Shown here one piece after another: positions 1 to 64,000 of a stretch of DNA of 64,000 nt (positions are counted from its first letter, which is position 1; every line of letters begins with the position of its first letter). A model generated the notes under the pieces. It was not told the origin of the DNA, did no database searches, and saw only the letters and a list, made by a program, of their open reading frames with translations. Position numbers and translations under genes: made by a program. The stretch spans positions 1,674,001 through 1,738,000 of the forward strand of contig NZ_CP041151.1 in the NCBI RefSeq assembly GCF_006494715.1. The letters run 5' to 3'. The DNA comes from Shewanella sp. SNU WT4 (GTDB lineage: Bacteria; Pseudomonadota; Gammaproteobacteria; Enterobacterales; Shewanellaceae).

Positions 1-831
1 CTTGCGGCCGCGATTATTGATAGCGCGAGTGTTCTTGCAAGTCATGCTAGCAATCAGGCTGATGTGACTGATTTTATTAACCATCAAGGTCAAGGGCTGA
101 GCGCCAACATTGGGGCTGCTACTTGGCTGGTGGGTAATCAAAGTTTGATGTTAAACCATGATATAGCTATTAGCGCTGAGGTTGACGCGCAGCAATTGGC
201 ATTTACTGCTGAAGGTAAAACCCCGGTGTGGGTTGGCGCCAGTGGCGAGTTAGTCGCGTTAATCATGATTAGCGATCCGCTCAAAGCCGATGCGAAAGAG
301 GCAGTTACTAAGCTTAAGCAGCAAGGGCTGCGGGTAGTGATGTTATCTGGGGATAATCAAGTCACAGCGCAAGCCGTGGCCAAAAAGGTGGGTATTGATG
401 AAGTGATCGCCCAAGTCTTACCCCATGAAAAACAAGCCGTCGTTTTAGATTTACAGCGCCAGGGCGAAGTGGTTGCTATGGTGGGGGATGGCATTAATGA
501 TGCGCCAGCCTTGATGAGTAGCGATGTCGGTATTGCTATGGGCTCAGGCACTGAAGTCGCCATTGAAAGTGCGGATATTACCTTGCTATCACATCAGTTA
601 ATGACCTTAGTGGACGCGCTGGCATTGTCTCGTGCCAGTATGCGTAATATCAAACAAAACCTATTTGGCGCCTTTATTTACAATACCTTAGGTATTCCTA
701 TTGCCGCTGGGGTGTTATTTCCAGTGTTTGGGATTTTATTAAGCCCAGTCGTCGCGGGCGGGGCAATGGCGTTATCATCCTTAACTGTGGTGATGAATGC
801 CAATCGTTTAAAATCAACGCGTTTGCATTAA
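1..831 (+). CDS. copA: Copper-translocating P-type ATPase, C-terminal part (cut by window start)
   Basis: The reading frame is open from base 1, so only the last 276 residues are present. They cover the end of the ATP-binding domain, the P-domain and the last two membrane helices. Visible motifs are MLSGDN, the hinge GDGINDAPAL and SSDVGIAMGSGTEVAIESADI, all P1B-ATPase signatures. The closing segment with NTLGIPIAAG and LSPVVAGGAMALSSLTVV is what CopA-type Cu(+) exporters have at the last helices. Known role of the family: ATP-driven Cu(I) export across the inner membrane. The metal-binding N-terminus and the CPC motif lie outside the window, so copper specificity rests on the C-terminal helix sequence. 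A strong bidirectional terminator follows the stop. Confidence 0.9.
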   Translation, partial: LAAAIIDSASVLASHASNQADVTDFINHQGQGLSANIGAATWLVGNQSLMLNHDIAISAEVDAQQLAFTAEGKTPVWVGASGELVALIMISDPLKADAKEAVTKLKQQGLRVVMLSGDNQVTAQAVAKKVGIDEVIAQVLPHEKQAVVLDLQRQGEVVAMVGDGINDAPALMSSDVGIAMGSGTEVAIESADITLLSHQLMTLVDALALSRASMRNIKQNLFGAFIYNTLGIPIAAGVLFPVFGILLSPVVAGGAMALSSLTVVMNANRLKSTRLH

Positions 832-905
832 GGCTGGGTTTCACTGGCATAGCGTAAGCGTGTGCTGCGTAAGTCGTGAGCTGAAGCGGTAATCCTTTAA
901 TAAAT

Positions 906-933
906 AATAACGGCGCCATTAGGCGCCGTTATT
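906..933. terminator. Bidirectional terminator between copA and pyrI
   Basis: Perfect 12-bp inverted repeat, AATAACGGCGCC / GGCGCCGTTATT with a 4-nt ATTA loop, lying between the converging copA and pyrI stops. T-rich sequence follows on the plus strand. It can serve both genes. Confidence 0.8.
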
Positions 934-949
934 GTTTATCGCGGGCGGA

Positions 950-1417
950 TTAATCGCGCTCAGTCACTACATCGCGGCTAAATACTTTCTCGCAATATTT
1001 GCAGCTTAACTGAATATCACCTTGCTTAAGTGTAACGCCAAAGCGGGTTTCAACCGCCGGCTCAACATGGGTAATACAGTTAGTATTAGGGCAGCTAAAC
1101 ACCCCAGTAATATGGCTAGGTAAGTTTAGCGGCAACTTAGCAACGACTTGATAGTTCTCGATTTTGTTAACCGTCGCATCGGGTGCGTACAAGGCTAAGC
1201 GCTGCGCTTGGGCTTCACTAAACCAAATGTTTTCAATCTTGATTAAATCTTTACGCCCCAAGGCTGATGAGGGTAAATTTAAACCAATAGTGACGCGCTC
1301 TTCAGAGTTTTGCAGCTTAAACAGCTTAATCACTTTAAAACCGACATTGGCAGGGATGTGGTCAATGACAGTGCCATCTTTAATGGCTTCAACCTGCAGA
1401 TGATTATCGTTACTCAT
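950..1417 (-). CDS. pyrI: Aspartate carbamoyltransferase regulatory chain
   Basis: 155 residues, the normal size for PyrI. The regulatory chain binds ATP/CTP/UTP and couples them to the catalytic trimers in the first committed step of pyrimidine synthesis. The C-terminal zinc domain shows four cysteines at about positions 109, 114, 139 and 142 (CPNTNC and CKYC), the expected Cys4 site contacting PyrB. The N-terminal [25 protein letters not shown] is the allosteric nucleotide-binding region. The ATG is preceded by AGGAG. It lies 11 bp downstream of the pyrB stop, so the two are one operon. Confidence 0.97.
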
Positions 1418-1428
1418 GACGACTCCTA

Positions 1429-2358
1429 TTAAATGTGTTCGTTTAAGACTAATGCTAACAAGGCTTGGCGGGCATACACCCCGTTTTCAGCTTGCTCGAA
1501 ATAATAGGCATGAGGGGTCTTATCCACATCAACGCTAATTTCATCCACTCGCGGTAAAGGGTGCAACACTTTAAGATTGCTTTTAGCATGAGTGAGATTG
1601 TCAGTGGATAGAATAAAGGCTGACTTAATATGGGCATATTCCGACTCATCAAAACGCTCTTTTTGTACGCGCGTCATATACAGAATATCAAGTTGTGGCA
1701 CCACCTCATCAATCGTGGCGTGAATGCTATATTCCATGCCAGCATCTTCTACGGTTTTTAATATATAGTCAGGCATAGCTAAAACATCAGGCGCAATAAA
1801 ATAAAAGCGGTTATTGCTAAATTTGGATAGGGCTTGGGCGAGAGAGTGCACCGTACGGCCATATTTTAAATCCCCGACCATAGCAATATGTAAATTATCT
1901 AAGCGGCCTTGGGTCTCATAAATACTGAATAAATCCAGTAAGGTCTGAGTTGGGTGCTGATTGGCGCCATCGCCACCGTTAATAATGGGCACGCCTGCTG
2001 AGAATTCAGAGGCGAGGCGCGCGGCACCTTCACGTGGGTGGCGCATGATAAAGGCATCGACATAGGATGAAATCACTCGCACTGAATCCGCTAAGGTTTC
2101 GCCTTTTTTACCTGCTGAAGTATTGCCGCCATCAGGGAAGCCAATGACACTGCCACCTAAGCGCTGCACTGCAGTTTCAAAGGATAAACGAGTGCGAGTG
2201 GATGCTTCAAAAAAGCAGCTGGCAATCACTTTATGTTTTAGTAGCTCAGGTCTTGGCTCAACTTTTAATTGACCAGCGGTTGCGACGACTAACTCCATTT
2301 CTTGGCGTGATAGCTCAGGAATAGAGATGATATGTTTGTTATACAGCGGATTAGGCAT
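1429..2358 (-). CDS. pyrB: Aspartate carbamoyltransferase catalytic chain
   Basis: 309 residues, full length. It makes N-carbamoyl-aspartate from carbamoyl phosphate and aspartate in the cytosol. The carbamoyl-phosphate loop STRTRLSFE (from about residue 53), the [10 protein letters not shown] segment (near 134) and the aspartate-loop region with RVQKERFDE are all present. It is first gene of the pyrBI operon. A Rho-independent terminator with a T tract and a possible leader peptide lie directly upstream, so expression is probably attenuated, as known for enterobacterial pyrBI. pyrC lies about 31 kb away. Confidence 0.97.
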
Positions 2359-2382
2359 AGTTATTTCCTTGGCGGTGAACCC

Positions 2383-2408
2383 AAAAAAAAACCTCCAATA
2401 GGAGGTTT
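2383..2408 (-). terminator. pyrBI attenuator (intrinsic terminator in the leader)
   Basis: On the minus strand the leader forms AAACCTCC-TATT-GGAGGTTT followed at once by a run of Ts, 25-50 bp before the pyrB ATG. A terminator ahead of the first structural gene is the hallmark of attenuation. A second GC-rich hairpin (CCGCC/GGCGG, 2445-2462) lies about 40 nt upstream, where a pause hairpin would be expected, with a U-rich stretch between. That matches the order of parts in the E. coli UTP-sensitive pyrBI leader. Confidence 0.8.
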
Positions 2409-2410
2409 AT

Positions 2411-2539
2411 TCATTTTCTTGCCAACAATAGCAATACAGACGCCCCGCCTGAGGGGAGGCGGTTAACAGCAGTAATAATCATCTTGTTCGAGCTGTTAAG
2501 GATCACAGGGTTAATTTCCATGTTAATCATACGATGCAT
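2411..2539 (-). CDS. Possible pyrBI leader peptide (PyrL-like), 42 codons at most
   Basis: An open frame on the minus strand starts at one of several in-phase ATGs (2539, 2530, 2521 or an internal one) and ends in TGA at 2411-2413, immediately before the attenuator stem. The C-terminal part reads LPSGGASVLLLLARK. None of the ATGs has a convincing ribosome site, so the start is open. Position and stop placement fit a leader peptide whose translating ribosome would disrupt the terminator, as E. coli PyrL does. The sequence itself is not recognisably PyrL, so the call rests on context. Confidence 0.45.
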   Translation of the reverse strand: MHRMINMEINPVILNSSNKMIITAVNRLPSGGASVLLLLARK

Positions 2540-3001
2540 TGTTAGGGCAAAAATCAAATTTTGGTGAATATACTCCGATTAAATAAATATTCAAGCAGCT
2601 TGGCAATTTTTTTTAAATAATGATTTTTAAATTCATTAAGACAAAGGAAGGTTCGAATAAAGTTTAAGCTAAACTAGTTTGAGTTGATAAATGGAGGCTT
2701 GATTTAGTGAGGCGTAATTTAGGTCGATTGATTGTATTTAAGACAGTAATTGGGACTGTGTATATTGAGGCTATATATAGTTAGGTTGTATATATTTAAC
2801 GCTATTTATTAGTTGCGGATATATTAGCTGTGGCGATATTAATAACACGGTTGCTGATATCGGCACAGCTAATAGATGCATTCTACTATTGCAAGCTAGA
2901 TTAGGTAGCAGCTTTGCTGTAACACTGATATTTACTACCCCAGCCAACAATCATAAGTTTTTTCAACTGTATGACTAAGGCTGGAATAGTTCTTAGCTAA
3001 A
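2540..3001. other. AT-rich intergenic region upstream of pyrBI
   Basis: About 460 bp with no supportable gene. It should hold the pyrBI promoter; a TATGAT that could be a -10 box lies at about 2525-2530 on the minus strand. The rest is AT-rich with TATATA-type stretches (2760-2800) and no clear hairpin. Confidence 0.5.
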
Positions 3002-4705
3002 TTACTTTACGCCACAGTTGTTGACAGTCACACCACTTTTAACATGGGCAACCTTGCCAGGAATTGGCTCGAAATCAGCAGCTATGATATTTGGGTTTTT
3101 CTCAAAATAGTCGCGCAGTACCGCAGCATCGGTTTGCTGGGTATCTAACACGTCAATTTTAGGATAACCATCACCACCATCGGCGCTAAAGCTGATGATA
3201 GAGAAGCTATAGGTTTCAGTCGGTGAGAATGTCTTGCCATTGATTTCACTGATGTCTGCAGTTTTAGAATCGCAATAGATAGTGACTGAAATATTTTTCA
3301 ACTGCGCATAAGCGCCGCCAGTTTTGGTACCGACTTCACCTAAGTACTTAGCGACTTCGGCACCTGTCATAGTCGCCTTAGTCACGAAGTTACCAAATGG
3401 CTGCACGGTTAACACATCACGGTAAGCGATATCGCCAGCTTCGATAGAAGCGCGGATGCCACCTGAGTTCATTACGCCAAAATCGGCATCGACTAAGTGA
3501 TAGCTGCGGTAAGCTTCACCCAGTAACCAACCTAAGTTAGTTTGTTGGCTACGAACCATGTCACGATCGCCGTTGAGCTTAGCATCGGTATGGGAAATCT
3601 TAACATCGAGTAATTTTTGACCTTTATCTTTATAGTATTGAAGCTCTTCTAGTACTGCTGAGTCTTGCTCGATTTTATCGCCCACTAAAACCTTATTGCC
3701 ATTAGCATCTTTTACTAGCAGATTTACAGGAACTAAGTCGTAGCTGACTAAGTCGAGCTTGCCATCTTTCATTTCAAAATCAGCGCGGCCAACATACTTG
3801 CCCCATTCATGAGCTTGCATGATCCAAGTTCCATTTTGCTGATCTGGGCGGCAATCATTGCCCGGTTTGAAATCTGCATAGTTCTTGTTATCTGGCTCCA
3901 TACACACAGGGTTTTGTGAGTGACCACCAATAATGGCCTGCAGCTTACCTTCCGCCACTGAGCGCGCCAGTAACACATCACCAGGGGCTTCAGTGCCATG
4001 GTTGCCATCGGCATAGTGACCCATGTGAGTGGTGGCAAACACTAAGTCCACTTTTTCATTAGCTTCAATTTCTTTGAGGGTCTTTTGAATTTCTATCTTT
4101 GGATCGGCAAAATGAATCGTGGCGATATTACTTGGATTCACCAAATGGGCCGTATCTTTAGTGGTTAAACCAATCACTGCGATTTTTAAGCCGTTAACAT
4201 CAAAGACGCGGTAAGCATCAAACAGGCGCTCACCCGTTGGCTGGCCTTGATTATCTCTAAGGTAAATATTAGCGGCAAGCATAGGGAATTTAGCTAATTG
4301 TGCCTGCATATCTAAGATATCTAAGGAATTATCAAATTCATGATTACCGACGGCCATAGCATCATAACCAATCAGGTTCATACCGATAAAATCAGGCACA
4401 GCATTTTGCATGTCTGATTCTGGTACGCCGGTATTAATATCACCGCCAGAGAGCAGTAATACTTCACCGCCATTACGTTGTACTTCATTCCGAATTTGAT
4501 CGATTAGGGTTTTACGGGCAGCCATGCCGTATTCACCATCTTCGTTTTGCCAGAAACGACCATGGTTATCGTTGGTATGTAAAATGGTGAAACGGGTACA
4601 ATTTTCACCACAACTGGTGTTGCTATTATCATCATTGTCATTACAACCGACTAATGCCGAGAGAACAGCAGCAGCAACCAAGCCTTTAACTAAAATGTGA
4701 CTCAT
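3002..4705 (-). CDS. 5'-nucleotidase / UshA-type metallophosphatase lipoprotein
   Basis: 567 residues. The N-terminus MSHILVKGLVAAAVLSALVGC is a lipoprotein signal with the lipobox LVGC, so the enzyme should be membrane-anchored in the cell envelope. The metallophosphatase domain shows TNDNHGRF (about residue 44), GNHEFDN and GGHSQNP, the metal-binding blocks of the UshA/CpdB/SoxB superfamily. A 5_nucleotid_C domain follows (MNSGGIRASIEAGDI, VQPFGNFV). Members hydrolyse nucleotides or UDP-sugars to release phosphate. The ATG has GAGG eight bases upstream. It stands alone with long non-coding flanks. Whether the substrate is a 5'-nucleotide or a 2',3'-cyclic nucleotide cannot be decided from the motifs. 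Confidence 0.88.
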   Translation of the reverse strand: MSHILVKGLVAAAVLSALVGCNDNDDNSNTSCGENCTRFTILHTNDNHGRFWQNEDGEYGMAARKTLIDQIRNEVQRNGGEVLLLSGGDINTGVPESDMQNAVPDFIGMNLIGYDAMAVGNHEFDNSLDILDMQAQLAKFPMLAANIYLRDNQGQPTGERLFDAYRVFDVNGLKIAVIGLTTKDTAHLVNPSNIATIHFADPKIEIQKTLKEIEANEKVDLVFATTHMGHYADGNHGTEAPGDVLLARSVAEGKLQAIIGGHSQNPVCMEPDNKNYADFKPGNDCRPDQQNGTWIMQAHEWGKYVGRADFEMKDGKLDLVSYDLVPVNLLVKDANGNKVLVGDKIEQDSAVLEELQYYKDKGQKLLDVKISHTDAKLNGDRDMVRSQQTNLGWLLGEAYRSYHLVDADFGVMNSGGIRASIEAGDIAYRDVLTVQPFGNFVTKATMTGAEVAKYLGEVGTKTGGAYAQLKNISVTIYCDSKTADISEINGKTFSPTETYSFSIISFSADGGDGYPKIDVLDTQQTDAAVLRDYFEKNPNIIAADFEPIPGKVAHVKSGVTVNNCGVK

Positions 4706-5185
4706 TTTATCAACCTCATCGTTTTATTTTAATAATTACTTATATACATGCGGTTTAACGAGGCGATATTAGCTTGTTGATGGTGTAATGATATAAGTTT
4801 TTTGATGATGGATGTCTCATTTCATTAATCTATTGGCAGTAAATTACGGATTATTGTTGTTGAAAAAGCACTGGTGCTGATAATGGTAAATGCTGGCTCA
4901 CCCAGTTATTCGTAGCTGTGCAAGCTAATTTTGTACAAAGGTTTGGCGCTGGCGATTGTCTTATAATAAAGACAGTGCTTGGCTGTGGCTCATTACCATT
5001 GTTGCTAAAAAGTAGTGTTATTTGTTGCTGAAATCGAGAGCTAGCACAATGGCTACATTGGCTAAAGATGATAGATATCACTAAGCCGTCATTTAGTGGC
5101 GGCTTAGATTTACACATGCAGCATTAGGCAGTAAACATCAAATAGGCTGAACAAAGTTAGCTCTTTAATCCCAAAACGTGAGAGC
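4706..5185. other. Intergenic region, no supported gene
   Basis: 480 bp between the nucleotidase and the ODP-type gene. An 88-codon open frame on the minus strand (4851-5117) has no recognisable domain, no good ribosome site and a composition like translated non-coding DNA, so it is not called as a gene. Confidence 0.4.
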
Positions 5186-5917
5186 TCAACTGGCGATACC
5201 TACATCGAGGGCTGCAAACCAATCTAAGAATTGTTTGACCTGCTCGCCCCTAAATATGCGCCCATGTTGCGGGCACATATATTGAATATCTAAACTGCGC
5301 ACTCTTGCTATCCAATTATCTTTGGCACGGTTGGAAGGCATCCAACGTTGATGGAAAAACTGCATTTTTTGCGTGTGGCTATGGAAATTATCCACATATA
5401 TCCCCGGATTATCATCTTCAAGGGCGGCGCCAACATCACCAGACATAAGCACTTTGGCTATAGGGTCATAAACATGCATGTTGCCGGATGAATGTAAGTA
5501 GTGGGCAGGAATAAACTGTAATTCAACTTCGCCCACCAGTAATTTGCCGCCTTCATCGGCAATCGGCTCAAACTTAATATTATTCATGCCAAAGTGGCGA
5601 ATAAAACTCTCCCATAGCCAAGGCGAGTAAAGCTTAGCTTTCGGCAGCGTTTGATCCCATAAACCTAAAGACGAAATAATATCTGGGTCTTGATGCGAGG
5701 CAAATAGATAGGTGAGGTGCTCTATAGGTAAGTGGCGCACTAAGCTTGCCAGCATAGGCGCAAATAATTCGATCCCACCAGGGTCCATCAATAAGGATTG
5801 GTGGCCACTTTGAACTAGGTACTGATTGGTATCAATAATCTTGTCATTGCGCTCAGGATCGCGCCCAAAATACAACCACTTGTGAGTAGGGGTTTCTACG
5901 ATAACTTCAGTCTTCAT
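5186..5917 (-). CDS. ODP-type metallo-beta-lactamase-fold di-iron protein
   Basis: 243 residues with a metallo-beta-lactamase fold like the di-iron half of flavodiiron proteins, but with no flavodoxin domain. Putative metal ligands are H75, D77 and D79 (SHQDPD), H142 (LHSSGN), D161 (SGDVGA) and H218 (PQHGR). HQDPD replaces the HxExDH of ordinary family members and is typical of ODP (oxygen-binding di-iron) proteins. The ODP of Treponema denticola is known to sense O2/Fe(II) for chemotaxis. The gene is 15 bp downstream of a degenerate MCP-like gene, and its SD AGGAC overlaps the end of that gene, so the two are translationally close. Role as a soluble O2/NO or redox sensor is inferred from family and context. 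Confidence 0.8.
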   Translation of the reverse strand: MKTEVIVETPTHKWLYFGRDPERNDKIIDTNQYLVQSGHQSLLMDPGGIELFAPMLASLVRHLPIEHLTYLFASHQDPDIISSLGLWDQTLPKAKLYSPWLWESFIRHFGMNNIKFEPIADEGGKLLVGEVELQFIPAHYLHSSGNMHVYDPIAKVLMSGDVGAALEDDNPGIYVDNFHSHTQKMQFFHQRWMPSNRAKDNWIARVRSLDIQYMCPQHGRIFRGEQVKQFLDWFAALDVGIAS

Positions 5918-5932
5918 TCGTTGTCCTTAACG

Positions 5933-6544
5933 TTAATTTGCATCAAATAAGCGGATAGCCGTATCGACCCGTTCACGAATTTGCGCGGCCACGACATCGA
6001 CCTTATTAGCGACATCGACAAATATGGCTTGAAAATGTGTATCAACTCGGCACGCTTCGACCCTACAAATAGAAGCTAGGGCGTTAGCGCTGCGTAAATT
6101 TTGTTTTAAATCAGCAAGTTGAACCTCCATCTTAGATAAAACCTTGTTGAACTCAGTATTCTGTTCCTTGTAGTGAGCCCGAGTTTTATCTATGGCCTTA
6201 TTCATGCTGTCACAATAAGTAGCGTCATGAGCCTTGATGCGTGCTAACTCAAAATAATGCAGCGCCGAGGCGGTTCTGGCGGTATTGGTGGCGATTTTAC
6301 TGGCATCTTTGGCCAATTCGTTGATTTCATTGGCAGCTTTCTTAGTGTAGCTGGCAAGTTCATCAATATAGTGGGTCAAAGCTTTAAAACCTAAGGCGGC
6401 GCTACCAATGCGACTCGATGCGGCTTGGGCATTACTGGCGGTAAGATTGATTTCTTTACAGCTGGCCAAGGTTTGGCTGAGCTCTGCTGCGACTAATGCG
6501 GCCGTGACGTAATAGGGGCGCTTTCCATTTGCTAAGTGTTTCAT
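5933..6544 (-). CDS. Soluble degenerate MCP-like signalling protein
   Basis: 203 residues from the ATG at 6544, chosen because AGGGA sits seven bases upstream; the frame can be extended to 6583 but without a ribosome site. There are no membrane helices and no HAMP domain. The protein is almost entirely helical and coiled-coil. Residues from about 30 (INLTASNAQAASSRIG and on through FKAL to IDELA) align without gaps to the MCP hairpin tip [31 protein letters not shown] at 14 of 33 positions. The conserved Glu of IEAAR and the GRGF arginine are missing, so CheA/CheW contacts may be altered. First gene of a two-gene unit with the ODP protein. Likely a signalling partner of that sensor; what it signals to is unknown. 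Confidence 0.6.
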   Translation of the reverse strand: MKHLANGKRPYYVTAALVAAELSQTLASCKEINLTASNAQAASSRIGSAALGFKALTHYIDELASYTKKAANEINELAKDASKIATNTARTASALHYFELARIKAHDATYCDSMNKAIDKTRAHYKEQNTEFNKVLSKMEVQLADLKQNLRSANALASICRVEACRVDTHFQAIFVDVANKVDVVAAQIRERVDTAIRLFDAN

Positions 6545-6831
6545 ATCCATATCCCTAAGAGGCATAAAGATGAGTATAGACACAGATACTTATAATCAAG
6601 AAAGCGAGATAGAAAAATGTGAGAATTTCTAGCTTGTTATGACGCAGTCATCCGCGCGCGTCCCTCTTTGGTTGTTGTAATTGCCACTCAATTTAGGGAT
6701 AGGCATGAGCCATTGATGTGATGCTATTGAATGGATAGCTGAAATTGTGCAATTTGTAACCAGAGGTGTTAGGTGATAAATTGGTTGGTTGTTAAGGAGC
6801 GAGTGTGATTGCGATAGCTGTAACTATGGAA

Positions 6832-6870
6832 AGTCACTCTCATCAGTCACTCTCATCAGTCACTCTCGCA
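6832..6870. repeat. 13-bp tandem repeat, three copies
   Basis: AGTCACTCTCATC occurs twice in a row and a third time as AGTCACTCTCGCA, in the non-coding region between the MCP-like gene and the TonB-domain gene. Confidence 0.85.
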
Positions 6871-6906
6871 AGTGACTCGCATATGAATCTATCGCAAGTA
6901 GCTAAC

Positions 6907-6932
6907 GTAAGAAACTCTCGTAAGAAACTCTC
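6907..6932. repeat. 13-bp tandem repeat, two copies
   Basis: GTAAGAAACTCTC is repeated exactly, 36 bp after another 13-bp repeat and sharing its ACTCTC core. It lies about 95 bp upstream of the TonB-domain gene. No other feature is seen in the 420-bp gap 6584-7002. Confidence 0.85.
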
Positions 6933-7026
6933 GCAGTAAACGATGATAAGTGGCTAGGCAAGTCACGGAAATAAACCACTTAACCAGTAATGCAGCGGCA
7001 GGATGTACGCCAGTTTAGGGATGAAT

Positions 7027-8115
7027 ATGAAATCAATAGTAAAATACTCAAGTATTGCCATGGTGATGCAGTTATCACTAGGCACTATGGCTGTGGCTAG
7101 TGACGCGACTAAGCTTAATTTTTCTGATGTCTATCAGCAATATCAAGCCGCTGCGGCCGCCAATAATGGCGTAGATACCTTAACATACGCGCAAACTGCC
7201 TATGAATTAGGTCTAGTGAAGTTTGGTAGCGATGACATTAATCGCGCCCACCTTGCCTACAACTTAGCGCGGGCTTTAAATCAACAAGGGCAATGGCAAC
7301 AGGCCTATGAACTGTTATCGGCGCAAATACCTGCGTACCAAAAAACCTATGGTAATAATGGCTTAGAGCTTATTGATGTATATATTGAATTAGGCACGGC
7401 CAGTGTTCCTCATCATAAGCGACAACAAAGCTATTACCGTAAAGCCTTAGAGATTGCTAGCGCCCATAAAGAGCAGCAGCCTGGCATGTATGCCCAAATT
7501 CAGTTAGATGTGGGTGCCCTGTTGCTGACGGTAGGGGCAGAAAAAGCTAAGGTGATTATTGAAGCGCAAGAATACCTCACTCAACATTTTGCGGCGAATG
7601 ATACTAAAGTCATTACCGCTAACTACTTAGCGGGTAAATACTACTTATCTAAAGGTAAGTTTTCACAGGCCGTGACTGAGTTTGAGCGCAATCTAGCCGT
7701 ATTTGCAGAACTTAAGGGAGCGACTCAGCCATTTGAGCTGCAAACCCGCGCCGCGTTAATTTTCGCTCTTGAAAAGCAAGGCAACAGTGACGCTGCCACC
7801 GAGCACTGTTTAGCCATTGGCGCTATGACTCCTTGGGCGGATACTCAAGCGCAAACACCATTGTTTAGAGTCAGTCCTTTGTACCCTATGTCGCTGCTTC
7901 AAAAAGGTCAGGAAGGTTTTGTTGAGTTAGCCATTACGGTTAATGACATGGGATTTGTCACCAATCCCCAAGTGCTAAATTCACAAGGCGGTAAGGCATT
8001 TGAACGCGCAGCGATTGCGGCGTTAAGTCAGTGGCGTTATGCGCCAAAATTTGAACAAGGGGTTGCGGTTGATTCGACAACCAGTGTGCGTCTAGATTTT
8101 AAAACATCTGAGTAA
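7027..8115 (+). CDS. TPR protein with C-terminal TonB domain
   Basis: 362 residues from the ATG at 7027, which has AGGGA correctly spaced; an upstream ATG at 7003 does not. The N-terminus (KSIVKYSSIAMVMQLSLG...AVASDA) is a Sec signal peptide. Residues about 40-270 are helical, TPR-like (YNLARALNQQGQWQQAYELL and similar). The last 90 residues are a TonB C-terminal domain: SPLYPMSLLQKGQEGFVELAITVNDMGFV...FERAAIAALSQWRYAP. The protein has no N-terminal TonB anchor or Pro-rich spacer of the classical kind. Similar periplasmic TPR-TonB proteins are common in Shewanella, and their role is not established. It stands alone, between a repeat-rich leader and an MCP gene. Confidence 0.75.
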   Translation: MKSIVKYSSIAMVMQLSLGTMAVASDATKLNFSDVYQQYQAAAAANNGVDTLTYAQTAYELGLVKFGSDDINRAHLAYNLARALNQQGQWQQAYELLSAQIPAYQKTYGNNGLELIDVYIELGTASVPHHKRQQSYYRKALEIASAHKEQQPGMYAQIQLDVGALLLTVGAEKAKVIIEAQEYLTQHFAANDTKVITANYLAGKYYLSKGKFSQAVTEFERNLAVFAELKGATQPFELQTRAALIFALEKQGNSDAATEHCLAIGAMTPWADTQAQTPLFRVSPLYPMSLLQKGQEGFVELAITVNDMGFVTNPQVLNSQGGKAFERAAIAALSQWRYAPKFEQGVAVDSTTSVRLDFKTSE

Positions 8116-8142
8116 ATATTATTGGTGATAAAACAGTTATGC

Positions 8143-8252
8143 CTGTCATATCAAAGGCTGGCATAGCTTGATTGTTTTGCTCTCCAAGACTTCGCTTCAA
8201 ATACTCTGCTGTTAATGCCTACAGCTTAATAGGTGTGTCATTGATATGACGG
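8143..8252. repeat. Long-range inverted repeat before the MCP gene
   Basis: CTGTCATATCAA (8143-8154) and TTGATATGACGG (8241-8252) are inverted copies, complementary except at one base, separated by 86 bp in the region between the TonB-domain gene and the MCP. It could be a pair of operator half sites or a long hairpin. No function can be assigned. Confidence 0.45.
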
Positions 8253-8370
8253 CCAACGGTTGCTAATAATCCCCGAAACTCGCATCGATAAATAATCCTG
8301 TGTATTAACTGCATTCATTAAATTTTGTTACTACAGTTATTTGGTGCGTCTGAATTCATGGAGGAAAGGT

Positions 8371-10392
8371 ATGCGTTTAGCTATTGGAAAGAAGCTCATG
8401 CTAGGATTCGGCCTAGTGCTATCGCTTATGGTCTTATCATCCATTCTTAGTTTTATTCAACTGCAAAAAATAGCCAGTATAGAAAGTCGAGTCGTAGATT
8501 TACGCTTTCCAACCATAGTCAATGGCCGCGATCTCCTTAATGGCATTAACCAGTCACTGGCCGATCTCAGAGGCTATATGATCTTAGGTGCAAACCCTGA
8601 GATGGCCGATAAAATGAAGAGTAATCGGGCGCAGGCGTGGGACACAATTGATACTGCGGTGGCTGAGTTTGACCGCTTTGCCCTTAACTGGACAGTGCCT
8701 GAAAACATTAAGCTGCTTGCCACCTTAAAAACAACCCTAGAAGAATTTCGTGTTGCCCAGCAGCAAGTTGAAGATATAGCCCACAGCAATAAAAACATTC
8801 CTGCTTTTGATATGTTAGTGACCCACGCCGCGCCAATTGCAAGCCAAACCTTAGCGGCCATCACAGCGCTGATTAATATGGAAGAACAGTTACCAGCAAC
8901 GCCTGAACGTAAAATGTTATTGAAAAATTTGGCCGATTCTCGCGGTACATTGGCCATGGGGCTTGCCAATATTCGGGCGTACTTATTGACGGGTAATGAG
9001 AAATTTCGTCAAGAATTTGAGCAGCAATGGCAGACCAATACCGAGGCGCTGACTAAGCTTGAAGCCGCTAAAGCCTTGCTAAGCTCTGAGCAGTTACCGC
9101 AGTGGGAAAATTACATTAAGCAGCGGCTGGCTTTTTCAAGCTATCCACGCCAAATGTTTGATTTACGGGCATCAAAAGACTGGAATCAGGCCAATAGTTT
9201 ATTAGCGAGTGAGGCTGCTCCTCGGGCGGCCACGATTAAGCAAATTCTTGCGAGCCTAAGAACCTCACAAGATCAGCTAGTCAAAGAGGATACCGCCTTG
9301 TTAGCGGCAACTAACGCTGTGGCCATTCGCAATCAAACCATAGCCACAGTGATTGCCATTATCGTGTCACTATTCATCGCCTTATACATTGGCCGTCAAA
9401 TCACCACCGCGATTAGACAAATCTTAGATCGCACCACAGCTATTGCGCAGGGGGATTTATCGGGTCGGCCATTGATTGTGAATGTTGATGATGAATTAGG
9501 CGATCTCACCCATGTGCTTAATGGTATGTCGCAATCTTTAAATAGTTTGTTAAAGTCGGTGGATACCGCGGCCAACGATGTTTCTAGCGCAGCCATACAA
9601 ATCGCGAACGGTAGTCAAAAAACCACAGCAGCATTACATGAGCAAAATCAGCAAGCGCTCACAGTGTCATCGGCAATGGAAGAGATGAGTGCATCGACTA
9701 AAGATGTGGCGCACTCGAGCGCCCATGCTGCTACCGGTGCCAATGCCACTAAGTCGCTTGCCTTAACGGGTAAAGAGGCGGTCACTAAAACCATTGTTGA
9801 TATTGAACTGGTATCAGAGATTATGGAAAGTTCTTCATTATCGGTGAAGCAGTTAGGTGAGCGCGGCGATGAAATTGGCTCAATAGTGTCTGTGATTAAT
9901 AGCATTGCTGAACAAACGAACTTGCTGGCTTTAAACGCCGCCATTGAGGCTGCGAGAGCGGGGGATTATGGCCGCGGTTTCTCGGTAGTGGCCGATGAAG
10001 TTCGCAATTTGGCGCAGCGCACCGTGAGCGCTACCGAAGAAATCAAGCAATCCATTGCTGCCATGCAGCAACAAACCATTATTGTGATTGAGAAAATGGA
10101 TGGTAGTACTCAGCATGTGCAGCGCGGTTTAGGACTGGCGCAAGATGCGGGAACGCAGCTTGAACGCATAGTCGAGCAAGCGCAGCAAGCGGCCGATAGC
10201 ATTCAAGCCATTGCCTTGGTCGGTGAGCAGCAAGCCAGCGTCTCGGAAGAAGTGGCACATAACATCACCAATATGGCGGCGGTTATCAACCAAACCTTAG
10301 CCGTTACTATCGATGGCGCACATGCGGCGACGCAGCTAGAAGTGAAAGCGCAAACTCTTAACCATTTGACCCGTAAGTTTAAATTAGGTTAA
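8371..10392 (+). CDS. Membrane methyl-accepting chemotaxis protein
   Basis: 673 residues starting at the ATG preceded by GGAGGAAAGGT. The topology is classical: helix 1 at about 7-30, a long helical periplasmic sensor domain (about 31-310) of the four-helix-bundle type, helix 2 near 320 ([19 protein letters not shown]), a HAMP domain and a cytoplasmic signalling domain. The signalling tip [38 protein letters not shown] is intact, so it can couple to CheA/CheW. The ligand cannot be read from sequence. The C-terminus lacks a CheR/CheB NWETF-like pentapeptide. Monocistronic, followed by a 7-bp tandem repeat and a terminator-like hairpin. Confidence 0.95.
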
Positions 10393-10398
10393 GCCTAG

Positions 10399-10426
10399 AT
10401 GGCGAATGGCGAATGGCGAATGGCGA
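10399..10426. repeat. 7-bp tandem repeat (ATGGCGA)4
   Basis: Four perfect copies of ATGGCGA directly after the MCP stop codon, followed by a partial fifth copy. Confidence 0.9.
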
Positions 10427-10580
10427 ATTGTGAGTGGCGCGACTTTTATCTGGATTATCTATGCCGCTAAATGATGGCGCTAACGTATGGGCTTTGGCGG
10501 ATACTCGCTGTGTTAACCATTTAAAATTGCAGTGTTAGCGGTTTATAAGGTGCGTCATCTCATCGCTATTTTTAAGCGGC

Positions 10581-10609
10581 GCCATGACTCAGTGGGATTG
10601 AGTCATGGC
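10581..10609. terminator. Terminator-like hairpin between MCP and phosphatase genes
   Basis: GCCATGACTCA / TGAGTCATGGC, an 11-bp perfect stem with a 7-nt loop, between the converging genes. The following sequence is only moderately T-rich. Confidence 0.6.
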
Positions 10610-10627
10610 AAACATTTGGTTTTCCAC

Positions 10628-11128
10628 TTATGAGACTTGAGGATAGTGGGCTTTTAAAAAGTTAAGGTGCGGCGCTAAGGTTAACGCGTTGGGACGCAGC
10701 CCTTGAATCAAGCCTTGCACTTGTGGCCACGGCAAGCCTGATTCTAATAATAAGATGGCAGCCATCAGGCCAGTGCGCCCCGAGCCGCCGCGGCAATGAA
10801 TAGCAAGGGTTTGCTGCGCGGCCATGCGCGCTAACAACTCGTTTTTTACCATGGCAAAGCCAGATAAGAATGGCTGCTGTGGCGCCTCATCATCTTCAAT
10901 CGGTAGCTGATACCAAGCTAAGCCTTGCTGAACAATGTCATGGCCAAGTGCCGTTACCCCTAAAGTCGCGATTTCATCATCAGGTAACACGCTAATAATG
11001 GCATGGGTACCAGCCGCGTTTAAGCTGGCAATGGCATCCCTTAAGTTGGCGTCTTTTGTTCCTGGGCATGGGGTGAAAATAAACGCGGCACCATTAGCTA
11101 ACGTTAGAACATCAAAAGGATGGGTCAT
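10628..11128 (-). CDS. Dual-specificity / tyrosine phosphatase-like protein downstream of acr3
   Basis: 166 residues from the ATG at 11128 (GAGAG upstream). The frame is open to a GTG at 11209 without a ribosome site. The catalytic signature HCX5R is intact as HCRGGSGRTG with C112 and R118, and a general-acid Asp could come from the loop PIEDDEAPQQP (about 76-86). The architecture matches the small CDKN3/DUSP-like cysteine phosphatases. It lies about 100 bp (19 bp if the GTG is used) downstream of the acr3 stop on the same strand, so it is probably co-transcribed with arsenite export. Dephosphorylation of a protein is the family function. Arsenate reduction is a context-based possibility only. 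Confidence 0.7.
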   Translation of the reverse strand: MTHPFDVLTLANGAAFIFTPCPGTKDANLRDAIASLNAAGTHAIISVLPDDEIATLGVTALGHDIVQQGLAWYQLPIEDDEAPQQPFLSGFAMVKNELLARMAAQQTLAIHCRGGSGRTGLMAAILLLESGLPWPQVQGLIQGLRPNALTLAPHLNFLKAHYPQVS

Positions 11129-11228
11129 AAATACTCTCTGCATGCTTGATTGAGTTAATAGTGGCGAAATTAAATCCCCAATTTTATGTAGAGTCTCAAA
11201 GATCACCACTTATTTTTTATGGGCTTTT

Positions 11229-12284
11229 TTAGCTCACGCACTTTACTTGCTCGGCATATGCAAACCAGTGATTGGTGCGGTTAGCAAACCACACTAAGCT
11301 TAGCATCACAGGCACTTCGACTAATACCCCAACCACAGTGGCTAACGCCGCGCCTGAGTGTAGGCCGAATAATGAAATCGCCACTGCGACCGCTAATTCA
11401 AAGAAATTAGAAGTACCTATCATACAAGCGGGCGCCGCAATATTGTGGGCTAAACGCATTTTGTAGGCGATGAAATAGGTGATAGCGAAAATACCGTAGG
11501 TTTGGATTAATAACGGAATAGCTATCATCACTATAGCCTGCGGATTTTCAATAATGGTTTGCGCTTGCAAGCCAAACAGCAGTGCTACTGTGCTAAGTAA
11601 ACCGATAATTGACCAAGGTTTGAGTGACGCGAGCAGTTTATTAAGTGCGCTATGATCATTATTGTCACCATCCTTGTTATCCACCCGTTTACGGGTAATA
11701 GCCCCTGCCACTAGTGGTATGACTACATATAACACTACAGATAATAATAAGGTGTCCCAAGGCACAGTAATATCAGACACCCCAAGTAGCAGGCCCGCTA
11801 ATGGCGCAAAAGCAAAAATCATTATGATGTCGTTTACTGAGACCTGCACTAAGGTGTAGTTGGCATCGCCCTTGGTTAGTTGACTCCACACAAACACCAT
11901 AGCAGTACAAGGAGCAACGCCAAGTAAAATCATGCCGGCAATATATTCACTGGCGGTTTGTGGGTCGACCCAATCGGCAAATATGCCTTTAAAGAACAGC
12001 CAACCTAAAAACGCCATGGTAAAAGGTTTAATTAACCAGTTCACCACGATAGTCAACATCAGGCCCTTAGGTTTAGCGCCCACATTTTTAAGTGATGAAA
12101 AATCAATTTGGATCATCATAGGGTAAATCATTAGCCAAATTAACAAGGCGATGATGATGTTGACATGGGCAAACTCAAATGCGGCCACAGCGCCAAAGAA
12201 ACCAGGCATCAGATTACCCAGCAGCACGCCCACCACAATGGCAAGTCCTACCCAGATACTGAGATAACGCTCGAAGATCCCCAT
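11229..12284 (-). CDS. acr3: Arsenite efflux permease, Acr3 family
   Basis: 351 residues with about ten hydrophobic helices. The characteristic Acr3 block [35 protein letters not shown] carries the conserved cysteine required for As(III) transport in this family. It exports arsenite across the inner membrane. AAGG precedes the ATG. A phosphatase-like gene follows on the same strand. No arsR or arsC gene is seen next to it, but a long AT-rich dyad about 115 bp upstream resembles an ArsR-type operator. Confidence 0.93.
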
Positions 12285-12398
12285 ATTAATAACCTTATTA
12301 GTTATTGAACGAATAACGCTAAGTTGTCGATTGCGCCTGCAGCGATTGCCTTATCTAAGACACTCCTTTTAGGTGTCAACATTGCTTATGCGATTTCC

Positions 12399-12425
12399 CA
12401 TATATCTTAATATAAAATATATATG
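12399..12425. promoter_or_regulatory. Candidate ArsR-type operator upstream of acr3
   Basis: Inverted repeat CATATAT - 13 bp - ATATATG inside an AT-rich stretch, about 115 bp upstream of the acr3 ATG. ArsR/SmtB repressors typically bind such AT-rich 7-bp dyads. No arsR gene is present nearby, so this is inference. Confidence 0.4.
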
Positions 12426-12893
12426 AAAAATCGAATATGTCAACCGCGATGTGGTTAACTAATGAGCAGAACGAATGACTTGGGCTACTTGATTAAGTCG
12501 TAAGCTATCGAGCTTAGATGGCTAAAATATGCATGTTTGCTTGATGTCTATTTTAAATTATCTGAACTGAATATTAATAGTTATTAGTGCATTAAGTGCT
12601 CACTTTAATGATGGCCGGTTAGGATTTAATAATCATAAAATATAAATATTAACCATTATTTATATTTTTTGGTTAAGTGTGTTGTTTTTAGCTTTGCTTA
12701 TGAATTTAAACAAAAAATTAATGCTGCAATAGTTTTATATTTTAATAGCGAACAGTCAGTGCGGCTTATTATTTATTGGAATATTTTTTATTTAAAAATA
12801 ACCCTTAGTCTGTGATCAGAATCCCTAAACATTTACTGTTTTTCTGGGAATATCGCTGCGTTAAAAACAATCAATAATAAAAGGATTTTATGC
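12426..12893. other. AT-rich intergenic region upstream of exeM
   Basis: About 470 bp with no supportable gene, very AT-rich from 12580 to 12800. It separates the divergent acr3 and exeM genes and must hold their promoters. Confidence 0.5.
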
Positions 12894-15117
12894 ATGACTG
12901 TGTATCATAAATTTTCGGCGATCGCTTTTGCTGTTGCTGCGGCATTACCGATGATGGCGCCCGCCGGTGTATTGACATCTGAATATGTAGACGGTAGTTC
13001 TTATAACACAGGGCTAGAAATTTATAGTTCGGGTGATAGCGTGCAAGTGTTATCACCCTTTAGTTGTCAAGCTGCAATTATTACCCCTATTTATGACGTT
13101 CAAGGCGAGGGGGCATCTAGCCCGCTTATTCCTCAAGGCTCATTTACATCAAAGCAAGAATACACAGTTAAAGGTGTAGTAACAGCCCGCGGTGAAAGCT
13201 TGTTTAAAGGTTTTTATCTGCATGATCTTGAAGGCGATAATAATCCAAAGACCTCAGATGGTGTTTTTGTGTATTTGGGCGGAGCAGTACCTACGGAACT
13301 TGTGCCTGGCATAGAAGTATGTGTGCAAGGACTAGTTGAAGAGAAGTTTGGGTTAACGCAAATCAATATCAGCAAAGATAAAAAGTTTGCTATTGGTGCC
13401 AAAGTACCTGTGCCTACAGCCATTCCTTTAAAAATTCACTCTGATGAAAGCTTAAGCGAGGCATTAGAGCGTTACGAGGGCATGAAAGTAGTGCTCGATG
13501 CTGGCAGTGATCTTAAAGTCAGCCGTAATTTTAGTTTTGATTACAGTGCCAAACGCAATAACTTAGTCGCCTCATACCGAGCGCCTTTAATGAAGCCAAC
13601 TCAGTTATACCCTGCGCTCAGCAATGAAGCGTTGGCATTGGCCAAGGCCAATTTAGACAATCAAGTAGTGATTGAATCTGACCTTAAAGCCCCCAACGGT
13701 GTTATTCCTTACTTCCCTGATTTTAATGCTGAAACTGGCTATATCCGGGTGGGTGATCAAATCCAAAATCTAGAAGCCATGGTTGGCTATAGCTATGGCA
13801 GCTATCGTCTGGTAGCAACTAATACTGTAACTTCTACCGATTTTGTCCGTCTACAAGATAGAGTGACAGCCCCCGCTATTGCCTCTCAAGGCGACATTCG
13901 GGTAGCAAGCTTTAACGTCCTCAATTTCTTTAATGAGGTAGTTGGTGGTGACACTAATCCTACGGGGAAAAACCGCGGCGCCTTGAGTGAAGCTGAAATG
14001 GTATTGCAGCGTACGAAAATAGTGAACGCGCTTACTGCTATGGATGCCGATATCGTTGGTTTGATGGAAATTGCTAACAATGGTTTTGGTGAGTTAAGCG
14101 CGATTCAACATCTGTTAGATGCGCTAAATGCGCAGTTAAGTAACGAAGACGCTTATGCTTTTGTGTCATTGCGCGACCAAGATAAGTATCAGCAAAAATA
14201 CTTTGGCAGTGATGCTATTACAGTCGGTCTCCTTTATCGACCAAGTGTAGTGAACCTAAAAGGTGATGCCAAGGTGATAATTACGCCTGAGCAACATACC
14301 AAACCCGGTACCATTTCGCGGCCTTTAGCTAATGGCGAACAAGAAATGAATCCGGGTAATAGTGCCTATCAGCGTCATAGTTTGCTGCAAACCTTTTTTA
14401 GTGAACGAGCAGCCATTAACTGTGGTAGTTAATCATTTTAAATCAAAAGGTTCCGGCTGTTTAGAAGATTGGTTAAGCTTTGAAGAATCAAAAGACCCCG
14501 CCGATATGCAAGGTAAATGTAATGAGTTTCGGGTCTCTGCTGCCACTGTATTAGGTGAAGCAGTTAAACAGATTGAAGGCGATGTATTAGTGATAGGTGA
14601 TCTTAATGCCTATGGCATGGAAGACCCATTATTAGTTTTGACGGATTATGATGCTAAACATTCACAGCGAGACATAGTTACAGCATCGCATACGACCTTA
14701 GGGGCTAATACCTTTGAAGAGCAGGGGCGTATTATTGATAAGGGATATGGTCTAATTAATTTAAATACCAAATTTCATGGTCAAGGTACGTATTCATACA
14801 GTTATAACGGTGAGCTAGGTAATTTAGACCATGCATTAGGTAATACAAGTGTTGCGGCGCGAGTTATCGCGGTTGAGGATTGGCATATCAATGCATCTGA
14901 ATCTAATTTATTTGAATACGGCACTAAATATACTGGTGATCTAGTTAAATCAGAAAATGCCTTTTCAGCCTCAGATCACGACCCAGTGATCATAGCACTC
15001 GAATATCCTGACTCGTCTGATGATGGCAGTAGTGGTGGATCATTGGGTATATTTAGTTTGGTATTGTTAGGGTTGCTCGGTTTTAGGCGGGGCAGTAAAA
15101 ATAATAGCCATAGCTAA
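12894..15117 (+). pseudogene. exeM: ExeM/NucH-type extracellular endonuclease, split by a frameshift
   Basis: Two overlapping frames (12894-14432 and up to 15117) make one protein of about 740 residues. The first begins with a signal peptide (ATG after AAGGA), then an OB-fold-like nuclease-associated region (TVKGVVTARGE...FYLHDLEGD), then the start of the endonuclease/exonuclease/phosphatase domain (IRVASFNVLNFF, DIVGLMEI). The second continues with TVVVNHFKSKGSGC, VIGDLNAYG and FSASDHDPVI, and ends in a Gly-Gly-CTERM tail (SSGGSLGIFSLVLLGLLGFRRG) of the type processed by rhombosortase. The break is at a T6 run (14394-14399); with five Ts the frame reads TFLVNEQPL, as expected. Relatives degrade extracellular DNA. 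Either a real mutation or a sequencing error. Confidence 0.85.
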
Positions 15118-15185
15118 ATAAACGAATAACTCATCAGTCACGCTGACGAAGTAATATTGTTCAGCGTGACCTGATGATATCTTAA

Positions 15186-15194
15186 TACTGCGTA
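15186..15194. repeat. Left target-site duplication of the IS10-like element
   Basis: TACTGCGTA immediately before the element, repeated exactly at 16523-16531. Nine bp is the known duplication length for IS10. Confidence 0.95.
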
Positions 15195-16522
15195 CTGAAG
15201 GATCCCCTCATAAATCGGCCATAGCATAGCCATATTTGAGTAACTGATTGGCGAATAATACCCACGCCGCCAGCAATTCTTTCTCCGTGATTTGATAATC
15301 AGGCCGCCTGAGTACCTCCAATCCCAAGCGAATCGTTGAGAGTACCGTTCGATGCCCAATGGTATTGGCCTGAAAATGCTTATCCCAGCCCTGTTGCTGT
15401 GCATGTAAACCAACTAGCCACAACAGGCATTGAACCATTAACGCAATCAGTAGGATGATGTCGAATCGCTCTGGACTGTTGGTACGACTTTGGCGTAAGC
15501 CAAAGCCGTATGCCGGGCTTTTGAGGTCACGAAAGGTCTCTTCAATTTGCATACGTTTGGCGTACCGGTTTACCAGCTGTTTTGGGCTCCGAGATCCTGG
15601 TGGTAAGTTGCTGGCTAACACCCAAGGTTCTCTCGCCGCTGTTGAGTACGTTTTTGCTGATGGATGGTGGCAATTCGTCCTGGTTGAACGCTGATTTGTA
15701 CGGCCCTTAGGTTTGCTACGATACAGCGTGAGATAACAATTGATAGGGTTAGATTTGGTTAAGAGCTTACACCCTAGGCTCTTCGCTCGACTGTTGGCCA
15801 AGTCATGTGTACTGCGCACTGCACGCCAATTTTCGGCGCCAATATCTGCAAATTGAACTGTACCGCGAATACGGCTTAGCCAAAACCAACCATGCGCCTC
15901 AACCTCTTTGTACCAAGGCACTTTGAACCCCGCGTCAGTCACGATGAGAGGGGTAACATGCAAAGGTAAAATCTTGGCTAAGTCCGCTAAAAAACCGTTG
16001 TGGGCGGCCTTAGAGCATTGTTCTGATAGGGGATAGGATTTCTCATATAGGGTAATAGAGCGGCCATTGAAGGCTATTGAGGCGCGCAGAGCCATGATGC
16101 GTTTATGCTCTCGGATGTCTGACCAATCGACGAGCACAATCGGCATAGGGTTACCTGAACAGATGAGGCTGGCATGCCATTGGTAGACAGCTAACCGCTC
16201 TTGATGCAGATGCATGTTGCCGAGCAAACGATCAATGCGCTTGATGTTGTGCTTGGTTCGGGCCGTGGTTGGTAAATTTCGACCTAACTCGGTCAAGGTT
16301 AGCGTCTTGCATTCAATCAGCGCCTTAGAGGCCAGCATCAAGCTGTTTAATCGTTTTAGGTGAAGTTCTGGGCAGTATTGGTGTAAAGAATGTTGTAGGA
16401 TATTGGCTTCGCGCATCTTGTTGTCCAAGTGTAGTTTTTGACGAAACCATTTGATCATGCAACAAGATGCGCTTCCACCCTAATTTGATGATTTATTTGT
16501 AAATTATCAGGGGATTCCTCAG
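15195..16522 (-). mobile_element. IS10-like insertion sequence (IS4 family), 1328 bp, intact
   Basis: The ends are imperfect inverted repeats: CTGAAGGATCCCCTCATAAA at the left and, read inward from the right, CTGAGGAATCCCCTGATAAT. Both resemble IS10 ends (CTGAGAGATCCCCTCATAATT). The length is within a base or two of IS10 (1329 bp). A perfect 9-bp direct repeat TACTGCGTA flanks it. It lies 77 bp after the exeM stop and interrupts no recognisable gene. With intact ends, gene and target duplication it looks recent and potentially active. Confidence 0.95.
15208..16416 (-). CDS. IS10-like transposase (IS4 family)
   Basis: 402 residues from the ATG at 16416, exactly the IS10 transposase length; the frame extends 14 codons further upstream. 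It matches my recollection of the IS10 protein over long blocks: CPELHLKRLNSL, TLTELGRNLPT, RTKHNIKRIDRLLGN, MPIVLVDWSDIRE, RMQIEETFRDLKSPAYG. DDE residues are visible: D of VDWSDIRE, D of VTDAGFKVPWYK and E in the IEETFRDLK (YREK-type) motif. Cut-and-paste transposition is the known mechanism. No frameshift or stop interrupts it. Confidence 0.96.
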   Translation of the reverse strand: MREANILQHSLHQYCPELHLKRLNSLMLASKALIECKTLTLTELGRNLPTTARTKHNIKRIDRLLGNMHLHQERLAVYQWHASLICSGNPMPIVLVDWSDIREHKRIMALRASIAFNGRSITLYEKSYPLSEQCSKAAHNGFLADLAKILPLHVTPLIVTDAGFKVPWYKEVEAHGWFWLSRIRGTVQFADIGAENWRAVRSTHDLANSRAKSLGCKLLTKSNPINCYLTLYRSKPKGRTNQRSTRTNCHHPSAKTYSTAAREPWVLASNLPPGSRSPKQLVNRYAKRMQIEETFRDLKSPAYGFGLRQSRTNSPERFDIILLIALMVQCLLWLVGLHAQQQGWDKHFQANTIGHRTVLSTIRLGLEVLRRPDYQITEKELLAAWVLFANQLLKYGYAMADL

Positions 16523-16531
16523 TACTGCGTA
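16523..16531. repeat. Right target-site duplication of the IS10-like element
   Basis: TACTGCGTA directly after the element, identical to 15186-15194. Confidence 0.95.
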
Positions 16532-16744
16532 TTCTTTCATCAGTACTATGGCGCTGCATAATAACAATAGTCAGTGGTACAAATTACTGGTGTGATTGCC
16601 AAAAAGTTAACTCTATTACTAACAAATGATTGGTACTATTTACGCCTATACTTGTATTAATCCTCGAGACATCATAAACATATATCATATTCAGTGGGCA
16701 CTATAGTGGTTTTTTAATTCACGCCAATACGAACTGTTGCATAA

Positions 16745-16844
16745 CTATTGTGTTGTCGAGTTCGAGACCATCTGAGGCACGGATGCCTTAGTTAAGCCCA
16801 CATGGATGTGCTTGCGGCGGGTCGAGAAATTGACAACACAGTAG
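16745..16844 (+). repeat. 100-bp dispersed repeat, copy A: two GGA-loop hairpins inside a long dyad
   Basis: It is bounded by CTATTGTGTTGTC (16745-16757) and its inverted partner GACAACACAGTAG (16832-16844), 12 of 13 bases complementary. Inside are two hairpins: CTGAGGCA-CGGA-TGCCTTAG (16772-16791) and CACA-TGGA-TGTG (16799-16810), each with a GGA-containing tetraloop, then CTTGCGGCG. A GCGGCGGG/CCCGCCGC pair (from 16813 and 16845) could form an alternative stem. The core aligns without gaps to the minus strand of 36467-36566. It lies about 280 bp upstream of ybiT. Possible RNA element or REP-like repeat. The remainder of 16532-17125 shows no gene. Confidence 0.7.
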
Positions 16845-17125
16845 CCCGCCGCAGGCGATTGACTACGACAACGAATAGATAAGGAAAATAGCATTACCTT
16901 TACTCATAACCATCGGATTACAAACACCACTTAATGAAAAAACCTATCGCCAATAACAAAGCCAAACACTGAGCAATTTACGGCTACAAATCACCATCAT
17001 ACTCATACACTCACAACTCAGTCTTGCCCATGACAAGACTTCGCCATGCTGCTATACTCCGCCATTTGTTTAGGCCGACCGTTTGGGTTGGTTACATACC
17101 CTCAGCTTGAATTTGGAAGCGAATT

Positions 17126-18718
17126 TTGATCACAACAGCGAATATAACCATGCAGTTCGGCGCTAAGCCACTGTTTGAAAACATCTCAGTTAAGTTTGGC
17201 GGCGGTAACCGCTATGGCCTTATCGGCGCGAATGGTTGCGGTAAGTCAACCTTTATGAAGATCCTCGGTGGTGAGTTAGAGCCTAGCGGCGGTAACGTAT
17301 CTATGGATCCAAATGAGCGTCTGGGTAAGTTAAGCCAAGATCAGTTCGCTTACGAAAACTTCAGCGTTATCGATACCGTGATCATGGGTCACAGAGAATT
17401 ATGGGCCGTCAAGCAAGAGCGTGACCGCATTTACTCTCTGCCAGACATGACTGAAGATGATGGTATTAAAGTTGCTGAATTAGAGATGGAATTTGCCGAG
17501 ATGGACGGTTATACCGCTGAATCTCGCGCGGGTGAAATTCTGTTGGGTGTGGGTATTCCATTAGAGCAGCATTTTGGCCTGATGAGCGAAGTTGCTCCTG
17601 GTTGGAAACTGCGGGTACTGTTGGCGCAAGCCCTGTTTGCTGATCCAGAAGTCTTGTTGCTTGACGAACCAACCAACAACTTGGACATCGACACTATTCG
17701 CTGGTTACAAGACACCTTGAACCAACGTAACAGTACTATGATCATCATTTCGCACGATAGATACTTCTTAAACTCTGTATGTACTCATATGGCAGATTTG
17801 GATTACGGTGAGCTGCGCGTTTACCCAGGTAACTATGACGAATACATGATGGCGGCCACTCAAGCCCGTGAACGTCTGTTATCTGATAACGCTAAGAAGA
17901 AAGCTCAGATTGCTGAACTGCAAACCTTCGTATCGCGCTTCTCGGCTAACGCGTCTAAAGCTAAGCAGGCAACGTCTCGCGCTAAGCAAATTGATAAGAT
18001 TAAGCTGGATGAAGTTAAGGCTTCAAGCCGCGTTAACCCTTATATCCGCTTCGAGCAGGAAAAGAAATTATTCCGTAATGCTTTAGTGGTTGAAAACTTA
18101 ACTAAGGGCTTTGATAAGCCATTAATTAAAGATTTCAACATCATAGCCGAAGTGGGTGAGCGTATTGCGATTTTAGGTGAGAACGGCGCCGGTAAGACGA
18201 CCTTAGTTCGTACCTTGATCCACGATTTAAGCCAAGACAGCGGTACTATCCATTGGTCTGAAAATGCCTCCTTTGGTTACTACGCGCAGGATCACGCCAG
18301 TGATTTTGAAAATGACATGACAGTATTCGACTGGATGAGCCAGTGGAAGAAAGAAACCGACGACGAGCAAGCGGTACGTGGCATTTTAGGCCGTATGCTG
18401 TTTGGTGCTGATGATATTCGTAAGTCAGTAAAAATTCTGTCAGGTGGTGAGCAAGGTCGTATGCTGTTTGGCAAGATGATCATGCAAAAGCCTAACATCT
18501 TAGTGATGGACGAACCAACCAACCACTTGGATATGGAATCGATTGAATCATTAAACAATGCGCTGGAAATGTACGAAGGCACCTTGTTCTTCGTTTCTCA
18601 TGACCGCGCATTCGTATCGTCTTTGGCTAACCGTATTTTAGAAATCACGCCACAAGGCATCACTGATTTCAAAGGCACTTATGACGAGTTCTTACGTCAT
18701 AAAGGTGTTGATGCTTAA
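17126..18718 (+). CDS. ybiT: ABC-F family ATPase YbiT
   Basis: 530 residues from a TTG start with GGAAG six bases upstream; the N-terminus [21 protein letters not shown] matches E. coli YbiT ([21 protein letters not shown]). Two ABC domains carry Walker A (GANGCGKST near 34; GENGAGKTT in the second), signature motifs (ending the [18 protein letters not shown] block; LSGGEQGRM) and Walker B ([26 protein letters not shown]). There are no membrane helices. A linker with [23 protein letters not shown] joins the domains. ABC-F proteins act on the ribosome. The specific role of YbiT is poorly defined. Monocistronic with a strong terminator. Confidence 0.96.
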
Positions 18719-18750
18719 TCGTTATTGTTAACGCTTAGGTCATACAGAAA

Positions 18751-18776
18751 AACCGCGCCGAGGCGCGGTTTTTTAT
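18751..18776. terminator. Terminator of ybiT (bidirectional)
   Basis: AACCGCGCC-GA-GGCGCGGTT followed by TTTT, and an A-rich stretch on the other side, so it can also end the converging hydrolase gene whose stop codon overlaps it. Confidence 0.92.
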
Positions 18777-19720
18777 TGGCTGCTTTTTAGGAATTGGCAA
18801 TAGGTTAGAAATTGACCATAATCGGCAGCAGCAAGTTTAGGGCATTCCAGCATTGGCATGTGGCCTATGCTGGTATATACCCGAGTGCTCGCTTGGGGTA
18901 AATGTTGCTGCCACACCGGCAGAGCGCTGATATCTAAAATATCATCTAACTCGCCCCAGCATATACAGGTCGGGCAGCTGGTTTTGGGCACAAAACTGCC
19001 ATGGCTTGCGGTAAATTCAGCAAACACTCGCTTAAGTAAAGGGCGCCTTTTTTGGTGATAGCTATAAATGGCGTTAAGGATAGGCGCAGGTACCCAAGGT
19101 GGCTTGGCCATGGTTTGCTGATAAAAGTGTTCAAACTCAGCATAGGTTTCACCAAAGAATGGGTTCCTACCGGCTAAAATCGCCCGACTAAAGGCGTTGT
19201 CCTTGGGCGCAATTATGCCTGAAGGATTAAACAAATAGGCACTAAGGCAGCGCTCGGCAAAATGGGTAGCCATATAGGCGGTAAGCTGTCCGCCCATGGA
19301 ATTTCCAACTAAGTGGCATTCTGCTATGCCCAAATTATCTAATAACTTAATCAGGCGAAGCGCCTGATTTTTCATATCAAATTGGCAATTATCATCGACC
19401 TCTGAATCTCCATGGCCAGTTAAATCCACCATCAGTAATGAGTATTCTTTGGGTAAATGACGGGCAAATGGGCACCAGACAGTTTTGTCGGCACTAAAAC
19501 CATGCAGCATGACAATCCAAGGGGCATCCTTATCGGTACTGGGGGCTAAGCGCCAATAAGCATGCTGCTTTAAGCCTGAAACTGGGGTAAATAAAGTGTC
19601 TACCTGCGCCCAGTTGGCATAAAGTTTTCTGGTCCACTGTAAGGCTTTATTGGGGTAGCGCTGAGCACCAAACCATAAGCCTGTGAGTATTAGGGCAATG
19701 AATATGATCAATGACGCCAT
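18773..19720 (-). CDS. Alpha/beta hydrolase with N-terminal membrane anchor
   Basis: 315 residues from the ATG at 19720, which has GGGGGA four bases upstream; the longer frame to 19837 lacks a ribosome site. An N-terminal helix (SLIIFIALILTGLWFG) is an anchor or uncleaved signal. The hydrolase fold shows the oxyanion HG (VMLHGFSADKTVW), DLTGHGDSE, the nucleophile elbow GNSMGGQ, the acid in WGELDDILD and the His in SIGHMPMLE. It resembles lipases/esterases of the 2-hydroxymuconic hydrolase group. The substrate is unknown. Converges on ybiT and shares its terminator. Confidence 0.85.
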   Translation of the reverse strand: MASLIIFIALILTGLWFGAQRYPNKALQWTRKLYANWAQVDTLFTPVSGLKQHAYWRLAPSTDKDAPWIVMLHGFSADKTVWCPFARHLPKEYSLLMVDLTGHGDSEVDDNCQFDMKNQALRLIKLLDNLGIAECHLVGNSMGGQLTAYMATHFAERCLSAYLFNPSGIIAPKDNAFSRAILAGRNPFFGETYAEFEHFYQQTMAKPPWVPAPILNAIYSYHQKRRPLLKRVFAEFTASHGSFVPKTSCPTCICWGELDDILDISALPVWQQHLPQASTRVYTSIGHMPMLECPKLAAADYGQFLTYCQFLKSSQ

Positions 19721-20618
19721 AGTGTCCCCCTTAATCTGAGGTTGAAGGTTAACTGTTAACTTATATGATCTTGGCTGCTTAAGTCTTAAAACATGACTCT
19801 TTAAGTCACTGGGCTTAAGGTTGCAAAAGTGTTGCACTAAGCTAGCTTAACGCTTGGTTGATGTGAGCACAAATGCCGCAACCGAGTTGATAAACTGCTG
19901 AATGCATAAACCGGGCGAGCTGGACTGCTTGGTTATCTTTGGTTCAGTGGGCCTTTATGGAGTCATAGTTAGCAGCGGGAGTGCGGTTTAGGGATTTTTC
20001 AGTCAACGGCAAAACTTGCATTTTTGGCTGTGATTGGCCAGTGAGCGGGATATTTTTGACACGCACTTGAGTCATATTGTCTCGCTCAGTGAGTTAAGTG
20101 CTGAACCCTTGCTCCTAGCTAACTGATTGCCATTCTCATCAAGATGCTTGCCGCTGAAAATTCAAACTGCCACCAAGACAAAACCACAATTCTAGCGCGG
20201 TTAAAGGTGCGGTATTGATGTCGGCGGCTATTAATTCTGCGTTTAGCCTGTCAATGCATAAAATTCTCTCTGCGCAAAAGTGGACATTCTGTCTAAGATT
20301 GTTGAGACCATTTGTCCTTGTCGGTCGCGTCATGATTTTATGGTGTTGCACTCTGAATTCGCCAGCTAGCATACCGCTTTGCGGCATATTATTTTGCATT
20401 CGGCGCATATTTTGGTGTTTGCATCTTTCGCTGTCTTTATGTGATCTCTGTCGTTAGTAATAATTTGGTCTTATAGCGGACTTTGGGGATAATCGCGGCA
20501 GTCGGTTAGCCTTGTTTCTGTGCGCAGGAATAAGATGACAGGCAATATCTGCAAATATTCACTGACGACTTATGTTAAGCGTCAGTAATAAATGAATACA
20601 CCAAAGTGTGAGGGTCTT
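19721..20618. other. Non-coding region upstream of the formate dehydrogenase operon
   Basis: About 900 bp without a supportable gene; open frames at 20139-20408 (minus) and 20215-20457 (plus) overlap each other and have no recognisable features. The fdn promoter should be here. A near-perfect hairpin, ACTGACG-A-CTTA / TAAG-CGTCAGT (20561-20586), ends 32 nt before the fdnG ATG and would lie in its 5' leader. Confidence 0.5.
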
Positions 20619-23600
20619 ATGGACAGACGACAGTTTTTTAAACTGTGTGCCTGCGGTGCGACAACCTCAGCAATCTCGGCCTTGGGCTTAATGCCCGGCA
20701 CTGCGATGGCTGCGCCCCGTGAGTATAAGTTGCTAAAAGCCAAAGAAACCCGCAATAACTGTTGTTATTGCTCTGTGGGTTGTGGCTTGTTGATGTACAG
20801 TTATGGCAGTAACGGTAAAAATGCCGAGAAAGCCATTTTTCATATCGAAGGTGATGCTGACCATCCGGTCAATCGTGGCGCCTTGTGTCCTAAAGGTGCG
20901 GGTCTGGTTGATTATGTCAACAGCCCTAATCGCAACCATTTCCCTGAAGTTCGCGAAGCTGGCAGCAATGAGTGGAAACGCATTAGCTGGGATGAGGCAT
21001 TTAACCGCATCGCCCGTTTAATGAAAGATGACCGCGATGCCAACTTAATCGAAAAGAATAGTGATGGCACCACAGTTAACCGCTGGTTAACTACGGGCAT
21101 GATGACCTCATCTGCTCAGCCTAACGAAGGCGGGTTTATTACCCACAAGTTTGCTCGTTCGCTTGGCTTAGTGGCCATCGATACTATTGCGCGTAACTGA
21201 CACTCCCCAACGGTAGCAAGTCTTGCTCCAACATTTGGGCGCGGTGCCATGACCAACCACTGGATCGATATTAAAAACTCCAATGTGGTAGTGATCATGG
21301 GCGGTAATGCCGCCGAAGCACATCCTGTCGGTTTTGGCTGGGTTACAGAAGCCATGGAACACAATAACGCCAAGTTGGTGGTTGTGGATCCACGATTTAC
21401 CCGTAGTGCGGCACTAGCCGATTGCTATGCCCCTATTCGCAGCGGTACCGATATTGCATTTTTACTCGGTGTAAGCCGCTACTTGATTGAAACCAATCAA
21501 GTGAATCATGAGTATGTAAAGGCTTATACCAATGCCAGTTACATAGTGCGTGAAGATTTTGAATTTACCGATGGTTTGTTCAGTGGTTTTGATGAAAAGA
21601 CTCGAACCTATGATAAAGAAACCTGGTACTACGAACTCGACGAGCAAGGTTATGCCAAGGTTGATGACAGCCTGACGCATCCACGTTGTGTTTGGAACTT
21701 ATTGAAAAAACACGTAGATCGCTACGATTTTGACACGGTAAGTAATATTACAGGTACGCCTGTGGCGGATTACGAGAAAGTATGTGCCCTGATTGGTAGC
21801 ACTCACACTCATGATAAAGCCGCGACCTTTATGTATGCCTTAGGTTGGACTCACCATTCAAAAGGTGCCCAGAACATTCGTTCTATGGCCATGGTGCAGT
21901 TGCTGCTGGGTAACATTGGCGTATTGGGTGGTGGGGTCAATGCCTTACGTGGTCACTCAAACGTTCAAGGCGCCACAGATATGGGGCTTTTGTGCCAAAA
22001 CTTACCTGGCTATCTTAAGTTACCTAACGATAACGACAGAGATCTTAAGACCTATTTAGGTAATTACACGCCTACGCCTTTGCGTCCGGGCCAGACTAAC
22101 TATTGGTCTAATTATCCTAAGTTCTTCGTGTCGCAAATGAAGAGTTTCTGGGGTGATAACGCCACCGCTGACAATAGCTATGGTTACGACTGGTTACCTA
22201 AGTGGGATATACAGTACGACTTTACCAAGCACATAGACATGATGTTCCACGGCAAGGTGAATGGTTATTTCATTCAAGGCGTTAACGCGATTAACTCCAT
22301 GCCTAACCGTAACAAGGTATTAGCGGCTCTGTGTCAGCTTAAGTACATGGTAGTGCTTGACCCGATTGCGACAGAAACCTCAGTGTTCTGGCAAAAAGCG
22401 GGCGAGTTCAACAATGTTGAGCCAAGCGAAATTCAGACTCAGGTATTCCGTTTACCGACGACCCTATTTGCCGAAGAAGAAGGCTGTATCGTGAACTCAG
22501 GTCGCTGGATGCAGTGGCACTGGAAGGGTGCTAATGCTCCGGGTGAATCTAAGCCTGATGCGGAAATTTTATCTGGCATCTTGCTGAAACTTAGAGAGCT
22601 CTATCGCGATGAAGGCGGGGTATTGCCTGAGCCTGTGCAAGCCATTAATTGGAATTATCACGACCCTAAATTCCCTCATGGTGAAGAAGTGGCAAAAGAG
22701 CTTAACGGCCGTGATTTAACCACAGGTAAGCAGCTTGATAGTTTCAGCCAACTTAAAGATGACGGTACTACCGCTTGCGGTTGCTGGATTTATAGTGGCA
22801 GCTGGACCGAAGCTGGCAACATGATGGCGCGCCGAGATAACTCAGATCCATCCGGTAAAGGTATTACTCCGGGCTGGGCATTCTCGTGGCCTGCTAATCG
22901 CCGCGTGCTGTATAACCGCGCCTCGTGTGATGTCAATGGTAAGCCTTGGGATCCAAAACGTGTGATTGTGCAATGGCATCAAGATAAATGGCACGGCATA
23001 GATCAAGGCGACTTTAACATGAAGTTATCGCCGCAAGATTCTGCGCATCCATTCATTATGCAGCCAGAGGGCGTGGGCCGTTTCTTTGCCTTGAAGATGC
23101 TCGCTGAAGGACCATTCCCTGAGCATTACGAGCCAGTGGAATCGCCGATTGGTACTAACCCACTGCATCCTAATGTCGTGAGTAACCCAGCGATTCGTAT
23201 GTTGCCAGGTGTAGCTGAAACCTTAGGTTCGCATAAGGATTTCCCTTATGTGTGTACCACTTACTCGCTAACTGAACACTTTAACTTCTGGACAAGCCAT
23301 TGCCGTCTAGCCGCGATTTCTATGCCAGAAACCTTTGTGGAGTTAGATGAAGTATTGGCAGCCGCTAAGGGCATTAACAATGGCGATTGGGTCAAGGTGA
23401 GCTCTAAGCGTGGCAGCATATTGACGAAAGCCTTAGTCACACAGCGTCTGCAACCGTTAAAGGTGAATGGCCAGTTAGTGCATACCGTGGGGTTACCGCG
23501 TCACGGCGGCCATAACGCCTTAACTCGTAAGAGTTATAGCTGTAACGTACTGACCACAGAAGTGGGTGATGCTAATACTCAAGTGCCTGAATTTAAGGCG

Positions 23601-23636
23601 TTCCTTGTGGATATCACTAAGGCTGAGGGGATGTAA
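20619..23636 (+). CDS. fdnG: Formate dehydrogenase major subunit, selenocysteine-containing
   Basis: 1005 residues if the TGA at 21198-21200 is read as selenocysteine (residue 194; E. coli FdnG has Sec196). The ATG at 20619 follows GAGGG; an in-phase ATG at 20592 is less likely. The N-terminus DRRQFFK...LGLMPGTAMAA is a Tat signal, so the enzyme is exported folded. Cysteines NCCYCSVGC and ALCPKG bind a [4Fe-4S] cluster. After the UGA the frame reads HSPTVASLAPTFGRGAMTNHW, the standard sequence around the active site. The C-terminal MopB domain binds bis-MGD (Mo or W). It oxidises formate to CO2 in the periplasm, passing electrons to the FeS and cytochrome b subunits encoded next. Confidence 0.95.
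21198..21236 (+). promoter_or_regulatory. UGA selenocysteine codon with SECIS-like hairpin
   Basis: The UGA is followed by ACGGTAGCAAGTCTTGCTCC, which folds as GG-U-AGCA(A)-GUC-(U)UGCU-CC. A bulged U below the apical stem and GU in the loop are the features SelB recognises in E. coli fdhF/fdnG. The reading frame stays open and FDH-like on both sides, and selA, selB and tRNA-Sec lie a few kb downstream. Confidence 0.93.
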
Positions 23637-23638
23637 TT

Positions 23639-24568
23639 ATGTCTTCACAAGATATCATTTTAAGTTCAGGAACCTCTGAACTGACCCCAGCGGCGCAGGT
23701 GCGAAAAAAGCTGAGCAAGGTCGCTAAGTTATTTGATGCCACTAAGTGCAACGGTTGTAAGGGTTGTCAGGTTGCGTGTTCTGAGTGGAACGACTTGCGC
23801 GCCCCTATTGGCAGCTTCCAAGGCAGCTATCAAAACCCGATGAACTTATCATCTGAGTGCTGGACCTTGATGAAGTTCAACGAGGTTAAGCAAGACGATA
23901 AGCTGCGTTGGCAGTTTACTCATAGTGCTTGTATGCATTGTGAAGACCCTGCGTGTTTGACAGCGTGCTCGACTAAAGGCGCCATCATTCAACGCTCTAA
24001 CGGTGTAGTGGATTTTGACTCTGACAAGTGTATTGGCTGCGGTTATTGCGTCAGCGCTTGTCCATTTGATGTGCCTAAGCTCGATCCTATCGATCAAAAG
24101 GCCTACAAGTGCACCATGTGTTCAGACCGCTTGCAAGTCGGACAAGAGCCCGCCTGCGTTAAAACCTGTACCACAGGCGCACTCAAGTTTGGTACTCGTG
24201 AAGACATGCTGTTTATTGCCGATTTACGGGTAAAACAGTTGCAAGAGCGCGGTTTCGCCAATGCCGGTATCTATAACCCTGAGGGCGTAGGTGGCACAGG
24301 CATGATGATGATTTTGCATGATGTCAACGAGCCAGAAAGTTACGGTTTATCAGCCGATCCTAAGACCAGCTTACCGGTGAAGTTATGGCAAGACGTAGTC
24401 AAGCCATTGGGCGCCGTCGGTATTCTGGCAACAGTAGCGGTGGCCTGTTTGCACCGCATTACTGTGGGTCGCAATATCGTTGAAGAAGATGAGCCGGCGG
24501 CGTTTGATCATAGCCATGATCAGCAAGACGCTAGCGCCACGCCAACAACCAAGACAGATAAGGAGTAA
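23639..24568 (+). CDS. fdnH: Formate dehydrogenase iron-sulfur (beta) subunit
   Basis: 309 residues. Four cysteine groups typical of a four-[4Fe-4S] ferredoxin subunit are visible: CNGCKGCQVAC, CMHCEDPACLTAC, CIGCGYCVSACPF and CTMCSDRLQVGQEPACVKTC. A single hydrophobic segment near 255-275 (LGAVGILATVAVACLHRI) anchors it in the membrane, as in FdnH. It carries electrons from the FdnG active site to the cytochrome b subunit. The start is 2 bp after the fdnG stop, with a GGGG-rich ribosome site inside the end of fdnG. The His/Asp-rich C-terminal tail (FDHSHDQQDA) is unremarkable. Confidence 0.95.
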   Translation: MSSQDIILSSGTSELTPAAQVRKKLSKVAKLFDATKCNGCKGCQVACSEWNDLRAPIGSFQGSYQNPMNLSSECWTLMKFNEVKQDDKLRWQFTHSACMHCEDPACLTACSTKGAIIQRSNGVVDFDSDKCIGCGYCVSACPFDVPKLDPIDQKAYKCTMCSDRLQVGQEPACVKTCTTGALKFGTREDMLFIADLRVKQLQERGFANAGIYNPEGVGGTGMMMILHDVNEPESYGLSADPKTSLPVKLWQDVVKPLGAVGILATVAVACLHRITVGRNIVEEDEPAAFDHSHDQQDASATPTTKTDKE

Positions 24569-24573
24569 CGCTC

Positions 24574-25218
24574 ATGAATAAGCAGAATATGATTTTGCGC
24601 CATAAGTTGTTCGACCGCATTTGTCATTGGTTTATCGTCGCCACGGGTTTTGTCACCTTTATGACGGGCTTTGCCTTCTTCTTCCCATCGTTTCAATGGT
24701 TGGGGTCAATTGCCGGAACGCCGCAAATGGCGCGCTTTGTTCATCCGATTGCCGGATTAATGATGTGCTTACCATTAATGCTGATGTTGGTGCGCTATTA
24801 CCACCATAACAAATGGGAAAAGAACGATCTGAAATGGATGCTAGCCATCAAGGATGTGATGTTTGAAAACGAGGACAAAATCCCCGCTATCGGCCATTAC
24901 AACCCTGGACAAAAAGTGCTGTTTCGCACCTTTGTGGTGACATCCATAGGGTTAACTATCACGGGCTTTATTATGTGGCAGCCTTACTTTGCCCCTTATT
25001 TTGCCTCATCAACCATAGAGTGGGCCATTCTCATTCATGCGGTTTGCGCAGTCATCATGTTGATTTTTGTGCTGGTACATTTCTGGATGGCGACTTGGGT
25101 TGAAGGATCGGTTGCTGGCATGTTGTACGGCAAAGTATCGCGGGCTTGGTGCAAGAAGCATCACCCTAACATGCTAAATGATCCGGAACTTAAAACAATT
25201 AAGCAGGAAAAACACTGA
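24574..25218 (+). CDS. fdnI: Formate dehydrogenase cytochrome b556 (gamma) subunit
   Basis: 214 residues with four hydrophobic helices. Heme-coordinating histidines are expected in RICHWFIVATGF (helix 1), FVHPIAGLMMCLP (helix 2) and IHAVCAVIMLIFVLVHFWMATW (helix 4), the FdnI/FdoI pattern. It anchors the complex and reduces quinone. AAGGAG precedes the ATG, 5 bp after the fdnH stop. This completes a G-H-I operon, and fdhE follows at once. Confidence 0.94.
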   Translation: MNKQNMILRHKLFDRICHWFIVATGFVTFMTGFAFFFPSFQWLGSIAGTPQMARFVHPIAGLMMCLPLMLMLVRYYHHNKWEKNDLKWMLAIKDVMFENEDKIPAIGHYNPGQKVLFRTFVVTSIGLTITGFIMWQPYFAPYFASSTIEWAILIHAVCAVIMLIFVLVHFWMATWVEGSVAGMLYGKVSRAWCKKHHPNMLNDPELKTIKQEKH

Positions 25219-25219
25219 T

Positions 25220-26149
25220 ATGAGCACAGCAATACTTGATGCCAATAGCATAGCCAAACAAGGCTTAACCATTAAGACCTTGTATCCGGCCAAACCGCAC
25301 AGCGTTTATCAGCGCCGCGCTGACAGGCTCGCTGAACTGGCTGAAGATTCAGGTTTACCTGAGTGTTTTCGCCTGCTGGAGCAGTTAGTCACAGCGCAAG
25401 CGGTAATTGCAGCAAGCACGGATGCTAAGCATCAGCATTGTTTTGGCTCCAAACCCCAAGTGGATTTAGGCCAAGAGCAACCACTGGCGCAGGCTAACTT
25501 TGTGTGGGGCAATTATTGGCAGGCGGTATTGCTGGAGCTTATCGGGGAAATGCTGCCACAGGTATCCCCATCATTAGTGACACTGCTTAAAGACTTAGCG
25601 GCAACGGATGCTGATAGCTTGCAGTCTTATGCTAAATCGCTGCTTTGCGGCCACTTTAGTGATGTACCAGCGCAATACAGCTTATTTATTTGGGCGGCAT
25701 TGTCTGTGTACTGGTCCCATTGGGCGGTAGCGGTAGGGGAAACCTTAGCCTCACGCGGCGTGGCCTATAAAACCTTATGCCCAGTGTGCGGCAGTCACCC
25801 AGTGGCTAGCGTGATTAAAGATGAACCGCGCTCAGGCTTACGTTATCTGCATTGCAGCTTGTGTGAGAGTGAGTGGCATCAAATCCGCGCTGAGTGTACT
25901 TGCTGCGGCGAAAACAAAGGCGTGTTCTTGTGGGCCGAAACAGAAACTAAAGCGGCCATTCGAATCGAAAGCTGCGACACCTGTAAGGGATACACCAAGA
26001 TGATGTTTACCGACATCAATCCCAGACTTGAAGCCGCCGTGGATGATTTAGCAAGCTTAGTGATGGATAAGCATGTGGTAGAGCAAGGCTATTGCGCAAC
26101 GACAGTTAATCCTCTGTTACTGGCTCATGAAGAAGAGACGACAAGCTAG
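25220..26149 (+). CDS. fdhE: Formate dehydrogenase accessory protein FdhE
   Basis: 309 residues from the ATG at 25220, two bases after the fdnI stop region; the frame also opens earlier inside fdnI without need. The C-terminal half carries CxxC pairs typical of FdhE: CPVCGSHP, CSLCESEW, CTCCGE and CDTCKGY, rubredoxin-like iron or zinc knuckles. FdhE is required to make active membrane formate dehydrogenase and interacts with the catalytic subunit before export. Its place as fourth gene of the operon agrees. A hairpin terminator follows. Confidence 0.94.
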   Translation: MSTAILDANSIAKQGLTIKTLYPAKPHSVYQRRADRLAELAEDSGLPECFRLLEQLVTAQAVIAASTDAKHQHCFGSKPQVDLGQEQPLAQANFVWGNYWQAVLLELIGEMLPQVSPSLVTLLKDLAATDADSLQSYAKSLLCGHFSDVPAQYSLFIWAALSVYWSHWAVAVGETLASRGVAYKTLCPVCGSHPVASVIKDEPRSGLRYLHCSLCESEWHQIRAECTCCGENKGVFLWAETETKAAIRIESCDTCKGYTKMMFTDINPRLEAAVDDLASLVMDKHVVEQGYCATTVNPLLLAHEEETTS

Positions 26150-26190
26150 GCATTAGGCATTAAGCAAAATGTGCCAATAAGTAATCAACT

Positions 26191-26245
26191 TCTTGCCGTG
26201 ATTGTGGCTGCCTTGTTAAGGCTCAATCACGGCAAGATTTTTAAG
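26191..26245 (+). terminator. Terminator or attenuator between fdhE and selA
   Basis: TCTTGCCGTGATTG (26191-26204) pairs perfectly with CAATCACGGCAAGA (26224-26237), with an inner CCTT/AAGG stem and a following TTTTT. This 14-bp stem should stop most transcripts after fdhE, so selAB may be uncoupled from or only partly read through from fdn. Confidence 0.85.
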
Positions 26246-26271
26246 ACCAATTCAAGAAATAGAACAGACCT

Positions 26272-27807
26272 ATGACTCAAGCTATCAATTCCAGCCAAGC
26301 CTTATATCGGTGTTTACCCGCCATGGATAGTTTGTTGCTGATACCTCAAGTGATAGGTTTTAGTGATACCTATGGTAAGCCCTGGATTAAATCCTTGCTT
26401 ACGCAGATGCTAGTTGACGTCAGAGCCAGCATTGCCACACAGCAGCAATTGCCACACTGGTGCCAACAAAGCGCAGGGGTAGTAATAGAGTTACAGCAGC
26501 GCATAGATGCAGGTCATCGCGCGAGCATGAGCGCTGTGATGAATCTTACTGGCACTGTGCTGCATACCAATCTTGGGCGCTCGCAAATGTGTGAGGCGGC
26601 CATTACCGCTGTGACCAATGTGATGCGTCACCCTGTGCCGGTGGAATTTGATATGGGCCAAGGAAAGCGTGGCCATAGAGATACAGCGGTTAGCAGCTTA
26701 ATCCATGAACTTACCGGCGCGAAGGCGTGCTGCGTTGTCAATAACAATGCCGCTGCCGTACTACTTATGTTGGCAGCCACTGCAGCTGGCAAAGAAGTGA
26801 TAGTGTCGCGCGGCGAACTGGTTGAGATTGGCGGCGCCTTTCGTATTCCCGATATCATGGCGCAAGCCGGCTGCAAACTCGTGGAAGTGGGCTGCACTAA
26901 TCGCACCCATTTACAAGATTATGCCGCGGCCATAACTGATAACACCGCCGCCATTATGAAAGTGCACACCAGTAATTATCATATTTGCGGCTTTACCGCG
27001 GCCGCCGATGAAGCAGCCTTAGCCCAATTATGTCGTGAGCGCGGCATAGCCCTTATTTCTGACTTAGGCAGCGGCGCCTTAACTGACTTATCACGCTTTG
27101 GTTTATCAAAAGAGCCAATGCCGCAGCAGATGCTAAAAGATGGCGTAAATCTGGTGAGTTTTTCAGGTGACAAGTTACTGGGCGGCCCACAAGCAGGCTT
27201 AGTGGTCGGGGATAAAGACTTAATCGCTAAGCTGCAAGCACATCCATTAAAGCGCGCCTTGCGCTGCGATAAGATGACGCTCGCCGCATTAGAAGCCACC
27301 TTAAAGCAATATCGCCAGCCAGAAACCTTAGATAATCAGTTACCTATCTTTAGAAAGTTGGCGCGCCCCTTATCAAGCTTAAATTCGTTAGCTCAAGAGT
27401 TAATTGGCCTGTGGCCAAATGCTGCCAAAGTTGTTAGCCATGCTTTGGAGTCACACTCAGAGGCAAAAGATGCAAGCGTGCTCGCGCAGCACTTTAACGT
27501 CACTATTGAGCCTTGTCATACCCAAGTTGGCAGCGGCTCGCAGCCCGATGTGTTACTGGATTCTGTGGCCTTATGTTTTATGCCAAGCGCCAATGGCACT
27601 ATGAGCCTCAGCCAATTAGATAGCCTGTTTAAAGCGCAGGCCATTCCCATTCTTGGGCGAATTACTGCTAATCGCTTATGGCTAGATTTGCGCGGCGTTG
27701 ATGATGAATACTTGCTGAGCGCGGCGCTTAAGGCCGTAAGTTGCTCGCCCGTTTCAATGCCAATTCTACAGGCAGCGCCTGAGTTTATTATCGGAGGCGC
27801 GCAATGA
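26272..27807 (+). CDS. selA: L-seryl-tRNA(Sec) selenium transferase
   Basis: 511 residues, about 48 longer than E. coli SelA. It converts seryl-tRNA(Sec) to selenocysteyl-tRNA(Sec) with selenophosphate. PLP enzyme hallmarks: NLTGTVLHTNLGR, NNNAAAVLLMLAAT, SRGELVEIGGAFRIPD, and the PLP lysine K301 in SFSGDKLLGGPQAG. The extra length lies in the C-terminal part (around LIGLWPNAAKVVSHALESHSEAKDAS). The ATG chosen aligns with the E. coli N-terminus (LYRCLPAMDSLL against LYSQLPAIDRLL). It overlaps selB by ATGA, so the two are translationally coupled. Confidence 0.97.
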   Translation: MTQAINSSQALYRCLPAMDSLLLIPQVIGFSDTYGKPWIKSLLTQMLVDVRASIATQQQLPHWCQQSAGVVIELQQRIDAGHRASMSAVMNLTGTVLHTNLGRSQMCEAAITAVTNVMRHPVPVEFDMGQGKRGHRDTAVSSLIHELTGAKACCVVNNNAAAVLLMLAATAAGKEVIVSRGELVEIGGAFRIPDIMAQAGCKLVEVGCTNRTHLQDYAAAITDNTAAIMKVHTSNYHICGFTAAADEAALAQLCRERGIALISDLGSGALTDLSRFGLSKEPMPQQMLKDGVNLVSFSGDKLLGGPQAGLVVGDKDLIAKLQAHPLKRALRCDKMTLAALEATLKQYRQPETLDNQLPIFRKLARPLSSLNSLAQELIGLWPNAAKVVSHALESHSEAKDASVLAQHFNVTIEPCHTQVGSGSQPDVLLDSVALCFMPSANGTMSLSQLDSLFKAQAIPILGRITANRLWLDLRGVDDEYLLSAALKAVSCSPVSMPILQAAPEFIIGGAQ

Positions 27808-29744
27808 TAGTAGTGACGGCTGGCCATGTGGATCATGGTAAAACCAGTGTGCTACACGCACTGACAGGCATGAATGCTGATAGATTGCCAGAAGAGCAAC
27901 AGCGCGGCATGACCATAGAGCTTGGGTACGCCTTTATGAATGTCGGGCTTAAGCAGCCGCTCGCCTTTGTTGATGTGCCAGGTCACAGCAAGTTTATTAA
28001 TACCATGTTGGCAGGGGTTAGCTGCGCTAAACACGCCTTATTGATTGTGGCGCTCGATGATGGCGTGATGCCGCAAACTCGCGAGCATTTAGGCATATTG
28101 CAGCTTCTTAATCTTGATAATTTGCTGGTGGTGTTAACTAAGCAAGATAAGGTTGAGCGCGCACGCATAGTGCAAGTTACACAAGAAGTGACTCAGTTAC
28201 TTAGCCAATATCAGCGCGCTAGCGAAATTCTGGTGGTATCAGCCCACACAGGCTTTGGCATAGATGCATTAAAGCATTGCATTATGCAGATGGCGATTGA
28301 GCATTATGCCTTACTTAATCAAGGCATCAATAATCGCAGTTTTCGCCTTGCCATTGATAGAGTGTTTAGCGTTAAGGGCGCAGGACTTGTGGTCACAGGC
28401 ACAGTGATTAGCGGCCAAGTGCAAGAAGGCCAAAGCCTGTATTTATCGAGTCAAACTAAAGCGGTAAAAGTTCGCGGTATTCGCCGTCAAAGCCAGCTAG
28501 CCAATGAAGCTTATGTGGGGGAGCGCGTTGCTTTAAATCTCACCGGCGTTGATAAGCATCAAGGCGCTAAGCGCGGCGATTGGCTGACATCACAAGCTCC
28601 AGCTTTTGAGCCCAAGCACAGCGTGTGCGGAGTGATTGAATTACATCAACCCATTAAGCATTGGCAACAAGTGCAATTGCACTTAGCCCATAATCATACC
28701 GGCGCGCGTTTAGGCTTATTGCAGCAATTATCAGAGACACAAGCTTTAGTTGAAATGCAGTGCGAGCAGCCCTTAGCTATGTGGGTGCAAGATAAGCTGA
28801 TTGTGCGTGATGCCGCCGCAAAAACCACTTTAGGGGCGCTGCGGGTATTAGATATTGCGCCGCCCACTAAGGCCAAGCGTTCGCAAGAGCGCTTAAGCTT
28901 GTTAGCTGAATTAATCGATTGTGTTGAACCTGCCAACTTTTTAGCCGTATTGACCGCGCAGGGCTGCGTTAAGCAATCAGACTTTATGTGGGCGCATCAA
29001 CTGGCCGAGACCCATTTATCTCTTAATGGTCTTAATGGCCTTGAAGTGAATGCGCTTGAATCTACAGCCATGCAGTCTCAACTCATTGAGATTGAAGGCT
29101 ATATCTTATCAAGGGTGTTAATTGACAAGATTAACAGCCAGTTAGTGGCGCTAATTACGGCATACCACGAACAAGCACCAGAATTATTAGGCTTAACAGT
29201 GAATCGCTTGCAGCGCATGACCCATGGCCAATATCCACTGGCGGTATTAATGCGCTTATGCCACGACTTATGCAGCGTTCAAATACTGCAAAATACCCGC
29301 GGTTTACTGCATTTGCCTGTGCACCAGTTAGGGTTAAGCGCGGCAGAAGAGCAATTGTGGCAACAAGTTAAACAGCAAATGCTGGCATCGGGCGCGCCGG
29401 TATGGAGCACTGATATAGCGACAGCGCAAAATATTGGTATTGATGATGCGCGCAAACTGTGCCGCAAATTAATTCAGTTAGGCCACATATCCAGCCTAGT
29501 CAAAGATAGATTTATGCTGACGACTCATATTTATCACTACGCCAACATTATTCGTGACCATATGAATACTTATGGTGAAGTGACGGTAATTAATTTTAAT
29601 GCTGAGGTTAAATTAGGCCGTAAAGCCAGTATTCAAGTCTTAGAATTTTACGACAGATGTGGATTAACGTGGCGCAAGAAGAAAGATAATTCGCGGGTAA
29701 TACGAGATGCCGAAATATTTATTAACAGCGCTGTGGTTGAATGA
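27804..29744 (+). CDS. selB: Selenocysteine-specific elongation factor SelB
   Basis: 646 residues. N-terminal GTPase: G1 GHVDHGKTS (about 7-15), G3 DVPGHSKFI, G4 TKQD. EF-Tu-like domains 2 and 3 follow (VFSVKGAGLVVTGTVISG). The last 250 residues are winged-helix repeats ending in KASIQVLEFYDRCGLTWRKKKDNSRVIRD, which bind the SECIS hairpin. SelB delivers Sec-tRNA to the UGA of fdnG. It starts inside the selA stop (ATGA overlap). Confidence 0.97.
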   Translation: MIVVTAGHVDHGKTSVLHALTGMNADRLPEEQQRGMTIELGYAFMNVGLKQPLAFVDVPGHSKFINTMLAGVSCAKHALLIVALDDGVMPQTREHLGILQLLNLDNLLVVLTKQDKVERARIVQVTQEVTQLLSQYQRASEILVVSAHTGFGIDALKHCIMQMAIEHYALLNQGINNRSFRLAIDRVFSVKGAGLVVTGTVISGQVQEGQSLYLSSQTKAVKVRGIRRQSQLANEAYVGERVALNLTGVDKHQGAKRGDWLTSQAPAFEPKHSVCGVIELHQPIKHWQQVQLHLAHNHTGARLGLLQQLSETQALVEMQCEQPLAMWVQDKLIVRDAAAKTTLGALRVLDIAPPTKAKRSQERLSLLAELIDCVEPANFLAVLTAQGCVKQSDFMWAHQLAETHLSLNGLNGLEVNALESTAMQSQLIEIEGYILSRVLIDKINSQLVALITAYHEQAPELLGLTVNRLQRMTHGQYPLAVLMRLCHDLCSVQILQNTRGLLHLPVHQLGLSAAEEQLWQQVKQQMLASGAPVWSTDIATAQNIGIDDARKLCRKLIQLGHISSLVKDRFMLTTHIYHYANIIRDHMNTYGEVTVINFNAEVKLGRKASIQVLEFYDRCGLTWRKKKDNSRVIRDAEIFINSAVVE

Positions 29745-29784
29745 ACTTGAAATTAACATTGAGAACAAATCAAGAAAGGATTTA

Positions 29785-29816
29785 GCGGAAGAACATAAGC
29801 TTGGCGGAAGAACATA
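29785..29816. repeat. Partial duplication of the tRNA-Sec 3' end
   Basis: GCGGAAGAACATA occurs at 29785-29797 and again at 29804-29816, where the second copy is part of the 3' acceptor arm of tRNA-Sec (read on the minus strand). The 19-bp spacing is too short for an integrated element. Confidence 0.85.
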
Positions 29817-29896
29817 GGAGTTGAACCTACCTGGGGCTGCTGGCAGCCCCACCTGGATTTGAAATCCAGACGTTTCACCGGAAACGACGTTCTTCC
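29802..29896 (-). tRNA. selC: tRNA-Sec (anticodon UCA)
   Basis: 95 nt on the minus strand, convergent with selB. It shows the Sec-specific 8-bp acceptor stem GGAAGAAC / GTTCTTCC, discriminator G and encoded CCA, an anticodon stem CTGGAT...ATCCAG with loop TTTCAAA (anticodon TCA), a long variable arm GGGGCTG-CCA-GCAGCCCC, and the T arm TAGG-TTCAACT-CCTA. Length and fold match E. coli selC. Confidence 0.97.
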
Positions 29897-30022
29897 TTAA
29901 CACTTGCCCGCATACTAAGTAATTAGTGATGGTGGCACAACAACTATTTTTTTATAAGTTTAAAAATGTGATCTAAATATTGATTTGTCAAATGGTGGCG
30001 AAGTTTAGATATATTTAACTAA

Positions 30023-30922
30023 ATGATATGGATTATTACTATTATGGCATCGTCATGTGAACTGAATAATGTTACCCATCAATTTGACGTTAAGTGTTTT
30101 CGCAATCAACGCGCGCAGCACTTAGTGGAAACTGTGGCAAGTGAAGTCAGGGTTGCCTTGATTTACAATGGCATATCTCATGTGGTCATGATGGCATCGC
30201 CTATGTTTATTAAAGAATTTGCCATAGGTTTTAGTCTGTCAGAAGCCATCATTACTCAGTTAAGTGATATTCGCGGCATAGAAATAGAAACAATTTCTTC
30301 AGGTTTGTTAGTGTACATCGAAATTAATCAGCGCTGTTTTATGCAATTAAAAGAGAGTCGGCGCAGCATGGCCGGAAGAACCGGTTGCGGTTTATGTGGC
30401 GTAGAACAAATAGAGCAAACTATTAAGCCAATAGTGCAAGTGTCAAACAATAAAACATTTAATTTAATTCATCTAAAAACGGCGTTAGATAATTTACACC
30501 ACCATCAAACCACATTTAATTTAACCGGCGCGACACACGCCGCGGCTATGTTAACTGCAATGGGTGATATATCTTCCTGCTTTGAAGATGTCGGCAGGCA
30601 TGTTGCCTTAGATAAATTAATTGGCCATATTGTCGCGCATGACAAGGCGAATAATGCCGCTATTTTATTAACGAGTCGCGCGAGTTTTGAAATGGTGCAA
30701 AAAGCGGCCATGGCCAATATTAGTATTATATTTGCTATCTCATCAGCAACCTCGCTGGCAATAGAGATAGCGCAGCAATCTAATATTACTTTAGCGGGAT
30801 TTTGCCGCGATAGTCGCGTGACTATTTATACTCACCCTGAGCGCTTACATTTAACTCCAGAGGCGCAAACCGTCAGCCCATTAGTTGCGGCTGTGATAGA
30901 TGCTAAACGGCAAGCTATTTAA
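30023..30922 (+). CDS. fdhD: Formate dehydrogenase accessory sulfurtransferase FdhD
   Basis: Up to 299 residues; 292 from the internal ATG at 30044. Neither start has a clear ribosome site. The conserved CxxC is seen in GRTGCGLCGVEQIEQ. FEDVGRHVALDKLIG and LLTSRASFEMVQKAAMA are standard FdhD blocks. FdhD transfers sulfur from IscS to the Mo/W-bis-MGD cofactor and is essential for formate dehydrogenase activity. Monocistronic, at the end of the Sec/formate module, followed by a strong terminator. Confidence 0.95.
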   Translation: MIWIITIMASSCELNNVTHQFDVKCFRNQRAQHLVETVASEVRVALIYNGISHVVMMASPMFIKEFAIGFSLSEAIITQLSDIRGIEIETISSGLLVYIEINQRCFMQLKESRRSMAGRTGCGLCGVEQIEQTIKPIVQVSNNKTFNLIHLKTALDNLHHHQTTFNLTGATHAAAMLTAMGDISSCFEDVGRHVALDKLIGHIVAHDKANNAAILLTSRASFEMVQKAAMANISIIFAISSATSLAIEIAQQSNITLAGFCRDSRVTIYTHPERLHLTPEAQTVSPLVAAVIDAKRQAI

Positions 30923-30983
30923 GCTTACCTGAAATGGCAAAGGCGAACTGATAAAAAGCAAATCTACAGGGTGAAGTCAGAAT

Positions 30984-31020
30984 AAAGGCGCTGCGGTCAA
31001 ACCGCAGCGCCTTTGTTTTT
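30984..31020. terminator. Terminator after fdhD
   Basis: AAAGGCGCTGCGGT-CAA-ACCGCAGCGCCTTT (14-bp perfect stem) followed by GTTTTT. Confidence 0.93.
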
Positions 31021-31031
31021 AGGCGGTTATG

Positions 31032-31099
31032 CTAAACACTAAACACTAAACACTAAACACTAAACACTAAACACTAAACACTAAACACTAAACACTAAA
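31032..31099. repeat. 7-bp tandem repeat (CTAAACA)9
   Basis: Nine perfect copies of CTAAACA plus a partial tenth, in the short gap between the fdhD terminator and the end of lgt. Perfect short tandem repeats of this kind are prone to copy-number change. Confidence 0.97.
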
Positions 31100-31131
31100 T
31101 CCTGTTGCTTAATGCCAATGTCGAGACCTTG

Positions 31132-31929
31132 TTATTTATTCACCACCGGAGCGCTAGGCTTTTTAGCATAAGCTAGAGCGAGCAGGGCAACACCGACCGC
31201 TAAGAAGGGCAGGCTTAACCATTGGCCTGCGCTTAATAGGCTTTCATGGTAGGCCGCTTGACTCACTTTAATGGATTCGATGGCGATACGCGCGCCAAAA
31301 ATAGTCACTAAAAACAGCCCGAAAATCGCGCCGTGGCGCTGCTTCATTTGGGTGAATTGATAGATGGCATATAGACCAATAAAGATGACTAAATAGGCAA
31401 GGGCTTCATAGAGTTGCGCTGGGTGTCTTGGCAGCATATCCACTCGAGCAAAGATAATGCCCCAAGGTTCTTGGGTTGGCTCGCCTAAGATTTCCGAGTT
31501 GGCAAAGTTGGCCATACGCACAAAGAAGCCAAAAATGGCGGTGGCAATGGCCAGTCTATCGAGTAAGAATAAGAACGGCAGTTTGACCTTACGTTGGTAA
31601 TAATAGAGCGCCAAAATCGCCCCTAATCCGCCGCCATGGCTAGCTAAGCCGCCTTCCCAAATGGCAAAAATCTTGAGGGGGTTAGCAAAGTAATAGGCGG
31701 GATCGTAAAACAAACAATGAGCTAAGCGGGCGCCGACGACTATGCCGATAACGCAGTACAAGAGTAAATTATCTAAGGATTGAACATCTAAGCCTTCTTT
31801 GACATAGATGCGCTTCATCACCTGAAACCCGGCTAAAATTGCCGTCGCAAACAAGGCGCCGTACCAATGGATTTTGAGCCCCATAAATGAAATCAACACT
31901 GGGTCGAGTTGCCACACGAAATGTTCCAA
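31132..31929 (-). CDS. lgt: Prolipoprotein diacylglyceryl transferase
   Basis: 265 residues with about seven membrane helices. It transfers diacylglycerol to the lipobox cysteine of preprolipoproteins in the inner membrane. The Lgt signature region GGLASHGGGLGAIL, the block HWYGALFATAIL near the N-terminus and HPAQLYEALAYL are present. The start is TTG (GGAG nine bases upstream). At least five lipoproteins in this window would be substrates. The usual partner thyA is not adjacent. Confidence 0.96.
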   Translation of the reverse strand: MEHFVWQLDPVLISFMGLKIHWYGALFATAILAGFQVMKRIYVKEGLDVQSLDNLLLYCVIGIVVGARLAHCLFYDPAYYFANPLKIFAIWEGGLASHGGGLGAILALYYYQRKVKLPFLFLLDRLAIATAIFGFFVRMANFANSEILGEPTQEPWGIIFARVDMLPRHPAQLYEALAYLVIFIGLYAIYQFTQMKQRHGAIFGLFLVTIFGARIAIESIKVSQAAYHESLLSAGQWLSLPFLAVGVALLALAYAKKPSAPVVNK

Positions 31930-32215
31930 TTTGCTTTACTCCATTAAACCTAGGTGCATCGACGCACGTAAAAGCCTTGTTTTACTTGGTTGCGCGCCAA
32001 TAGACAAGTTTTTCAGCACCTTATCTTGGCAAACTTTTGTTAACTTACGCTATAAGCCGTTGCTACTTAGCCGCAAGTTGCCTGGCATTGTGGCTAATAG
32101 CATTTTGGCTAATGGCAGGGCGCGCTTTAGGTTATGCTAGTGGCAAAGAGCAGCGATGCGGCTTTATTTGGGTAATGAGCGAAGCCGGCTAACACCATTA
32201 AACGGGAAACATCTC

Positions 32216-32914
32216 ATGGGAAAGATTGCCATAGTCCTTGGCGCTACGGGTGCCGTGGGGCGCGAATTAGTGCAGCAATTAAGTCAAACCGATGGCATAG
32301 ACAAGGTGGTGGCCATTACTCGCAGCCCAGTCACTTATGCCAATGACAAGATTATTAATGAGGTGATTGATTTCAATCACATGGAATCTTTTGCCTCAGT
32401 ATTTGCGGGCGATATTTTTTGCTCGTGTTTAGGCACTACTTTAAAGCAGGCCGGCACTATTTTCGCCCAGCGGCAAGTGGATGTGGATTATCAATACCGC
32501 GCCGCGACGTTGGCTCGGGCGCAAGGGGTGAGTCAGTATTTACTGGTTTCAGCCAGCGGCGCCAATGCTAGCAGTCGCAATGCTTACCTTAAGATGAAGG
32601 GCGAGCTTGAACAGTTAGTGATAGCGCTGCATTTTGCGCGCACTGTGGTTATTCAACCGTCACTGTTATTGGGCGATCGCAGTGATTTTCGCTTGGGTGA
32701 AGTGATTGGCAGTAGGCTATTGCCTTGGCTGTGTAAGCTGCCAGCGCTTGCTAAATATCGCCCGATCACAGGGCGGCAAGTGGCGCAAAAAATGCGCCAC
32801 CTTGTGATAACCGCCATGGATGCTAAAACCATTACTCAAACCAATACAGTCACTAATAACGAGGCCGCGAGCGTGAGTTATCACAGGTTAGATAAGCTGT
32901 TTGACCTTAGCTGA
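32216..32914 (+). CDS. NAD(P)-dependent reductase, TIP30/HTATIP2-like SDR
   Basis: 232 residues from the ATG at 32216 (GGGA upstream); the frame is open from 32156. A Rossmann fold begins at once: IAIVLGATGAVGRELVQQL, with the GxTGxxGR dinucleotide site. DIFCSCLGTTLKQAGT...VDVDYQYRAATLARAQGVSQYLLVSASGANASSRNAYLKMKGELE is typical of the atypical SDR group with HTATIP2/YbjT-like proteins (active SxK as YLKMKGELE). Substrate unknown. Monocistronic. Confidence 0.82.
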   Translation: MGKIAIVLGATGAVGRELVQQLSQTDGIDKVVAITRSPVTYANDKIINEVIDFNHMESFASVFAGDIFCSCLGTTLKQAGTIFAQRQVDVDYQYRAATLARAQGVSQYLLVSASGANASSRNAYLKMKGELEQLVIALHFARTVVIQPSLLLGDRSDFRLGEVIGSRLLPWLCKLPALAKYRPITGRQVAQKMRHLVITAMDAKTITQTNTVTNNEAASVSYHRLDKLFDLS

Positions 32915-32970
32915 GGCGGCAGTAATTTACTGCGCCAACAAACCATTTAAACTTGCTAAAAAACCGCTAA

Positions 32971-33007
32971 AAAACGGAGTGACAGTTACCTGCCACTCCG
33001 TTTTTTT
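32971..33007. terminator. Terminator between the SDR gene and pyrC
   Basis: AAAACGGAGTG / CACTCCGTTTT with a 12-nt loop, followed by TTT, between converging genes. Confidence 0.9.
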
Positions 33008-33058
33008 ACTCAATGCGCTAGCAAGTCAGCATAAAGCACTAAGTTATCAAGCCTTGCG

Positions 33059-34093
33059 CTATGACTTAGTCACTAACCACTCAATGGTTTCACCGGCGCG
33101 AATGGGCACCACTTGGCTGTCACCAAGCGGATAGCTTGCAGGCACAGACCAGGCTTGTTTAGTGAGGGTAATGGTATCTTGATTGCGCGCTAAGCCGTAA
33201 AAATCTGGGCCGTTAAAGCTAGCAAAGGCTTCAAGCTTATCAAGCGCATTCACGGATTCAAAGGCTTCTGCATACAGCTCAATGGCAGCATGGGCAGTGT
33301 AAGAGCCCGCGCAGCCACAGGCCGCTTCTTTCTTATCTTGATAATGCGGCGCCGAATCTGTGCCTAAAAAGAAGCGTGGGTTGCCAGAAGCTGCAGCACC
33401 TAGCAGCGCTTGCTGGTGGATATTGCGCTTTAAAATCGGTAAACAGTAAAAATGCGGGCGAATACCGCCAGCCAGCATATGGTTACGGTTATAGAGCAAG
33501 TGATGAGCCGTAATAGTCGCGGCTACATTGTCCGAGGCATTAGTGACAAACTCCACCGCATCTTTAGTGGTGATATGCTCGAGCACGATTTTAAGCTCAG
33601 GGAAATTTGCCACTAATGGTCGCAAAATGGTGTCGATAAAGAGTTGCTCGCGATCGAAAATATCAATGGCGCTGTCAGTCACTTCACCATGCACTAATAG
33701 CAACATGCCAACCTCTTGCATGGCCTTAAGCACAGGGTAAATCTTGTTAACATCGGTGACGCCAGAATCTGAATTAGTGGTGGCGCCAGCAGGGTAAAGC
33801 TTAGCGGCCACAATTTTACCCGTGGCCTTAGCGCGGCGGATATCATCAGGGCAGGTCTTATCAGTAAGATACAGCACCATTAATGGCTCAAAATTAGCGT
33901 GCGGGCGCGCCGCCACAATGCGCTCGTAATAGCTCAGCGCAGTATCAGTATCTGTGGCTGGAGGCACGAGATTTGGCATTACAATCGCGCGGCCCATATA
34001 GCGGCTAATATCGCGCACAGTATCCTTAAGCTGCGCGCCATCGCGTAAATGAACATGCCAATCGTCAGGGCGAGTAATAGTTATAGTTGTCAT
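33059..34093 (-). CDS. pyrC: Dihydroorotase, homodimeric type
   Basis: 344 residues from the ATG at 34093, which has AGAGAAG upstream and matches the E. coli start ([19 protein letters not shown]); an ATG at 34111 lacks a site. Zinc ligands are visible in DWHVHLRD, the carbamylated lysine in [32 protein letters not shown] and the Asp in LGTDSAPH. It cyclises carbamoyl-aspartate to dihydroorotate, the step after PyrBI. Monocistronic. Confidence 0.97.
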
Positions 34094-34392
34094 CGACTTC
34101 TCTTTGGTCATTTTGATGGCGGGATCTTATGTGTCTGCGCTTTCTGGGTAAAGTAAAAAACATCAATTGCTTGAATTAAGCCTCACGGTGATGCATTGCG
34201 TGTAGCTAGGCTGAGGTTGCCTCTATCGCAGGCATTTTGACTTAATGCTTTGCTAACGGGGCGGCTGCGGGTAAAATGCGCCGCTTATTCACTGCTAGCA
34301 AGCCTGTAATTGGGTATAAGCCGTTAGTAGTGCGTTCTATTGTTATCGATATTATCGCCAGTTTGCCCAAGCAAGATGGCTGAGGACATTCA

Positions 34393-34668
34393 GTGAAAAC
34401 CGCCAGCGCCGTTCATATTTTAGTTAAACATCAAAAGCTTGCTGAAGAGATTATTCAGCAACTCAATAAGGGTGCTCGATTTGATACCTTAGCCAAAAAG
34501 TATTCCTCTTGCCCATCAGCTAAAAGCGGTGGTCACTTAGGCGAATTTAAGCGCGGCCAAATGGTGCCTCAGTTTGATAAAGTCTGCTTTTCGGGTGAAT
34601 TAATCGTGCCGCATCTGGTAAAAACCAAGTTCGGCTGGCACGTAGTTAAGGTTTTGTACAGAACATAG
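34393..34668 (+). CDS. ppiC: Parvulin-type peptidyl-prolyl cis-trans isomerase C
   Basis: 91 residues, a single cytosolic parvulin domain almost the length of E. coli PpiC (93). It starts with GTG after GAGGA. Recognisable blocks: VHILVKHQKLAEEI, LAKKYSSCPSAKSGGHLGEFKRGQMVPQFD and KFGWHVVKVLYRT. Catalytic-site residues H8, C40 and the terminal H are in the expected places. It speeds prolyl isomerisation. A second copy of its last codons follows 58 bp later. Confidence 0.96.
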   Translation: MKTASAVHILVKHQKLAEEIIQQLNKGARFDTLAKKYSSCPSAKSGGHLGEFKRGQMVPQFDKVCFSGELIVPHLVKTKFGWHVVKVLYRT

Positions 34669-34696
34669 GTAAACCAGCCAAGTTGCTGGCAATGAT

Positions 34697-34726
34697 TACG
34701 TTACTAAGGTTTTGTACCGCACTTAA
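34697..34726 (+). pseudogene. Duplicated 3' tail of ppiC
   Basis: Codons 34697-34726 read YVTKVLYRT-stop, against HVVKVLYRT-stop at the true ppiC end (34639-34668), 58 bp upstream. The two stretches are about 80 percent identical in DNA and keep the same frame up to a stop. It is a remnant of a tandem duplication or a displaced alternative end. Confidence 0.7.
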
Positions 34727-34937
34727 GCTTTAGCTGCATTTACCTCTAGTTCCCCCTATTGGCTGAGTCCATTAGCCAATTTGATGCGCTTGCCTTGTGA
34801 TGCTTTCACCGCAAGCGCCGCTTAACTTGTTACCTATCAATGCTTACTCCTTACTGCTTACATCTCACTTCTTAGTGCTCATATCAGTTGTTATAGCGCA
34901 TTGATCACCCCTAATAACTTGGGCGAGCTTATGGTGC

Positions 34938-36252
34938 TTAACCAAAAGCTGACTTGATGGCGCCTTGCAGTAGCGCTTGCCAATGATTGGGGAATACTTG
35001 AGTGAGGGTTAGCGCCTCACATTGCTGAAAGGCCATAAAGCTGCTGAGCGCTTCCATGAAGGCCGCTATCACGGCATTAGCATCAAGACTGCCAATCACT
35101 TTATCCATTTCAGCTAAATGCAGAGACTTAATTTCTAACAGCTTGATACTGCGATGGGCTTTACAGTCCATACGGCCGATAAACTGCTCGCCATATAATA
35201 ACGGCAAACAAAAGTAACCGAATTGGCGTTTGGCAGCGGGGACATAGCATTCGATTTGATAATCAAAGCCAAAAAGTGAGCGCAGGCGCTCGCGCTGGAT
35301 AACGCAGTTATCAAAGGGCGAGAGTATTTTAAGTAGCGGCTCAGTGTCAGCTATTGGGGTATCTAGGCTGCCATTTAGCATCACTAATAACTCGCCGCTA
35401 GGCAGGGTAATTTCAAGCAAGTGTTGGCTTGCAATTTGCTGCTGCACTAAGCGCTTCATGGCTTGGCGCAGCGCTTTTGCGCAGATAAGTAAGGCCGGAT
35501 ACTGACATTGCGCCGTGGCATTTAAGCTGCAGGTTTAATAGATGCTGCGCGCACTCATCTGTGCTCGGCAGGCTAATATCAAGGCCGGCTGGCACTACTC
35601 GCTCAGTTAAATCATAGGTTTTTTCAAATCCTTGACGCTCACGCACCATAACATCGCCTTGCATATACAGTTGCTCTAAGGCTTTTTTGGCGGGTTTCCA
35701 ATCCCACCATGCTGAGTTAGTACTTGAATTAGTACTTGAATTAGTGCTTGAATTAGTGCTTGAGTTACTGCCTGTGTCAGTGCTTATGTGACTGCTTGTG
35801 GCAGTGCTTGTATGAGTGGCAATGTCGCGCGAGCGCAGCGGTCCATCGGTATTAATGCGGCTTAAAAGCTCAGCCATCAGTTTATGATCGCAGTTTTTAT
35901 ACCAAGAGCGTTGGCCAGTTTTTATCGCCAGTTTATCGGGCAATGAATAGCGATAATCGGCGATAGGGATTAACGCCGCGGCGTGACTCCAATATTCAAA
36001 AATAGCCCCTGTTTGTAGCAGGCTATTAGTCATGGTAGAAGTCACTTCTGGCACGCGCGAATGCAGCACATGTTGATGGGCGCGCTCCACCACAGCTATG
36101 GTATCCAGCTGCACATAACCCAAATGGTTAATGGCTTGCAGCGCGCCGCTCATCCCCACCCCAAACGGCTGAGCCTGCAATAACCCTTGCGCTTTCAATG
36201 CCAAACGGCGCAGGCGCTTCATATCTTCAAGGCCCTCAAGCTTTATAGTCAT
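34938..36252 (-). pseudogene. ycaQ: YcaQ-type winged-helix DNA glycosylase, frameshifted
   Basis: Two minus-strand frames (36252-35413 and 35459-34938) together give one protein of about 435 residues. The first holds RRLALKAQGLL, LGYVQLDTIAVVERAHQHVLHSRV (the QxD-type motif of this family), FEYWSHAAALIP and WWDWKPAKKALEQLYMQGDVMV. The second holds ILSPFDNCVIQRERLRSLFGFDYQIECY and KRQFGYFCLPLLYGEQFIGRMDCKAHR. Relatives unhook interstrand DNA cross-links. The frames join if one base is removed from the AAAA run (minus strand; forward T4, 35475-35478), giving LRKALRQAMKRL. A minisatellite also adds a Ser/Thr/Asn-rich loop. Mutation or sequencing error. Confidence 0.85.
35716..35823. repeat. 12-bp minisatellite inside ycaQ, nine degenerate units
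   Basis: Nine 12-bp units running from GTTAGTACTTGA, nearly identical at the left end and increasingly diverged to the right. The 12-bp length keeps the reading frame and codes, on the minus strand, for a repeated NSST-like tetrapeptide between SRDI and AWWDWKP. Confidence 0.9.
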
Positions 36253-36326
36253 AGGCTCACTTAGTGGTTAATGACACTGCGGATTGGTTAATGCTCAAGA
36301 CACTACAAACGATTAAGCATGATTGC

Positions 36327-36352
36327 AAAAAGTGTAGCTTCATACACTTTTT
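36327..36352. promoter_or_regulatory. Operator-like palindrome 1 upstream of ycaQ
   Basis: AAAAAGTGTA-GCTTCA-TACACTTTTT, two perfect 10-bp arms, about 75 bp upstream of the ycaQ start. A second palindrome with the same AGTGTA-N6-TACACT core lies exactly 50 bp away. It could also fold as an AT-rich terminator. Confidence 0.5.
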
Positions 36353-36379
36353 ATGCGTGGCGGCGATTAATTAGGGGGG

Positions 36380-36400
36380 AAGTGTAGCATCGTACACTTT
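36380..36400. promoter_or_regulatory. Operator-like palindrome 2 upstream of ycaQ
   Basis: AAGTGTA-GCATCG-TACACTT with centre at 36389/36390, exactly 50 bp from the centre of palindrome 1. The arms are conserved while the inner six bases differ, as expected for a dimeric repressor site. Confidence 0.5.
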
Positions 36401-36466
36401 TCTTAAACTTCTTCAGTGGATAGGCGGCAAAGCAGGGCAGTTAGCTCAGTTATCGCTAGGCGTATT

Positions 36467-36566
36467 ATTAAGCGCTGTCATGCCTGTGACACGCAGCAAG
36501 TACATCCTTGTATGCTCGATGGCGGCATCCATGCCGCCAACGGTCACTTTCACGCCAGCGCTTAAT
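36467..36566 (-). repeat. 100-bp dispersed repeat, copy B (inverted relative to copy A)
   Basis: It is bounded by perfect 11-bp inverted repeats ATTAAGCGCTG (36467-36477) and CAGCGCTTAAT (36556-36566). On the minus strand it contains TTGGCGGCA-TGGA-TGCCGCCA and TACA-AGGA-TGTA followed by CTTGCTGCG. The core aligns base for base with copy A (16771-16819): GGCAnGGATGCC, 12 nt, ACAnGGATGTnCTTGCnGCG. The second hairpin contains ATACAAGGATGT, a full match to the published CsrA SELEX consensus RUACARGGAUGU. Confidence 0.7.
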
Positions 36567-36571
36567 ATCGG

Positions 36572-37129
36572 TTAATCATCAGTGATTGATAGACAGGAAA
36601 CTGATTTAGAGTTTGCATTAGGTTTAAATTTTAATTTAACTATCTCACCGTCTATTTTTGCACCTACATCCATGTCAAAGTAAATGCGTTCAAGCTTTAA
36701 TGATTTAAGATCAAACTCGAATAGTTTAGGTAAAATATTTTTGTTGCAAAAGCGTAATAGATTTGAGTTGCCTTTTTCTTTGTTTTTTAATATTTCATTA
36801 TATGTACTTAAATTGGTAGTTATTGCAAATGATTTAATATGTTCACCTATTGAAACGTCTTCTCCATTGAGCAAGTTTGAAGCGTAGGTTAATGAATCGT
36901 AATCGTCTGCTGATATTTCAAAGTAATCATAAATAGGAGCAGGTAAGTGATATTTTTCTGCGATTTTTTTATAGCACTCAATAACATGGATAATATTGCC
37001 AAATTCTTTTAAATGCTCTATCTCTGATTCATTATTTTCTCCAAGTTGCAACGGCCCAATGGTTTGACCTTCGTCTAATTCCAAACCAATAGTTAATCCT
37101 CCTCCGTTTTGCAGGGTATCTTTAGCCAT
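36572..37129 (-). CDS. Orphan hypothetical protein next to an IS end
   Basis: 185 residues from the ATG at 37129; the frame runs on to 37153 but that part lies inside the IS element. I do not recognise a family. The protein is acidic and soluble (LTIGLELDEGQTIGPLQLGENNESEIEHLKEF), with no signal or membrane helix. The codons are visibly more AT-rich than in neighbouring genes, which suggests acquisition. The IS50-like element begins only 7 bp upstream of the ATG, so the native promoter and probably the ribosome site are gone. AGAGACAGG, contributed mainly by the IS tip, may act as a weak ribosome site. Confidence 0.55.
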   Translation of the reverse strand: MAKDTLQNGGGLTIGLELDEGQTIGPLQLGENNESEIEHLKEFGNIIHVIECYKKIAEKYHLPAPIYDYFEISADDYDSLTYASNLLNGEDVSIGEHIKSFAITTNLSTYNEILKNKEKGNSNLLRFCNKNILPKLFEFDLKSLKLERIYFDMDVGAKIDGEIVKLKFKPNANSKSVSCLSITDD

Positions 37130-37136
37130 TAATAGC

Positions 37137-38674
37137 CTGTCTCTACTACACAAATTATTAGCAAAAAATGGAACTTTCTTGACTGGCGATGATCAGATCA
37201 TGCAAATTCACTCACTTCATCATTTTTAATGTCAATTTTTAACCCGAACAAATGGGCATATGATCACTTTCATCATGCTGAGCTAGGTGATAAACGACGA
37301 GCGGCAAGGTTAACCGTCGTCGCTGAACACATGGCGGTTGGCAGCGGTAAATCGGTTGCCAGATCTTGTAATGGTGAAGATGCCAAACTCGAAGGAGCCT
37401 ATCGATTGATCCGCAATGATAATGTTAGCCCATCTATGATCAGAGCCGCCGGTTTTGCTCGCACCGCCCAAGCGATTGAAAATATAAATGAAATACTTGC
37501 TCTCGAAGACACGACAGCCCTGAGTTATAAGCACAGTGTGGCGTCTGAATTAGGGAAATTAGGCAAACCTACCGATAAGTCTCGTGGTTGGTGGGTTCAT
37601 TCTGTCTTGCTACTGGATAGCCATACTTCTCGGACCTTGGGCTTGATCCACCAAGATTGGTGGTGTCGACCTGATAATCCCAACGAGGCCGATGAAAAAG
37701 AGAGCGGTAAATGGGCCGATGCATCCTATTTTACGCGGCAACGCTTGCAGGCTCACATGTCGCGAGTGATCTCAGTGTGTGATAGAGAAGCGGATATCAT
37801 GCATTATTTATCGGATAAACAATCACATAGTGAACGGTTTGTGGTGCGGGCAAAACATGCAAGAAACCTAGTAGAATACGAGGCTAAGCTGTTTGAGCAC
37901 ATGGATAGTCATCCCGTTACCGGCGGATACACCATCGCCATCCCACAAAAAGGCATAAAGGAAGCCAGTGGGAAAAGCAAGAATCGTCCCTCGCGAACAG
38001 CCAAACTCACCCTCAAAGCCAGTGCGGTTAACATCAAACATAATCGTCAGCAGCATGCGATTAATGTGGTGTACGCACAAGAGCTCAATCCTCCCCAAGG
38101 TGAAGATGGACTATCTTGGATGCTACTGACCAGTGAGCCGATTGACACGTTGGCGCAGCAACTTCATGTGATTGATATTTATACCACTAGATGGCGCATT
38201 GAGGACTTTCATAAGGCGTGGAAAACCGGCGCGGGGGTTGAAAGGTTACGCATGACATCGCCAGACAACCTTGAGCGAGCGGCCTCGATACTTTGCTTTA
38301 TTGGTGTGCGGCTACTGCAACTTCGGGAAGTGATGAGCCTGCCAATTTATCTGAGAAAAAGAGGGCAAATCGAAGCAGCGCAAAGCATGGAAAATCAAAG
38401 CTGCAGCAATGTCTTAGAGAATGATGAATGGCGAGTACTGATGCAGCTCTACAAGCCAAGGGGACATAAAGGCAAAGAAGCCCCAAATATGAAGTGGGCT
38501 TATCAATCCTTGGCCAAACTAGGAGGCTTTAATGATAGCAAGCGCACGGGAATGGCCAGCTGGTCCACGATTTGGGAGGGATGGGATGATCTTCAGGCTC
38601 AGGTAAAGGGGTATCGCTTAGCCAAAGCCCTATTTGAAGCCGGAGAAACGCTATGAGATCTGATCAAGAGACAG
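37137..38674 (+). mobile_element. IS50-like insertion sequence (IS4 family, Tn5 group), 1538 bp
   Basis: The right end, read inward, is CTGTCTCTTGATCAGATCT, the same 19 bp as I recall for the Tn5/IS50 inside end, including its two GATC sites. The left end is CTGTCTCTACTACACAAAT, 15 of 19 matching the Tn5 outside end. The size is close to IS50 (1534 bp). No 9-bp duplication is found: left flank ATTAATAGC, right flank ACACTGCGC. A deletion or recombination next to the element is the likely reason. Confidence 0.92.
37229..38656 (+). CDS. IS50/Tn5-like transposase
   Basis: 475 residues, one less than Tn5 transposase. N-terminal DNA-binding region (WAYDHFHHAELGDKRRAARL), then the RNase H-like core with DDE residues in ALEDTTALSY, VCDREADI and the YREK-type motif TRWRIEDFHKAWKTGAGVERLR. 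The C-terminal dimerisation region ends in GYRLAKALFEAGETL. The frame is uninterrupted. Tn5 family enzymes cut and paste, with Dam methylation of the inside end as a control, and both GATC sites are kept here. Confidence 0.95.
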   Translation: MSIFNPNKWAYDHFHHAELGDKRRAARLTVVAEHMAVGSGKSVARSCNGEDAKLEGAYRLIRNDNVSPSMIRAAGFARTAQAIENINEILALEDTTALSYKHSVASELGKLGKPTDKSRGWWVHSVLLLDSHTSRTLGLIHQDWWCRPDNPNEADEKESGKWADASYFTRQRLQAHMSRVISVCDREADIMHYLSDKQSHSERFVVRAKHARNLVEYEAKLFEHMDSHPVTGGYTIAIPQKGIKEASGKSKNRPSRTAKLTLKASAVNIKHNRQQHAINVVYAQELNPPQGEDGLSWMLLTSEPIDTLAQQLHVIDIYTTRWRIEDFHKAWKTGAGVERLRMTSPDNLERAASILCFIGVRLLQLREVMSLPIYLRKRGQIEAAQSMENQSCSNVLENDEWRVLMQLYKPRGHKGKEAPNMKWAYQSLAKLGGFNDSKRTGMASWSTIWEGWDDLQAQVKGYRLAKALFEAGETL

Positions 38675-38872
38675 ACACTGCGCTGGTCAGTTTATAAGGT
38701 TTTCCTTGTGTTATTTATATCTAGCATTGCGCCGCAACCATAAAGCGAGTGCACTAACATTAGTCTCAAAAAAATAGTCTCAAAAAGATAGTCCCAAAAA
38801 TGAGAACAATAATCCCGGTTAACCCCCCGAGCTTAATAAACATAAGTGTGAAGAACTAACAAGGAATGCTTA

Positions 38873-39289
38873 ATGATGGATGTGACTTATTGTGTCAATC
38901 GCCCAATTACGCCGGAGCAATTTGTGGCGTTATTAGAGCAGACAACCTTAGGCGGCAGACGACCTACGGCTAATCGTGAGTGCATGGCCGGTATGCTAGA
39001 ACATGCGGATTTATTGATATCAGCATGGGTTGGCGACACTTTGGTGGGGCTTGCCCGCAGCGTGACCGATTTTCATTTCTGCTGCTATTTATCTGAATTA
39101 GCAGTATCAGAACGCATTCAGGCAAGCGGCATAGGTAAAGAATTAATTCGCCAGACATTTGCCAACTTACAGCCGACCTGTACTTTAACGTTACTCTCTG
39201 CCCCTCAAGCCACGGAATATTATCCCAAGATAGGTTTTACTCAGCACGGCAGCGCTTGGGTGATGGCTAACGCTAATGAGCTTAAATAA
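38873..39289 (+). CDS. GNAT family N-acetyltransferase
   Basis: 138 residues, one GNAT domain. The acetyl-CoA loop is visible as YLSELAVSERIQASGIGKELIRQTF (the Q/RxxGxG/A region) and the C-terminal strand-helix LLSAPQATEYYPKIGFTQHGSAW. AAGGA precedes the first of two ATGs. The substrate cannot be predicted. Monocistronic. The 200 bp before it carry only short A-rich micro-repeats (AATAGTCTCAAAAA and variants, about 38760-38800). Confidence 0.88.
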   Translation: MMDVTYCVNRPITPEQFVALLEQTTLGGRRPTANRECMAGMLEHADLLISAWVGDTLVGLARSVTDFHFCCYLSELAVSERIQASGIGKELIRQTFANLQPTCTLTLLSAPQATEYYPKIGFTQHGSAWVMANANELK

Positions 39290-39432
39290 CCACAGCAGCC
39301 TTTATGGCGAGCACTAGCTACTTACTGGCAGAGTATTAATATGCGCTGCGCTTAAATTTAGTCGGTCATCAATAGGGGTAAATTAGCCTAAAGTGGAGTA
39401 CTATGCTGCCACTGCGTTGATTGAAGACAGAT

Positions 39433-39735
39433 ATGACTATTCCCATTACCGATGTAACCCACACCGAACTTACTTGCGCCAACTGTCAGGCTTGCTGCTG
39501 CCGCTTAGAAGTTATGATCATTACTGACACTGGCGTCCCCGAGCAGCACATAGCGACCGATAAATGGGGCGGTGAGACCATGTTACGTTTAGACGATGGT
39601 TGGTGCTCGGCGTTAGATCGCGAAACCTTTATGTGCACCATTTATGAAAATCGCCCTTGGATTTGTCGTGAATTTGAAATGGGCTCTTATGATTGCCACG
39701 ATGTGAGAGTTGAGGCTAACTGTTTGCCGAGTTAA
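39433..39735 (+). CDS. YkgJ-type cysteine-cluster protein (UPF0153)
   Basis: 100 residues from the ATG at 39433 (GAAG upstream); a TTG at 39421 is also in frame. The conserved cysteine cluster is plain: LTCANCQACCCRLEV at the N-terminus, then DDGWCSALDRETFMCTIYENRPWICREFEMGSYDC. Members of this family are predicted to bind a metal, zinc or an FeS cluster. Function unknown. The stop codon lies inside a perfect hairpin. Confidence 0.88.
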   Translation: MTIPITDVTHTELTCANCQACCCRLEVMIITDTGVPEQHIATDKWGGETMLRLDDGWCSALDRETFMCTIYENRPWICREFEMGSYDCHDVRVEANCLPS

Positions 39736-39748
39736 GTCGGCAAACAGT
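39719..39748. terminator. Hairpin over the stop codon of the YkgJ-type gene
   Basis: ACTGTTTGCCGA-GTTAAG-TCGGCAAACAGT, a 12-bp perfect stem with the TAA in the loop. No T tract follows, so it may act with Rho or protect the 3' end. A second hairpin (AGCAAGG/CCTTGCT) follows at about 39778-39810. Confidence 0.6.
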
Positions 39749-39936
39749 ATCACAATTGATATCTATAACTATATCAATAGCAAGGCGCGGCAGTCAGTCG
39801 CCCCTTGCTATCATAAGTGCCATCCATGTAACTCTGCGCGCGATGGCCAATGCCGACAATGGCTTATTTAAAAACGCATTTAAGAACTGATTTAAGTTCT
39901 TCTCTCTGCGCTTATGTCAGTGCTTTTATCTAGGCC

Positions 39937-40497
39937 TTATATCGGGCATTGATCATCGCTGCATTGTGACTGTGTTGGCTTGTTAGCTCCGGTAATTTCG
40001 GCAGCATTTGTGGCAGGTGCCCTTTGTTCTTCTAGTAATCCGCCAATAATACTGCCCACTTGCATATCACTCATGCGCCCTAAATAGTTGACTCGCACAT
40101 AGCCATTTTTATCAATGATGATTAAAGTCGGCGTGCCCTGCATTTGATAACTTGCCATAGTGCACGGCAGGTTGCTGTTAGCGCTTGGCCTATCAATAGC
40201 GATAGGAAATGTTAGGCGATACTCATGCACAAAGGCATGTAGTGCTTGGCTAGTCATCACTGCGTGATGCTCAAAAACCGTATGTAAACCTATCACTTGC
40301 ACTTCATCTTTACTGTACATGGCATGAATGTTATTGGTCTGCGGCAACCCATGGGAGACGCAGCCTGGGCAGAGCATTTGAAAGGCATGTATGACCACCA
40401 CTTTCCCCCGTAAGTCTTGCAGCGACAACCCTTGCGGGCAGTTAAGCCACTCACTCACTTCTAATGGCGGCGCTACATAGACGGCGTGCTTATTCAT
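39937..40497 (-). CDS. Thioredoxin-fold protein with CPGC motif (TlpA/AhpC-like)
   Basis: 186 residues. SLQDLRGKVVVIHAFQMLCPGCVSHGLPQ has the CxxC active site (CPGC) where TlpA/ResA-type proteins have it, followed by VQVIGLHTVFEHH and QGTPTLIIIDKNGYVRVNYLG with the cis-Pro (TPT). No signal peptide is visible, so it is probably cytosolic. The C-terminus ends in QCSDDQCPI, with two more cysteines. GGAG precedes the ATG. It follows a cytochrome/lipoprotein pair on the same strand, across a terminator-like hairpin. Likely a thiol reductase; its target is unknown. Confidence 0.8.
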   Translation of the reverse strand: MNKHAVYVAPPLEVSEWLNCPQGLSLQDLRGKVVVIHAFQMLCPGCVSHGLPQTNNIHAMYSKDEVQVIGLHTVFEHHAVMTSQALHAFVHEYRLTFPIAIDRPSANSNLPCTMASYQMQGTPTLIIIDKNGYVRVNYLGRMSDMQVGSIIGGLLEEQRAPATNAAEITGANKPTQSQCSDDQCPI

Positions 40498-40677
40498 GGG
40501 GATGCTCCTACTGTTTGGCGGCGTATAACTTATGTGCTGATGTTTAATGGCTATAGATAAATCCTAGCTGATGGCTGAGGTTTGTACGGCGAAGATGGGG
40601 TTGATATCTGTAAACGCTGAGATGTTAGCTCTAGTGCGCTATCGCGCCGCATTAAGCGTTTAGCATTAATGACAAGA

Positions 40678-40709
40678 TTAAGACAACCGCCTGCTGGCAG
40701 TTGTCTTAA
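40678..40709. terminator. Hairpin downstream of the lipoprotein gene
   Basis: TTAAGACAAC / GTTGTCTTAA (10-bp perfect, 12-nt loop with an inner GCC/GGC). It would end transcripts of the cytochrome-lipoprotein unit before the thioredoxin-like gene. Confidence 0.7.
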
Positions 40710-40739
40710 GTACGAGTGGATGGGGGCAATAGGGCTAGC

Positions 40740-41234
40740 TTAGATCCCAGCGGGTTTATCAATGTCAGTCACTTGCGGTTTATTTTGCGCTAATGCACCA
40801 ACGACAGTTACAGCCAGACGAGTTTGCTGCCATGAACTGGTCGGCTTGCTATCTGGGGTAAACTGATACTTTCCAGGCTCAGTTTCTATCAGCTTGCCAG
40901 TGCAACTGGCTTTAGCATGAGCAGCATTACTGCAAAGCACAGCTTTATGCCAAGGCAGTGAAAACGCGCTGACATTGGCTTGGTTTTTACCAATATAAAT
41001 CACCTTATAGTCAGCTTGGCTGGCACCTATTACTGGCGTGCCGTCGGCTGTGGTGAGGGCAAAATCAAAGGAGTGATCTGTGTGATTAAAGCCGCCTAAA
41101 TCCAAACTAAAGGCAGTGGCTGCATCAATATGAGTGGTGGCAATGGCGATAGTATCATCATCACTGTCGCCGCAGGCCGATAACCCCAGTAACAGGGTTA
41201 TTGCTAACGCGGGCGCCGCTAATATCTTCTTCAT
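40740..41234 (-). CDS. Small lipoprotein, unknown function, paired with cytochrome c
   Basis: 164 residues. MKKILAAPALAITLLLGLSACGDSDDD is a lipoprotein signal (LSAC), and the Asp after the +2 Gly region is short of the Lol-avoidance pattern. The mature part is beta-rich with internal positions such as FDFALTTADGTPVIGASQADYKVIYIGK, reminiscent of the N-terminal Ig-like domain of decaheme MtrC/OmcA-type proteins. That likeness is weak. Two cysteines (VLCSNAAHAKASCTG) may form a disulfide. GGAGG precedes the ATG, 9 bp after the upstream cytochrome gene, so the two form one unit. Confidence 0.75.
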   Translation of the reverse strand: MKKILAAPALAITLLLGLSACGDSDDDTIAIATTHIDAATAFSLDLGGFNHTDHSFDFALTTADGTPVIGASQADYKVIYIGKNQANVSAFSLPWHKAVLCSNAAHAKASCTGKLIETEPGKYQFTPDSKPTSSWQQTRLAVTVVGALAQNKPQVTDIDKPAGI

Positions 41235-41243
41235 GGCTGCCTC

Positions 41244-42149
41244 CTAGTGGCAATCAGAACATGACAAGTCTTCATGCACAGGCACGCCGCCAGACATATC
41301 ATGCGAGCTATGGCATGACTGACATTCAATGGTTGAATTAACATCTGAACCTAAATAAGCATCAGGCTCACGTTTAGTGGAACTGTGGCATGAAGTACAT
41401 TCTTGGTTACCTGGCGCTACCAGTTCGGCATCTAGTGTGCCGTCGAGGGATTGATTTAAGTAAGTCACTAACATAAAGGCTATTTCAGCAGTGACTTGGG
41501 CGCAGCGTTCAAACTTGGCCTGATGGCTAGAGCCAAATTGACTGGCCTTGGACCATAAAGTCACTGACGTGTGGCATAGGGTTGAGCGAGCAATGGATTT
41601 ACCCAGTAAATCAGGTCCAAGTAAGGTGCCATCATTGGTTTTACGCGTCGGCGCGCCAATGGCTGCTAAAAAGTCGGCATCACCTCTTGGCATTTCAGAT
41701 TTTTCATAAAAACGGAATAAGGCGCGGCTCACCGCTGATTGATTAATCCCTGACAATAAGTTGATTGCCATAGCGCCCGCATTCACGCAGCCGCAAATCG
41801 AGCCCATGCCAAAGACTCCGCCTTTGCCAAAGGTTGCCATATTGGTGGGAATGGCCGCAAAGCGGCAAGCATCTTCATGGCCTGCGGCGGCTAACGCTTT
41901 GACTATGGAATCGAACACGCCATACATGCAGCCACCGCGATCGTAACCGGCATAGGCTAATTTTGCGACCGCCATAGGGTCGAGTTTCACATAAGTCAGT
42001 AGCTTGGCATCGTTACCATTGCTGCCTAAGGCTATGTCTTCATTGCCGTTACATTGAGGCGCCGCTAATACTGAAGGTGCCAGCAGGCTACCTGCGCCAA
42101 AGGCCGAAAGTGTCGCAAATCGCTTAATAGCATTACGTCTATTCATCAT
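41244..42149 (-). CDS. Tat-exported split-Soret-type cytochrome c, three CXXCH
   Basis: 301 residues. The N-terminus NRRNAIKRFATLSAFGAGSLLAPSVLAA is a Tat signal (RRNAIKR). The central domain has the C_GCAxxG_C_C-type cysteines of split-Soret cytochromes: DRGGCMYGVFDSI, GMGSICGCVNAG and STLCHTS. At the C-terminus are three heme sites, CTSCH, CQSCH and CSDCH, the last being the final five residues. The Desulfovibrio split-Soret protein has two hemes per monomer, so a third site is notable. It is probably a periplasmic electron-transfer or redox enzyme. Upstream are AAGGA and a Fur-like dyad. The next gene encodes a lipoprotein. Confidence 0.85.
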   Translation of the reverse strand: MMNRRNAIKRFATLSAFGAGSLLAPSVLAAPQCNGNEDIALGSNGNDAKLLTYVKLDPMAVAKLAYAGYDRGGCMYGVFDSIVKALAAAGHEDACRFAAIPTNMATFGKGGVFGMGSICGCVNAGAMAINLLSGINQSAVSRALFRFYEKSEMPRGDADFLAAIGAPTRKTNDGTLLGPDLLGKSIARSTLCHTSVTLWSKASQFGSSHQAKFERCAQVTAEIAFMLVTYLNQSLDGTLDAELVAPGNQECTSCHSSTKREPDAYLGSDVNSTIECQSCHSSHDMSGGVPVHEDLSCSDCH

Positions 42150-42318
42150 TTTGCATTCCTTTTAGTTATGATGTTTTATTGTTCTGCTGACATAGTAGGA
42201 GTGAAATGTCAGCGATTTATTGACGTGTAGCACACTTTCTTTCGCGGTTATGTCTCGCGCCTGATTTTGGGGATGTTTTTGCTAAAAATTGGCCTTAGGC
42301 TCCATTTCTTTGTTCTAG

Positions 42319-42333
42319 TAATAAGAATTATTA
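42319..42333. promoter_or_regulatory. AT-rich dyad upstream of the split-Soret operon
   Basis: TAATAA-GAA-TTATTA, perfect 6-bp arms, about 170 bp upstream of the cytochrome start. It vaguely resembles a Fur box core. Nothing else is seen in the gap 42150-42708, which must hold two divergent promoters. Confidence 0.35.
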
Positions 42334-42708
42334 TTTTGGGTAATGTCATTGATTTTATTGATTAAAAAATAAAATGGTGGAGCGCTGTAGTAAATGGTGA
42401 GCGAGTTAATAGACGCCTTCGGGTTAGTGATTTATTGGTATTAAGCTGAGTGGTTTACAGCACTTAACGTGATGTCTGTAAACCTTAATGCTCAAAGCGT
42501 AGACAATTCAGTGTGTGGCCAAATTCAAGTTTTCGGGCTTTGTTAGTAAGTAATTGCGCGCAAATGCTGTACACTTGCCGACCATTTGTTGCTGAGGGGC
42601 GGGCGTTATTCCCCAATAATCTTTAGCAATTAAGTTTAATTAGGCCATGGAATATGGCGCTTTAGGCGCAGTATCGTAAATGGCGCCGCCAATTTTTAGG
42701 TCGTTAAC

Positions 42709-43101
42709 ATGAAAAAATTATCTCAAGTCTCGTTAAGCACTGTGCTGCTGTTAGCCGCAAGCGCAATGGCGCTGCCACAACAGGCGCTGGCGGATGAGCA
42801 AATCACTTTAGGTCGCACTATTTTGCTGGGTATTGGCGATCAAGGCGCAAAAATCCCTTTACTGGCCTGCCGTCGAAGCGATGCCATTAAGGTGAAAGCC
42901 GAGCGTGATTTAGAGTTAGAGAAAGTCGTGGTGACTTTTAACAATGGCAAAACTAAAACCATTAAGTTCAACCGCCACTTAAAGAAAGATGAAACCACAG
43001 ATTGGCGCAAATTTGGCTATAAGCGCTGCGTTGATAAGCTGGAAGTGTTTGGTAATTCAGACGGCTCTAAGGCTGGCGTTAAAGTCTATGGCCGTAAATA
43101 A
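42709..43101 (+). CDS. Periplasmic DUF2541/YaaI-like protein
   Basis: 130 residues. KKLSQVSLSTVLLLAASAMALPQQALA is a Sec signal. The mature protein (ITLGRTILLGIGDQGAKIPLLACRRSDAIKVKAERDLELEKVVVTFNNG...DETTDWRKFGYKRCVDKLEVFG) resembles E. coli YaaI, a DUF2541 protein: same length, the shared LGxxxL start, one Cys near 55 and KRCVxK near 105, probably a disulfide. It should fold as a small beta sandwich. Function unknown. Monocistronic. Confidence 0.7.
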   Translation: MKKLSQVSLSTVLLLAASAMALPQQALADEQITLGRTILLGIGDQGAKIPLLACRRSDAIKVKAERDLELEKVVVTFNNGKTKTIKFNRHLKKDETTDWRKFGYKRCVDKLEVFGNSDGSKAGVKVYGRK

Positions 43102-43152
43102 CTTAGCTAAGCTAACGCTTGCTCTTGGTTAACAGCTTGCTTTACAAATACT

Positions 43153-43190
43153 AAAAAACGCCTAACTCCAATAAAGTTAGGCGTTTTTTT
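43153..43190. terminator. Shared terminator of the DUF2541 and cyclophilin genes
   Basis: AAAAAACGCCTAACT-ccaataa-AGTTAGGCGTTTTTT, a 15-bp stem with T and A tracts on both sides. Confidence 0.95.
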
Positions 43191-43807
43191 TATCTGCAGC
43201 TGCGTGGGCTGATGTTTGAAATCACTATGTGAGTAACAGGTACGTCCGTAAAGGCACCCACAGTAGTCGTGCGCACTATATTGATTTGATCAACCACATC
43301 CATGCCGGCAATCACTTGGCCAAAGACGGCGTAGCCTGCAGAACTCGCACTGGCATCAAGCTGCGGATTATCTAGCGCATTAATAAAAAATTGCGAGTCA
43401 GCAGAGTTGGGGGAATTATCAAAACGCGCCATAGCAAGGGTGCCACGTAGATTACGAAATCCAACCTTAGCTTCATTGATAATGGGCGCGCGCGTGGGTT
43501 TAGCCACTAAGTCCTTGGTATAGCCCCCTGCTTGGCTCATAAAGTTATAAATTACCCGATGGAAAATGGTGCCGTTATAAAAGCCATCATCCACATACCG
43601 AGCGAAGTTTTTACCTGTCACTGGGGTATTGGTCATATCGACGGCAATAGCAATGGCGCCTAAGTTAGTGCTAATTGTGTAGCATTTATCTTGCGCCATG
43701 GTCGGCGGGCTAGGGTCTGGGTCCTCGGGCGGGAAGGTGGTAAAAATATCGCTATCACAAGCAGTCAAAGTCAACAATAAACCCAGACCAACCACCGGCT
43801 TTAACAT
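43190..43807 (-). CDS. Cyclophilin-type peptidyl-prolyl isomerase, lipoprotein
   Basis: 205 residues. MLKPVVGLGLLLTLTACDSD is a lipoprotein signal (LTAC) with Asp at +2, which in enteric bacteria favours retention at the inner membrane. After a Pro-rich spacer comes a bacterial cyclophilin domain: TNTPVTGKNFARYVDDGFYNGTIFHRVIYNFMSQAGGY, GTLAMARFDNSPNSADSQFFIN and YAVFGQVIAGMDVVDQI. The family-typical FHRV and QGG (here AGG) segments are present. AGGAC precedes the ATG. It should speed prolyl isomerisation in the periplasm. Confidence 0.93.
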   Translation of the reverse strand: MLKPVVGLGLLLTLTACDSDIFTTFPPEDPDPSPPTMAQDKCYTISTNLGAIAIAVDMTNTPVTGKNFARYVDDGFYNGTIFHRVIYNFMSQAGGYTKDLVAKPTRAPIINEAKVGFRNLRGTLAMARFDNSPNSADSQFFINALDNPQLDASASSAGYAVFGQVIAGMDVVDQINIVRTTTVGAFTDVPVTHIVISNISPRSCR

Positions 43808-43915
43808 GCAATGTCCTTATTGATGAAGGGAAAAATAGCCAAGTGGCTACGTCTATGGCCGCACAATAGGCTGAAAAATACCCACAAACAAGTTAAATGT
43901 TACATAAATACAAAG

Positions 43916-43935
43916 TGTCACATCTGGATGTAACA
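43916..43935. promoter_or_regulatory. Operator-like dyad upstream of yjjI
   Basis: TGT-c-ACATC-tg-GATGT-a-ACA is symmetric over 20 bp, about 110 bp before the yjjI ATG. The half TGTTACAT at 43898-43905 is an inverted copy of ATGTAACA at its right end, so several half sites may be clustered here. Confidence 0.5.
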
Positions 43936-44042
43936 ATTGACGATGCGATTTCCAAAATGGAAATCAGCCTTAAGTGTTTTTTCAATAGTGGCTAGACTCC
44001 TGCCTAGTTAATATACCCGCACAATTAATAAGGGTAACTCTC

Positions 44043-45578
44043 ATGACTCAGGCTAATATCGAAAAAATTATCACTAATGCTAATTTATCCGCTAAACAAA
44101 AATCTCAGTGGTTGGCGTTAGAAGCTGAAGGCATGATGCCTTATCCTTGTGATGACCCAAAGGTGCTAGCGGCCATGAGCGCTGGGGTCATTTGCGATAT
44201 GTTTGAAGGCAATGCGCCGTTTAAACCAAGATATGTATTGCCAGATTATCAAGTGTTGTTAACCCAAGGCTCTGAATACTTAGAGTTAGCGCCAGCGACA
44301 GATTTTGATGATGCCATCAATCTGCTTACCATCATTTATCACCATGTGCCGTCAGTCACTGGCATTCCAGTATTTTTGGGTCACTTAGATAGCTTATTAA
44401 TGCCGTATGTGGGCGAGTTAACAGCTGAGCAGGTATACACCAAGTTACGCCGCTTTTGGATAATGCTTGATAGAACTCTGCCCGATGCCTTTATGCATGT
44501 GAATATTGGCCCGAGGGATAACTTGGTATGCCGCACTATTTTAACCATAGATGCTGAGCTTAAGCAGATAGCGCCTAACTTGACCTTCTATTATGACCAG
44601 CAAGTGACGCCTGACGATTTACTGTTGCAAGCCTGCGCCAATATTGCCGAATGCAGTAAGCCGCATATCGCTAACACCCCAATGCATAACCAAGTGTTTG
44701 GTGAAGGCCGTTTTGGTATTGTTAGCTGTTACAACGCGCTGCCACTGGCTGGCGGCGCCAATACCTTAGTACGTTTGAATCTTAAAGAATTGGCTTTGCT
44801 TGCCACGAGTCGCGATGACTTCTTTACCAATCTGTTACCGGATTACAGTGAGCGAGTGTTTAGCTTAATGGCGGCACGAAGCGCTTATTTACATGAAAAA
44901 TCAGGCTTCTTTAATAGCTTTTTAGTGACTGAAGGCCTAATTGCTGAAGACAGATTTGTACCTATGTTCGGCATTTATGGCATGGCTGAGGCGGTTAGCG
45001 CCTTGCTTAGCCTTGAAGGCAATGATGCCAGATATGGCCATGATGATAACGCCAATAAACTCGCACTTGAGATATCAGCGCGCCTGCATGACATAGTCAC
45101 CAACACCGAGGCACAATTTGCATGGCAAGGGCGCGCGTTATTGCATGCCCAAGGCGGCATTAGCTTAGATATTGATGTGACGCCAGGGGTGCGCATTGCT
45201 TATGGCCATGAGCCAGATCCTGTGAGCTATGTGCTAGCCACGGCGCCGCAGCATAAATACTACCCTTCTGGCATTAGTGATATTTTGACTATCGATGCCA
45301 CCATTAAAGCCAATCCCGCCGCCTTAAAAGACTTATGTTTAGGTGCCTTTGCCAATGGCTACCGCGAGTTTACCGCTAACGTTGCCAGTAACGATTTAGT
45401 GCGGATCACAGGCTATATGGTGAAAATGTCTGATATCGCCACTTATCAAGAGCAAGGCTCGCGCACTAACACTACCTTTTTAGGCGCAGAAGCGGCTGAT
45501 AAAACCAAAGTGTTAAACCGCGCTCCAAGAGTAGTAAGCCAAGAAATGTCACCATTATTTATGGCTGCTGCTAAGTAA
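44043..45578 (+). CDS. yjjI: Glycyl-radical enzyme of the YjjI family
   Basis: 511 residues (E. coli YjjI about 516). The glycyl-radical loop is VRITGYMVKMSD with G457 near the C-terminus, and the probable thiyl cysteine is C229 in FGIVSCYNALPLAGGANTL. The protein is shorter than pyruvate formate-lyase and has only a single active-site Cys. The YjjI reaction has not been established. As an oxygen-sensitive radical enzyme it should work anaerobically. The activase gene lies 7 bp downstream. AAGGG precedes the ATG. It fits the anaerobic theme of the Fdh and cytochrome genes. Confidence 0.93.
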   Translation: MTQANIEKIITNANLSAKQKSQWLALEAEGMMPYPCDDPKVLAAMSAGVICDMFEGNAPFKPRYVLPDYQVLLTQGSEYLELAPATDFDDAINLLTIIYHHVPSVTGIPVFLGHLDSLLMPYVGELTAEQVYTKLRRFWIMLDRTLPDAFMHVNIGPRDNLVCRTILTIDAELKQIAPNLTFYYDQQVTPDDLLLQACANIAECSKPHIANTPMHNQVFGEGRFGIVSCYNALPLAGGANTLVRLNLKELALLATSRDDFFTNLLPDYSERVFSLMAARSAYLHEKSGFFNSFLVTEGLIAEDRFVPMFGIYGMAEAVSALLSLEGNDARYGHDDNANKLALEISARLHDIVTNTEAQFAWQGRALLHAQGGISLDIDVTPGVRIAYGHEPDPVSYVLATAPQHKYYPSGISDILTIDATIKANPAALKDLCLGAFANGYREFTANVASNDLVRITGYMVKMSDIATYQEQGSRTNTTFLGAEAADKTKVLNRAPRVVSQEMSPLFMAAAK

Positions 45579-45585
45579 GGGACTG

Positions 45586-46629
45586 ATGATGGCCGAGCGT
45601 ATTACGTTAGTAGAGTTGACGGATGACACTCGGCCACTTGTGGTTGAGGCAAGGGCTGAAATGGGGGCTGGCTTAGACGGTGAGTCCGGCGCTGAGTTAG
45701 TGGCCAATGTGAGCCGCATCTTACCTTTTTCTTGTGTCGATGGTCCGGGTAATCGGATGGTGATCTTTTTGCAAGGCTGCAATTTTAATTGCGGTTCTTG
45801 TCATAACCCGCACACCATTAAAAATTGTAATCATTGCGGTGATTGTGTGGCAACTTGCCCCACAGGCGCCTTAAGTGTTGCCGGTGGCGTTAATGAAAAC
45901 GCTGGCAAGACTGATATGACGGCCACAACAACTCACAAGCCTGCTCAAAAAGCTGCTCAAAAACCAAAAGTGCTGTGGCAACCTGAGTTATGTACCAATT
46001 GCGACAAGTGCCTAGAGGTTTGCAGTTATCAATCAAGCCCGAAAATAAGCCGTTATACGGTAGCGCAATTGCTTGAATTGTTATTGCCGCGCGCGGCCTT
46101 TTTAAGTGGCGTGACTGTTAGTGGCGGTGAAGCCAGTATGCAGCTTGATTTTGTAGTGGCGCTATTTAAGGCGATAAAAAGTCATGACAGTTTAGCGCAT
46201 TTAAGCTGCTACATAGATACTAATGGCCATTTAGCCATGAGTGGCTGGCAGCAATTAATGCCATATCTTGACGGCGCTATGGTGGATGTTAAGGCGTGGG
46301 ATGAAAGCGTGCATAAAACCCTCACAGGGCGCAGTCATCGCCAAGTGTTTGCAAGCATTGCCTGTTTAGCCGCGGCCAACAAACTGGCGGAAGTGCGGTT
46401 ACTGCATATTCCAGCGCATAGTGATTTTGAGCACTGGTTCAGTGACGTCGGGCAGTGGCTCGCCGCTTTACCCCCAGACATCATTATTCGCTTAAATGGC
46501 TTTAGGCGTCACGGCGTGCGTGGCAGCGCCGCCACTTGGCCTGAATGCACTAAGGCGCAGATGGCTGAATTTAGGCAAGGCTTAATTGCGCACTCAGGGC
46601 GCGATATAGCTATGCCCTTTATGGGCTAA
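45586..46629 (+). CDS. yjjW: Glycyl-radical enzyme activase YjjW
   Basis: 347 residues. The radical-SAM motif is CNFNCGSC (CxxxCxxC) in IFLQGCNFNCGSCHNPH. Two further ferredoxin-like clusters follow (CNHCGDCVATCPTG and CTNCDKCLEVC), as in pyruvate formate-lyase activases with an inserted 2[4Fe-4S] domain. It should abstract hydrogen from the YjjI glycine. It is about 45 residues longer at the N-terminus than E. coli YjjW, where the conserved part SRILPFSCVDGPGNR begins at about residue 44, and has a lysine-rich linker near 110-130. AGGGA precedes the start. It converges on a LysR gene 7 bp away. Confidence 0.93.
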   Translation: MMAERITLVELTDDTRPLVVEARAEMGAGLDGESGAELVANVSRILPFSCVDGPGNRMVIFLQGCNFNCGSCHNPHTIKNCNHCGDCVATCPTGALSVAGGVNENAGKTDMTATTTHKPAQKAAQKPKVLWQPELCTNCDKCLEVCSYQSSPKISRYTVAQLLELLLPRAAFLSGVTVSGGEASMQLDFVVALFKAIKSHDSLAHLSCYIDTNGHLAMSGWQQLMPYLDGAMVDVKAWDESVHKTLTGRSHRQVFASIACLAAANKLAEVRLLHIPAHSDFEHWFSDVGQWLAALPPDIIIRLNGFRRHGVRGSAATWPECTKAQMAEFRQGLIAHSGRDIAMPFMG

Positions 46630-46636
46630 ATGGGCG

Positions 46637-47566
46637 TTAAAGAGTTTCACTCAGCTCACTAATTAGCTGCTGTTGCAGCCACTTAATCGCAGGGTTGTTT
46701 AAGCTTTGCGGGTGCCAGACTAAACTAAAAGCGACCTTACCATAATCAAAGGGTAAGGTTTTTTGCACTAAGACTTTAGCCTGTAAGGCGCGGCTCGCCC
46801 AGACTTTAGAGCAAGTAAAAAGTAACTGACTGTGCTGACACATGGAGGCCGCGCTACCAAAATCCGCCACAGTTAATGCCATATCCCGCGGCCTAAATTG
46901 CTGCGCTAGCAGTAATTCAAAATAGGGCTGATTTAGCTCAGTATCATTAATGCCAATATGGCGAAAATTAAGATAATCCGCCGTGGTTATTGCATCAAGT
47001 TCCGCCAGCGGATGATTGGCGGCCATCAAACACACCATTTCATCTGTCATTAGTGGTTGCCATAATAAGTCATCATGACGGGTCGGCGGCTGACTTACAT
47101 CGTGGGGTAAAATCACGACATCCACTAAGCCTTTGAGTAAGGCATCTATGCCGTACTGCTCTTTGGAGTACAAGGTCAATTGTGCCTGCGGGCAATGAGC
47201 CAATAAATGCTGACATAAGGCATTGGCAAATAACTCCACACTGCTTTCACGCATGGCAATGCGAAATGAACCTTGGAAGCTTGCGGGTTCAAAAGTTTGT
47301 TGCTGCAACAGACCTTGCATGCTGCTTAATACTGAGTGCAGGGCGGGGGCGAGTGTTAAGGCGATTGGGGTGGCGGTAAGCTTATTGCCTTCACGAAAAA
47401 ACAGCTCATCGCCTAACAATAAGCGTAATTGCGCCAAGGTTTTACTGACAGTCGATGGGCTTAAACACAAGTTTTCAGCCGCTTTAGTGACGCTCATGGT
47501 TTGCAGTAACACTTGCAATACGGTCAAGTGTTTAAGGTTAATGCGTGAAAGTTGCAGCGTGTTCAT
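46637..47566 (-). CDS. LysR-family transcriptional regulator
   Basis: 309 residues from the ATG at 47566; a TTG start six codons earlier is also in frame. The N-terminal winged helix-turn-helix is clear: LKHLTVLQVLLQTMSVTKAAENLCLSPSTVSKTLAQLRLLLGDELFFREGNKLTATPIA. The effector-binding domain follows. It converges with yjjW and is divergent from a GNAT gene, which is the more likely target by position. The ligand is unknown. Confidence 0.93.
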   Translation of the reverse strand: MNTLQLSRINLKHLTVLQVLLQTMSVTKAAENLCLSPSTVSKTLAQLRLLLGDELFFREGNKLTATPIALTLAPALHSVLSSMQGLLQQQTFEPASFQGSFRIAMRESSVELFANALCQHLLAHCPQAQLTLYSKEQYGIDALLKGLVDVVILPHDVSQPPTRHDDLLWQPLMTDEMVCLMAANHPLAELDAITTADYLNFRHIGINDTELNQPYFELLLAQQFRPRDMALTVADFGSAASMCQHSQLLFTCSKVWASRALQAKVLVQKTLPFDYGKVAFSLVWHPQSLNNPAIKWLQQQLISELSETL

Positions 47567-47726
47567 GGGCAATCTAACTGACAAAAAATGCAGTATACCT
47601 AATCCCTTAGGGATTGGCTGTTATTCACTGGTATTAGCGCTATATTTGGCTGTTATAAGAGGCGAGTCTCACATGGTCGCCATTTCTTTGGGTGTTACTG
47701 TTAACTCAGCTAAGCGCAGGTGAATG

Positions 47727-48179
47727 ATGACTATTACTATCCGTCGTGCCGTTTGCCAAGATATTAAGGCAATTGCGCCCTTGTTTGATGCTTATCGCCA
47801 ATTTTATGAGTGCCCGCCGGATTTGGCCTTGGCCGAAGACTTTATTGGTAAGCGTTTAACGAGTGGCGAATCAGTGATTTTTGTTGCCAGCCAAGGGGAT
47901 ATATTACTTGGGTTCACTCAGTTGTATTGGAGTTTTTGTTCAGTCGAAGCCATTAAGATAGTTATCTTGTATGACTTGTTTGTGGCTGACAGTGGTCGTC
48001 AGCAAGGCATTGCTCGGCAGTTAATGCAAACTGCGTGTGATTACAGCTTTACGGCTGGCGCTGGGCGGGTGGATTTATTAACCGGTAAAACCAATGTCAT
48101 AGGGCAAGCCTTATATGAGTCATTGGGTTTTTATCGCTCCTTGGATGATTTTTACGGTTACAGTTGCCATAAAAGCTAA
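47727..48179 (+). CDS. GNAT family N-acetyltransferase
   Basis: 150 residues from the second ATG (AGG six bases upstream); the first ATG at 47724 is three bases before. The GNAT core is visible: ILYDLFVADSGRQQGIARQLMQTACDYSFTAG (acetyl-CoA loop R/QxxGIA), then VDLLTGKTNVIGQALYESLGFYRSLDDFYGY. It is divergent from the LysR gene (about 160 bp) and may be controlled by it. Substrate unknown. Confidence 0.9.
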   Translation: MTITIRRAVCQDIKAIAPLFDAYRQFYECPPDLALAEDFIGKRLTSGESVIFVASQGDILLGFTQLYWSFCSVEAIKIVILYDLFVADSGRQQGIARQLMQTACDYSFTAGAGRVDLLTGKTNVIGQALYESLGFYRSLDDFYGYSCHKS

Positions 48180-48194
48180 GAGTCATTGTAAAAA

Positions 48195-48219
48195 AACGCT
48201 GCGGTTAATCGCAGCGCTT
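48195..48219. terminator. Terminator-like hairpin after the GNAT gene
   Basis: AACGCTGCG-GTTAAT-CGCAGCGCTT between converging genes, with an A tract on its left, which becomes a T tract for the minus-strand gene. Confidence 0.7.
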
Positions 48220-48282
48220 GTGTCTTAGCTCATTGGTACTCGGCCAAAGCCCCAAAGCCAAAAATAGCATTAGCCCATAGGC

Positions 48283-49107
48283 TTATTCAGAAACTGATAC
48301 GTGCACGTCATAGCCAGTGTATTTACGGATATTGATGACGCCAGTATCAAACAATAAATACTGCCCCTTAATCCCCATTAATACGCCGCTGATTAACGGT
48401 TGCTTATCCGCGTTAAATGATTTTACTTTTGTTGGGAACACAGTCACTGGGAAATCAATGGCTTGAGTTGCTTGATGCAAGACTTCAATGCTATCTGGGC
48501 CTTGCTCTGCTAACAGAGATTGTAAGCGCGCTTCAATGTGCGGCAGTAACAATTTTGCCTGCGCGGCTAAATCTAAATCTTCAGCATTGCCCTTAAGCAT
48601 GGCTTGCCAATGGGTCTTATCATTGACTAATTTTGCCAACTCCACTTCCACTAACCCAGATAATTGGCGGTTTGCGACTTTTAAAATCGGTAATCCTTGG
48701 GTGGCGCCTTGATCTAACCAGCGAGTCGGGATTTGGGTGTGGCGAGTAATGCCGACTTTTAACCCTGAGGTATTGGCCAAATAGACATAATGCGGGGTGT
48801 AGCAGTTTTTCTGGCCCCATTCAGGCTCGCGGCAAGTGCCTTGATCATAGTGACAAGTTTCGGGCTTCATAATACACATGTCGCAACTGGCCAGTTTTTG
48901 CATACAAGGATAACAATGGCCTTGCGCATAACTTTTTTTGGTCTTTTTACCGCAATGGCAACAGAAAATCTGACCGCTGAAATTCAAGGTCAACGTTTTG
49001 CCGATCACAGGGTTGAGGTGTAATGATTGATCTCCGACCGGCAAGTGGTACTGCACTCCATTGTCAGCATCGAGGTGAGTGCGCATCTTTACCAATGTGC
49101 CTTGCAT
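48283..49107 (-). CDS. DUF2797 domain protein
   Basis: 274 residues. An N-terminal zinc-ribbon-like region holds several cysteine pairs: FCCHCGKK, HCYPCMQKLASCDMC, TCHYDQGTCREPEWGQKNC. It is followed by HYVYLANTSGLKVGITRHTQIPTRWLDQGA, a segment with the layout of a GIY-YIG-like fold and characteristic of DUF2797. AGGA precedes the ATG. Function is not known. A nucleic-acid role is plausible because of the zinc knuckles and GIY-YIG resemblance. Confidence 0.85.
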   Translation of the reverse strand: MQGTLVKMRTHLDADNGVQYHLPVGDQSLHLNPVIGKTLTLNFSGQIFCCHCGKKTKKSYAQGHCYPCMQKLASCDMCIMKPETCHYDQGTCREPEWGQKNCYTPHYVYLANTSGLKVGITRHTQIPTRWLDQGATQGLPILKVANRQLSGLVEVELAKLVNDKTHWQAMLKGNAEDLDLAAQAKLLLPHIEARLQSLLAEQGPDSIEVLHQATQAIDFPVTVFPTKVKSFNADKQPLISGVLMGIKGQYLLFDTGVINIRKYTGYDVHVSVSE

Positions 49108-49184
49108 ATTTATTTCCTTGTCATAAAAAAAGCGCGAATTAACGCGCCATTGTATCAGGAATCGCTTGTGCAGGCTGGTAGGTT

Positions 49185-49679
49185 CTAATCGATTTTATCT
49201 ATCACTACGTCGTCACCAAGTTGGTAAAGACTATCCATTAAGGCCTTGGCCTTAGTTTCAGACAGATTGGCAAGGCTCAACTGCGCCCTAAATAAGGGGA
49301 CGCCTGTGTGTTCGGCATGATCCAGTTGGCTGGCGAAATATTCAATGTTAATATTTAGTGAGCTGATTATATTAGCAATATCTCTAACTAAACCGATTCT
49401 ATCGTAGGCCACGATTTCCCAATTGACACTATGATTGACCTGAGTTTGCCCAAGCTTTTGATACTGTAGACTCAGACCATCGATACATTCGATATTTTCA
49501 ATCAGAGCATCAATTTGATCTTCTGGAGCGGCAATCTGAATGATGGCGGCAAATATGCCATCGAGATGGATTAACTGCGAGTCGAGCCAAGTGCCATGGT
49601 GGCGGCTAATGTCGCTAGCGATGAGTTCAACCAGACCCGTTCTATCGGGAACTTGCAGCGTTAACAGATATCTTGCCAT
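49185..49679 (-). CDS. gcvR: GcvR-like ACT-domain protein
   Basis: 164 residues from the ATG at 49679, which has AGGA six bases upstream; the frame to 49757 includes 26 codons without a site. Two ACT-like domains are visible: RYLLTLQVPDRTGLVELIASDISRHHGTWLDSQLIHLDGIFAAIIQI and NWEIVAYDRIGLVRDIANIISSLNINIEYFASQL. GcvR antagonises GcvA to keep the glycine-cleavage operon off. The gcvA and gcvTHP genes are not in the window, so the name rests on homology. The Pho box of pstC lies just upstream of its start. Confidence 0.8.
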   Translation of the reverse strand: MARYLLTLQVPDRTGLVELIASDISRHHGTWLDSQLIHLDGIFAAIIQIAAPEDQIDALIENIECIDGLSLQYQKLGQTQVNHSVNWEIVAYDRIGLVRDIANIISSLNINIEYFASQLDHAEHTGVPLFRAQLSLANLSETKAKALMDSLYQLGDDVVIDKID

Positions 49680-49711
49680 GGGAATGTCCTTATATTGTCT
49701 TAGTAACATGA

Positions 49712-49743
49712 TTGTCATATTAGCGTCATATAATGGCGTCAAT
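49712..49743 (+). promoter_or_regulatory. Pho box upstream of pstC
   Basis: TTGTCATATTAGCGTCAT matches the PhoB consensus CTGTCATAWAWCTGTCAY at 14 of 18 positions, with GTCA repeats spaced 11 bp. A third GTCA follows at 49738. It is centred about 110 bp before the pstC ATG, and expression on phosphate starvation is the natural prediction. Confidence 0.75.
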
Positions 49744-49830
49744 AAGGTTGTTGGCATTTGAGTCTAGTGATAACACATCACAGTTTTGGATCTCAATACT
49801 CGTACAAGCAATAAATAATAGAGGTACTAA

Positions 49831-52083
49831 ATGGACAGCCATCCAAGTCCACTGATGAAACCCGCTAAAAACATCTTAAATAGCACTCGTGGTGCTAAGA
49901 GTCGTCTCATTAAAGATAAACTTACTGAGGCCAGCGTTACCTTAGGTGGCGTGTTAGTGTTTGTGGCGCTATTACTGATATTTTTCTATTTGCTGTATGT
50001 GATTAAGCCCATTTTTGATGGCGCGGATGTCAGTCTGCAAAAAAACATTCCCTATCAGTTAACGGATAACAAGAGTGTGCTGGTGGGGAGTGACGAGCAA
50101 AATGAAGTCTTGTTCCGCTTAGCCGATACTGGCCAAGTGGAGTTTTTCCGTGCGTTAGATGGCAGTGTGATTGAAACCACGACTCCGCCCCTGCCTGCCA
50201 ATACCAAAATCACTAGCATAGCAGTATCAACTCCTGAGACTAAGCGCTTTGCATTAGGTTTAGATAATGGCCAAGTCGTGATTGGTCAGATTGATTTTGG
50301 TGTGAGTTATCCAGGCAATGTGCGTTTAGTCACGCCTAAGGTCAGATACCCGATAGCGCCAGTACAATTGATGACGGGTGAAAGCGTTAATCGTTTAGCG
50401 TTTGCTGCTAACTTAAAGAAAATGAGCTTTACCTATCAAGACGCTAAGCAGCAGTGGTGGCTAACGCGGGTGGTGGGTGAAGAAAACCGCATGACCGAAG
50501 AGGTGGAGTGGACGCAAACTAGCGTTGCGCTGCCAGAAACGCCTAAAAACGTGCAAGAAATGTTGATGACCCCAGATCAGCGCCAGTTATTCATGCATTC
50601 AGGTAACAAGCTATATATTTACGACATTCGCTACGAAGATGAAGTGAATTTATCTCAAGTCGTTGATTTAAAGCGTGCTAATCATAAGATCACCGATATT
50701 AACTTATTAGCCGGTGCCAGCTCAGTGCTGGTGGCTTATAGCGATGGCGTGATTAATCAATACTTCCAAGTATTAAGTCCTAAAGGGCGCTTATATGAGT
50801 GGATACGTGACTTTAGATTAGAGTCTGGCGTTACCCACATGGCCGCAGAATTTTATCGTAAGAGCTTTGTGGCGATAACTGATAAAGGTGAACTGTCACT
50901 GCTCTACACCACCAGTCAGCGGCAATTATTTGATGAGTATTATGACTTAGGTACAGTCAACAGCATGGGCTTTAGCCCGCGCTCAAATGCCTTAGTGGTG
51001 GATGCTAACAATAGACTGCACCTGTTTAAGGTTGAAAACTCACACCCTGAGGTTTCTTGGAGCTCGTTATGGAGCAAAGTCTGGTATGAAGGCTACCCTG
51101 AACCCAAATATGTGTGGCAATCGACCTCAGGCTCAGATGATTTTGAAGCCAAGTTAAGCTTAATGCCGCTAGTGTTCGGTACCATGAAAGCGGCCATGTA
51201 CGCGCTATTATTTGCCATACCAATCGCCATCGGCGCGGCTGTGTATACCGCTTACTTTATGTCAGCCAAAGTGCGCGGCATAGTTAAGCCGACCATTGAA
51301 ATCATGGAAGCCCTGCCCACAGTGATCTTAGGTTTCTTAGCAGGATTATGGCTCGCGCCTTTGATTGAACACAACCTGCCGGCGGTAGTGGCCTTAATTA
51401 TCTTACTGCCGTTAAGCATGATTATCAGCGCCTTCTTATGGTTCTTAACCCCAGCCCAATTTAAAGAAGTGGTGCCTGATACTTATCGCGAGCTGTTATT
51501 GATACCGATTTTGGTGTTAGTGGCCTATGGCTGCTTTAGTCTAAGCCCATTGGTGGAGCTATGGCTGTTTAATGGTAATACTCGCATGTTTATTACCAAT
51601 GATTTAGGTATCACCTTTGATCAACGTAACGCCTTAGTTGTCGGTATCGCCATGGGTTTTGCGGTTATCCCAACCATTTACTCGATTGCTGAAGATGCGA
51701 TTTTCTCGGTGCCACGCCATTTATCTAACGGCTCATTAGCCTTAGGGGCTACTCAATGGCAAACCTTAACGCGGGTGGTGTTATTAACCGCAAGTCCAGG
51801 CATATTTTCGGCGGTAATGATGGGCTTAGGTCGCGCTGTGGGGGAAACCATGATTGTACTTATGGCCACAGGTAATACCCCAATTATGGAGTGGAGCGTG
51901 CTTGAAGGTATGCGCAGCTTATCGGCCAACATTGCGGTAGAAATGCCAGAATCGGCCATAGGCAGTACTCATTACCGGGTATTGTTCTTAGCTGCTTTCG
52001 TATTGTTTATATTCACCTTTTTCTTCAACACTATTGCAGAATTGGTGCGCCAGCGCTTACGTGAACGTTATAGCTCACTGTAA
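49831..52083 (+). CDS. pstC: Phosphate ABC transporter permease PstC, large form
   Basis: 750 residues, more than twice E. coli PstC (319). The first helix (VTLGGVLVFVALLLIFFYLLYVI, about 35-60) is followed by a large, probably periplasmic domain of about 370 residues rich in beta repeats, then the BPD-type permease part: MKAAMYALLFAIPIAIGAAVYTAYFMS, EALPTVILGFLAGLWLAP, and the EAA loop PRHLSNGSLALGATQWQTLTRVVLLTASPGIF. The large domain is usual in Shewanella and Vibrio PstC, where its role is not defined. AGAGG precedes the ATG. First gene of pstCAB-phoU. pstS is not adjacent. Confidence 0.92.
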   Translation: MDSHPSPLMKPAKNILNSTRGAKSRLIKDKLTEASVTLGGVLVFVALLLIFFYLLYVIKPIFDGADVSLQKNIPYQLTDNKSVLVGSDEQNEVLFRLADTGQVEFFRALDGSVIETTTPPLPANTKITSIAVSTPETKRFALGLDNGQVVIGQIDFGVSYPGNVRLVTPKVRYPIAPVQLMTGESVNRLAFAANLKKMSFTYQDAKQQWWLTRVVGEENRMTEEVEWTQTSVALPETPKNVQEMLMTPDQRQLFMHSGNKLYIYDIRYEDEVNLSQVVDLKRANHKITDINLLAGASSVLVAYSDGVINQYFQVLSPKGRLYEWIRDFRLESGVTHMAAEFYRKSFVAITDKGELSLLYTTSQRQLFDEYYDLGTVNSMGFSPRSNALVVDANNRLHLFKVENSHPEVSWSSLWSKVWYEGYPEPKYVWQSTSGSDDFEAKLSLMPLVFGTMKAAMYALLFAIPIAIGAAVYTAYFMSAKVRGIVKPTIEIMEALPTVILGFLAGLWLAPLIEHNLPAVVALIILLPLSMIISAFLWFLTPAQFKEVVPDTYRELLLIPILVLVAYGCFSLSPLVELWLFNGNTRMFITNDLGITFDQRNALVVGIAMGFAVIPTIYSIAEDAIFSVPRHLSNGSLALGATQWQTLTRVVLLTASPGIFSAVMMGLGRAVGETMIVLMATGNTPIMEWSVLEGMRSLSANIAVEMPESAIGSTHYRVLFLAAFVLFIFTFFFNTIAELVRQRLRERYSSL

Positions 52084-52130
52084 TCGCCAATAACTTAAAT
52101 TGATTAAAATAATGATTAGCGGGAGTCACA

Positions 52131-53783
52131 ATGGGTAACTGGTTTAAATCCGGCTCACCTTGGATTTGGATGACAGGTGGGGCAGTTAGCTTAAGCCTAA
52201 TTTCTGTGCTGGGATTGCTGTTATTAATATCATGGCGCGGCTTAAGTTTCTTTTGGCCGACCACAGTATACGAATGGCAATTGCAAGATAGCCAAGGCAA
52301 TAGCTCAAGTTTAATCGGCCAAATTTATGACCAAGAGCAAGTGCCAAGCGAGCGCTTAATCGCCTCAGGTTATGAGTTTGCGACGCCGCCAGATGAGTTT
52401 ATTACGCGCTATTTAATTAAAACCGGTAACCGTGAAATCGTAGGTTTAGATTTTCGCTGGGTACTGGCAACTGACATAGTTAGCCGCTCTGAGCCAAAAG
52501 ATATTGCGATTTTTGAGCGCGCTAAAAATGGTAATTTTTATGGCTATCCACAGTCGGTGTTAGTGGATGGTGAAGCGCTAACCACCTCTAACTTAGCGTT
52601 AAGCCTAAATGAGCATGTGGGCAGAGCCCTTGAGTTAGGTGAGCAAGCACTTACGCTGCAAAAGCGTGATATTGGCGCCATTAACCATGAACTTGAGCGT
52701 TTACGCTTAAAGCAACGTAAATTGCAGCTTGATGGTGAGTTAACGGACGCCGCTAAGCTTGAAATTCAAGCGCAAATCGATGTGCTTAATAGCGATTATC
52801 TGGTGTTAGAGCAAACCTTGTTTGATTATCGCAAGCAAGCTGAGCGTGATAGCGTGGTGGTTAAAGATATGCGCGGTCAAGACGTGCGCTTAAACCTAAG
52901 CCAAGTGCTCGCTATCTCTTACCCTAACGATTTACATTTTGGCCAAAAGGTCACCCATTGGCTAAGTGCTATGGCAGGCTTTGTGGTGGATGACCCGCGT
53001 GAAGCCAATACCGAGGGCGGGGTATTCCCAGCCATATTCGGTACCGTATTCATGGTGATGTTAATGGCCGTGATAGTGACGCCATTTGGGGTTATCGCTG
53101 CCGTGTTCTTGCACGAGTATGCCAAAAAAGGCCCTATCACTAAGATGATCCGCATTGCCGTGATTAACTTAGCCGGCGTGCCTTCGATTGTGTACGGTGT
53201 GTTTGGTTTAGGCTTCTTTGTATACATGATGGGCGGCTCTATCGACCAACTGTTTTACCCTGAAGCATTGCCAGCGCCGACCTTTGGCTCCCCTGGCGTA
53301 CTATGGTCAGCATTAACCTTGGCCATTTTGACTTTGCCTGTGGTTATCGTCTCCACCGAAGAAGGCTTATCGCGCATTCCAAGTGCAGTGCGCCAAGGCA
53401 GCTTAGCCTTAGGGGCAACCAAAGCTGAGACCTTGTGGCGGATTGTTATTCCTATGGCAAGCCCAGCCATTATGACAGGTTTGATTTTAGCGGTAGCCCG
53501 CGCGGCCGGTGAAGTAGCACCGTTAATGCTGGTGGGCGTGGTGAAATTAGCCCCGACCTTACCGTTAGATTGGAACTTCCCATTCGTGCATTTAGATAGA
53601 AAGTTTATGCACTTAGGTTTCCATATTTATGATGTGGGCTTCCAAAGCCCCAATGTCGAAGCGGCGCGGCCATTAGTGTATGCCACCTCATTCTTATTAG
53701 TGGGGGTGATTATGGCCTTGAACATTACCGCCATTGGCATACGTAACCATCTTCGTGAAAAATATCGCTCATTAGAGCATTAA
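52131..53783 (+). CDS. pstA: Phosphate ABC transporter permease PstA
   Basis: 550 residues, again longer than E. coli PstA (296). Helix 1 at about 14-40, then a long insert with a coiled-coil segment (ELERLRLKQRKLQLDGELTDAAKLEIQAQI, about 183-215), then the permease core: IFGTVFMVMLMAVIVTPFGVIAAVFLHEYAKKG, NLAGVPSIVYGVFGLGFFVY, and the EAA loop PSAVRQGSLALGATKAETLWRIVIPMASPAIM. GGGAG precedes the ATG, 47 bp after pstC. Forms the membrane channel with PstC. Confidence 0.94.
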   Translation: MGNWFKSGSPWIWMTGGAVSLSLISVLGLLLLISWRGLSFFWPTTVYEWQLQDSQGNSSSLIGQIYDQEQVPSERLIASGYEFATPPDEFITRYLIKTGNREIVGLDFRWVLATDIVSRSEPKDIAIFERAKNGNFYGYPQSVLVDGEALTTSNLALSLNEHVGRALELGEQALTLQKRDIGAINHELERLRLKQRKLQLDGELTDAAKLEIQAQIDVLNSDYLVLEQTLFDYRKQAERDSVVVKDMRGQDVRLNLSQVLAISYPNDLHFGQKVTHWLSAMAGFVVDDPREANTEGGVFPAIFGTVFMVMLMAVIVTPFGVIAAVFLHEYAKKGPITKMIRIAVINLAGVPSIVYGVFGLGFFVYMMGGSIDQLFYPEALPAPTFGSPGVLWSALTLAILTLPVVIVSTEEGLSRIPSAVRQGSLALGATKAETLWRIVIPMASPAIMTGLILAVARAAGEVAPLMLVGVVKLAPTLPLDWNFPFVHLDRKFMHLGFHIYDVGFQSPNVEAARPLVYATSFLLVGVIMALNITAIGIRNHLREKYRSLEH

Positions 53784-53847
53784 TTTTGCAGCATTAATTT
53801 GGCATTAGTTTGGTTTTAGTTTGCTACTGAGCACTAGGAATAAAAAC

Positions 53848-54666
53848 ATGATTGCACTTGATACCAGTACTATGAGTACCAACAGCTTAGATGTCGCCAA
53901 TTTACCTGCGGCCGATATTGCCCTAGAAATTGTTAATTTAGGGCTCAAGTACGGCAATAAGCCGGCGTTAATTGATGTGTCGATGAAAATACCTAAATCT
54001 AAAGTCACCGCCTTTATTGGCCCGAGTGGCTGCGGTAAGTCGACCTTGTTGCGCTGCATTAACCGCATGAATGATTTGGTCGATAACTGCCATATCACAG
54101 GTAAAATTAACCTTAATGGCCAAAATATCTATGATAAAGGGGTGGACGTGGCTGCGCTGCGCCGCAACGTGGGCATGGTGTTCCAACGCCCGAATCCATT
54201 TCCAAAATCAATTTATGAGAACGTGGTGTACGGTTTAAGACTGCAAGGCATAAATAATCGCCGCGATTTAGATGAAGCGTGTGAGCGTTCGCTTCGCGGC
54301 GCAGCCTTGTGGGAAGAAGTAAAAGACAGATTGCACGAAAACGCCTTTGGGTTATCGGGCGGTCAACAGCAGCGTCTGGTGATAGCGCGCGCCATTGCCA
54401 TTGAACCTGAAGTGTTATTGCTCGATGAGCCAACCTCGGCCCTTGACCCAATTTCAACCTTGACCATTGAAGAGCTGATTTCAGATCTTAAAAATCAATT
54501 CACTGTGGTGATAGTGACCCATAACATGCAGCAAGCGGCGCGGGTGTCAGATCAAACCGCCTTTATGTATATGGGTGATTTGGTGGAATACGGCGATACC
54601 AATACCTTATTTACCACGCCAAAACTGAAAAAGACTGAAGACTACATCACAGGACGATACGGTTAA
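53848..54666 (+). CDS. pstB: Phosphate ABC transporter ATPase PstB
   Basis: 272 residues from the ATG at 53848 (AGGA upstream); a TTG at 53821 is in frame. Walker [10 protein letters not shown], PstB-specific [11 protein letters not shown] and [15 protein letters not shown], signature LSGGQQQR, Walker [13 protein letters not shown] and the switch His in [13 protein letters not shown]. It powers high-affinity phosphate import. Third gene of the operon. Confidence 0.97.
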
Positions 54667-54726
54667 TCGAGGCAATTCTTGGGTGGGTTCGGTAAATCAC
54701 GTAAACTAGCGCAAAGGATAGTGACA

Positions 54727-55437
54727 ATGGAAGATATGAATCTTAATAAACATATTTCTGGTCAGTTTAATGCTGAACTAGATGATATTCGCCATCGGGT
54801 ACTGACCATGGGCGGTATGGTTGAGCGCCAGTTAGAGTTAGCACTCGATGCCTTAGCCACCATCAATGTGGAATTAGCTCAGCAAGTGATTGAAGGCGAT
54901 CGCCGCATTAATGGCATGGAAGTGGACATAGATAGTCAGTGCACTCGCATCATAGCTAAGCGCCAACCTGCAGCCAGTGATTTACGCCTGATTATTGCCA
55001 TTTCTAAAACCATTACTGATCTAGAGCGTATTGGTGATGCTTGTGTGCGGATTGCCAAAGCGGCCTTAGAAAAGCGCACTAATAATCAGCAGCCATTACT
55101 GGTAAGCATTGAAAACATGGGCCGCCATGCCACGCGCACCTTACATCAAACTTTAGATGCGCTGGCGCGTATGGACGCTGAAGCCGCCCTTGAAATTCAT
55201 AAGAGCGATGCCAAGCTTGACGCTGAATATGAAAGCATCATTCGCCAGCTCATGACCTATATGATGGAAGATCCGCGCTCCATTCCTGGCGTATTAGATG
55301 TATTGTGGGCTGCCCGCGCTGTTGAGCGTGTTGGCGATCGCTGTAAAAACATCTGTGAATACGTGATTTACTACGTCAAAGGCAAAGATGTTCGTCATAC
55401 TTCTTATGAAGATATGGAAAAAGACCTCAAGAACTAG
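54727..55437 (+). CDS. phoU: Phosphate-signalling protein PhoU
   Basis: 236 residues from the ATG at 54727 (AGGA eight bases upstream). Two three-helix repeats are visible, each with the metal-binding E/DxxxD pattern: ITDLERIGDACVRIAKAAL and AARAVERVGDRCKNICEYVIYYVKG. PhoU links the Pst transporter to PhoR and keeps the Pho regulon off when phosphate is plentiful. Last gene of the operon, followed by a terminator. Confidence 0.97.
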   Translation: MEDMNLNKHISGQFNAELDDIRHRVLTMGGMVERQLELALDALATINVELAQQVIEGDRRINGMEVDIDSQCTRIIAKRQPAASDLRLIIAISKTITDLERIGDACVRIAKAALEKRTNNQQPLLVSIENMGRHATRTLHQTLDALARMDAEAALEIHKSDAKLDAEYESIIRQLMTYMMEDPRSIPGVLDVLWAARAVERVGDRCKNICEYVIYYVKGKDVRHTSYEDMEKDLKN

Positions 55438-55456
55438 GGCAAGCGCGCTATTTCTA

Positions 55457-55487
55457 CAAAAAGTCGCCACTTGGCGGCTTTTTTTGT
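55457..55487 (+). terminator. Terminator of the pst-phoU operon
   Basis: AAGTCGCC-ACTT-GGCGGCTT (one G-U pair) followed by TTTTTG and further T-rich sequence. Confidence 0.93.
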
Positions 55488-55547
55488 TTTATCAAAGGGC
55501 AACAAAAGTGGAATAATAGTGGTAATTAATGACGTTGAGATAACCCC

Positions 55548-55898
55548 ATGACCATGAGCAAACTAGATAAAGTATTAGCCGAGCAACGCGCTTACCAAGC
55601 TAACCGCGAGCAAGGCTACCGTGAAAAGGCATTAAAACTTTACCCTTGGGTATGTGGTCGTTGCTCACGGGATTTTACCCATAAGAATTTACGCGAATTG
55701 ACTGTGCATCATAGAGATCACAATCATGATAACAATCCCTCAGATGGTTCTAACTGGGAACTCTTGTGCTTATATTGCCACGATAATGAGCATTCACGCT
55801 TTGAAGAGTTAGTGCAGTTTGGCGGTACCTCTGAAGGTAAGCAAGCGGCGGCGACCTTTAACCCGTTCGCAGATTTAAAAGCCATGATGAAGAAGTAA
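55548..55898 (+). CDS. yajD: HNH nuclease family protein YajD
   Basis: 116 residues, near-identical in layout to E. coli YajD. GYREKALKLYPWVCGRCSRDF, the HNH core LRELTVHHRDHNHDNNPSDGSNWELLCLYCHDNEHSR (zinc CxxC pairs CGRC and CLYC) and the tail FNPFADLKAMMKK. The catalytic HH is present. The biological role is not known. A second ATG two codons in is an alternative start. Confidence 0.95.
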   Translation: MTMSKLDKVLAEQRAYQANREQGYREKALKLYPWVCGRCSRDFTHKNLRELTVHHRDHNHDNNPSDGSNWELLCLYCHDNEHSRFEELVQFGGTSEGKQAAATFNPFADLKAMMKK

Positions 55899-55966
55899 TA
55901 TCAGGCGCTAAGTGATGGCATAAGCAAATGCTTAACTTATGTCATCACTCGCGTATTGCCGCACTA

Positions 55967-56167
55967 TCAATTTCCGATAAAGCTCTGTTTGCGCCTTGGC
56001 AGCTCAGCCATAATAGCGTGCTTATCCTCATCACTTAACAGTCGCCACTGACTAATTTCGTCGATAGTGCGCGCGCACCCGCGGCAAAAGCCATCACTAT
56101 TTAACCCACATAAACTAATACAGGGCGTTAACGCAGATTGAACATGGGGTTGATTAGGCTCACGCAT
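55967..56167 (-). CDS. DUF1289 protein
   Basis: 66 residues. The conserved CISLCGLNSDGFCRGCARTIDEISQWRLLSDEDK carries the family's CxxxC...CxGC cluster, probably a small metal site, followed by the LPRR segment. Function unknown. Divergent from the coiled-coil lipoprotein gene. Confidence 0.9.
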   Translation of the reverse strand: MREPNQPHVQSALTPCISLCGLNSDGFCRGCARTIDEISQWRLLSDEDKHAIMAELPRRKQSFIGN

Positions 56168-56249
56168 TGAGGGATTTAATGAACTTTAGGTGGGTAGATA
56201 ATGCTAAAATTAGCATTATTTTTCAATCTACTTCTTTATGAAGGTTGTA

Positions 56250-57416
56250 ATGAACAGATATAAACAAGGGCTGTTAACTTGCCTACTAATGAGCGTCTTA
56301 AGTGGTTGCTCTTTGCTTGAAGTTAAGCTTGAAAGTGGCATTCAGCCATTACCGCAAGAGCAGCTCAGCATGCGAGTATTTACTCGTGAATACAGCAGCA
56401 CTTTTTTTGCTGGGGTTGAGCAAACCGCGGACTTTATCGCGCTGCAAACCCATGATGATGCCGCTGCCCAATTATTGATGAAAAGTAATAGCTTACTTTG
56501 GAAAATCAATGCTGAACAAACCATGGGAAACAGTATTTTTCAGGTGTCGCCAGTCGCTGCCATGATAGATACTTGGGCCTTTAGTGCCCAAATGGTGCAG
56601 TTTTTTGAGTCTGACAAAGGTCAGACCGTATTTGGTGAGCACACCCATCTTGCGGCGGCGACCAGTAAGCAGTTATTGCAAGATTATGAAAAGCGCATGC
56701 GCGGTTTAATGAATGCTGGCGCCTTTAGTGATAATCAGGCGTTTATCAAACAATACGTGAGCGAAAAACCGCTGTTTGATCTGCAATTTAGTCGCACCTC
56801 GGCCTTTACCGACTGGCTAAGCTATAAAAAAATCGGTGAATTTGATGCTGTGACTACTTTTGGCAGCGTGCCCGAAGTAATGACAGATATGTCAGATAGA
56901 ATGGCGATGTTGGCAGCGCAGACCCCGAAAATCCTCGGCTGGAAAGCGGAGTTTTTTGCCCTGCATAGCAATATCAATAGTGAAGAGCTGCAGCAAACCT
57001 TAACTAGCATTAGTGATACTTCGGCTAAGTTCCAAGTGTTAATGGCGCAAAGCCCTGAATTGATGGGGCAATTAGCCATTGATTTACGCACTGAGTTAAC
57101 GCCGCTGTTAGATAAGCTTGATGCCAGCGCGGCTAAAAATTTGGCGCAATTATCGGTTGAGCGCCAAGCATTAGAAGTCATGGTTGCCCGTGAGCGTGTA
57201 GCCTTAGAGACTATGGTGACTCGCGAGCGAGAAGCCGTAGCGCAAAATGTTGATACCTTAGTGCAGCGCACCTTAGAGCAAGCCTTTGCTGAAGTGAGCG
57301 GCCTAATTAAAAGCCTGATCTTATACATAATTCTGTTCTTGCTGGTGGTGTTCTTTGCGCCGCTTGGGCTTGGAGTATGGTTAGGTAAGCGTATGGCAAC
57401 TAAAAAAGCGAGCTAA
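56250..57416 (+). CDS. Coiled-coil lipoprotein with C-terminal membrane helix, unknown
   Basis: 388 residues from the ATG at 56250 (AAGG upstream); an in-frame ATG lies four codons earlier. The signal ends in a lipobox, LSGC. The protein is mostly helical. Residues about 295-335 hold an eleven-residue repeat (ALEVMVARERV, ALETMVTRERE, AVAQNVDTLVQ), a right-handed coiled coil. A single membrane helix (LILYIILFLLVVFFAPLGLGVWLG) is at the C-terminus, so it may be anchored at both ends. I do not recognise a family. Stands alone with a terminator after it. Confidence 0.72.
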   Translation: MNRYKQGLLTCLLMSVLSGCSLLEVKLESGIQPLPQEQLSMRVFTREYSSTFFAGVEQTADFIALQTHDDAAAQLLMKSNSLLWKINAEQTMGNSIFQVSPVAAMIDTWAFSAQMVQFFESDKGQTVFGEHTHLAAATSKQLLQDYEKRMRGLMNAGAFSDNQAFIKQYVSEKPLFDLQFSRTSAFTDWLSYKKIGEFDAVTTFGSVPEVMTDMSDRMAMLAAQTPKILGWKAEFFALHSNINSEELQQTLTSISDTSAKFQVLMAQSPELMGQLAIDLRTELTPLLDKLDASAAKNLAQLSVERQALEVMVARERVALETMVTREREAVAQNVDTLVQRTLEQAFAEVSGLIKSLILYIILFLLVVFFAPLGLGVWLGKRMATKKAS

Positions 57417-57423
57417 TTTGCTG

Positions 57424-57455
57424 CGCCGCCTAAGCACACTTTGGGCGGCGTTTTG
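57424..57455 (+). terminator. Terminator after the coiled-coil lipoprotein
   Basis: CGCCGCC / GGCGGCG with a 13-nt loop, then TTTT. Confidence 0.85.
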
Positions 57456-57527
57456 ATATAGCTGAGTGTGGTGTTGGCAGTGTTGCTACTGTTTTGTACT
57501 GTTTTGTGATGTTAGCGGAGTTGTTAC

Positions 57528-58853
57528 TTGTTACTTTCTGATCAGGCCGAAGTGTTAGCGCGGCAATTAACCTTGTTAACTGAGGCGCGGCCGTTATGGC
57601 AACTCGCCACCTTTGAACAAAGCTATTTGCCGTGGGCGAGTGATTTCCCAAAGCTTGCAAGTCTAGTCTCAACCCTTGATTTAGCTGAGATAGATAGGCT
57701 GGATAGTCAGCAATCTGAGCTAGTTTCAACCTTGTATCCAGCATTAGCCCAAGACTTAGCGGTTTTAGGGTTTGACTGGCAAGCATCGGAGTTAATCTAT
57801 GGGTTAGCCTCAGAGCCATACTCAATCTCAGACTCAAATCGCAAGCATGTAGACTCAGATCACAAGCCTGTAGACACGGCAGACAAGAGTGATGCTGAAC
57901 TGCCGCCAATGGATGATGCCCCTTGGCTTAGCCATTTTAGTGCCCACATCAAAGGGCGCAAATGGCAGCAAATCACAGGTTTCACTAAGGCGTTAGCCAT
58001 CAATGCTAATGACAATGTGCTCGAATGGTGCGCTGGTAAAGGCCACTTAGGCCGCCTTATCGCTAAGCAATATGACGCCACAGTAACAAGTGTCGAGTGG
58101 CAAGCGGATTTATGTGAGCAAGGGCGCGACTTTGCCAGTCAGTGGCAATTAAACCAATCCTTTGTTTGTGGCGATGCCTTTGCGGCGCAAAGCCACATTT
58201 TCATGGGCAAACAGCAAGCCATAGCCTTACATGCCTGCGGCGATTTACATGTGAGCCTAATGCAGCAAGGCGTGACTCATGGTATTCAACAGCTTGCTAT
58301 CGCCCCTTGTTGTTATCACTTAATTCGCAGCCAGCACTATCAAGGCTTGAGCAGCACTTGGCAGCAGCAAGCGTTAATCTTATCTAAGCGCGATTTGCAG
58401 CTGGCATTAGCACAAAGCAGCTTAGCGAGCCCGCGAGACAAAGAGCTGCGCGACCAAGAGATGTGTTGGCGCTTAGGCTTTGATAGCTTGCAGCGCTATG
58501 TGCGCGGTGAAAATAGTTATTTGCCGGTGCCTGCCATCAAACGCAGCCAACTCAGTGCTAGCTTTAACCGTTTTTGTGAATGGGCCATGGCGCAAAAAGG
58601 CTTGAACTTTGATGCCAGCATAGAGACTCAAGCATGGCTTGCTATCGGCCAACAGCGTTTATTGCTAGTGCGTCGTCTTGATCTCGTGTCGCACTTGTTT
58701 CGGCAATTACTCGAACACGCCTTACTGCTAGATAGAGTCGCATTTTTACAGCAACACGGTTATCAGGTGAGTTTGCAACCATTTTGCCCAAGCTCAGTCA
58801 CCCCCAGAAATGCCCTGATCTTAGCAAGGCTCACAGTTAAGCACTCGGCATAA
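57528..58853 (+). CDS. SAM-dependent methyltransferase (Methyltransf_32 type)
   Basis: 441 residues from a TTG with GGAG seven bases upstream. The SAM-binding fold has motif I as NVLEWCAGKGHLGRLIAKQ (about 165-185), then VTSVEWQADLC, IALHACGDLH and IAPCCYH, the block HACGDL...PCC that marks the methyltransferase-32/GSTCD group. The substrate is not known. Between the N-terminal helical part and this domain is a low-complexity insert (SDSNRKHVDSDHKPVDTADKSD) made from two 21-bp imperfect repeats (57831-57851 and 57852-57872). Confidence 0.82.
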   Translation: MLLSDQAEVLARQLTLLTEARPLWQLATFEQSYLPWASDFPKLASLVSTLDLAEIDRLDSQQSELVSTLYPALAQDLAVLGFDWQASELIYGLASEPYSISDSNRKHVDSDHKPVDTADKSDAELPPMDDAPWLSHFSAHIKGRKWQQITGFTKALAINANDNVLEWCAGKGHLGRLIAKQYDATVTSVEWQADLCEQGRDFASQWQLNQSFVCGDAFAAQSHIFMGKQQAIALHACGDLHVSLMQQGVTHGIQQLAIAPCCYHLIRSQHYQGLSSTWQQQALILSKRDLQLALAQSSLASPRDKELRDQEMCWRLGFDSLQRYVRGENSYLPVPAIKRSQLSASFNRFCEWAMAQKGLNFDASIETQAWLAIGQQRLLLVRRLDLVSHLFRQLLEHALLLDRVAFLQQHGYQVSLQPFCPSSVTPRNALILARLTVKHSA

Positions 58854-59059
58854 GCTGGGCGAGTTGGCATTGGGCTCGTTTACATTTGACGAGCTCAATT
58901 GAAGAGCAAACTTAAGCAAAACTATGTCAAAGCAATTAAGCCAATAACACTTAAGCCCTTAAAGCGTAAATTCACAAAAAATGAAACAGGCTTAATTAGC
59001 CTAAACTTAGCTCCATTCGTATTATCCTCACCCATTAGCATTAATGCCTAGGATGCCCC

Positions 59060-59836
59060 TTGAAACGCTTGTTATCTCGCCCATTGACCAAAGTACAAAG
59101 TTTGTTAATTCATTCTCACTCTCGTCGGCCAGCCAGTCTATGGTCAGATATCTTTTGTTATGTGCTGCTGCCAAGCATCTTTTTTTTGAGTTTGGGTTAT
59201 GCCATTGAAGTGAGCCATGTGGATTTAGTGATTGCCGAGAGCTTATACCGTTATCAAGGCGGTCCTGAATTTGGCGGCTGGACCCTGCGATCTAGCTTTT
59301 TGGAAGAGGGCATATTGCATAAGGGCATGCATCATCTGGTGGTGGTGCTGGCACTTTCTTTACTTGCTGCATTTGTCATTAGTCTTAAGCGTCAGCCATG
59401 GCAAGAGTATCGCGCGCCGCTCTTGTATCTTATTGTCTGTTTTGCCGTGACTACCTTAATAATCGCCGCCTTAAAAAAGTTCACTCACGTGAATTGCCCT
59501 TGGGATTTAGTCGCGTTTGGCGGCACGCAGCCCTTTGTTCCAACCTTTAGTGCGCTGCCAACAGGCGTTACCCCTGGGCGCTGTTTCCCCGGTGGGCACG
59601 CCAGCGGCGGTTATGGCTGGTTGGGCTTATATTTTGTGGCGTTAGTCTATTGGCCAAGATGGCGTTACTTAGCGCTGGCGGCGGTATTAGTCTGTGGCGG
59701 CTTAATGGATATAGGCCAGCAACTGCGCGGCGCCCATTTTATGAGTCACGGTTTTTGGTCATTGGCCATCAGTTGGTGGGTCAGTAGCTTGTTGTATTTA
59801 TTGATGCTGCGCCGTTATCGAGTGCGCCGCGCTTAG
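59060..59836 (+). CDS. PAP2-family membrane phosphatase
   Basis: 258 residues with about six membrane helices. The PAP2 active-site motifs are visible: KKFTHVNCPWDLVAFGG (motif 1, where KxxxxxxRP is usual; here CP replaces RP), FPGGHASGGYGW (motif 2, SGH-like with GGH) and GAHFMSHGFWS (motif 3, with RGAHFMSH). The combination CPWDL is typical of LpxE/LpxF-type or PAP2 proteins of marine gammaproteobacteria. Likely a lipid phosphatase at the periplasmic face. Its end overlaps the converging GNAT gene by 56 bp. Confidence 0.83.
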   Translation: MKRLLSRPLTKVQSLLIHSHSRRPASLWSDIFCYVLLPSIFFLSLGYAIEVSHVDLVIAESLYRYQGGPEFGGWTLRSSFLEEGILHKGMHHLVVVLALSLLAAFVISLKRQPWQEYRAPLLYLIVCFAVTTLIIAALKKFTHVNCPWDLVAFGGTQPFVPTFSALPTGVTPGRCFPGGHASGGYGWLGLYFVALVYWPRWRYLALAAVLVCGGLMDIGQQLRGAHFMSHGFWSLAISWWVSSLLYLLMLRRYRVRRA

Positions 59837-60293
59837 TCACCATCACTTGCTCACCATTGCAATCAAGCTCGCCATTGAGTTCAAAGCCTAGACTTTGATA
59901 AAGCTTAATGGCGCCATGGTTATGGCTATAGACACTCAAATAAATATTGTCACACTGATAAAAGTCATAAAGATAATCAAGCATTAAGCTTGCAAAGGCG
60001 CGGCCGTAACCCTGACCTTGAAACTGTGCGCCGATAAAATAGCGATCAAACCACACCCTAGGGCCATAGTCCTCATCAAATAAGCCATACATAGCAAAAC
60101 CTATCACTTGGCTATCTATGCTTAAGGCGGCTGGCACATAACGCTTATCTTGCTGCGCTTCTGCTAAGCATTCATCCACTGATTCTACAAACCCAGCTTG
60201 TTCGGGCGCTAAGCTTAACTGTGCTAATGCCTGTAAGCGCAGAGGGGTGATGGGATTAATACTTAAATCGGCGCGCTGATAATAAATGCTCAT
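59781..60293 (-). CDS. GNAT family N-acetyltransferase
   Basis: 170 residues. The GNAT motif A is YFIGAQFQGQGYGRAFASLMLDYLYDF (Q-x-x-G-x-G), with NIYLSVYSHNHGAIKLYQSLGFELNGE for motif B. Its layout is like SpeG/diamine acetyltransferases. Substrate unknown. The last 18 codons run inside the 3' end of the PAP2 gene on the other strand. Confidence 0.9.
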   Translation of the reverse strand: MSIYYQRADLSINPITPLRLQALAQLSLAPEQAGFVESVDECLAEAQQDKRYVPAALSIDSQVIGFAMYGLFDEDYGPRVWFDRYFIGAQFQGQGYGRAFASLMLDYLYDFYQCDNIYLSVYSHNHGAIKLYQSLGFELNGELDCNGEQVMVTKRGALDNGAASINTTSY

Positions 60294-61543
60294 GGAAATA
60301 GTGACCTGAATAAAAAACGCGCCGAGTGTAGCGTTTATTAGGCGCTAACACCATGTGGTTTTTGCTATTGCAGCCATAACCTTTAGCTCAAACCTGTATG
60401 CTAAATAAAGGTATTCATCATTATTAGTTAATAGGAGATAAAATGATCGATTAAACTGATCTTATTGGTTCGCTAGCGAATAAATCACTGCCGTTGGCAT
60501 AGCTAATTATTAATGGGTGTTGTCAAATTGTTGGTTTTGGCTATGGATGATTTAAGCGTTAATGGCATGGCGCGGCTAGGTGAATCACTAATAGTATTTT
60601 GGCTATTTATATTAAGGCCGTGCTTTTTACTTAAGCTATCACTGATTTATGCTTTAGCTGTGAATAGGCGCGGCGCTTGTTTAGCGAGTGTTTAGTTTTT
60701 TGTCATTCTGGCATAGCCAGGTAGAGGAATAATTTAAATGGTGCTAGCGCTAAAATAAGTGAATAATTAACAGCGATAATATTTCGAACGGATGGCTTTG
60801 ATATTTGAGTAACAATAGTTATCTGCACTATTTTATCAATATTTACCATTGCGGTTGTACGGCTCGTCAATTAATTGGCGCGACAACTGTTAGTTGTGGT
60901 TATTTTGTTGTTGCCGCCAATTATCTGACAAATAGGCTATGGATTAAGTAATTATTGCTTCGCATTAGCTTGCTGCTGGCAACGGCTGCTTATTGCAGCA
61001 GATTTGTGGTGGCTTGATTTTCAGTTTGTTTTTTTGTTTAAAATTAATCAGCTATTGACTGAGCTTGAGGTCAGTAAGCAAAGCTTGCAAATGGATTTAT
61101 ATAATGGCTTGGATATTGAACCCCCTTGGTTGTTAATCTGCTTAATAGCATAACGCTGTATTTGTACTCCATGGAGCGGTTATTTAAAAGACGCTATCAA
61201 AGTAGTCGTCAGTGGCGTTATATAAGAGGCTTGATTAAGCTACCTAAATAGTGATAAAGCTAAGCTTACATTTATGTAAGTATTTTATTGTCGCTTGAAT
61301 TTATTGGTGAAATCGATTACCTTGCCGTTTTGTAGTGGCAAGCGTTATGTATTTTACCGCTGCATTGCAATGGACGCTCTGACTTATTTCAAAGGATGCT
61401 TTGATTTATCTTAATGGATGATTAGGTATATCTGAGTGTAATGAAATGCTTTTCTCAAAAATAATCTGTCAATATTCGGTCATTAAAAACATTAAACGGC
61501 TATTGATACGAGTGTTATCAAATCGTATAAGAAGAAGTCAAAT
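60294..61543. other. Long AT-rich non-coding stretch upstream of the chitinase gene
   Basis: 1250 bp without a supportable gene; the only open frame of note (60513-60695) has no features. A perfect dyad CTTACAT-TT-ATGTAAG followed by TATTTTATTG lies at 61265-61280 and could be an operator or weak terminator. The length is unusual for this compact region and may hold regulation of the chitinase. Confidence 0.5.

Positions 61544-64000
<2,457 letters not shown>

Follow-up and report, generated by a model that had tools for sequence, protein, structure and literature searches.

A YPAL-type palindromic element of Gammaproteobacteria with two conserved GGA hairpin loops, a candidate CsrA-type RNA module

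The stretch of Shewanella sp. SNU WT4 DNA analysed here (64,000 nt, called the window) contains two 100-nt elements with paired arms, copy A at positions 16745-16844 on the forward strand and copy B at 36467-36566 on the reverse strand, as a first-pass annotation of the sequence had described (Table 1). Just upstream of copy A lies an ORF for an IS10-like transposase (15208-16477, reverse strand, 416 aa) with a full match to the antisense RNA RNA-OUT (RF00240, 82.7 bits), and the region 12894-15117 has two ORFs (512 and 251 aa) that overlap in different frames and read like one frameshifted gene, which we take to be a secreted nuclease gene. A SECIS element (21195-21253) is surrounded by ORFs (20592-23636) that are presumably formate dehydrogenase-like, and a selenocysteine tRNA (29806-29896) follows 6 kb further on. 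A 193-aa ORF (36572-37153), the stop and last codons of which are apparently supplied by the 5' extension of copy B, adjoins a transposase ORF (37229-38656) that we assume to be of the IS4 type.

Table 1. Positions of the parts of copies A and B in the window, with the basis of each assignment
Feature	Position	Strand	Basis
Copy A, whole unit (5' extension, palindromic arms, core, 3' palindrome)	16731..16859, approximate ends	+	alignment with A-type copies L003, L004 and L005
Copy A, outer stem, 5' arm (pairs with 16821-16844)	16745..16768	+	fold, arm pairing
Copy A, hairpin 1, hexaloop ACGGAU at 16779-16784	16769..16794	+	fold; covariation in 88 copies
Copy A, hairpin 2, hexaloop AUGGAU at 16802-16807, 5-nt bulge CUUGC at 16811-16815	16796..16818	+	fold; covariation, including bulge positions 1 and 4
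Copy A, outer stem, 3' arm	16821..16844	+	fold, arm pairing
GTAG and palindrome GCCCGCCGCAGGC (REP-like), common to A-type copies	16841..16859	+	pattern search, comparison of A-type copies
Copy B, whole unit	36465..36593, approximate ends	-	whole-unit matches in other genomes of the genus and comparison by eye
Copy B, outer stem, 5' arm	36543..36566	-	fold, arm pairing
Copy B, hairpin 1, hexaloop AUGGAU at 36527-36532	36517..36542	-	fold; covariation
Copy B, hairpin 2, hexaloop AAGGAU at 36504-36509, bulge CUUGC at 36496-36500	36493..36515	-	family alignment, covariation
Copy B, outer stem, 3' arm	36467..36490	-	fold, arm pairing

The predicted folds of copies A and B were better than those of 200 out of 200 shuffled sequences in each case (z -5.71 and -5.16, respectively). 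Hairpin 2 of copy B was drawn differently in the single-sequence fold, and its placement was taken from the family alignment. The GGA motifs are 23 nt apart, as first noted, when counted between the first Gs of the two loops. The loops had been described as tetraloops (CGGA and TGGA in copy A, TGGA and AGGA in copy B); these letters are present, but the loops are better read as hexaloops of the form ANGGAN, closed by C-G or U-A. Both units exceed the 100 nt originally assigned to them, copy A by a 5' extension and a 3' palindrome, GTAGCCCGCCGCAGGCGAT, its ends having been set where the flanks of the A-type copies cease to match. Three more A-type copies, with the same arms, the same 5' extension and the same 3' palindrome, are present in the host genome, and copy A is the most diverged of the four. 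Relatives of copy B as whole 100-nt units were found in other genomes of the host genus, the best at 80-91% identity, and the copy B query was matched in 100 of 129 genomes of the genus, its own included, many of them in the core only (the best four candidates were scored per genome). The outer arms of A and B, which pair within each copy, are thus unlike each other, as had been pointed out, because A and B represent two subfamilies; within a subfamily, however, the arms are inherited. Two of the A-type copies (L003 and L004) are inverted and lie about 1.8 kb apart, with an ORF between them that we take to be P-loop, KAP-like, and a similar ORF is found near copies in two other genomes of the genus (L180, L189).

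The first-pass annotation had viewed the element as a dispersed repeat, which was borne out by five copies in the genome and by covariance matches in other genomes. The joint two-hairpin pattern occurred at five places in the 4.13-Mb host genome (up to three mismatches), compared with none for the reversed control; five copies were clear, four of them A-type, and the covariance model produced seven matches at E 0.001. Within the window the model matched copies A (E 8.7e-17) and B (E 8e-20) only, and since both were among its 88 training sequences these E-values express fit and are no independent proof; the independent evidence is the wide family in other genomes. A covariance search of relatives, which had been recommended at the outset, found the family in 54 of 274 gammaproteobacterial genomes (the best 17 candidates at most being scored per genome), the highest count being 48 matches (E 0.01) in one 2.0-Mb assembly (G220). 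The pattern of hairpin 2 matched at least 120 stretches of named contigs, the hosts of which, all seemingly Gammaproteobacteria by title, included Rheinheimera, Marinobacter, Pseudomonas, Xanthomonas, Stenotrophomonas, Microbulbifer, Saccharospirillum, Methylocucumis, Pantoea, Pectobacterium, Yersinia and Shewanella, besides others, among the matches listed. Plasmids, phages and Escherichia coli genomes gave no match with the copy A query, nor did plasmids and E. coli with a 58-nt consensus, both queries being short and of limited sensitivity; the one match among viral contigs was a piece carrying a copy of the Yersinia repeat YPAL.

The alignment used for the structural analysis (A3) comprised 88 distinct, ungapped copies of equal inner length, the remainder of 154 pattern hits once these had been filtered for pairing and freed of duplicates. 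The core folds into a three-way junction on long arms that are variable in sequence and nevertheless paired, the modelled parts being 14 arm pairs, hairpin 1 directly beside the arms, and hairpin 2, which is interrupted by a bulge of five nucleotides, YUURC. Two-sided changes were observed in 26 of 31 pairs, with 747 cells changed on both sides versus 208 in shuffled alignments, and 91.9% of cells were paired, versus 64.3% in shuffled and 25-47% in slid controls, a proportion inflated by the copies having been filtered for pairing. Compensatory changes, the absence of which had been named beforehand as grounds for abandoning the proposed CsrA-binding element, were present in all 14 arm pairs and in 9 of 10 pairs of hairpin 1. 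Mutual information calculated without a given structure placed the proposed pairs on top, and added a pair between positions 1 and 4 of the bulge (C-G or U-A). A pair below hairpin 2 (inner positions 29 and 47 of A3) also covaries (C-G, U-A, A-U, G-C), and has G·A as a common second state (33 of 122), a frequency too high for a broken pair.

The paired arms had a median extent of about 28 nt and were perfect for 28-49 bp in some genomes. That they arise as inverted target duplications made at each insertion was considered and is unsupported within subfamilies, where arms are shared; perfect arms of 28-49 bp unlike those of other copies in the same genome are left over from this idea, examples being L118 (the same element as L224) and L220, with perfect arms of 39-49 bp. 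Other repeat-like sequence was inserted into, or replaced, hairpin 1 in six copies (L043, L058, L085, L120, L137 and L293), several of these inserts containing CCATCCATGG and GGA, with another GGA hairpin on the complementary strand. In two further copies (L245:1399-1526, forward strand, and L254:505-632, reverse strand) an insert of about 48 nt in hairpin 2 carries an additional hairpin, the loop of which is TGGA.

Were the palindrome selected as a double strand, G·T and A·C mispairs should be tolerated equally well. On the GGA-bearing strand, G·U outnumbered A·C in every set: 81 to 17 in the 88 aligned copies, for which Watson-Crick pairs alone had counted in the filter, 234 to 126 when all 151 hits were taken unfiltered, 48 to 16 in the 61 copies from named gammaproteobacterial loci (29 copies with more G·U and 6 with more A·C), and 57 to 2 in the host genus. 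Among 39 diverged representatives the count was 37 to 19 (G·U prevailing in 20 copies and A·C in 7, p 0.019), and it was 21 to 11 in six genomes (p 0.11 by copies) and 19 to 9 in G220 and a second assembly, G347 (p 0.09; 28 to 24 in a first count that included loop positions), the last two sets not being significant alone. It follows that the GGA strand is the folded, selected strand, and the molecule under selection is most likely this strand in single-stranded form, as RNA or as DNA.

Both loops were ANGGAN hexaloops in 38 of 39 representatives of less than 70% identity, in 65 of 67 ungapped copies from six genomes, in 46 of 46 from the host genus and in 15 of 17 from G220 and G347, all of these copies having been aligned by the covariance model, which itself rewards GGA. 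For the named loci, which were found by hairpin 2 alone, hairpin 1 gives evidence free of this bias: its stem paired at standard spacing (five of six pairs, the loop not being used) in 64 of 115 distinct hits among the matches listed, and the loop was ANGGAN in all 64. In the 61 named-locus copies of the alignment, the stem columns of hairpin 1 varied by 1.2-1.9 bits, while the A and the GGA of the loop were invariant, the closing C and G were present in 59 and 58 copies, respectively, and the variable loop positions were the two N of C-A-N-G-G-A-N-G; the other 27 aligned copies came from whole-unit similarity or the hairpin-1 pattern and are biased for this loop. The position after GGA in hairpin 2 of the G220 and G347 copies was C in 11, T in 7, G in 6 and A in 5 cases, and this freedom identifies a hexaloop and not a tetraloop.

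The proposed likeness to binding sites of CsrA/Rsm proteins held at the level of sequence, where both loops match ANGGAN and hairpin 2 matches the SELEX consensus RUACARGGAUGU. According to excerpts of three papers (PMC4347634, PMC7652899, PMC3791407), the ligands selected with this consensus mostly had six-nucleotide loops closed by AC/GU pairs, ANGGAN hexaloops are reported for RsmE and RsmN, and CsrB contains CAGGA(U/A/C)G repeats. The same excerpts state that most SELEX ligands had stems of at most four pairs and that very stable stems may hinder CsrA. Hairpin 2 has four pairs above its bulge and hairpin 1 has 8-11, a misfit to the SELEX ligands; the short stem is a preference of these ligands, and no absolute requirement. 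Compared with CsrB/RsmZ-type RNAs, the element has the ANGGAN loops in common, and the CsrB repeat resembles hairpin 1, C-A-N-G-G-A-(U/C/A)-G; unlike those RNAs, which have many sites, it is dispersed, with two sites per unit, and its own promoter or terminator was not found. The conserved AGC, the bulge YUURC and the GCG would be superfluous for CsrA, which suggests another or an additional reader.

The host CsrA is nearly identical to the solved CsrA over residues 1-59, with few differences, and has kept Arg44, which we take to be a relevant residue. CsrA was found in 50 of the 54 element-bearing genomes, as against 235 of all 274; among genomes at least 90% complete the figures were 42 of 43 with the element and 170 of 193 without (p 0.09, not significant). 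It was not found in four element-bearing genomes, namely G347, G220, G159 and G251, the last two being less complete. In G347 (98% complete, 10 copies) and G220 (88% complete, 48 copies) no CsrA was detected and the loops were kept in 15 of 17 ungapped copies, possibly because CsrA is missing from the assembly or because a different reader is used. Titles and starts of abstracts in the open-licence literature contained, among the matches listed, no link of this repeat, or of a bacterial MITE, to CsrA, and the Rfam 12.0 paper, in which both terms are frequent, treats them separately in the excerpts available.

The core string, searched for in six spellings, was found in one paper of the open-licence literature, within the Yersinia repeat RU-2/YPAL, which is said to have been described originally by De Gregorio et al. 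in 2006. The YPAL sequence printed in excerpts of the relevant papers contains hairpin 1, GAGC, hairpin 2, the bulge and GCG in this order and fits the pattern exactly, and YPAL is characterised there as MITE-like, intergenic and present in many copies, inserted at sites of dyad symmetry with target duplications of 3-26 bp (PMC2759123, PMC2229807). It is also reported as co-transcribed (the review's word is co-translated) with upstream genes, and the excerpts, which cover YPAL in Yersinia and Erwinia carotovora, describe no three-way junction with CsrA-type loops (PMC2759123, PMC2229807). Copies in Yersinia similis were recovered by the hairpin-2 pattern and occupied the same alignment positions with the same fold. 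The copies thus have core sequence and fold in common with YPAL, and are likewise multi-copy and intergenic (1 of 210 intragenic by heuristic gene calls). Accordingly, we regard copies A and B as non-autonomous, MITE-like elements of one gammaproteobacterial superfamily that includes YPAL.

The first-pass annotation had alternatively considered a REP-like repeat with incidental resemblance to CsrA sites. This is partly right, the element being a repeat of the YPAL/MITE type. GTAG/CGTC REPs and BIMEs are also palindromic, intergenic and multi-copy, and copy A has a GTAG palindrome at its 3' end; they differ in being hairpins of 20-40 nt, in contrast to the 52-nt three-way junction of the core, and in 4 of the 25 element-bearing genomes tested (of the 54) no Y1 transposase was found. 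The GTAG tag pattern had eight matches in the window (up to three mismatches) versus 3.5 expected, a number reached by 4 of 100 shuffles; it was exact only at copy A and is an appendage of the A-type copies. Reverse transcriptase (RVT_1) was not found in 12 of the same 25 genomes, and one, G390 (99% complete), was without both. Mobilisation by Y1 (REP/IS200-type) transposases or by reverse transcriptases is therefore unsupported as a general rule in these current hosts, in several of which they were not found, and neither class is needed where copies now sit.

Signs of insertion were present at a few copies. AT-rich direct repeats of 8-9 bp flanked four copies (L250, L316, L324 and L331) in three genomes, two of them with clear terminal inverted repeats, and a 14-bp direct repeat was present at L205. 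Altogether, direct repeats of at least 8 bp flanked 5 of 248 copies, versus 0.3% in re-paired flanks; one of the five, at L251, is probably inside the unit. The G220 and G347 copies lie in units with unrelated terminal inverted repeats, and the ends of one G220 subfamily occurred in that assembly only at MITE copies. A search with joined flanks (30 loci, 27 aligned to a conserved gene) found no clean empty site; nine loci had the core pattern, several copies were decayed or changed, and the others had different sequence. In the host genus, the site downstream of one conserved gene, which we take to be GIY-YIG-like, was filled, decayed or different across related species, and the hairpin-1 stems differed among the filled sites. 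A stretch, AGGATAGGACGAGCAGTCCT...GGTGAAGCCCCACGAC, recurs beside this gene in four loci where the element is absent (L279, L280, L289 and L298).

The genomic context was assessed for 210 copies with a codon-scored, heuristic gene caller without annotation (L118 and L224, being one element, were counted twice). The GGA strand was sense to the tandem flanking genes in 44 cases and antisense in 78, while 39 copies lay between convergent and 22 between divergent genes, 26 at edges and 1 within a gene, so that 183 copies were placed. These numbers supersede a cruder first count of 99 copies, many under spurious ORFs (sense in 10 and antisense in 21 cases where no ORF overlapped, and in 12 and 8 cases, respectively, where one did). 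The tandem antisense bias (p 0.0027 overall) stemmed largely from G234 (16:2) and G329 (8:1), the ratio being 54:41 without both, and the named gammaproteobacterial loci alone had 27 antisense and 22 sense copies. Hence there is no sense bias of the GGA strand to flanking genes, more neighbouring mRNAs would carry its complement, and gene orientation argues against routine read-through of the GGA strand.

The orientation of the copies bears on the proposal that the element belongs to the fixed regulatory equipment of the host and subjects its neighbours, ybiT for example, to control by CsrA in cis. In favour of this, the motif and its spacing suit CsrA, and copy A lies in sense orientation some 0.3 kb before the start of the ybiT ORF. 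Against this, over the 183 placed copies the GGA strand is not sense-biased, apart from a few large common families no gene family was convincingly recurrent among the neighbours, and the site downstream of the GIY-YIG-like gene holds, lacks or has decayed copies in related species. Csr control of ybiT or other neighbours is thus unsupported and this reading very unlikely; the lack of sense bias and of terminator tracts speaks against a general CsrA site in neighbouring mRNAs and against ybiT as a designed target. The CsrA idea itself is better founded than the first-pass annotation had supposed, at the level of the element and not of the neighbouring gene.

A more probable though still quite unlikely reading is a terminator or stabilising hairpin in mRNA 3' UTRs, as proposed for REPs and YPAL, in which the loops would be irrelevant. 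At least one gene 3' end lay beside 161 of the 183 placed copies, at tandem median distances from the stop of 63 nt (antisense) and 103 nt (sense), and the reported co-transcription of YPAL would agree with such a role. However, of 192 copies one had TTTT after the 3' arm (control 6) and 13 had AAAA before the 5' arm (control 11), so that an intrinsic terminator was rejected, the hairpin having no U-tract on either flank. In addition, the mRNA of the nearest gene end has the complement more often than the GGA strand (98 versus 63), yet tolerance of G·U favours the GGA strand.

Even less probable than cis control is the reading of the copies as small RNA genes, each under a promoter of its own. 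At gathering level no Rfam family was found at the element, and at a relaxed level only weak DicF and antisense, sub-threshold Ysr224 matches were obtained. The latter, to a Yersinia small RNA family (RF02770), cover copy B and L003 in full length (25.5 and 21.1 bits, gathering threshold 70), but lie on the opposite (UCC) strand; inspection by eye of the sequence upstream of copies revealed no shared promoter, and no terminator was found.

The main rival, which we rate as somewhat unlikely, holds that the folded GGA strand acts as single-stranded DNA, as the recognition structure of a putative transposition or recombination enzyme, and that its resemblance to CsrA sites is a coincidence. An enzyme that recognises hairpins would select for folding of one strand, for a bulge and junction that do not vary and for arms that vary freely while pairing, and would leave no sense bias, all of which is seen here; mobility of YPAL is reported in the excerpts cited (PMC2759123, PMC2229807), and the loops persist where CsrA was not found. 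It is less easily reconciled with two otherwise different hairpins sharing exactly ANGGAN, with the right positions free, with Y1 transposase, reverse transcriptase or, in G390, both not being found in some of the 25 genomes, or with the observation that no protein family stood out near copies.

The reading that we prefer, to which we give about even chances, is that the copies are a mobile palindromic element of the YPAL type in which a CsrA-type RNA module is embedded. Transcription of the GGA strand would come about by read-through or from outside promoters in either orientation, and the core of the single strand would fold into the three-way junction, presenting two ANGGAN hexaloops 23 nt apart. 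Two sites at this distance are close enough for one CsrA dimer. A dimer gripping both loops would make a transcribed copy a small CsrA ligand, which may affect Csr output, while the element would spread as DNA by a putative transposase, its subfamilies having different ends and a common core.

A little-noticed Yersinia repeat is hereby joined with repeats of Shewanella, Marinobacter, Xanthomonas, Rheinheimera, Pseudomonas and others in a single superfamily, the fold of which is precise and conserved, and for which a covariance model and a testable protein partner are now supplied. Tentatively, and with some doubt, we put forward the possibility of a transposable CsrA decoy, in which mobile elements across the Gammaproteobacteria keep a two-site CsrA-binding RNA module under changing arms and ends, and the copy number and transcription of a parasite tune the main post-transcriptional regulator of its host. 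If CsrA binds the element, target predictions confined to 5' UTRs would leave such decoys out, and the Csr/Rsm regulons of some genomes would have to be read together with many dispersed decoys.
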